DNA of 36,211 nt, from positions 1-36,211 of the forward strand of contig CANHDN010000011.1 in the NCBI GenBank assembly GCA_947459415.1, written 5' to 3'. The notes beneath the pieces are model-generated. The model saw only the letters and a list, made by a program, of their open reading frames with translations. It was not told where the DNA came from and searched no databases. Position numbers and translations under genes: made by a program. Positions 1 through 36,211 of the stretch are shown in pieces; position 1 is the first letter of the stretch, and every line of letters begins with the position of its first letter. This DNA comes from Bacteroidota bacterium. GTDB lineage: Bacteria; Bacteroidota; Bacteroidia; UKL13-3.

Positions 1-111
1 GAGGGAATTTGTTGGGATCAATTTCCAAGCACTTATTACATGGTTCCGGGAACTCATTTAAGAACTCAAGATGTAACAGATGGTTTTACATCAACTACCA
101 CTGCTTTTTAA
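1..111 (+). CDS. C-terminal end of an ORF truncated by the window edge (…EGICWDQFPSTYYMVPGTHLRTQDVTDGFTSTTTAF*), function unknown
   Basis: Frame 1 is open from base 1 to TAA at 109-111. Convergent with, and overlapping by 17 nt, the GT2 gene that ends at 95. Confidence 0.45.
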   Translation, partial: EGICWDQFPSTYYMVPGTHLRTQDVTDGFTSTTTAF

Positions 112-829
112 AATCGCCGCGCGAAAAGAATTTTTCTATCAAGCAATAAAGCAAGATAAAAAAATACCTGCTTCCCATTTCCCTAATCTTTAAGTTAGAA
201 ACACCATGTTTTCTATTGGTCCAACTGTTGGGCAACACAGCATACGAATATCCACGAATAATCGCCTTTAGCGGAATTTCTACAGTAAGGTTAAAGTGAG
301 GCGATAAAAAAGGCTTTACCCCATCAATGGTTTCGCGTCTGTATAATTTAAAGGCATTGGTTACATCATTGTATTTAATTCCAAATAAGATGCGAACAAT
401 GGTGTTAAAAAATCTGTTTAAAAACAATTTATGACGAGGATAATCATAAACCTTGCCTCCCATACTCCAACGGGTGCCAAACACACAATCATAGCCTTCC
501 TGCATTTTTTTATAAAAGGCCACTAAATCATCCGGAGAATCACTCAAGTCTGCCATTACGATGGCAACACAATCCCCATTAAAGCGTTCTAAACCGTACC
601 TAATGGCATATCCAAAACCATTTGGACCCGCATTGGTATGCACCACTAAAGTGTTTATCTCTGTTTGCAGCTGGGTTAAAACAGCTAAGGTGGCATCTTT
701 AGAATTATCGTTTACTACCAATATTTCATGCGTAATATTTTCTGCTAACAGTTTTGTATAAATCTTTTGAAGCGTATCTGTGATGCCATCAGCTTCATTA
801 TAGGCAGGAATTACAACACTTAATTTCAT
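95..829 (-). CDS. Family 2 glycosyltransferase (dolichol-phosphate mannosyltransferase-like)
   Basis: MKLSVVIPAYNEADGI… N-terminus, 'VMADLSDSPDD' DxD-like region, GT2 length. The ATG at 829 is preferred over 841. Confidence 0.85.
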   Translation of the reverse strand: MKLSVVIPAYNEADGITDTLQKIYTKLLAENITHEILVVNDNSKDATLAVLTQLQTEINTLVVHTNAGPNGFGYAIRYGLERFNGDCVAIVMADLSDSPDDLVAFYKKMQEGYDCVFGTRWSMGGKVYDYPRHKLFLNRFFNTIVRILFGIKYNDVTNAFKLYRRETIDGVKPFLSPHFNLTVEIPLKAIIRGYSYAVLPNSWTNRKHGVSNLKIREMGSRYFFILLYCLIEKFFSRGDFKKQW

Positions 830-834
830 TGGAA

Positions 835-1911
835 TTAGCAATCTTTAACGATCATGCGCTCATTCATTTTATCATGCATCTCAACTAAGGTGGCCTCTAA
901 ATCATATTGCCAATTCCAAGTTGGGTAATGTGCTTTAAACTTATTTACGTCACTTACATACCAAATATGATCACCAATTCTATTGGTTTCGCTATAGCTG
1001 TAGCTCATTTTTTTTCCACTTATTTTCTCGCACCAATCTATTGCTTCTAACATACTACAATTGGCAAAACGACCACCACCTGCATTGTAAACTTCTCCAG
1101 CTTTCGGATTTTGGTAAAAATGCCAAAACATATTTACCAAATCTGCACTGTGGATGTTATCACGCACTTGTTTACCTTGGTAGCCAAATATGGTATAATG
1201 AGTCCCGCTAATGGCACACTTCATGAGGTAAGCCAAAAAGCCATGTAATTGCGCACCACTGTGGTTAGGACCCGTTAGGCAACCACCTCTGAACACGCCA
1301 GTTTTCATGCCAAAATATTTACCATACTCTTGTACCATAATATCTGCTGCTACCTTGCTAGCCCCAAACACACTGTGTTTGGTTTGGTCTATGCTCATAG
1401 ATTCATCAATACCATGCTTAAAAAACGCATGGTCTTCTGCAATTTCCCATCGCTTTTCTAGTTCAATAAGCGGTAAATAATTGGGTGTATCGCCGTAAAC
1501 TTTATTGGTAGAAGTGAAAATAAATACCGCTTCTGCACTGTGCAAACGTGTTAACTCTAACAAGTTTAAAGTACCTGTTGCATTTACGCCAAAATCTGTC
1601 AGTGGCTCCTTAGCAGCCCAATCATGACTGGGTTGTGCAGCTGCATGCACAATGAGTTTTATGTCTGAACCAAATTCAAGAAACACCTTCTCTAAAGAAG
1701 CATAATCTCTAATATCAATATCGTAAGATTTAAAATTAGGATACTTTTCTTCCAATCGATTTTTATTCCAAATGGTTGATCCATCTGCACCAAAAAAATA
1801 GGAACGCAGGTTATTGTCTATTCCAACTACTAAATCAAACTTTTTAGTAAAAAATTCAACCGATTCTCCTCCAATTAATCCGCTGCTTCCTGTTACAACT
1901 GCAATATTCAT
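835..1911 (-). CDS. NAD-dependent epimerase/dehydratase, CDP-paratose/tyvelose 2-epimerase-like extended SDR
   Basis: [15 protein letters not shown] Rossmann motif; '[14 protein letters not shown]' typical of RfbE-like epimerases; the active-site motif reads FGASK rather than YxxxK. Confidence 0.82.
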
Positions 1912-1915
1912 TCAA

Positions 1916-2989
1916 TTAATTTAAAATATTTTTCAAATTATTCTCATTGGCTCGCATCCACTCAAAGGTATCTGCTACCAAATCTTTCATGGTTTTTTTA
2001 GGTTTCCACGCACCCTTGTTTACCTGTGTTAGATAGCTACAATCACTTACATAAATTCTGATATCGGCAGCCCTGTTTTCTGTAATGGCATTCATCGTAA
2101 TTTTGTTTCCGCTTACCTCTTGACAGAGTGCTGTTAGTTCTTGCAAACTAAAACTACAATCTAAACCACCGCCTACATTCATGGTTTTACCACTATACAT
2201 CGCTAGGTGATGAATTTGATGATCTATCAAATCTAATAAGTCATCTGCGTGCAAAACATCACGCATTTGCTTCCCTGTTCCACCATATCCTATATAAGAC
2301 AAGTTATTTTTAAAATAATGCCTAGCCAACCAAAGTACCAAAACCCCTTGATCAATCTTACCCATTTGCCAAGGACCACTTATTACGCCGCAGCGATTAA
2401 TAATACTTGGTACATTTTTAAGCTCATTATATTCTGTAATGAGAAGTTCTGAAGCCAACTTGGTACTTCCATAAAAACTTCTGCTACCAGTAAGCGAAAA
2501 TTCTTCGGTAACACCTCTGGAAGAAATTCCGTTTATGCTTTGCTCATCTTTCCAAATAAATCGAGTTTCTAATTCCTCAAACAACGCAGATTCAAGATTT
2601 TTTATTGGATAAATTCTACTAGTGGATAGAAAAATAAAGGCAGCTCCTGTTTTTTGAGCCAATTCTAGACAATGAACTGTGCCATTTAAATTGGCTTGAA
2701 TAAGCGGCATCACAGGAGAATCTATTCCAGAAAGCACACTCGGATCTGCAGATGCATCAATAATAAAATCTAATTGAGTAAAAGCAGCTAAATCTTCTTG
2801 ATTTCGAATATCTCCATGAATAAACTCAACCCCTGCTTCCTTTAAGCGCGGCAAATTAAGCTCAGAACCGCGTCTTCGCAGGTTGTCTAGCGTTATAATA
2901 TGATAGGCTGGATAGCGATTTTTTAATCCAATTGCTAGGGTTGAACCCACAAAGCCTGCTCCACCAGTAATTAATATTTGTTTACCCAT
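1916..2989 (-). CDS. NAD-dependent epimerase/dehydratase (extended SDR)
   Basis: ITGGAGFVGSTLA Rossmann motif, canonical YGSTK, 'GKQMRDVLHADDLLDL'. Lies 4 bp upstream of the next epimerase, so likely the same operon. Confidence 0.85.
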   Translation of the reverse strand: MGKQILITGGAGFVGSTLAIGLKNRYPAYHIITLDNLRRRGSELNLPRLKEAGVEFIHGDIRNQEDLAAFTQLDFIIDASADPSVLSGIDSPVMPLIQANLNGTVHCLELAQKTGAAFIFLSTSRIYPIKNLESALFEELETRFIWKDEQSINGISSRGVTEEFSLTGSRSFYGSTKLASELLITEYNELKNVPSIINRCGVISGPWQMGKIDQGVLVLWLARHYFKNNLSYIGYGGTGKQMRDVLHADDLLDLIDHQIHHLAMYSGKTMNVGGGLDCSFSLQELTALCQEVSGNKITMNAITENRAADIRIYVSDCSYLTQVNKGAWKPKKTMKDLVADTFEWMRANENNLKNILN

Positions 2990-3068
2990 TTTTCTGTAAG
3001 AAGCGCAATTTTAATGAATAGTTGCGAATTCTTGATGTTTTTTTGTAGTATTGGGAAACAAAAACAGA

Positions 3069-4715
3069 ATGAACCTCGCTCAACGCCTTTATATTATTGG
3101 CTGTATGCTTTTTATTTGGTACGCATGCATGGTAATTTTTCCTCAAATTACCTTGTTAATGGGATCAACATTTAGCTGGTTCCAATTCCTAGGCAGCAAC
3201 ATCTGTTTTTTAATCCTGTGGTTTTTAATTCAAAGAAAATATTTTTTAGTTTCTGATTTAAAGAACAATGGTTTTTTCTTACTTGTGTTTTCACTCATCA
3301 TTTATGCCTGCTTGTGGTATGCAAACACGATATTAGATTGTTCATTTGATGGAAATTGGTATCACCTAGATGCCATCCATTTATTAAACAAGGGATGGAA
3401 TCCTATTTACAGTAAACTACAAGAAACTGAAACATCTTTTTCATTTCAATATTTAGCTCACTTTCCAAAAGGATCTTGGCTTTTTGGAGCCAACTTATTG
3501 GCATTTAGTGGAGAAGCAGAGCTAGGCAAAGCGAGTACCCAAATTTTATCTATCAGCTTATTTTTATTAAGCACACATACTTGTAAAGAAATATTTCGCT
3601 TAAACTACTTTTCAAGCTTTCTAATTGGCTTACTTACAGCTACCAATCCTATTATATTACTAAACTTCGGAAATCATTATGCAGATGGACAATTAGCTGC
3701 GCTCCTGTGCATTGGGATAATCTTTTCCATACAGGAAATTTCAAAAGGCAATCCATTGAATGGCATACTCGCACTGCTTGCTTTTGCTTTATTAGCCAAT
3801 ACAAAGTACAATGGAACCGCCTATGCCATTCTATTTACAGGCGTATTTTTATGCTATGCATACAAATTTCTGGAATACCCATTTAAAAAGATAGCGCTTA
3901 TAGGGATGGTTTGGGTATTTGCTAGCTTTTTTTTGTTAGGCTACAATCCATTTATAAGCAATACTATAGAAAAAGCTCATCCATTTTATCCACTCAATAC
4001 AGGAACGCAATCTGTATTTAATGTAGCGCATAATTACCCCGCCAACTTTATTCAAATGAACAGATTTGAAAAATTTTTGGCCAGCTTATATGCACAACCA
4101 GATTGGGCAATTCAACCAAAATCTAGCACTATTAAAAAATTATTTAGTCCAATTTCTTTTGAATCATACAGCTTTGGTAATAGCAACCTAGCAGGATTTG
4201 GCCCATTTTTACCAGAAGTATTACTTTTTTTAATCCCACTAGGAATTTGGGTTTTCCTTGGGTTCGAACCAAAAAAAAGATACCTAGGAATAGGTTTTAT
4301 TGTGATCATTTTATTCAGTATTTTCATAAATCCAGAATCATGGGTTATGCGCTATGTTCCTCAATTCTGGCTGATTCCCATTGTGCTTCTTTTATTCCTG
4401 ATTCAACATAAAAAGTCTTACCTAATTGGTATTTTTATGTCTATTATTTTATTAACTGGGAATGGCGTATTGGGCTATCATTATTTAATGAAATGTCATA
4501 TACACACTAAAGAATTAATTAACCAAGTAGAACTCGTAAGACACAGTAAAGGTGCTTTTATGTATGATGGTGGCTGGTCTAAACCTTTTCAATATCGGAT
4601 AGAAAAATTGGGCTTAGACCTTGGTAAACAAGAAAAGCTAAGTAAAGAAGATAGCTTAGTAAAACCTTTTACGGGCGGCTTAGGTGCATATTTTAAGAAA
4701 AGAACTAACAAATAA
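3069..4715 (+). CDS. Polytopic membrane protein, possibly a GT-C/ArnT-like glycosyltransferase
   Basis: Many hydrophobic segments; 'DGNWYHLDAIHLLNKGWNPIY' near the N-terminus; sits next to sugar-modification genes. ATG 3069 preferred over TTG 3051. Confidence 0.6.
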   Translation: MNLAQRLYIIGCMLFIWYACMVIFPQITLLMGSTFSWFQFLGSNICFLILWFLIQRKYFLVSDLKNNGFFLLVFSLIIYACLWYANTILDCSFDGNWYHLDAIHLLNKGWNPIYSKLQETETSFSFQYLAHFPKGSWLFGANLLAFSGEAELGKASTQILSISLFLLSTHTCKEIFRLNYFSSFLIGLLTATNPIILLNFGNHYADGQLAALLCIGIIFSIQEISKGNPLNGILALLAFALLANTKYNGTAYAILFTGVFLCYAYKFLEYPFKKIALIGMVWVFASFFLLGYNPFISNTIEKAHPFYPLNTGTQSVFNVAHNYPANFIQMNRFEKFLASLYAQPDWAIQPKSSTIKKLFSPISFESYSFGNSNLAGFGPFLPEVLLFLIPLGIWVFLGFEPKKRYLGIGFIVIILFSIFINPESWVMRYVPQFWLIPIVLLLFLIQHKKSYLIGIFMSIILLTGNGVLGYHYLMKCHIHTKELINQVELVRHSKGAFMYDGGWSKPFQYRIEKLGLDLGKQEKLSKEDSLVKPFTGGLGAYFKKRTNK

Positions 4716-4754
4716 GAAAAGATTTTGATAATTTCGACGCATTCAAAAAAACAT

Positions 4755-5693
4755 ATGTCTACGGAAAGAATATTAATTATTGGCTCAAACGGCCAAATTG
4801 GGCTAGAGTTAGCCGAAAATTTAAGAAAATTATATGGTTCAGAAAATGTGATCTGCAGCGATGTACGTAAACTAGATCATCAAATTGAACCTTTTGAGTC
4901 ATTGGATATTTTGGATCAAACCAAACTATATGAGATTGTAAAAAAATATAACATCACTCAAGTGTATTTATTAGCAGCCTTGTTGAGCGCAACTGCAGAA
5001 AAAAATCCAAAATTTGCATGGGACTTAAACATGAATGGGTTATTTCATGTATTAGATTTAGCCAAAGAGGGAATCATTAATAAAATTTACTGGCCTAGTT
5101 CTATTGCCGTATTTGGACCAAGCACCCCAAGAGTTAATACCCCTCAATATACGGTGATGGAACCAAATACGATTTATGGAATAAGCAAACAAGCAGGCGA
5201 GCGCTATTGTGAGTATTATCATCAAAAGCATGGGGTTGATGTGCGCAGTATTCGTTACCCAGGTTTAATAGGTTGGAAGAGTGCGCCTGGTGGAGGAACC
5301 ACAGATTATGCCGTGCATATTTACCATGAAGCCTTAAAAAACAAAACATACCAATGTTTCTTGAGTGCAGAAACAGCGCTACCAATGATGTATATGCCAG
5401 ATGCCATTAGAGCTACCATAGAATTGATGGAGGCACCAGCCGAACAAGTAAAAATTAGAAGCAGTTACAATTTAGGTGGTATTTCTTTTAACCCAGAAGA
5501 AATTGCAGCAAGCATTAGAAAACATATTCCATCATTTACCATTAGCTATCAGCCAGATTTTAGACAAGCCATTGCAGATAGTTGGCCACAAAGCATTGAC
5601 GACACCGAAGCAAGAAATCATTGGGGGTGGAAGCCCGCCTTTGATTTAGATTCAATGACTAAAGAAATGCTAGAAAATATTAAACCTGCGTAA
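4755..5693 (+). CDS. NAD-dependent epimerase, L-threonine 3-dehydrogenase (SDR type)-like
   Basis: ILIIGSNGQIGLELAENLR, 'STAEKNPKFAWDLNMNGL', YGISK, 'SIRYPGLIGWKSAPGGGTTDYAVHIYHEAL' resemble short-chain Tdh proteins. ATG 4755 preferred over TTG 4725. Confidence 0.75.
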   Translation: MSTERILIIGSNGQIGLELAENLRKLYGSENVICSDVRKLDHQIEPFESLDILDQTKLYEIVKKYNITQVYLLAALLSATAEKNPKFAWDLNMNGLFHVLDLAKEGIINKIYWPSSIAVFGPSTPRVNTPQYTVMEPNTIYGISKQAGERYCEYYHQKHGVDVRSIRYPGLIGWKSAPGGGTTDYAVHIYHEALKNKTYQCFLSAETALPMMYMPDAIRATIELMEAPAEQVKIRSSYNLGGISFNPEEIAASIRKHIPSFTISYQPDFRQAIADSWPQSIDDTEARNHWGWKPAFDLDSMTKEMLENIKPA

Positions 5694-5710
5694 CAAGAAA
5701 ATGAACAGGT

Positions 5711-5757
5711 AAATAAAAAATGGAGCTTATGATTCAATACAGCTCCATTTTTTATTT
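5711..5757. terminator. Bidirectional intrinsic terminator between convergent genes; overlaps the prmA stop codon
   Basis: 17-bp perfect stem AAATAAAAAATGGAGCT (5711-5727) / AGCTCCATTTTTTATTT (5741-5757), 13-nt loop, flanking A/T tracts. Confidence 0.88.
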
Positions 5758-6576
5758 TGTAAAAAGGGCAGCACACCAATTGTTTTGCTGTGTACTTTCT
5801 TTGTAAATAAATCCATTCTTTTCTGCCTCTTGCTGTAAATCGGGCAAATCTGTTACATAGAACCCAGAAATTAATAAGTTACCCCCTGCACCTAACATTG
5901 GAAAAAGAGAGGCAAAACTATCCATTAAAATATTGCGATTAATGTTGGCCAAAATCACCTCAAATTCTTGCTTTGGAACAAGACTTAAATCACCCTCAAT
6001 AAATTGAATAGGCTGGGTATGATTGAAAGCTAAGTTTTCTAATATATTTTCTGCAGCCCAGGAATCAATGTCATTTGCAACAATATCTATTGCGCCTAAT
6101 TTTGCGGCTAAAATTGCTAAAATTCCTGTTCCACTGCCATAATCAAAAACCTTGGCATTGCTTAGATTCATACCTAACATTAATTTCATAATGCTAAAAG
6201 TGGTTTCATGATGACCCGTTCCAAAAGATGTTTTAGGTTGTATAATGAGCTCTATTGGAAAAGAAGGATTTGGCTCATGAAAAGGGGCCCGAATGCGCAA
6301 GTGTTGACCAATACAAACCGGCTCAAAACTAGACTCCCACGCTGCATTCCAATTTTGTTGGGCTACCCTAGAAATCTCAATAGCACTTTTAGCAATATGA
6401 TACCTATCCAGAATCTCATCTAATGCCTGATTCACAAAATCTGACTCGGGCAGATAAGCCTCAAAGCCAGCTTCATTTTCCATAAAACCTTCAAAATTTA
6501 TTTCTGCCAACTCAGCAATTAGCATATCTGTTAAATCTGAATCACAAGTAACTTTGCACAAAATATAGTACGACAT
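5752..6576 (-). CDS. prmA: Ribosomal protein L11 methyltransferase
   Basis: 'KTSFGTGHHETT', 'VFDYGSGTGILAILAAKLGA', 'NINRNILMD' motifs characteristic of PrmA. Confidence 0.9.
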   Translation of the reverse strand: MSYYILCKVTCDSDLTDMLIAELAEINFEGFMENEAGFEAYLPESDFVNQALDEILDRYHIAKSAIEISRVAQQNWNAAWESSFEPVCIGQHLRIRAPFHEPNPSFPIELIIQPKTSFGTGHHETTFSIMKLMLGMNLSNAKVFDYGSGTGILAILAAKLGAIDIVANDIDSWAAENILENLAFNHTQPIQFIEGDLSLVPKQEFEVILANINRNILMDSFASLFPMLGAGGNLLISGFYVTDLPDLQQEAEKNGFIYKESTQQNNWCAALFTK

Positions 6577-6614
6577 TTATAATTAAATAATTATTTTAGT
6601 AAAAATTTATACCC

Positions 6615-9596
6615 TTGCGCACAAAAGTACTCTTAATTATTTTATTTGTTTTTTTTACGCAAGTAAATTTTGCGCAGAAACTGAGCTTTGAACATATTAA
6701 TGAACAAAAAGGCTTAGACCAAATCAATGTATTATCCTTGCACCAAGGGCCCAATCATTACCTCTGGGTTGGAACCTATTTTGGATTACTCAGGTACGAT
6801 GGCAATGAATTTGAAAAAGTAATTGAGTTAGATGGAAACATAGAAGAATCATCCATCCTTTCAATTAGCAGTAATACATCTCAAATTTTTGCCTTAAGCA
6901 AAAAGCGAATATATACCGTTGAAAAAAATACTTTGGATGTTGAGAACACACCTTTCACAGTGCATTCAATTATTAAACCGCATAAAATAATTGCCTTAAG
7001 AAATTGCCTATTAATTGCAGCAGAAAATGGCTTATGGAAAATGGATTTGAGCAGCCAATTGTTTACAAACATTCATCCAGGCTCACCTGTAACAGATCTG
7101 CATCATATTGAAACTGGGAAAGCAATTTATAGCAATGCAGAAGGATTACACACCTACTATCCTTTTATTGATAAAAGTATTCCATTAAACTACAAACCTT
7201 CCTCATTAATCCTGCATTTTTGGGTAAATAAAAATAAAGAAATAGCCTGGTTGGAAGCAGATAATGAATGCTATTTGGGAGTGATAACATTCAAAAATAT
7301 ACACATAAAAAAGTCTTTTGAAATAGATAAAATAAGCAAAAGTTCTGGATTTACAAAATATAAAAACTACTATTATGTTGGCACAAGAAAAGGATTACTC
7401 GCCATATCAGAGAACGGTAGTTGGAATTACTTGGATCATAATGAAGAAGAGTTCTTCTCCCTTTCACAAAACTTTGTAAGTTGTATGTTGGTAGATAATA
7501 CCAACAATTTTTGGGTAGGCACAGAAATTGGCGGCTTAAATTTACATCATCCTAACCGCTATTTATTTCCGGTGGTTTCTTATTTACAAAGCACCAATAT
7601 GTCTAAGTGCAAAGAAATCTTATCCTTTGCAGAAACAAATTCAGGAGATATATTATTTCAAAATACAATAGGTGGCTTGGGTGTGTTCGACCCAAAGACT
7701 AGCCAGGTAAAAAAATGGATTAAAACTGGTTTGATAGGCAATTGCATGGTAAGTAAAACAGCCAATCAAAATACTTTTTTAATTGGTACGCCAGAAGGTT
7801 TATTTGAGTACGACCACCAAAGAGAAAAAACTACTTTTTTAAGTACTAAAAACGAAATAAAAAACTTTGAAAGTGATATAAAGCATATATTACCTGTTGG
7901 TCAAAATCTCTATTGGATGGGAGGCTCAGACGGATTATTTCTGTATGATGCTAAAACAAAACAAACACTTGCACATTATAGTATTTCAAACACCAATTTA
8001 GGATCCAACAACATCAGAAGTATTAGTTTTAAAAATACAAACGAATTATTGGTATCAACTAGCAAAGGCTTATATGTATTTAATATAAGAAAAAATAGTT
8101 TTACTTTAATTCCCTTGAGCACAGATAAAAAGGAACCCATGGTTTCTTCGAGCAAAATAGCCTCAAACGGAAATATTTGGGTAGGCACAGCCGGAAAAGG
8201 AATAGTTATTTTGCATACCCATGGTAAAAAAACGTATTTAGATGTAATTGCTGGGCTATCAAATTTACAAATCTATTCCCTCACTTTTAACCAAGCTGAA
8301 ACAGAATGCTGGGTTGCAACGAATCATGGATTATCTTGCATTAACACGCAAAATTTTGCTATTAAAAATTATTATATTTATGATGGCTTACAGGGCAGTG
8401 AATTTTTTGAGTCGTCTGTTTTAAATTCCAGGAATGGATATTTGTATTTTGGTGGAGTGGCTGGTTTTAATTTTTTTGACCCCAATACAATTAAACTAGA
8501 AAAACAGATAAGTAGAATTGCCATAAAAGGTATTTCTGTATTTAACGAAAGACTACCTTACCAATCCTATTACAATATTCCAAGTGCTAAAAATTACTTG
8601 TCATTAGATTTTACATCATTAGACTTTAACCTAAATAGCAGCCATACCTACTACTGCAAAATTGAAGGAATAGACACCGGATTTAATGAAATAGGTAATA
8701 GACGATTTGCTAGTTTTGGGCAGTTACTGCCAGGTGAATATGAGTTTAAAGTAAAAGTGGCCAATGCAAATGGGAATATCCTTAGTAATGAAGCTAGCTT
8801 AGCATTTAAGATTGTCCCTATGTTTTATCAAACCTATTGGTTTAAAATTCTTTCAAGTTTTTTAATGGCAAGCCTGATAGCATTTTTCATTTACAATCGA
8901 ACACAAAAAGCCATTAAAGAAGAGAAAGAAAAAGGCATTCAAGAAAATCTAATTGCCTTACTAGAGTTAAAAGCTTTGCGCGCTCAAATGAATCCACATT
9001 TTATTTTCAATTCATTAAATTCTATTCAATATTTTGTTATAAACAATGAGAAGACTGAAGCTGCTAAATACCTGAGCAAATTTGCCAAACTCATACGAAT
9101 GATTTTAGATGTTTCAGAACAAACTTTTGTAAGTATTAGTTCCAAAGTAGAATTTTTAAAACTTTATACAGACCTAGAAGCACTACGATTAAATAATTCA
9201 TTTAGTGCAGAATATTGGATAGATCCATTGATAGATCAAAATATATTAATACCCACATTATTAATTCAACCACATGTAGAAAATGCCATTTGGCATGGTT
9301 TACAATCAAAGCAAGGTGATAAAAAGTTAAACATTCAGTTTTTTTATTTAAATGAAAAGACGCTTCAAGTAATCATTGAAGACAATGGCATTGGCAGGGA
9401 AGCTGCGAAAGCATCCAAAAAACAAAAAATCAGCTTACATCAATCCAAAGGATTTAAACTAAGTGAAGACAGAATAAAAACCTTAAAAAAACTTTTTGGC
9501 TCTCATCCTAAAATAGAAATCATTGACTTATTTGATCAAAATCATTTAGCTTGCGGAACCAAGGTAATCATTAATGTACCTATCATTCATGGATAA
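6615..9596 (+). CDS. LytS-type sensor histidine kinase with N-terminal signal peptide, propeller (Reg_prop) repeats and a Y_Y_Y-like domain
   Basis: MRTKVLLIILFVFFTQVNFAQ signal peptide (TTG start); repeated 'NFWVGTEIGGL'/'NIWVGTAGKG' blades; TM near 8840-8890; 'RAQMNPHFIFNSLNSIQ' H-box; 'IQPHVENAIWHGL' N-box; 'EDNGIGR' G-box. Confidence 0.9.
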   Translation: MRTKVLLIILFVFFTQVNFAQKLSFEHINEQKGLDQINVLSLHQGPNHYLWVGTYFGLLRYDGNEFEKVIELDGNIEESSILSISSNTSQIFALSKKRIYTVEKNTLDVENTPFTVHSIIKPHKIIALRNCLLIAAENGLWKMDLSSQLFTNIHPGSPVTDLHHIETGKAIYSNAEGLHTYYPFIDKSIPLNYKPSSLILHFWVNKNKEIAWLEADNECYLGVITFKNIHIKKSFEIDKISKSSGFTKYKNYYYVGTRKGLLAISENGSWNYLDHNEEEFFSLSQNFVSCMLVDNTNNFWVGTEIGGLNLHHPNRYLFPVVSYLQSTNMSKCKEILSFAETNSGDILFQNTIGGLGVFDPKTSQVKKWIKTGLIGNCMVSKTANQNTFLIGTPEGLFEYDHQREKTTFLSTKNEIKNFESDIKHILPVGQNLYWMGGSDGLFLYDAKTKQTLAHYSISNTNLGSNNIRSISFKNTNELLVSTSKGLYVFNIRKNSFTLIPLSTDKKEPMVSSSKIASNGNIWVGTAGKGIVILHTHGKKTYLDVIAGLSNLQIYSLTFNQAETECWVATNHGLSCINTQNFAIKNYYIYDGLQGSEFFESSVLNSRNGYLYFGGVAGFNFFDPNTIKLEKQISRIAIKGISVFNERLPYQSYYNIPSAKNYLSLDFTSLDFNLNSSHTYYCKIEGIDTGFNEIGNRRFASFGQLLPGEYEFKVKVANANGNILSNEASLAFKIVPMFYQTYWFKILSSFLMASLIAFFIYNRTQKAIKEEKEKGIQENLIALLELKALRAQMNPHFIFNSLNSIQYFVINNEKTEAAKYLSKFAKLIRMILDVSEQTFVSISSKVEFLKLYTDLEALRLNNSFSAEYWIDPLIDQNILIPTLLIQPHVENAIWHGLQSKQGDKKLNIQFFYLNEKTLQVIIEDNGIGREAAKASKKQKISLHQSKGFKLSEDRIKTLKKLFGSHPKIEIIDLFDQNHLACGTKVIINVPIIHG

Positions 9597-10365
9597 TAGA
9601 ATTAAAACACTCATAGTTGAAGACGAGATCAAGGGTAGAAATGTACTAAAATCCCTGTTGAGTGAAATCCAGGATGTAAATCTCATAGGCGAGTCCCCAG
9701 ATGTGGAAGACGCTATATCAAAGATACATTTACATAATCCTGACCTCGTTTTATTGGATATTGAAATGCCTTACAAGAATGGATTTGATCTATTAGCATC
9801 ACTTCCAAACAGAACTTTTGATGTTATTTTTACTACTGCTTATGATTCATATGCCATTAAGGCAATTAAATTTAGTGCGATAGATTATTTATTAAAACCA
9901 ATTGACGGGGAAGAATTAAAAATTGCCATTGAGAAAACGGCAGAAAAACGAAAAAAAATATTATACCAACCACAACTCCAGATTAACAACTTACTGGAGA
10001 ACTTAAAGGCCATTAATAAACATAACTTTAAATTATCTTTACCTACCTCTACAGGCGCAATATACATACCTGTTGATGAAATTATTAGATGCGAAAGTGA
10101 TACCAATTACACTAAATTCTATTTTAAAAATGATAATAGGCCTACACTGGTATCTAAAACCCTAAAAGATTATGAAGAGTTATTGACAGATTTTGGATTT
10201 TGCAGGATTCATCATTCTCACTTAATTAATTTAAAATTCATCAAAAAATATATAAAAGGAGAAGGTGGCACCGTAATTATGTTAGATGATACCGAGGTTG
10301 AGGTATCGCGCAGGAAGAAAGAAATATTCCAAAAAGCATTGGAAAAATTTACTTCAATTTTATAG
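9589..10365 (+). CDS. LytTR-family response regulator
   Basis: Receiver 'LVLLDIEMPYKNG', C-terminal LytTR DNA-binding region 'FCRIHHSHLINLKFI'. ATG overlaps the HK stop by 8 nt. Confidence 0.92.
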   Translation: MDNRIKTLIVEDEIKGRNVLKSLLSEIQDVNLIGESPDVEDAISKIHLHNPDLVLLDIEMPYKNGFDLLASLPNRTFDVIFTTAYDSYAIKAIKFSAIDYLLKPIDGEELKIAIEKTAEKRKKILYQPQLQINNLLENLKAINKHNFKLSLPTSTGAIYIPVDEIIRCESDTNYTKFYFKNDNRPTLVSKTLKDYEELLTDFGFCRIHHSHLINLKFIKKYIKGEGGTVIMLDDTEVEVSRRKKEIFQKALEKFTSIL

Positions 10366-10450
10366 ATTCTTGCCACATAAACATTAAAACCGACCACTTG
10401 CTTAATATAGAGCAGTTCACATAAGAATTTTACGCACCTTTGATTTACAA

Positions 10451-10534
10451 ATGAAAGCAAAAAAAATAGCCTTATTGTCGTTTGTGATGTTATTATTTAT
10501 TCTGGTTTTCATCCAAATATTTATCAACTGCTAG
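10451..10534 (+). CDS. 27-aa single-TM micro-ORF MKAKKIALLSFVMLLFILVFIQIFINC
   Basis: Direct translation of ATG…TAG. Basic N-terminus then a continuous hydrophobic stretch; followed by a terminator. Below the length cutoff of the ORF track. Confidence 0.45.
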   Translation: MKAKKIALLSFVMLLFILVFIQIFINC

Positions 10535-10580
10535 AAAAACGCCCTGCTGAAGCCTTAACGTATTGAATTCATTTACCCAA

Positions 10581-10619
10581 AAAAAAGCCTCATTGAATTA
10601 GATTCACTGAGGCTTTTTT
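10581..10619. terminator. Bidirectional intrinsic terminator
   Basis: 12-bp stem AAAAAAGCCTCA (10581-10592) / TGAGGCTTTTTT (10608-10619) between convergent units. Confidence 0.88.
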
Positions 10620-10637
10620 AATTAATCAAGTTGCAAT

Positions 10638-12257
<1,620 letters not shown>

Positions 12258-12277
12258 TCAATATTTTTAAAAGTTGA

Positions 12278-12285
12278 CAAAGGTA
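12278..12285 (-). promoter_or_regulatory. -7 element TACCTTTG upstream of the ABC-F gene
   Basis: Matches TAnnTTTG; 20 nt upstream of the ATG at 12257; no convincing -33 TTG at 19-21 nt. Confidence 0.5.
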
Positions 12286-12309
12286 ATTATTTCTGAAGAT
12301 GAATCGCAT

Positions 12310-12339
12310 AAAAAAACGGGGCCAGTTGCCTGGACCCCG
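12310..12339 (-). terminator. Intrinsic terminator of the candidate sRNA
   Basis: 9-bp GC-rich stem with one bulged U, GCAA (GNRA) loop, 7-U tract on the minus strand. Confidence 0.85.
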
Positions 12340-12437
12340 CTTTAGCCTATGAAACAAATTGCATTCTACCCCTAGATGCAATTATCTTTATGATGTTTCG
12401 GATCAAACCGAAATCAAATATCTATTGCTCGTCTTAT
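12310..12437 (-). ncRNA. Candidate small RNA (or ABC-F leader RNA) with three hairpins and an intrinsic terminator
   Basis: Minus-strand promoter at 12442-12471; hairpin 1 UUUCGG/CCGAAA (12396-12413); hairpin 2 AAUUGCAU-CUA-GGGG-UAG-A-AUGCAAUU (12357-12383); terminator CGGGGUCCAG-GCAA-CUGGCCCCG then 7 U (12310-12339). 5' end is inferred. Confidence 0.7.
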
Positions 12438-12441
12438 AAAA

Positions 12442-12471
12442 CAAATGTACTAAAAAAAATATGAGGCACAA
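12442..12471 (-). promoter_or_regulatory. Bacteroidetes-type promoter TTG-N19-TACATTTG
   Basis: TTG (minus) at 12469-12471, 19-nt spacer, TACATTTG at 12442-12449; exact fit to TTG-N19-21-TAnnTTTG. Confidence 0.78.
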
Positions 12472-12497
12472 GTAATTTATTAAAAAAAATTCAAGCT

Positions 12498-12531
12498 GGT
12501 TTTTTTTGCCTGACTATGAGGCAAAAAAACC
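12498..12531. terminator. Hairpin downstream of the RND efflux operon, possible terminator
   Basis: GGTTTTTTTTGCCT / AGGCAAAAAAACC with 7-nt loop and one bulge; lies 8 nt past the RND stop. Confidence 0.55.
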
Positions 12532-12538
12532 TATTAAT

Positions 12539-15500
12539 TTATTTTATACTTCCTTTAACCAGCGGGATATTCAATTTAATTTTGATATTATTTGATATAA
12601 ATAGCATTACCGGAACTAAAATCAAGGTTAAAAAAGTTGCAAAGCTTAATCCAAAAATCATAGTCCAGCTTAAAGGCCCCCAAAATGCCACATTATCTCC
12701 ACCAAAGTGAATATGAGGTTCAAAATGAGTAAACAAACCAACAAAATCAATATTAAAACCAACAGCCAATGGAACTAAACCCAAAATGGTGGCGGAAGCA
12801 GTTAATATTACTGGAGTCATTCTGGTTTTACCTGCTTCAATAATGGCTGCTCTCATTTCCATTCCTTGCTCCATGAGTAAGTCTGTAAATTCTACCAACA
12901 AAATACCATTACGAACTACAATACCAGCTAATGCAATAACCCCAACACCTGTCATAACTACAGAAACATCCATATTAAAAATATTCAGCCCGAGCAAAAC
13001 ACCAATAATACTGAAGAAAATTTCACTGAAAATAATGATTGGTTTAGAGATTGAATTAAACTGCGTTACTAAAATTAAGAAGATTAATCCAAATGAAATT
13101 AACATGGCATTGCCTAAAAATGCACCGGTTTCTGCTTGTTTTTCTTGTTCACCAGTCATGGTAATAAGAACGCTAGATGGAAGCGGATATCTTCCAACGG
13201 CCTTTTGAATTTTTGCCACAATTTCGTTAGCATTATATCCACTTAATACATTAGAAGAAACAGTAACCATTCTGCGTTGATTTTTTCTTTTAATACCTCC
13301 AAAAGTATTTCCGTAACTAATTTTTGCTACAGAAGCCAATGGAATCTGACGGATCATACCACCCATATTCATATCTCTATAAGTGATTTTCAAATTCATT
13401 AGGGCATTCATATTATTTCTTTGATCAAAGGCATAACGCAATTGAATAGGATAATCATCTTTGGCATCTTTAAATTTTGATACCTCTGCACCAAAAATCG
13501 CGTCACGAAGTTCTTTTCCTATGATGGCAGTAGATATCCCTTCTCTATTGGCTCTTTCCCTATCTATTTCAACTACAATCTCTGGTTTGTTAGATTGCAA
13601 ATCAGATTTTAATTCTTCAATTCCTGGGATGGCTAAAGAATCTAAATAACGTTTCAAATTCTTAGACACAGCAATTAATTCATCAAAATTATCGCCCGTA
13701 ATTTCAATATTTACTGGTTTTCCGGTTGGGGGACCGCCCTGCTCCTGCTCTACTGTAATTTCTGCTCCAGGGATTCCTTTCACTGCATTTCTTATTTTAT
13801 CTAAATAATCTACCGTTGAGGCACCTTCCCTTTTTCCAAATGGAACAAATGCAACGGTAACTTTACCTAAATGTGGGCTTGTACTAAAATCAAAACTTTG
13901 CGGATTATTAGCTCCAATTGCCACATTAGAAATTACAGATTCTACTATTGGATTAGAGTCTCCAACTACCTTGTATATTCTATCTTCAATAATATGAGTA
14001 ATAGAATCTGTATACACCTGATCTGTGCCAATTGGAAGTGAGATATAGGTATAAATAAAGTTTGGATCACTCTGAGGAAAAAACACCACATTAGGCTTTC
14101 TAACACTGGTTAAAAATATAGAGAAGAATAATAATCCTACGGTTGCAACAAGCATCCAAACCGGACGTGAGCCTTGCAATACCCAAACCAAAACTTTCTT
14201 ATATTTCTCCTGAAAATTTGGCCAAGATTTTTCTTGAAAAGTTTGAATGATACCTTGAAGTACAAAACGGTTTAAGCAATATAAAGCATAAAAGGTAAGC
14301 GTTAAATTGGCTAAACCCCAGTTCTTTCCTATGTATAAAAGTAAAGCAATTACGCCAAAAACAACTGAAGTAATTTTAAAACCTTTTGTGATTTTTTTAT
14401 GGTCTTTACCCGGTGTATGTGGTTTCATAAAATCTACTGCAAATACCGGGTTAATAATATAGGCCACAAGCAATGAGGCAAGCAAGGTTACAATGAGTGT
14501 AATAGGTAAATAAAACATAAATTTACCAATTACACCTTGCCAAAACGCCAATGGTATAAAAGGGGCTAGCGTGGTTAAAGTTCCAGATAATACTGGCAAG
14601 AAAACCTCTCCGGCAGCCAACTTTGCGGCCTTCACAATCGGAACTTTACCATTATCAAAAATGCGATGCGTATTTTCTATGACTACAATGGCATCATCTA
14701 CAACAATTCCCAGAGCTAGTAAGAAAGAGAATAAAACAATCATGTTTAAGGTAAATCCAATGGCTGGCATAATTAAAAATGCCACAAACATGGATAATGG
14801 AACCGATAGCGCCACAAAAATAGCATTGGTGGTTCCCATGAAAAACATTAAGATTACCGTTACCAATATAAAACCTATAATGATGGTGTTTATTAAATCA
14901 TCTAATGTTACCTTGGTTTTATCAGATTGATCACCCGTAATGGTAACTTTTAAACCTTTTGGCAACACATTGGCTACCATGTCTTCTTTTAAAAGTTTTA
15001 TTTTATCAGATGCATCAATCAAATTTTGACCACTCTTCTTAATTACATTTAGGGTCACCACATTTTTATGGTCTAATCTGGCATAACTTTCTTTTTCTTT
15101 AAAGCCATCTGTAATGCTAGCAATATCTTTTAAATAAATGGTTGCACCACTTCCAGAGCGAATAATGATATCTCCAATTTTCTTAGAGTCTGTGTATTGA
15201 CCCACTATATTAACGGAGCGTTTTAAGCCATCCATTTTAATTAAGCCACCAGACATAGTCATGTTTTCATACTTCACAGCTGTTTCAATGTCTCGCATGG
15301 TTATATCTGCAGCTTGCATTTTATACATATCTACATCTATCTGAATTTCGCGATCGAGTGCCCCTACGATATCACAACGCGTAATTTCAGGAAAACCCTC
15401 AATACGATCTTTCATCGCTTCTGCATAATCTTTCAGTTTATCTAGCGGATAATCTCCAGAAATATGCACATTCATAATTGGAATTTGCGATACATCTATA

Positions 15501-15913
15501 TCTATCACTTCTGGCTCGCGTGTTAAATCGGTTGGTAAGTCTTTGCGCGCTTTGTCTACCGCATCTTTCACACGTTGCTTAGCAACAGGTACATCAACAT
15601 CTGTATTAAATTCAATATTGATCATAGAAAAATCTTGAATAGATGTGCTATTCACTTGTTTTACTCCATTGATAGACTTTACTTGTTTTTCAATGTGTTT
15701 GGTAACCAAGTTTTCCATGTCTTGTGGAGCGGTTCCTGCATAAATTGTGTTTACTAAAATTTGTGGAAACACAACTTCAGGGAATTGCTCCTTTGGTAAT
15801 CCGTTATAACTCATTAAGCCAGCAAGGGTAATAATGATTGTCATAACATAAATGCTGGTTTTATTATCAATAGACCAGCTAGATGGCTTAAATTCCTTTA
15901 TTTTATCAAGCAT
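12539..15913 (-). CDS. RND efflux transporter, inner-membrane permease (AcrB/MMPL-like)
   Basis: 1124 aa; 'GLPKEQFPEVVFPQILVNTIYAGTAPQDMENLVTKHIEK', 'LALGIVVDDAIVVIENTHR', 'GVIALAGIVVRNGILLVEF' typical of the AcrB family. Confidence 0.95.
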   Translation of the reverse strand: MLDKIKEFKPSSWSIDNKTSIYVMTIIITLAGLMSYNGLPKEQFPEVVFPQILVNTIYAGTAPQDMENLVTKHIEKQVKSINGVKQVNSTSIQDFSMINIEFNTDVDVPVAKQRVKDAVDKARKDLPTDLTREPEVIDIDVSQIPIMNVHISGDYPLDKLKDYAEAMKDRIEGFPEITRCDIVGALDREIQIDVDMYKMQAADITMRDIETAVKYENMTMSGGLIKMDGLKRSVNIVGQYTDSKKIGDIIIRSGSGATIYLKDIASITDGFKEKESYARLDHKNVVTLNVIKKSGQNLIDASDKIKLLKEDMVANVLPKGLKVTITGDQSDKTKVTLDDLINTIIIGFILVTVILMFFMGTTNAIFVALSVPLSMFVAFLIMPAIGFTLNMIVLFSFLLALGIVVDDAIVVIENTHRIFDNGKVPIVKAAKLAAGEVFLPVLSGTLTTLAPFIPLAFWQGVIGKFMFYLPITLIVTLLASLLVAYIINPVFAVDFMKPHTPGKDHKKITKGFKITSVVFGVIALLLYIGKNWGLANLTLTFYALYCLNRFVLQGIIQTFQEKSWPNFQEKYKKVLVWVLQGSRPVWMLVATVGLLFFSIFLTSVRKPNVVFFPQSDPNFIYTYISLPIGTDQVYTDSITHIIEDRIYKVVGDSNPIVESVISNVAIGANNPQSFDFSTSPHLGKVTVAFVPFGKREGASTVDYLDKIRNAVKGIPGAEITVEQEQGGPPTGKPVNIEITGDNFDELIAVSKNLKRYLDSLAIPGIEELKSDLQSNKPEIVVEIDRERANREGISTAIIGKELRDAIFGAEVSKFKDAKDDYPIQLRYAFDQRNNMNALMNLKITYRDMNMGGMIRQIPLASVAKISYGNTFGGIKRKNQRRMVTVSSNVLSGYNANEIVAKIQKAVGRYPLPSSVLITMTGEQEKQAETGAFLGNAMLISFGLIFLILVTQFNSISKPIIIFSEIFFSIIGVLLGLNIFNMDVSVVMTGVGVIALAGIVVRNGILLVEFTDLLMEQGMEMRAAIIEAGKTRMTPVILTASATILGLVPLAVGFNIDFVGLFTHFEPHIHFGGDNVAFWGPLSWTMIFGLSFATFLTLILVPVMLFISNNIKIKLNIPLVKGSIK

Positions 15914-15942
15914 ATTATATTAGTTTAAAGGTCTTAAACTCC

Positions 15943-17085
15943 TTAAAAATTTAAAAGCTCGTTATCGTTCAAATCTTGGTAACCGCTAGTAATGAGCATA
16001 TCTCCCGCTTGCAAACCAGATAAAATTTCTACTTTATCTTGATAGAATTTACCAGTTGTTACTTCTCTTTTTAAGGCTACTTTTTTACCATTTACAATGC
16101 TTGCAACGGCAACAAAAGTGCTAGTTTCTGTTTTCTGGAGTGTATTTACTGGAATGACAATGGCATTCTTTGCTTGATAATCTAACACTTTAAAAACACA
16201 AATCATATTTGGAATAAAATCTTTTCCTGCTGGTAAAGGAGATTCTATCGTAAAAGTACGGTTCATTTGACTAATAACCTTTGACGCAAAAGTGATGGTA
16301 GAACTAATCTCCAAATTATCTAAATCGGGAAAATATAAATGAACCTTATTGCCTTCATTTATTTGCTTAGCATAAGTTTCAGAAACATCTGCTTTTGCCT
16401 TTAAATCTCCCATATTTACAAGCCTAAAACATGGCATTCCTGGCGCAATACTTTGTCCAATTTTTAAGAAAACCTCATCTACATTTCCATTAATAGGCGA
16501 CTTAATTTTATACATATCTAAGTTCTCGTATAAGGTAGCCAATTTTTGTTCTAATGATTCTTTATTGTTTTTAGCACTTAAATATTGCACTTCTGATCCA
16601 ACCTGCTTTTCCCAAAGTGCTTTTTGCTTATTAAACACATCTGTTACGAAAGCTAAGTTTACTTTTAAATCTGCAATCTGACGAGCAACAATTTCTCCAT
16701 CTAATTCTGCTAATACCTGACCTTTTTTTACTTGTGATCCAGATTTTACTAATATTTTCACCACCGGACCCATAGCCCTGGCAGAGATGGTTGTATTTTG
16801 ATCTCCATCAACCCTGCCCTGAACATCGATGTAATGATTAAAAGTTGTAACAGCAATAGGTGTTACAGATACAAATTTCACTTTGGTGCTAGGCTCTAAT
16901 TCACCTTTACCAAAGGTTAAAATTTCTTCCTCTAAAGTTTTAATTTGATCCGCAATTTCTGCTTGTTGTGCTTTAAGTTTTTCTAGTGAGGCTTTCTTTG
17001 AGTCTAAAGAATCTGCGCCACCACATGCAGAAAGTAAGATTCCAATTCCTAGTAAAAGGGATAGATTATTGATTAATTTTTTCAT
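15943..17085 (-). CDS. RND efflux periplasmic adaptor (membrane fusion protein), lipoprotein
   Basis: Lipobox 'LLSACGG'; 'VQGRVDGDQNTTISARAMGPVVKILVKSGSQVKKGQVLAELD' biotinyl-lipoyl-like region. Confidence 0.93.
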   Translation of the reverse strand: MKKLINNLSLLLGIGILLSACGGADSLDSKKASLEKLKAQQAEIADQIKTLEEEILTFGKGELEPSTKVKFVSVTPIAVTTFNHYIDVQGRVDGDQNTTISARAMGPVVKILVKSGSQVKKGQVLAELDGEIVARQIADLKVNLAFVTDVFNKQKALWEKQVGSEVQYLSAKNNKESLEQKLATLYENLDMYKIKSPINGNVDEVFLKIGQSIAPGMPCFRLVNMGDLKAKADVSETYAKQINEGNKVHLYFPDLDNLEISSTITFASKVISQMNRTFTIESPLPAGKDFIPNMICVFKVLDYQAKNAIVIPVNTLQKTETSTFVAVASIVNGKKVALKREVTTGKFYQDKVEILSGLQAGDMLITSGYQDLNDNELLNF

Positions 17086-17105
17086 TGTATGTATGTAAGT
17101 TAATT

Positions 17106-18458
17106 TTATTTATTATTAATAATTCCTAAAGCTTTTTTCAACTCTAATTCTGCCACAAAATATTCAAATACAGTAGACAACATATTGGTTCTAGCATTCT
17201 CTAAATCTGCTTGGGCACTGGTAAGCTCTAAGCTTGACCCCAAACCATTTTTGTATTTTAATTCCATTTTACTATAAATATCTTCAGCTAATTTTAGGTT
17301 GTCTTTTTGTATGTCTAGCTGCTGCTTACTTCTCGTATACGTAGATTTTGCTTGGTATACTTGTTGATTAATTACATTCTCAAAATTCTTAATGTCGTTC
17401 TCCGTTTTAGTTATGCCAATACTTGCTTGCTGAGTTTGGGCATGTTTTCGAAATCCATCAAAAATGGGCATCGTAACACTTAAGCCAACAGCTGTTCCTG
17501 GATAGAAAGTCTCAAATAGATTACCTAAATCATCGCCAAATGCATTTTGTTGATGGCTTGCAAACAAAAATACCGATGGCATATAACCCACCAAATACCT
17601 GCGTTTATCTAATTGGTTCAACCTCAATTGTTGTTGCAACATTTTATACTCTACCCTATTCGTGTATTCTGCTTTGTCTCCTACAGCTAATACTTGTGAT
17701 TTGGCAAATAATGCTTCAAGTTCATCTGTAAGCACCAGACTGTCTGCCATTGCTAATCCTAACTGCAGCTTAAGCACCATCATGGCTATTCTTTTTTGAT
17801 CTTGAATTTTTTCGCTTTGTAAGGATAAGTTAGACAATTGTAAGCTTAAACGATCTAGGTCTACTTTCTCTGAGAATCCATTTTTATAGAATTGTGCTAC
17901 ATCAGACTGAGTTTTCTGCAAACTAGCTAAATTAGCAAGCATCATTTTCTCGTTAGATTCTAACAATAAAACCATAAAGTATGCTTTAGAAACATTCACT
18001 TCTGTTTCTATTTCAGTTCTAGAAACATTCAGTTGAGAGAGGTTTACAAATTCTTTAGAAGCTTTTAAACCCAAAAAGAAAGTGCCATCAAATAATAACT
18101 GATTCGCAGAAACTGAAACACCACTTGTAAAATTCCTACCAAAAGCAACCTCTATAAGATCCGGACCAGTTCCTGTGGCCTGTTTTAAAAAGTTAGGAAT
18201 TACCTGCACAGGAATCTGTGTATTATTGATAACATTGGCACTGGCATTAACCTGTGGTAAACCCATTGCCACAATTTCATTTACTTTTTTCTGACTAGCA
18301 AGCACATCAAGTTTGCTATTCTTAAGCACATAGTTGTACTTTTTTGCATAATCAATGGCATCTTTCAATGCAAATTGATGGATGGTTTGTGATTGAGCTC
18401 CTGCTTTTTGTACAAGCAAAAAACAAACAAAGAGCCAAAAACCTGTTTTAATTTTCAT
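17106..18458 (-). CDS. TolC-family outer-membrane efflux protein
   Basis: Signal peptide, two long helical/outer-membrane repeats, C-terminal 'KNGLGSSLELTSAQADLENARTNMLSTVFEYFVAELELKKALG'. Confidence 0.93.
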   Translation of the reverse strand: MKIKTGFWLFVCFLLVQKAGAQSQTIHQFALKDAIDYAKKYNYVLKNSKLDVLASQKKVNEIVAMGLPQVNASANVINNTQIPVQVIPNFLKQATGTGPDLIEVAFGRNFTSGVSVSANQLLFDGTFFLGLKASKEFVNLSQLNVSRTEIETEVNVSKAYFMVLLLESNEKMMLANLASLQKTQSDVAQFYKNGFSEKVDLDRLSLQLSNLSLQSEKIQDQKRIAMMVLKLQLGLAMADSLVLTDELEALFAKSQVLAVGDKAEYTNRVEYKMLQQQLRLNQLDKRRYLVGYMPSVFLFASHQQNAFGDDLGNLFETFYPGTAVGLSVTMPIFDGFRKHAQTQQASIGITKTENDIKNFENVINQQVYQAKSTYTRSKQQLDIQKDNLKLAEDIYSKMELKYKNGLGSSLELTSAQADLENARTNMLSTVFEYFVAELELKKALGIINNK

Positions 18459-18470
18459 ATAAGCTTAAAT

Positions 18471-19100
18471 TTATGATATATTCTGATAAACGGGACTTCC
18501 TTCTAAATATTTAATTCCTTTTTCTGTGCAAATGGCACGCAAATGGTATTTAATTAATTCTGTATGTAACTTTTTAAAATCTAAATCATGACTGGTGTAA
18601 TTGTCTGGGTTAATCATAAAATCTACTAAATGAATATAAAACCTGGCTATTAATAGCTCATCTAAATTTTGATGATAATAACCCTGAAGCTTTCCTTTAC
18701 GTAGGTTCTCTAATATTTGTTCAAAAATAAAATTGACCCTAAACTCATTCAGTACATCCCAACTTTCTTTAAAGTATTTTTTTAGATCGAAAAGAACACC
18801 TTGATTAATTTGCTTTTTAACATCTCCAAAATTTTGGGTGATCGCCAACATAAAATCTATTGGATTATCTTGTTGGGTTAACATACCGCTGCAGGCATGT
18901 TTCTCCATTTTTATGTGTCTTGAAACAGTTTCATTCACTAAACTGCTTTTATCGGCAAAAAACTGATAAATCGTCTTTTTTGACATTCCTAATTCATTGG
19001 AAATATCATCCATGGTAACACGCTTAAAACCAAGTTTTAAGAATAGCGTTTCTGCAGTTTGTAAAATCTTATTTTTAACTTCTTCACTCATCAATCTCAA
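18471..19100 (-). CDS. TetR/AcrR-family transcriptional regulator
   Basis: N-terminal HTH 'ILQTAETLFLKLGFKRVTMDDISNELGMSKKTIYQFFADKSSLV'; first gene of the efflux operon. Confidence 0.93.
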   Translation of the reverse strand: MRLMSEEVKNKILQTAETLFLKLGFKRVTMDDISNELGMSKKTIYQFFADKSSLVNETVSRHIKMEKHACSGMLTQQDNPIDFMLAITQNFGDVKKQINQGVLFDLKKYFKESWDVLNEFRVNFIFEQILENLRKGKLQGYYHQNLDELLIARFYIHLVDFMINPDNYTSHDLDFKKLHTELIKYHLRAICTEKGIKYLEGSPVYQNIS

Positions 19101-19111
19101 TTTTTGCGCTG

Positions 19112-19164
19112 CAAAGGTAGGCAGAATGAATACACAGGAAACTTTATTCGTATAAAAAGTTTTC
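19112..19164 (-). promoter_or_regulatory. Promoter of the tetR-efflux operon with overlapping candidate TetR operator
   Basis: -7 TACCTTTG (minus, 19112-19119); imperfect inverted repeat GAAACTTT (19138-19145) … AAAGTTTTC (19156-19164) over the -33 region. Confidence 0.55.
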
Positions 19165-19256
19165 TTAAAAATTCAAATGGCTAATAATGAGGTGAATAAT
19201 TTTAGGTCAGAGGAAGATTTAGGTTCAGCCAGATAAAAAAAACTAATTTTACTGCC

Positions 19257-19880
19257 ATGCTAAACAAGCCTTATTTAATTGGAATTTCTGGTGGTAGTGC
19301 CAGTGGTAAAACTTCATTTTTAAATGCCCTGAAAGAAAAATTCTCAGAAAAGGAATTGTGCATCATTTCACAAGACAATTACTATAAGCTCGCTTATGAG
19401 CACAGCAGAGACGAAAATGGGCATATTAATTTTGATTTGCCAGAATGTGTAGATTTAGAAGCCTTTGCAGCAGATTTAGAAAAAATACACAGGGGTGAAA
19501 CTATTTACAGACATGAATACAGGTTCCAGCATGAAGAACAAAAGGGCCCATTGCTCCAATTTGATCCAGCACCTATTATTGTTTGCGAAGGTTTATTTAT
19601 TTTTTACTACGCTAAAATTTTTGAACAATTTGATTTAAAAATATTTGTAAATGCTGCAGAAGAAATTGCCCTAGAACGCAGAATAAAGCGAGATGTAGCA
19701 GAGAGAAATATTAGTGAAGAATTTGCAATCTACCAATGGAAACACCACGTATTGCCATCTTATCAAAGGTATTTACTACCATTTATGGCTCAAGCAGATT
19801 TAATTATCAATAATAATATTCATTTTGAAAATAGTTTGCAGGTTATTGCAGACCACTTAGCTAATAAACTACCCCAATAA
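19257..19880 (+). CDS. udk: Uridine kinase
   Basis: P-loop GISGGSASGKTSF; 'SQDNYYK', 'NFDLPECVDLEAF', 'VCEGLFIFY', 'RRIKRDVAERN' typical of uridine kinase/PRK family. Confidence 0.88.
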   Translation: MLNKPYLIGISGGSASGKTSFLNALKEKFSEKELCIISQDNYYKLAYEHSRDENGHINFDLPECVDLEAFAADLEKIHRGETIYRHEYRFQHEEQKGPLLQFDPAPIIVCEGLFIFYYAKIFEQFDLKIFVNAAEEIALERRIKRDVAERNISEEFAIYQWKHHVLPSYQRYLLPFMAQADLIINNNIHFENSLQVIADHLANKLPQ

Positions 19881-20279
19881 TTACTTCCCTGTTTGGGTTG
19901 CCATGACAATTCTAATTTTTAGTTTGGTGCCAGTTGCAAGCACATCTACCAAATCTTGAATGGTTAAAAAAGCATCCATTCTTAGTACCACACTCATGTC
20001 TGGCTTTTGCTGAGACAACTGCAGTAAAGCCGTTTCTAATTCATCAGCAGAAATAAGTTTATCGTTTAAATAATACTCTTTATCCTTGGTAATGGTAAGA
20101 TTCACTTGCTCTTTAACTACCCCTTGAGTGGGGGTAGATTTTGGAAGCAAAACTTTTATGACACTTGGATTGGCAAGTGTAGATATAATTAGGAAAAATA
20201 AGAGCAAAAAGAACATAATATCGTTTAGTGCTGAGGTTGCTACCTCTGCCTCAAAACGTTTTTTTCTTCTAAAGTTCAT
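19881..20279 (-). CDS. ExbD/TolR-family biopolymer transport protein
   Basis: 'FEAEVATSALNDIMFFLLLFFLIISTLANPSVIKVLLPKS', about 132 aa, one N-terminal TM. Confidence 0.9.
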   Translation of the reverse strand: MNFRRKKRFEAEVATSALNDIMFFLLLFFLIISTLANPSVIKVLLPKSTPTQGVVKEQVNLTITKDKEYYLNDKLISADELETALLQLSQQKPDMSVVLRMDAFLTIQDLVDVLATGTKLKIRIVMATQTGK

Positions 20280-20291
20280 AAATGTATTTTC

Positions 20292-20912
20292 CTAACTTTC
20301 TAAAATATCAATAAAATCTACGGCAGTAGCTTGCATTTTATGGTTGAACCTATCTATTCTGCTATTCAAAATATGGTATCCTGTATAAGCCAATACACCC
20401 ACAATTAAACCTGCTCCTGAGGTTATCATTTTTACATATAATCCTCCGGCAATCACATCGATAGAAATATTGTTGCTCTGGGCAATGTCATAAAAGATTT
20501 TAATAATTCCAGAAATAGTTCCTATAAAACCCAACATGGGAGCTACCCCGGCCGTTAAACCCAAAAAGCTTAGATTTTTCTCAACTTTATCTAATTCTAA
20601 ACTGGCTACACTTTCCATAGCACTCTCAATATCTTTAATTGGCTTGCCTATGCGCGAAATACCTTTTTCAATAACCCTGCTAATGGGAGAATTTATTCTT
20701 TGACAATAAGCTTGTGCAGCTTTTATATCACCCTTGCCCAAATGATCTTTTATGTTGTTCATAAAATTATTCTCTAATTGAAAAGCTTTGGCAATATAGA
20801 CAGCCCTTTCAATGATAAAATAGATAGAAAGAATTGATAACACGGCAATTGGAACCATGATGATTCCACCTTTAATAATCAAATCAAACAAACTTAATCC
20901 TTGGTTTTCCAT
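20292..20912 (-). CDS. MotA/TolQ/ExbB-family proton channel protein
   Basis: 'LGLTAGVAPMLGFIGTISGIIKIF' and 'GLYVKMITSGAGLIVGVLAYTGYHIL'. ATG 20912 (MENQGLSLFDLI) preferred over 20972. Confidence 0.9.
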   Translation of the reverse strand: MENQGLSLFDLIIKGGIIMVPIAVLSILSIYFIIERAVYIAKAFQLENNFMNNIKDHLGKGDIKAAQAYCQRINSPISRVIEKGISRIGKPIKDIESAMESVASLELDKVEKNLSFLGLTAGVAPMLGFIGTISGIIKIFYDIAQSNNISIDVIAGGLYVKMITSGAGLIVGVLAYTGYHILNSRIDRFNHKMQATAVDFIDILES

Positions 20913-21063
20913 AAAATGCTTTCGTATTGAGCTAACGAAACTAGAAATTAGCCTCCAAAATCTAAGGTTCACTTACCCACAGATTGTCTAAACTTAAGGC
21001 TAAAATTCAAAAAAAATGGGCAAAAAAATATCAAACCCTTGAATTTCAAGCAATTTATTGTTT

Positions 21064-21094
21064 TTGCATTTAGCACTTTCACCCCTTATATTTG
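21064..21094 (+). promoter_or_regulatory. Promoter TTG-N20-TATATTTG upstream of secDF
   Basis: TTG 21064-21066, 20-nt spacer, TATATTTG 21087-21094; fits the Bacteroidetes consensus. Confidence 0.7.
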
Positions 21095-21187
21095 CGAGCC
21101 TTTGAAACAAATACTTCCAAATAATTGGGTGTAGTTTGTTTTAAAAGAATTTGGATAGAATTTTAATTTTAGAATCAGAAATATACA

Positions 21188-24124
21188 ATGAAAAGCAAAG
21201 GAGCAGTTAAGTTTTTTGCCATCGCTTTGATACTGGTAAGTATTTTCCAGTTATCATTCACATGGAAAACTTACATGATTGAAAAGGATGCCAAAGAGCA
21301 AGCCAATGGAGACGTTCAATTAGAGCGCAATTACCTAGATTCAATTTCACGGTTAACCGTGTATAATTTCCTAGGTTTAAAAAAGTTTACCTACCTTCAA
21401 TGTAAAGAAAGAGAGTTAAATCTTGGACTAGACTTACAAGGTGGAATGAACGTAACCTTAGAAGTATCTTTGGCCGAGTTGGTTAGAGGTTTGGCAAACA
21501 ATAACCCAGATCCTAAGTTTAACGAAGCCATTGTTAAAGCTTCTGAAAAGATGCAAAATAGCCAAAAAGACTTTGTAAGCTTGTTTGCAGAATCTTATGC
21601 TGAAGTTGCCCCAGAGGCAAAACTTTCAGCCATTTTTGTAAACCCGAGTAATCGTGATCGCATCAAATTAACTTCAAGCAACGAAGAAGTGGTGAGTTAT
21701 TTGCGTGAGGAAGCTAACCAAGCTATCGACAGGTCTTTCCAAATATTACGTGCTCGTATTGATAAATTTGGTGTAACCCAACCGAATATCCAAAAACTAG
21801 AAGGTAGCGGTAGAATTTTAGTTGAATTACCGGGGGTTGACAATCCAGCTCGTGTTAGAAAATTATTACAAGGTTCTGCTAAGCTAGAATTTTATGAAAC
21901 ATTTGATAACCCAGAGGCATTCAAAAATATTTCAAGTGCAAATGAGGTTTTAAAGAAAGCTTCAGCACTTCAATTACCCGCATCTGATTCTGCTGTAAGC
22001 AATAATGATTCTGCTGCGAGTGCCTTAGCAGGATTAGGATCTGGCGCTAAAACAGAAGATAAAAAAGATACTGCTAAATCTGCAGAAAAATCTTACGAAG
22101 AGTTTGCTAAAGAAAATCCATTATTTGCCTTATTACAGCCGTATGCAGACGATAAGGGAATGTTGGTGCCAAAAGGTTCTGCCTGCGGAACAGCACTGGT
22201 AAAAGACACTGCTAAAATTAATGCCATGCTAAACAGGCCAGAAGTAAAAATGGCTTTACCTGGTAACATTAAATTTGCTTGGGAATACAAAGGAATTGGA
22301 GAAAATCAACAAGGTGTAATTCTGCATGCTTTAAAAACTTCTAGAGATGGTTCTGCCTCACTTACTGGTGATAAAGTTACAGATGCTAGAAGAGATGTTT
22401 CGCAAACAGGTGCTGTAGAAATTTCTATGACCATGAATGCAGAAGGCGCAAAAATTTGGAAAAACTTAACCAGAAATAATATTGGGCATTCAGTGGCCAT
22501 TGTATTAGATGATGTAGTTTATTCTTCACCGAATGTTCAAGGAGAAATTCCTAATGGAAGATCTTCTATCACAGGTAGCTATTCTAACGAAGAAGCTGGT
22601 GACTTAGCCAATATTTTGAAAAGTGGTAAATTACCAGCTCCTACCAGAATTGTAGAAGAGGCTGTAGTAGGACCAAGCATGGGTGCTGAAGCAATTAGTA
22701 AAGGATTATGGAGCATGATTATTGCCACTATTATTATCCTTGCTTTTATGGTATTATATTATGGAAACTCTGGATACATTGCAGATTTCGCGGTATTACT
22801 AAACGTATTCTTCATCATTGGTGTGTTGGCCAGTTTAGGTGCAGCATTAACTTTACCTGGTATAGCAGGAATTGTGTTAACCATTGGTATGGCCGTAGAT
22901 GCAAACGTTCTTATTAATGAACGTGTAAAGGAAGAACTAAGAAATGCGAGAAGTTTAAAGAATGCAGTTACAGATGGATATGCGCATGCAGCTTCATCTA
23001 TTATAGATTCTAACTTAACAACCTTATTGGCAGGTTTTGTATTATATGCTTTTGGAACTGGTCCAGTGCAAGGGTTTGCCATTACTTTAATTATCGGTAT
23101 CATCTCTTCTATGTTTACTGCAGTATTATTAACTCGTGTAGTTACAGAATGGCAGTTAGATAAGGGTACCATCATTAAATATGTAACCAATCTTAGTGCG
23201 AATACATTCTCTAAAGTTAACTTCGATTTTGTTGGAAATCGCAAAAAGTTCTATGTATTCTCTGGTATCATTATCTCATTTGGTTTAGTATCTATGTTTA
23301 CCAAAGGATTTACTTTAGGTGTAGATTTCCAAGGTGGTTGGACTTATGTGGTTCAGGTAGATAAATCTGTAAGCTCTTCAGAAATCAGAGAAGGCTTAAG
23401 CAAATCTCTAGGCATGGCTCCAGAGGTAAAAACATTTGGTTCAGACAATAAATTTAAAGTAACCACTACTTATAAAATTGAATCACAAGGAGAAAATGTA
23501 GCTGAAGAAGTAGTAGGAAAAATAAATGAAGGTTTCAATGGAATGGGTGTAAAAGCAGAAATTTTAAGCTCTTCTAAAGTGGGACCAACGATTGCAAACG
23601 ACATTAAAATTGCTTCATTTTGGGCAGCTATTATTGCCTTAATTGGAATTGGATTGTATGTATTAATTCGTTTCAAAAAATGGCAATATGCATTAGGTGC
23701 TACCATCGCTCTCGGACACGACGTACTGATGATGTTAAGTTTCTATTCTATATTTGATGGAATTTTACCATTTACCATGGAGGTAGATCAGGCGTTTATT
23801 GCGGCTGTATTAACCATCATTGGTTTCTCTATTAATGATACGGTTGTTGTGTTCGATAGAATTCGTGAGTACTTAGGAACCAATCAACATGAATCAAACA
23901 AAGAGTCTATCATTAATAACTCACTAAACAAAACCTTAAGTAGAACAGTAATTACTTCATTAACGGTGTTCCTAGTAGCATTGGTATTATTCCTATTTGG
24001 AGGAGAAGTCATTAAAGGATTCACTTTTGCTTTATTGGTAGGTATTGTATTTGGTACCTATTCTTCTATCGGTATTGCAACTCCTATTGTAATCGATTTT
24101 GATAAAAAGAATAAAGGAAAATAA
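21188..24124 (+). CDS. secDF: Protein translocase fused SecD-SecF
   Basis: 978 aa; 'LGLDLQGGMNVTLEV' and 'GTMxIVLTIGMAVDANVLINERVKEEL' (SecD); 'LGVDFQGGWTYVVQ' and 'IIGFSINDTVVVFDRIREYL' (SecF). Confidence 0.95.
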   Translation: MKSKGAVKFFAIALILVSIFQLSFTWKTYMIEKDAKEQANGDVQLERNYLDSISRLTVYNFLGLKKFTYLQCKERELNLGLDLQGGMNVTLEVSLAELVRGLANNNPDPKFNEAIVKASEKMQNSQKDFVSLFAESYAEVAPEAKLSAIFVNPSNRDRIKLTSSNEEVVSYLREEANQAIDRSFQILRARIDKFGVTQPNIQKLEGSGRILVELPGVDNPARVRKLLQGSAKLEFYETFDNPEAFKNISSANEVLKKASALQLPASDSAVSNNDSAASALAGLGSGAKTEDKKDTAKSAEKSYEEFAKENPLFALLQPYADDKGMLVPKGSACGTALVKDTAKINAMLNRPEVKMALPGNIKFAWEYKGIGENQQGVILHALKTSRDGSASLTGDKVTDARRDVSQTGAVEISMTMNAEGAKIWKNLTRNNIGHSVAIVLDDVVYSSPNVQGEIPNGRSSITGSYSNEEAGDLANILKSGKLPAPTRIVEEAVVGPSMGAEAISKGLWSMIIATIIILAFMVLYYGNSGYIADFAVLLNVFFIIGVLASLGAALTLPGIAGIVLTIGMAVDANVLINERVKEELRNARSLKNAVTDGYAHAASSIIDSNLTTLLAGFVLYAFGTGPVQGFAITLIIGIISSMFTAVLLTRVVTEWQLDKGTIIKYVTNLSANTFSKVNFDFVGNRKKFYVFSGIIISFGLVSMFTKGFTLGVDFQGGWTYVVQVDKSVSSSEIREGLSKSLGMAPEVKTFGSDNKFKVTTTYKIESQGENVAEEVVGKINEGFNGMGVKAEILSSSKVGPTIANDIKIASFWAAIIALIGIGLYVLIRFKKWQYALGATIALGHDVLMMLSFYSIFDGILPFTMEVDQAFIAAVLTIIGFSINDTVVVFDRIREYLGTNQHESNKESIINNSLNKTLSRTVITSLTVFLVALVLFLFGGEVIKGFTFALLVGIVFGTYSSIGIATPIVIDFDKKNKGK

Positions 24125-24142
24125 TTTGGTTTAAGTCCAAGC

Positions 24143-24178
24143 AAAAAGGCCCTATCTTTTTTAGATAGGGCCTTTTTT
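24143..24178 (+). terminator. Intrinsic terminator of secDF
   Basis: 15-bp perfect stem AAAAAGGCCCTATCT / AGATAGGGCCTTTTT, loop TTTTT, then T-run; 18 nt after the stop. Confidence 0.92.
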
Positions 24179-24196
24179 GTGTTCATAACTGAACAC
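24179..24196. repeat. Perfect short palindrome GTGTTCA-TAAC-TGAACAC
   Basis: 7-bp inverted repeat with a 4-nt spacer directly after the secDF terminator and upstream of the OmpA-family gene. Confidence 0.6.
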
Positions 24197-24281
24197 TAAA
24201 CCAGGCTTTGCGCATAAAAAAATGAAGGAAAAGTTGGCTATCTAAATGGAGTGAAGCAACTTCGCAGAAACCCATAACAGC

Positions 24282-25223
24282 ATGAAAAAACTAATAGCTA
24301 TTTCATTCTTGTTCTTTGGCACTGTTGCCATTGCACAAGATCTAGAACCAAAAGGAAAAATAAAAGAGCCAAAAAAAATTACCGAAAAAGTGCATAATGC
24401 TTTACTGTCTAAACGCATGACTGCAGCTACCTACCAGAGAGATTCTCTTCACAAGTTAACTATTGCATTTAATAAAGATACCACTGAAAGAGGTATACAG
24501 TATAGAGATTTAGATGCTAAGTTTAATGAGCTTACTAATAAATATAATACCCTTGAAGAAAAGTATAAAAAGCTAGACCAAGATTATTCAGATATGAATC
24601 AGAAATATACGGATCTGATCCGATCAAGCTTAAACAAAACGGAGCAACTTAACTTGGCACTCAAAGAAAAAGGAGAGCAATTGCTTGAAAGAGAGCGAAA
24701 ATTAGCCATTTTAGAGGCACTTATAAAAGAACAAGACTCCATTACAAATGCTTTAAATAATGTGATTAAAAAAGCATTACTTAGCTTTAAAAGCGATGAA
24801 ATTTCTGTAGAAATGAAAAACGGAAAAGTATATGTTTCTATGAGTGATAAATTGCTCTTTAAAAGTGGCAGCGCAGAGGTAGAAGAAAAAGGATTAGACG
24901 CCTTGAAAAAATTAGCAGAGGTACTCAATAAAAATAAAGATGTGAGTGTAATGATTGAGGGTCATACAGACAATGTACCTATTAAAACTGCACAATTTAA
25001 AGACAACTGGGACTTAAGCGTTGCACGTGCCACAAATATTGTTCGCATGTTAGATGAGGTGCACCAAGTTGATGCAAAAAATTTAACCGCAGCAGGAAAA
25101 GGGGAATACATGCCTAAAGCAAGCAATGAAACGATTGAAGGCAGGGCGAAAAATCGTAGAACTGAAATTATCCTAAGCCCTAAATTGGATGAGTTGTATA
25201 AACTTATTAATAAGAATAAATAA
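24282..25223 (+). CDS. OmpA-family protein with coiled-coil N-terminal region
   Basis: Signal peptide; heptad-like Lys/Glu/Leu-rich middle; C-terminal 'IEGHTDNVPIKTAQFKDNWDLSVARATNIVRML…GKGEYMPKASNETIEGRAKNRRTEI'. Confidence 0.92.
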   Translation: MKKLIAISFLFFGTVAIAQDLEPKGKIKEPKKITEKVHNALLSKRMTAATYQRDSLHKLTIAFNKDTTERGIQYRDLDAKFNELTNKYNTLEEKYKKLDQDYSDMNQKYTDLIRSSLNKTEQLNLALKEKGEQLLERERKLAILEALIKEQDSITNALNNVIKKALLSFKSDEISVEMKNGKVYVSMSDKLLFKSGSAEVEEKGLDALKKLAEVLNKNKDVSVMIEGHTDNVPIKTAQFKDNWDLSVARATNIVRMLDEVHQVDAKNLTAAGKGEYMPKASNETIEGRAKNRRTEIILSPKLDELYKLINKNK

Positions 25224-25238
25224 ACTTGTTTGAAGCAA

Positions 25239-25394
25239 TTATTTTTTACTGGTATCGCACTTGCAATTGGCGCTACCACAAGCATGTTCGCCTTTACTAC
25301 TCTTATTAAAAAATGTAAATAAATAAACAGTGGCTGCTACAAAAATAGCAGCCACTGTTATTTCTTGCCAATATGTTTGGAGTAAATTTAGCAT
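25239..25394 (-). CDS. 51-aa Cys-rich single-TM protein (FeoB-associated Cys-rich membrane protein-like): MLNLLQTYWQEITVAAIFVAATVYLFTFFNKSSKGEHACGSANCKCDTSKK
   Basis: Direct reverse-strand translation ATG 25392-25394 to TAA 25239-25241; TM segment then a C…CkC tail; 16 nt after the upstream YfhO-like stop. Missed by the ORF track because of its length. Confidence 0.72.
   Translation of the reverse strand: MLNLLQTYWQEITVAAIFVAATVYLFTFFNKSSKGEHACGSANCKCDTSKK
25326..25359. repeat. 14-bp perfect inverted repeat inside the 51-aa ORF
   Basis: AACAGTGGCTGCTA (25326-25339) - CAAAAA - TAGCAGCCACTGTT (25346-25359). Confidence 0.9.
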
Positions 25395-25410
25395 TTAGAG
25401 CAGTTGACTG

Positions 25411-27852
25411 CTATACCTCAGTTTCTCTTTTTCTTTTATAAAAACTCAAACCCAATACCAAAAATAATCCGCCGTATAGCAACCATGAAGAGGCGTAAGC
25501 GATTTTTTCGCCGGTTCCAATTACTGTTGGTTCAAACTTAAATTCTATTTGGTGAGTACCTGCAGGAACTTTTAATGCGCGCAATACATAGTTTACCCTA
25601 ACATGCGGAACCAAAACACCATCGATATAGGCATTCCAGCCCTTCTCATAAAATATCTCTGAGAAGACAGCCAGTTGATCTGATTGGCTATTACTTGTAT
25701 AAGCTAGCGCATTCGGTTGGTATTTACTCAATGAAATTTTTGCTGTACTATCTGCACTTGGTGTAAATCCGGCCAATTCAGATTCAAAACGTTTATCTGT
25801 TATGGCAGTTTTCTTGCTATTAAAATTACCCAAGGATGCAATTTCTTCATCTGCATTGGCAACCCATTTAATTTCAGAAACGAACCAAGCATTCCCATTT
25901 GCATTTACATTCTGCTGAGCAAATTTGTTGCCGCTAGAATCTTGTAAAATAAAATATTTAGCGTTTAACATGTTATAACACTCCATATTCATTTTCACCA
26001 ATTGCCATTCTATTAGCTCTTGATACCTGCGCATTTTAGCTCCATGATAACCGCCCAAAGATTTGTGGTAATATGCCGTTAAGGCATCTTTATCAAAGTC
26101 TGTGGTATTATTATAGACGCGGTAATGTGGATCTGGATCTGCTAAGATTTGCTCATCAACAGGTGTTTTTGGAACGGCTGCTTCACCTTTTTTCTTTTCA
26201 AAATCCTTGTCGTTTAGGTAACGTTTGTCTATACCCCACAAATCCACTACCACTAAAATCCCTAAAACAGCCAGCATGAGTTCTGCCTTTAATTTACCTT
26301 TTTGATAAAACCACATGGCGGCTGCAGCTAACAAAATAAGCGCCAAAGACCTAAAGGCATCAGCACGTAATAAACTTTCTCTATCAGATGCTAAGGTAGT
26401 TAATAACCACTCAGGTAATTTCATCCTCGCATCATTTTCTGTAGAAAAATCAAATAAAACACCTGGTATTAATGCAAATAATAAACAAATTCCACCTACA
26501 ATACCTAAGCTATATTTGAGTGCCTTGATCCAATCTGCCTGTTTTAATTTTTTATCCATTAGCTCTTTTACTGCTAACATGGCCAAAAATGGGAACATGG
26601 TTTGTGCTACACACAATACAAAAGTTACAGACCTAAACTTATTATACAATGGAAAGTAATTAAAGAATAGATCGGTGAGCGGCATAAAGTTTTTGCCCAT
26701 AGATAAGAAAATAGAAAGCATAGCCGCAGTAAAAATCCACCACTTGACTGAACTTTTTATTAAAAACATGCCCAATACAAACAAGAAAACAATGATGGCA
26801 CCGTAATAAATTGGCCCAGCTGTAAAGGGTTGATCTCCCCAATAAATAGGCATTTGCTTTACCACTTCTTTGGCATTCGGATAACCCTGACGTTGCAGTT
26901 CTTTATATGTTTCGCTACTTGTTCCTAAATCACCATTACTTGCTCCACCATAAAAATTTGGCACTAAAATAGTAAATGGCTCAACTACGCCATTGCTCCA
27001 TGCCAAGGCATAATCTTTATCTAAACCAGAAGAACTATTCGATGCATTACTCTCTCCACTTTGTGTTTTAGTTAATTCAGACTTACCACGAATACTAAAT
27101 TTACCATATTCTTCTGTAGCTAGTAAGCCGGTTATATTGGTTCCGATACCTACCGCTGCAGATACTGCTAATAAGGCTCCTGCCACTATAAATTTGGGCA
27201 AGGTTTTATTTTTTACGGCCTGAACCAATTCTACCACCATCCAAGCCAAAATAATAAAGATTAAATAATAAGTAATTTGAACGTGACCAGCAGATAACTC
27301 AAACGAAACAGCTATACCCGTTAAAATAGCTCCCAACCATTTGTTTTTGTGCAGTGTAATTTGAATACCTGCTAGGACCAATGGAATAAAAGCAATGGCA
27401 TTTCCTTTGGTAACATGCCCAGCATCTATATTGATAAAATTAAAAGAAGATAAGGCAAATGCCAAAGACCCAATCATGGCAAGCCAAGGTGACACCTCAA
27501 AAGCAAGTAACAAAATATAAAAACACGCAAATAACAAAAAAATCGTGTCTGCTGGATGTTTAAAAATGTCTGAGATATAATATAAAATATTGCCTGTATA
27601 ATTTCCATGGTAGGTAGCACCAATTAAGTAACTTGGCATACCAGCAAAAATGCTATTTGTCCAGAAGGTACGCTCACCGCTGGCTTTTTCAAATTGTGCG
27701 ATTTCTTGAAAAGTAGCTTTCCATTGCAAAACATCGTATTGTTTGAGCACTTTACCATTAAACAAAGGGGTAAAATAAGCGAAGATAACCAGCATAATAA
27801 GCACAAAGGCAAGCAAATGTGGCAAGGCTTTCTTAAAAGGCGATGAATTCAT
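25411..27852 (-). CDS. YfhO-family polytopic membrane protein
   Basis: About 810 aa, many TM helices; 'FNFINIDAGHVTKGNAIAFIPLVLAGI', C-terminal 'FSEIFYEKGWNAYIDGVLVPHVRVNYVLRALKVPAGTHQIEFKFEP' typical of YfhO. ATG 27852 preferred over 27873. Confidence 0.85.
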   Translation of the reverse strand: MNSSPFKKALPHLLAFVLIMLVIFAYFTPLFNGKVLKQYDVLQWKATFQEIAQFEKASGERTFWTNSIFAGMPSYLIGATYHGNYTGNILYYISDIFKHPADTIFLLFACFYILLLAFEVSPWLAMIGSLAFALSSFNFINIDAGHVTKGNAIAFIPLVLAGIQITLHKNKWLGAILTGIAVSFELSAGHVQITYYLIFIILAWMVVELVQAVKNKTLPKFIVAGALLAVSAAVGIGTNITGLLATEEYGKFSIRGKSELTKTQSGESNASNSSSGLDKDYALAWSNGVVEPFTILVPNFYGGASNGDLGTSSETYKELQRQGYPNAKEVVKQMPIYWGDQPFTAGPIYYGAIIVFLFVLGMFLIKSSVKWWIFTAAMLSIFLSMGKNFMPLTDLFFNYFPLYNKFRSVTFVLCVAQTMFPFLAMLAVKELMDKKLKQADWIKALKYSLGIVGGICLLFALIPGVLFDFSTENDARMKLPEWLLTTLASDRESLLRADAFRSLALILLAAAAMWFYQKGKLKAELMLAVLGILVVVDLWGIDKRYLNDKDFEKKKGEAAVPKTPVDEQILADPDPHYRVYNNTTDFDKDALTAYYHKSLGGYHGAKMRRYQELIEWQLVKMNMECYNMLNAKYFILQDSSGNKFAQQNVNANGNAWFVSEIKWVANADEEIASLGNFNSKKTAITDKRFESELAGFTPSADSTAKISLSKYQPNALAYTSNSQSDQLAVFSEIFYEKGWNAYIDGVLVPHVRVNYVLRALKVPAGTHQIEFKFEPTVIGTGEKIAYASSWLLYGGLFLVLGLSFYKRKRETEV

Positions 27853-27928
27853 AATTATATTTTTTGTGGGCACAATATAATTAAAAAACCAATGAGAGTA
27901 TTCATGTGAAAATTTTGCTATGGTTTAA

Positions 27929-27964
27929 AACCAAAAAAACCCGCCGAGGCAGGTTTTTTTGGTT
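27929..27964 (-). terminator. Intrinsic terminator downstream of nrdJ
   Basis: AACCAAAAAAACC…GGTTTTTTTGGTT long stem with GC-rich core between the nrdJ stop and the YfhO-like gene start. Confidence 0.75.
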
Positions 27965-28005
27965 ATTTATTCTAAATACCCAAAGGTAAAAAATAGACGT
28001 ATGGA

Positions 28006-31000
28006 TTAACTACAACCTGTTTGAGTACCGCAGTTTAAACACTTGTAACAAGCACCACTTCTAATGGTAATATGACCACATGTTGGACATGCAGGGCTAT
28101 CGCCCATGCGCTTGTTCATTTCATTTACTTGATCCATTGGAGCAGCTTCTGGAGCGGCAATACCAGTCATTTTAGTTTCACTTTCTAACTTAGCTTCTGC
28201 TGGTCTATGAAATCCGATAGGTGCAGAAACGATAGGTGTTCCAGAAACAGGGCTTGCAGGAATTACAGGAGACATGGCCGAATTTGCAGCTTTATGCTGA
28301 TTAATCGCTAAGCCATTTCTTTGCATATCACTTGGTTCAACTTGCACAAAATCTTCTCTTCCTAAATATTCAAAACCTAACATCCTAAACATATAATCTA
28401 TGATAGAAGTAGCATTTTTAATGTTTGGATGGCCTGCAACCATACCGGCTGGTTCAAAGCGTGTAAAAGTAAATTTGTCTACGTATTCTTCTAATGGAAC
28501 ACCGTATTGTAAACCAAGAGACACCGCAATAGAGAAGCAGTTCATCAATGAACGTAAGGTAGCTCCTTCTTTATGCAAATCAACAAAGATTTCTCCCAAT
28601 GTTCCATCTTCATATTCACCAGTGCGCACAAAAATGGTCTGTCCGCCTACAGTTGCCTTTTGCGTAAACCCACCACGTTTTCCTGGTAAAGTTTTGCGGG
28701 CAACTACTCCAGCTAATTTATGTTTAAATGCCGTATCGTGGGTACGATTCAAGATAGCGGTTGCCGCCTCTAGCACTTGTTCAGGACTTAATTCTCCTAC
28801 TGGTTTGTGTGCATCTTCACCTAGAATTTGTTCTACGGCATCTTGAATGTCTTCTTCTTCTTTTACATCAGATTTATTGCTAAGTGGCTGACTTAATTTA
28901 CATCCATCGCGGTATAAAGCATTCGCTTTTAATCCCAAACTCCAGCTAAGGTGATAACATTCTTTGATGTCTTCAACACTTGCCTCATTTGGAAGGTTAA
29001 TTGTTTTGGAAATAGCACCACTTAAGAAAGGCTGAGCAGCTGCCATCATACGAATATGACCAGTTGCAGCAATGTAACGAGTTCCTTTATTACCACATTT
29101 ATTTGCACAATCAAAAACTGGCAAGTGTTCGTCTTTTAAGAAAGGAGCACCTTCAACCGTCATGGTACCACAAATAAAATCGTTAGCCTCTTCTATTTCT
29201 TGACGTGTGAAACCTAATTTCCTTAGTAAATTAAAACTAAAGTTATTGTATTCTTCTGCAGTAAAACCTAGACGCTGTAAGCATTCTTCACCAAGTGTCC
29301 ATTGGTTAAAAGCAAATCCAATTTCGAAAGCACCAGAAGCTGCTTTATCTAATTTTTCAATTTCTTCATCTGTAAATCCGCGGAATTTTAAAGATTCTGG
29401 GTTAATATGTGGCGCACCTTTTAATGTTGCAGAACCCGTTGCGTATTGAATAATTGCATCAATTTCAGATGCTGAATAACCTAAATTTTTGAGTGCCGCT
29501 GGAACACCCGTATTAATGATTTTAAAATAACCACCACCAGATAATTTCTTGAATTTAACCAAGGCAAAATCTGGCTCAATACCTGTGGTATCGCAATCCA
29601 TTACTAAACCAATGGTTCCTGTAGGAGCAATCACAGTAGCCTGTGCATTTCTGTAACCATATTCCTCACCCATTTGCACCGCAGCATCCCATGCATTGCA
29701 AGCTGCTGTTAACAAATAATCTGGGCAATATTTAGGATCAATACCAGCTGGCTTAATAGATAAACCTTCATAGGCATCAGTAGCATTATAAGCTGCATAC
29801 CTATGGTTACGCATTACACGCAACATATTTTCTTTATTGTCTTGGTAGCGAGGGAACGCTCCCAAATACTTAGCCATTTCCGCCGAAGTTTGATAAGCAA
29901 CCCCATTTAATATAGCTGTAATAGCTCCACCAATTGCAAAAGCTTTTGGTGAATCATATGGAATACCTGAAATCATTAACATACTTCCAAGGTTGGCATA
30001 ACCTAAACCAAGTGTACGGTATTCATAGCTTAATTGAGCCACCTCTTGAGATGGAAACTGAGCCATCAGTACAGAGATTTCTAGAACCATTGTCCAAAGT
30101 CTACAAGCATGCTCAAATGCTTTTACATCAAATTCAAGGGTATCTTCATTAAAGAAACGAATTAAATTTAAGCTAGCTAAATTACAAGCAGTATTGTCTA
30201 AGAACATGTACTCACTGCAAGGATTGGAAGCATTAATTCTTCCTCCTGCCGGACAGGTATGCCATTCATTGATGGTGGTATCATATTGCACACCCGGATC
30301 AGCACAAGCCCAAGCAGCATCAGCAATCATATCCCAGATATCCTTGGCTGGAATAGATTTCATGGTGCGGCCATCTGTGCGGGCTTTTAAATCCCAATTG
30401 GTGCCATTTTCTAATGCTTCGAAAAAAGCATGTGGAATGCGCACTGAGTTATTACTATTTTGACCAGAAACCGTAGCGTAAGCTTCACCTTCATAATCAC
30501 TTGGATATCCTGCTGCGATTAATGCCGCAACCTTCTTTTCTTCGTCTTTTTTCCAATTAATAAATTCTACAATTTCTGGATGATCTAAATCTAGACAAAC
30601 CATTTTTGCAGCACGACGCGTAGTACCGCCAGATTTAATGGCACCAGCTGCTCTATCTCCTATTTTTAAGAAGCTCATTAAACCAGATGAAGAACCACCA
30701 CCTGATAATTTTTCTGCTGCTCCTCTAATTCTTGAGAAATTGGTACCCACACCTGAACCATATTTAAAAATCCTAGCTTCGCGTACCCACAAATCCATGA
30801 TACCACCTTCATTCACCAAGTCATCATCTACTGAAAGAATGAAACAAGCATGAGGCTGCGGGCGCTCATAAGCTGAAGTAGACTTTTCTAACTTACCTGT
30901 TTTAGGATTTACAAAATAATGACCTTGTGGTTTACCTGTAATACCATATGAGCTATGCAAACCAGAATTAAACCATTGTGGCGAATTTGGAGCAGCATAT

Positions 31001-31392
31001 TGACCTACAATCATGTAAGCCATTTCATCGTAGAATACCTGCGCATCCTCTTTGCTATCGAAATAACCATAGTCTTCTCCCCATTTCATCCAACAATGTG
31101 CCATGCGGTGGGCAACTTGCTTAATACTTGTTTCTCTACCGCTTGTTCCATCTGGCTGAGGAACGCCTGCTTTCCTAAAATATTTTTGAGCCAATACATC
31201 AGTAGCCACCTGACTCCAAAAATTTGGAACTTCCACATCTTTCATTTCAAACACCACACTACCGTTGGTGTTCTTAATTACAGAAGTTCGGTAATCGTAC
31301 GTAAACATATCGTACGCGCTTACTCCTTCTTTAGTAAAATGGCGCTCTACCCGGAGGCCTTTTTGTTCTTGATTTTTTTTGTTGCGGCTCAT
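28006..31392 (-). CDS. nrdJ: Vitamin B12-dependent (class II) ribonucleoside-diphosphate reductase
   Basis: 1128 aa; '[21 protein letters not shown]', '[31 protein letters not shown]', C-terminal Cys-rich '[27 protein letters not shown]'. Confidence 0.95.
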
Positions 31393-31444
31393 GTTGCTCA
31401 GTATGGTTTGAATGTCTATAGAATTAATTATTTAACTTAAAGAT

Positions 31445-31475
31445 AAAAACCCCTTAAAAGTTTTAGGGGGTTTTT
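31445..31475. terminator. Terminator-like hairpin in the nrdJ 5' flank
   Basis: AAAAACCCC (31445-31453) / GGGGTTTTT (31467-31475) with T-runs on both strands, about 53 nt upstream of the nrdJ ATG. Confidence 0.7.
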
Positions 31476-31749
31476 CAGTCAAAAATCAACTTTCAAAAAA
31501 TGGAAATCAAATATCGATTTCAACAAGTATGGATGTTGATTTCTTTTTCGTTTAGAAAAAACTAAGGTTTGAGCTGTTTATAACATTAGTTATGCACATA
31601 GGATGCCCCACAAACAGCGGGCTTCGAGGAAGTAACAATTAATTAACAATCAGTACTTTGTCTTAATTTGCATACACATTACCCAAATTCCGAAAGCACC
31701 AAAAAATTTTACTTGGAAATATAAAAAAAAGTTATCGATTTACATCATT

Positions 31750-31773
31750 AAAACCCAGAATCTCGGGTTTTTT
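31750..31773 (+). terminator. Terminator-like hairpin upstream of the GGGPS gene
   Basis: AAAACCC (31750-31756) / GGGTTTT (31765-31771) followed by further T's; 50 nt before the GGGPS start. Confidence 0.5.
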
Positions 31774-31822
31774 AAATAAAAAGGCTTTTATTTGTTCCCA
31801 GCACTCATTTGAAGGAAAGACA

Positions 31823-32578
31823 TTGAAAAATCAGTTTTACACCAGCATACATCAAAAAGCACAACAAGGGATGAAGCAACTTGCTGTATTGATAGACCCA
31901 GACAGTTTATCATCAGAAACAGATTTGCTTTCATTGATTGATCGCTGTAATCAGGCAAATGTGGACATGATTTTGGTGGGCGGGAGTTTAATTACCAATG
32001 GCTTTTGGGATCGATGTATAGAACTCATTAAGTCACATACTCAAATTCCACTCGTGTTATTTCCGGGCAATATTATGCAAACCCATGCAGCAGCTGATGC
32101 CATTTTATTTTTAAGTATGATCAGCGGAAGAAACCCAGATTTACTCATTGGTAAACACGTGTTAGCAGCACCATTATTAAAAAAATCTGGCATAGAAGTT
32201 ATCCCTACTGGATACATGATTGTGGATGGCGGCAATATCACCAGTGTGATGTATATGAGCAACACCACTCCGCTACCTGCAGATAAAAATAACATCGCTT
32301 CTTGCACTGCCTTGGCGGGAGAAATGCTAGGACTTAAAGTAATCTATATGGATGCTGGAAGCGGTGCAGTAAATCCAATTAGGCCAAGCATGATTAGTGA
32401 AGTAAAATCACAAATTAGCGGCCCACTTTTTATTGGTGGTGGAATTAGAACCAAAGAACAAGCCATAGAAACTTGCCAAGCAGGAGCAGATATTATTGTA
32501 GTTGGCAATGCCATTGAAAAAAATCCATCTTTAGTTGGCGAATTATGCCAAGCCGTTCATAGTTTAAACAAGTTTTAA
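31823..32578 (+). CDS. Geranylgeranylglyceryl phosphate synthase family protein (PcrB/GGGPS-like)
   Basis: 'LAVLIDPDSL', 'DMILVGGSLIT', 'PLVLFPGN', 'GRNPDLLIGKHVLAAP', 'GLKVIYMDAGSGA', 'FIGGGIRTKEQA', 'ADIIVVGNAIE' motifs of the GGGPS TIM barrel; TTG start. Confidence 0.92.
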   Translation: MKNQFYTSIHQKAQQGMKQLAVLIDPDSLSSETDLLSLIDRCNQANVDMILVGGSLITNGFWDRCIELIKSHTQIPLVLFPGNIMQTHAAADAILFLSMISGRNPDLLIGKHVLAAPLLKKSGIEVIPTGYMIVDGGNITSVMYMSNTTPLPADKNNIASCTALAGEMLGLKVIYMDAGSGAVNPIRPSMISEVKSQISGPLFIGGGIRTKEQAIETCQAGADIIVVGNAIEKNPSLVGELCQAVHSLNKF

Positions 32579-32613
32579 AACTTTTACTTAATTGTCTTTG
32601 TTAGAATGGCCTA

Positions 32614-33228
32614 ATGGTAATTAAAAATCTTATTTTTGATTTGGGTGCAGTAATATTAAACCTAGATCAAGACAAAACGCTCCGTGCATTTAAAAGACTA
32701 GGCATAGACCTTGATGAAATAAATATGAATCATTCTCTCTTCACCGATTTTGAAACGGGAAAAGTAGATGCCGATTATTTTATTCATAGCATCCAAACCT
32801 TTTTAAAAGGAAATGCCACTAAAGAACAAATAATTGATGCTTGGAATGCAATGTTATTAGACCTTCCTGCTCACAGAATTGAAATGCTAAAGGCGCTTAA
32901 AACCAAATACAATTTATATTTATTGAGCAATACGAATACCCTCCATATTGATGCCTTGTTCCAAGAGCATGGCGCAAATATGTTTGATGGGATTTTTGAA
33001 AAAATATATTTATCTCATGAAATTGGTTATCGTAAACCCAATAAAAATTGTTACCAATTTGTGCTGCAAGATGCAGGAATTATTGGTGCTGAATCTATTT
33101 TTATAGATGATAATAAAGGCAATATTAGAGGAGCAGAAGACACAGGTATTAAGACAATTTGGGCCAAAGAACCTCTAGACAAATGGTTTATAAGTGAACT
33201 CAAAAAAATGGATTCATTCAAATCATAA
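32614..33228 (+). CDS. HAD-superfamily hydrolase (subfamily IA-like)
   Basis: 'IKNLIFDLGAVILNLD', 'LYLLSNTN', 'EIGYRKPNKNCYQFVL', 'ESIFIDDNKGNIRGAEDTGIKTIW'. Confidence 0.88.
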   Translation: MVIKNLIFDLGAVILNLDQDKTLRAFKRLGIDLDEINMNHSLFTDFETGKVDADYFIHSIQTFLKGNATKEQIIDAWNAMLLDLPAHRIEMLKALKTKYNLYLLSNTNTLHIDALFQEHGANMFDGIFEKIYLSHEIGYRKPNKNCYQFVLQDAGIIGAESIFIDDNKGNIRGAEDTGIKTIWAKEPLDKWFISELKKMDSFKS

Positions 33229-33277
33229 GAAATCCTAACAAAGACTCCATTTCCTTCAAAACAACTTGCCTTTTTAA

Positions 33278-34645
33278 CTACGCAAACAAGTATTGGAGTA
33301 ACTCATCAATTTTAGAAACTTCAATGATTTTTATAGCAAAGTTAGTTTTAGGGAGTTTATTAAATTTAGAAATATAAATGGTTTTAAATCCCAGTTTTTC
33401 TGCCTCTGAAATGCGTTGTTCTATTCTGCTAACAGCCCTAATTTCACCGCTCAATCCAAGTTCTCCTACGAAACAAATTTTAGAATCAATCGGCATACTC
33501 TCGTAGCTAGAAACAATAGAGGCCACTATGCTTAAGTCTATTCCCGGATCTTCTACCCGCAAACCGCCTGCAATATTTATAAACACATCTTGCGTACCCA
33601 TTCTTAGGCCACATTTTTTTTCTAAAATAGCCAAAATCATATTTAATCTTTTGGCATCATACCCATTAGAATTGCGCTGAGGAGTTCCATAAACAGCCGC
33701 ACTTACCAATGCCTGAGTTTCTATCAATAATGGTCTCATGCCTTCTAAGGTAGCTGCAATACAAACGCCACTCAAGGCCTCTTCTCTCTGAGAAATTAAT
33801 ATTTCAGATGGATTACTGACCTCGCGCAATCCACCTTGCTGCATTTCATAAATTCCAATTTCATTGGTTGACCCAAATCTGTTTTTTGTACTGCGTAAAA
33901 TGCGGTACACATGATGCCTATCCCCTTCAAATTGCAACACCGTATCTACCATGTGTTCTAATAATTTGGGTCCGGCCAAAGTGCCATCTTTTGTGATATG
34001 GCCAATTAAAAAAATAGGGGTATTTGTTTCTTTGGCAAAGCGTATCATATCACCTGCAGTTTCTTTCACTTGAGAAATACTACCTGGTGTACTATCAATC
34101 AGGTCGGATTGCAAGGTTTGAATAGAATCTACAACCACCAAATCTGGCTGCAATTCCTTAAGTGCTTTTCCAATTTTCTGGGTAGAGGTTTCAGTGTATA
34201 AATAGCATAAACTATTTTGAAATGGAATACGATCGGCACGCATTTTTATCTGGCTCTCACTTTCCTCTCCACTAATATAAAGCACTTTTAATGCAGTGAA
34301 CTGCAGCGCCATTTGCAACAATAAAGTTGATTTACCGATACCGGGCTCTCCACCAATAAGCACTACACTTCCTGGCACCAAACCACCGCCCAAAACCCTA
34401 GACAATTCCTGATCTATAAGCGGAATTCTTTGTTCATTTCCAAAAGTTACCTCAGAAATTTCTATTGGCTTTTTACTAGGAACATTTCCCTCGTTTTTCC
34501 AGGTATTTTTATAATCTATTTTTTCTTTGTGGATGATTTCTTCTACATAAGAATTCCATTCGCCACAAGCTGGGCATTTTCCAATCCATTTGGCTGCAGA
34601 AGCACCACAATTTTTGCAAAAGAAAGTAGCATGAGTTTTGGCCAT
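33278..34645 (-). CDS. radA: DNA repair protein RadA (Sms)
   Basis: Zinc finger CKNCGASAAKWIGKCPACGEW, Walker A GEPGIGKSTLL, RadA KNRFG motif, Lon-like C-terminus. ATG 34645 preferred over 34654. Confidence 0.95.
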   Translation of the reverse strand: MAKTHATFFCKNCGASAAKWIGKCPACGEWNSYVEEIIHKEKIDYKNTWKNEGNVPSKKPIEISEVTFGNEQRIPLIDQELSRVLGGGLVPGSVVLIGGEPGIGKSTLLLQMALQFTALKVLYISGEESESQIKMRADRIPFQNSLCYLYTETSTQKIGKALKELQPDLVVVDSIQTLQSDLIDSTPGSISQVKETAGDMIRFAKETNTPIFLIGHITKDGTLAGPKLLEHMVDTVLQFEGDRHHVYRILRSTKNRFGSTNEIGIYEMQQGGLREVSNPSEILISQREEALSGVCIAATLEGMRPLLIETQALVSAAVYGTPQRNSNGYDAKRLNMILAILEKKCGLRMGTQDVFINIAGGLRVEDPGIDLSIVASIVSSYESMPIDSKICFVGELGLSGEIRAVSRIEQRISEAEKLGFKTIYISKFNKLPKTNFAIKIIEVSKIDELLQYLFA

Positions 34646-34697
34646 GGTGCGCAAATTAGCTAAAAAAACATGAATTATTTTCTATCTTCGCAGCTAA

Positions 34698-35669
34698 GTG
34701 AGTAAACTTAATCAGATAAAATTTCCTATAGAACAAGAACTAAATTTGTTTGAAACCAAATTTAGGGCGTCTATGAAAAGTAGTGTGCCTTTGCTTGATA
34801 CGATCATGAACTATATTATCAAGCGAAAAGGCAAGCAAATTAGGCCCATATTTGTTTTTTTTAGCGCCAAACTATTTGATGGAATTACTGATGCCACCTA
34901 TAGAGGAGCCAGTTTAGTGGAACTCTTGCATACGGCTACCTTGGTTCATGATGATGTAGTGGATGACAGCGACGAAAGAAGGGGCTTTTTTTCTATCAAT
35001 GCCCTATGGAAAAATAAAATTGCGGTTCTTGTTGGAGACTATTTGTTAAGTAGGGGTCTACTCCTTTCTGTTCAGAATAAAGACTATCAGTTATTAGAAA
35101 TTGTGAGTTTTGCGGTGAAAGAAATGAGTGAAGGTGAATTGCTTCAAATAGAAAAAACGAGAAACCTAAACTTATCCGAAGAGGTTTATTACGACATCAT
35201 TCGCAAAAAAACGGCCTCTCTCATTGCATCTTGTTGTGCCATTGGGGCAGCATCAGCCGGTGCAAATACTGAACAGATTGAACAGATGCGTTTGTTTGGA
35301 GAAAAAATTGGAATTGCTTTTCAAATGAAGGATGACTTATTAGATTATGGAGATGAAGATATTGGTAAGCCAAGAGGAATAGACCTTAAAGAAAAGAAAC
35401 TTACACTTCCTATTATTTACACCCTAAACCAGGCCGAACCAAGTGTTAGAAATAAGATGATTAATACCATAAAAAATCATCACAACAACAAGAAAAAAGT
35501 AGCAGAGGTCATCGATTATGTAAATGCACATCAAGGTATCGTTTATACTAAAACAGTTATGAAAAAATACATATCTGATGCACTTGATATATTAGATAAA
35601 CTGCCAGAAAACCCTCACAAAAACAATGTAAAAGAGCTGGTACATTTTATTATAGACAGGAATCATTAA
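34698..35669 (+). CDS. Polyprenyl synthetase (trans-isoprenyl diphosphate synthase)
   Basis: First Asp-rich motif 'HDDVVDDSDERRG', second region 'FQMKDDLLDYGDEDIGKPRGIDLKEKKLTLP'; GTG start. Confidence 0.92.
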   Translation: MSKLNQIKFPIEQELNLFETKFRASMKSSVPLLDTIMNYIIKRKGKQIRPIFVFFSAKLFDGITDATYRGASLVELLHTATLVHDDVVDDSDERRGFFSINALWKNKIAVLVGDYLLSRGLLLSVQNKDYQLLEIVSFAVKEMSEGELLQIEKTRNLNLSEEVYYDIIRKKTASLIASCCAIGAASAGANTEQIEQMRLFGEKIGIAFQMKDDLLDYGDEDIGKPRGIDLKEKKLTLPIIYTLNQAEPSVRNKMINTIKNHHNNKKKVAEVIDYVNAHQGIVYTKTVMKKYISDALDILDKLPENPHKNNVKELVHFIIDRNH

Positions 35670-35703
35670 ACGCTCAATAATCTTAACATATTGAGATCAA
35701 TTA

Positions 35704-35754
35704 AATAAAAAAAGGTCCGTTACAAAATAAATTTGTAGCGGACCTTTTTTTATT
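35704..35754. terminator. Bidirectional intrinsic terminator
   Basis: 16-bp outer stem AATAAAAAAAGGTCCG (35704-35719) / CGGACCTTTTTTTATT (35739-35754), plus inner TACA/TGTA. Confidence 0.9.
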
Positions 35755-35763
35755 GAAATTACA

Positions 35764-36211
35764 TTACTCTTTTACAAAAGTAAAGAATGCTTGTTTGTCA
35801 TTCAGTTGGAGTTGCAATACAAAAATACCTGCAGGTAAATCACTTACATTTAACTCGCCTACATAGCTTCCTGTATCTATCATTTTACCCGTTTTCACTT
35901 CTTTACCCAGCACATCTACAATGCGATAAATTGCACCAGACAACAACACATTACTTTGCAAGGTGAGCTGCTCTTTAACCGGATTTGGATAGGCTAATAG
36001 GCTGAATTTTGTATGTTGTTGAATGGCAGTATTTACTAAATTAACCTGTATGGTTTTTACGTCTCCTTTGCATCCATTGTTTGCATTTTCTTGCATGTTA
36101 ATGGTAGCACTAGCCACATTATTAAATTTAATTAATACCGCATTTGTTCCGCTGCCACTTTGAATTACCCCTCCACTAAGTGTCCAATTAAAGGTTGAAC
36201 CAGTCATACCA
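35764..36211 (-). CDS. C-terminal part of a T9SS type A sorting-domain protein (truncated by the window edge)
   Basis: PKD-like repeat remnant then 'FSLLAYPNPVKEQLTLQSNVLLSGAIYRIVDVLGKEVKTG…DLPAGIFVLQLQLNDKQAFFTFVKE' C-terminal sorting domain. Frame remains open to the window end. Confidence 0.85.
   Translation of the reverse strand, partial: GMTGSTFNWTLSGGVIQSGSGTNAVLIKFNNVASATINMQENANNGCKGDVKTIQVNLVNTAIQQHTKFSLLAYPNPVKEQLTLQSNVLLSGAIYRIVDVLGKEVKTGKMIDTGSYVGELNVSDLPAGIFVLQLQLNDKQAFFTFVKE

Follow-up and report, generated by a model that had tools for sequence, protein, structure and literature searches.

A candidate small RNA encoded behind an RND efflux operon and its multi-locus family in freshwater Bacteroidia

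Introduction

Bacterial small RNAs (sRNAs) include multi-copy siblings such as Qrr and LhrC, whose paralogous copies have a common seed and separate promoters, and RNAs derived from 3′ UTRs, such as CpxQ and FopS-14. Beyond Bacteroides, few sRNA families are known in the Bacteroidota, and how such RNAs act independently of Hfq is still being worked out. In Bacteroides, SusC-like mRNAs are blocked at their start codons by the FopS sRNAs, which the RRM protein RbpB antagonises; these sRNAs are present in 12–15 copies per genome and carry both the seed and the RbpB footprint in their 5′ portion (PMC11697453). Sibling sRNAs of the Qrr/LhrC type are named in the same study (PMC11697453). Rfp18 of Flavobacterium psychrophilum is a conserved structured sRNA, one stem-loop of which is predicted to base-pair with several mRNAs (PMC9723704).

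Here we analyse a predicted sRNA locus in a window of 36,211 nucleotides from a Bacteroidota bacterium (contig CANHDN010000011.1). As with FopS, the locus belongs to a multi-locus family of short RNAs with housekeeping-type promoters, some of them apparently derived from 3′ UTRs; its paralogs have a conserved stretch and putative seed in common, and an RRM protein is encoded in the genome while no Hfq was found. Relative to FopS, the family has fewer copies (1–6 per genome, usually 1–3, with a common linker and loop), a conserved unpaired stretch that follows a 5′ hairpin and precedes the terminator, and one copy with a fixed place behind an RND operon. A species-genome scan with the linker signature yielded no Bacteroides contig, and FopS is set beside the family by description; we read the family as one that may work like the FopS sRNAs, and claim no membership in them. 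The resemblance to CpxQ and FopS-14 lies in several genera in which the core ends an RND or Hsp20 mRNA and has the terminator in common with it, whereas the window and many relatives have an sRNA promoter of their own behind the operon terminator. Paralogous copies, a common seed and separate promoters recall Qrr and LhrC, from which the family differs in sequence, phylum and targets, with no Rfam match here. It resembles Rfp18 as a conserved, structured Bacteroidota sRNA; the host of Rfp18 belongs to another bacterial family, no sequence link was established here, and the accessible part of the source reports no link to RND genes (PMC9723704).

A sharp seed candidate, a fixed address behind a multidrug pump and paralogs on different scaffolds make targets and partner directly testable, and the family would mean that freshwater bacteria control efflux pumps and stress responses at the level of RNA as well.

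Results and discussion

Layout of the locus

A preliminary description of the window had placed a promoter, two hairpins and a GNRA-capped terminator with seven U on the minus strand, and direct reading found each of them in place (Table 1), as well as the separate −7 box of the ABC-F gene (TACCTTTG, 12285–12278). The −33 and −7 elements of the sRNA promoter are 19 nt apart, and the score of this TTG-N19-TACATTTG arrangement is equalled by 1% of shuffles. The seven T of the terminator occupy 12316–12310, and its stem begins at 12340. A covariance model built from 23 copies, with the window sequence in its own training set, matches 12310–12386 at E 1.2e-17. The adjoining efflux operon is ordered TetR, TolC, adaptor, permease. 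It is closed at 12501–12529 by a near-symmetric arrangement of T-run, hairpin and A-run (TTTTTTTGCCTGACTATGAGGCAAAAAAA), which could terminate transcription on both strands.

Table 1. Positions of the predicted sRNA, its parts and the neighbouring genes in the window.
Feature	Position	Strand	Basis
Predicted sRNA transcript, ~125–128 nt	12310..12437	-	Promoter and terminator read directly; fold z −4.2; covariance model match
−33 element TTG of sRNA promoter	12469..12471	-	Direct reading; shuffle score
−7 element TACATTTG of sRNA promoter	12442..12449	-	Direct reading; promoter scans
Hairpin 1, 5′ hairpin of variable sequence, TTTCGG/CCGAAA	12396..12413	-	Fold z
Hairpin 2, stem AAUUGCAU/AUGCAAUU, mini-stem CUA/UAG, GGGG loop	12357..12383	-	Compensatory changes; arm-swap test
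Apical motif GGGGUAG, conserved; family consensus G(R)GUAG	12366..12372	-	Two alignments
Linker UUUCAUAGGCUA, conserved, single-stranded, putative seed	12343..12354	-	UUUCAUAGG invariant in both alignments
Intrinsic terminator: GC-rich hairpin, GCAA (GNRA) loop, 7 U	12310..12340	-	Direct reading; fold
Terminator hairpin of RND operon, between RND stop codon and sRNA promoter	12501..12529		Sequence reading
RND efflux permease (ACR_tran), constant neighbour	12539..15913	-	Pfam PF00873; adjacency 91/91
RND periplasmic adaptor	15943..17085	-	TIGR01730
TolC-like outer membrane efflux protein	17106..18458	-	PF02321
TetR-type regulator, first gene of efflux operon	18471..19100	-	PF00440
YbiT/EttA-like ABC-F ATPase, neighbour within genus only	10638..12257	-	Neighbourhood comparison and domain searches

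Fold and covariation

The 128-nt RNA is predicted to fold at −39.2 kcal/mol (z = −4.2), with 0 of 200 shuffles equally stable, and a 79-nt core by itself gives z = −4.4. Conservation is concentrated in about 75 nt, comprising hairpin 2, the linker and the terminator, rather than in the full 125 nt. Hairpin 1 taken by itself in the window sequence is not significant (z = −1.1, 31 of 200 shuffles as good). At the same position in the RND-type copies, the mean z is −1.44, against −0.08 and −0.55 at control positions. The hairpins found there differ widely in sequence, come mainly from the window's genus and one other genus, and are not evident beyond the closer genera among the RND-type copies compared. 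Hairpin 1 is a variable 5′ hairpin, a description that has moderate support.

In pair counts on the RND-type copies, 91.5% of cells are paired, and sliding the partner leaves 46% at most. The covariation score is 0.339 versus 0.195 in shuffled alignments, with 0 of 500 shuffles as high; the sequences are related, so that these shuffle counts are no probabilities, and the slid controls preserve the relatedness. Both-sided changes occur in all seven counted pairs of the terminator helix, and the alignments contain compensatory changes in the hairpin 2 stem. Across 17 scaffolds, cognate 5′ and 3′ arms pair at a mean of −11.6 kcal/mol and swapped arms at −6.1, and 0 of 2000 permutations match the cognate pairing. 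This cognate-arm pairing is the strongest evidence pointing to selection on the hairpin and the two modules described below as RNA. The preliminary description had looked to relatives for compensatory changes, and they are present in the alignments, the arm-swap test and the pair counts. Its proposal of an independent non-coding RNA rather than an ABC-F leader is likewise supported. As judged from sequence comparison, the locus almost certainly exists as a selected non-coding RNA.

Distribution and novelty

Within one Bacteroidia family, the covariance model matches 55 of 68 genomes, in 10 of 14 genera. When 60 relatives were searched at the DNA level, 31 genomes proved to carry the 3′ part of the RNA, and every one of these belongs to this same family. 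In a class-wide sample of 247, the model again matched the same family only, apart from two weak hits (E = 0.007) that were rejected as members since they lack the linker on inspection; class-wide pattern matches outside the family have no GGGG loop and look like background. When 85,462 species genomes were scanned with the linker pattern, 45 contigs matched, 41 of them with a full hairpin-linker-terminator unit. These 41 are Bacteroidota assemblies, nearly all uncultured; among them is the complete genome of Bacteroidetes bacterium UKL13-3 (CP012155.1), which came from a lake co-culture. The remaining four contigs match by chance and have neither hairpin nor terminator. Viral contigs gave 0 matches to the linker pattern, and spread by viruses was rejected. 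On these scans, the sRNA family does not extend beyond a single family of uncultured freshwater Bacteroidia.

An Rfam search, on which the preliminary description had made novelty depend, gave no family at the gathering threshold. With no covariance-model score above that threshold, 6S RNA and the other Rfam families were rejected as identities of the locus; matches at E up to 10 were at chance level only, the best sub-threshold one being McaS (19.1 bits versus 42). No tRNA or tmRNA was found in the locus, and none of the family's motifs was printed in a relevant context in the literature searched. As far as Rfam and this literature show, the sRNA family appears to be undescribed.

Two conserved modules on exchangeable stems

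The most conserved part of the RNA, absent from the preliminary description, is UUUCAUAGGYUA, a single-stranded linker that joins hairpin 2 to the terminator. UUUCAUAGG is invariant across every row of two alignments, while the terminators differ; stems covary and terminators vary freely. The apical loop reads GGGG in members from near relatives but UGAG in the distant ones, with GUAG kept nearly throughout. The exposed GGGG loop, put forward earlier as a natural seed or protein-binding site, therefore survives as part of a motif conserved as G(R)GUAG; GGGG itself is not fixed, and the linker is the better seed candidate. A mini-ORF within the RNA (ATG CAA TTT GTT TCA TAG) was rejected, its frame not being preserved in the paralogs as compared by eye.

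Weaker model matches elsewhere in the family's genomes proved to be the same two modules, the GRGUAG loop and the linker, on unrelated stems and terminators. One type of paralog lies directly after an Hsp20 stop codon and before ribF. Other paralogs are free-standing genes of ~70 nt with a −7 box 0–7 nt before the stem. One minimal stand-alone copy (~70 nt) with a clear promoter is situated just downstream of a tRNA-like sequence. The window's own genome has two near-identical Hsp20-linked copies at two contig ends, possibly through gene duplication or an assembly effect.

Proposed mode of action and target searches

The order of hairpin, unpaired invariant stretch and terminator is the layout of a base-pairing sRNA. 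The complement of the linker, UARCCUAUGAAA, contains AUGAAA, presumably a common start in these bacteria. On balance we favour the reading that the locus is probably an independent trans-acting sRNA of ~125 nt, the RND-operon copy of a multi-locus family, with a linker that base-pairs with mRNAs. The RNA would be made alongside the pump, through its own promoter or as a 3′ UTR. The linker would act as the seed, pairing with mRNAs at or near their start codons and blocking translation of envelope proteins. The G-rich loop may provide a second contact, either to a target or to a protein, for which the RRM protein is a candidate. All 19 genomes of the genus lack Hfq, and 17 of them encode an RRM_1 protein; with Hfq absent, the RRM protein would perhaps assist linker pairing. 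More speculatively, the two exchangeable modules might have been installed behind the RND operon, the Hsp20 gene and free-standing loci, such that envelope stress and protein stress release the same RNA onto one set of proteins or mRNAs via an Hfq-independent RRM partner.

Base pairing of this kind, which we infer from the layout, was set against the genomes. Outside the sRNA loci, the 12-mer complement CCTATGAAACAA is no commoner than the reversed control. Within the genus, sites complementary to the 12-nt core outnumber those of the reversed control only slightly, and they lie at unrelated genes. There are 60 non-sRNA TARCCTATGAAA sites in the genus, 21 of them at plausible starts; the genes at these 21 are unrelated and, one pair excepted, no gene family recurs among them. 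For the starts of the pump operon and ABC-F genes, duplex energies are within ~1 SD of those of shuffled linkers. The best single candidate target is an outer-membrane protein, carboxypeptidase-regulatory-domain-like, with a 13-nt linker match; CCTATGAAA at its start is kept in only ~6 of 30 orthologs. In two genomes this gene starts with CCTATGAAACAAA, the 13-nt linker complement, despite a diverged signal peptide.

Because the pattern searches and the short stretches compared revealed no conserved target, a protein-binding role stays a serious rival, if an unlikely one. The RNA would then be a sponge or chaperone substrate, the GRGUAG loop and the UUUCAUAGG linker forming a bipartite site for, e.g., an RRM protein titrated by several loci, with no base-pairing target. 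Such a role would be in keeping with the pair of short invariant motifs carried by interchangeable stems, with the multiple and tandem copies, and with the prevalence of the RRM_1 protein. The usual one to three copies per genome, however, are low for a sponge, and the fully invariant unpaired stretch of the linker, at 9 nt, would be long for a single RRM contact.

The RND neighbourhood and the promoters of relatives

A link to the ABC-F gene, suggested in the preliminary description by its position, gave way on comparison to a link with the pump: an RND permease gene ends at most 500 nt upstream on the same strand in 91 of 91 loci with enough upstream sequence, a count that overlaps between searches and represents fewer than 91 independent genomes. 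ABC-F adjoins the sRNA in the window's genus and not in other genera. Several genomes have two or three sRNA copies in tandem.

Of 49 distinct RND-type copies, 26 have a strict TTG-N17-22-TAnnTTTG promoter ending 20–75 nt upstream, against ~0.6 expected from the background density; the copies are related and about half of the promoters lie within RND coding sequence, so that they are not independent. The in-gene promoters sit at a conserved LILVPVMLFLS stretch at the 3′ end of the RND coding sequence, and these matches may owe something to protein constraint. In four copies, a consensus TTG-N19-TAnnTTTG is found inside the RND coding sequence ~67–70 nt before the sRNA hairpin. The window has no in-gene promoter at the RND 3′ end and carries an intergenic one, like its closest relatives. 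Nine further copies have TAnnTTGY only. The TAnnTTGC boxes upstream of six RND-type copies resemble TAnnTTGY, given in a Flavobacterium psychrophilum study as the box of the alternative-sigma motif SM5 (PMC9723704). In the remaining RND-type copies, among them most of those from one genus, no promoter can be recognised, and these copies look derived from 3′ UTRs.

These promoterless copies bear on a further explanation, that the element acts in cis in the 3′ UTR of the RND operon, in mRNA stability or as a specialised terminator, and that the intergenic promoter is incidental. Its position always directly behind the RND gene is in keeping with this, as are the genera in which the core begins no more than tens of nucleotides from the RND stop, with no promoter to be recognised, and the copies behind Hsp20 stop codons. 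A 3′ UTR-derived RNA has no promoter of its own after the upstream stop codon, which is the situation in some relatives only; in the window, the promoter (12471–12442) follows the operon terminator, and both intervene between the RND gene and the sRNA. There are also stand-alone copies that are not associated with RND genes and have a promoter directly next to the stem. We consider this explanation quite improbable.

That the RNA is a transcribed leader or attenuator of the ABC-F gene, as its upstream position on the same strand and its terminal terminator could suggest, has a very nearly negligible probability and was rejected, because that gene is not adjacent in other genera and has a separate −7 box, loci lacking ABC-F also carry the conserved core, and the complementarity of the linker to the ABC-F start does not exceed that of shuffled linkers, whereas the RND gene is the constant neighbour.
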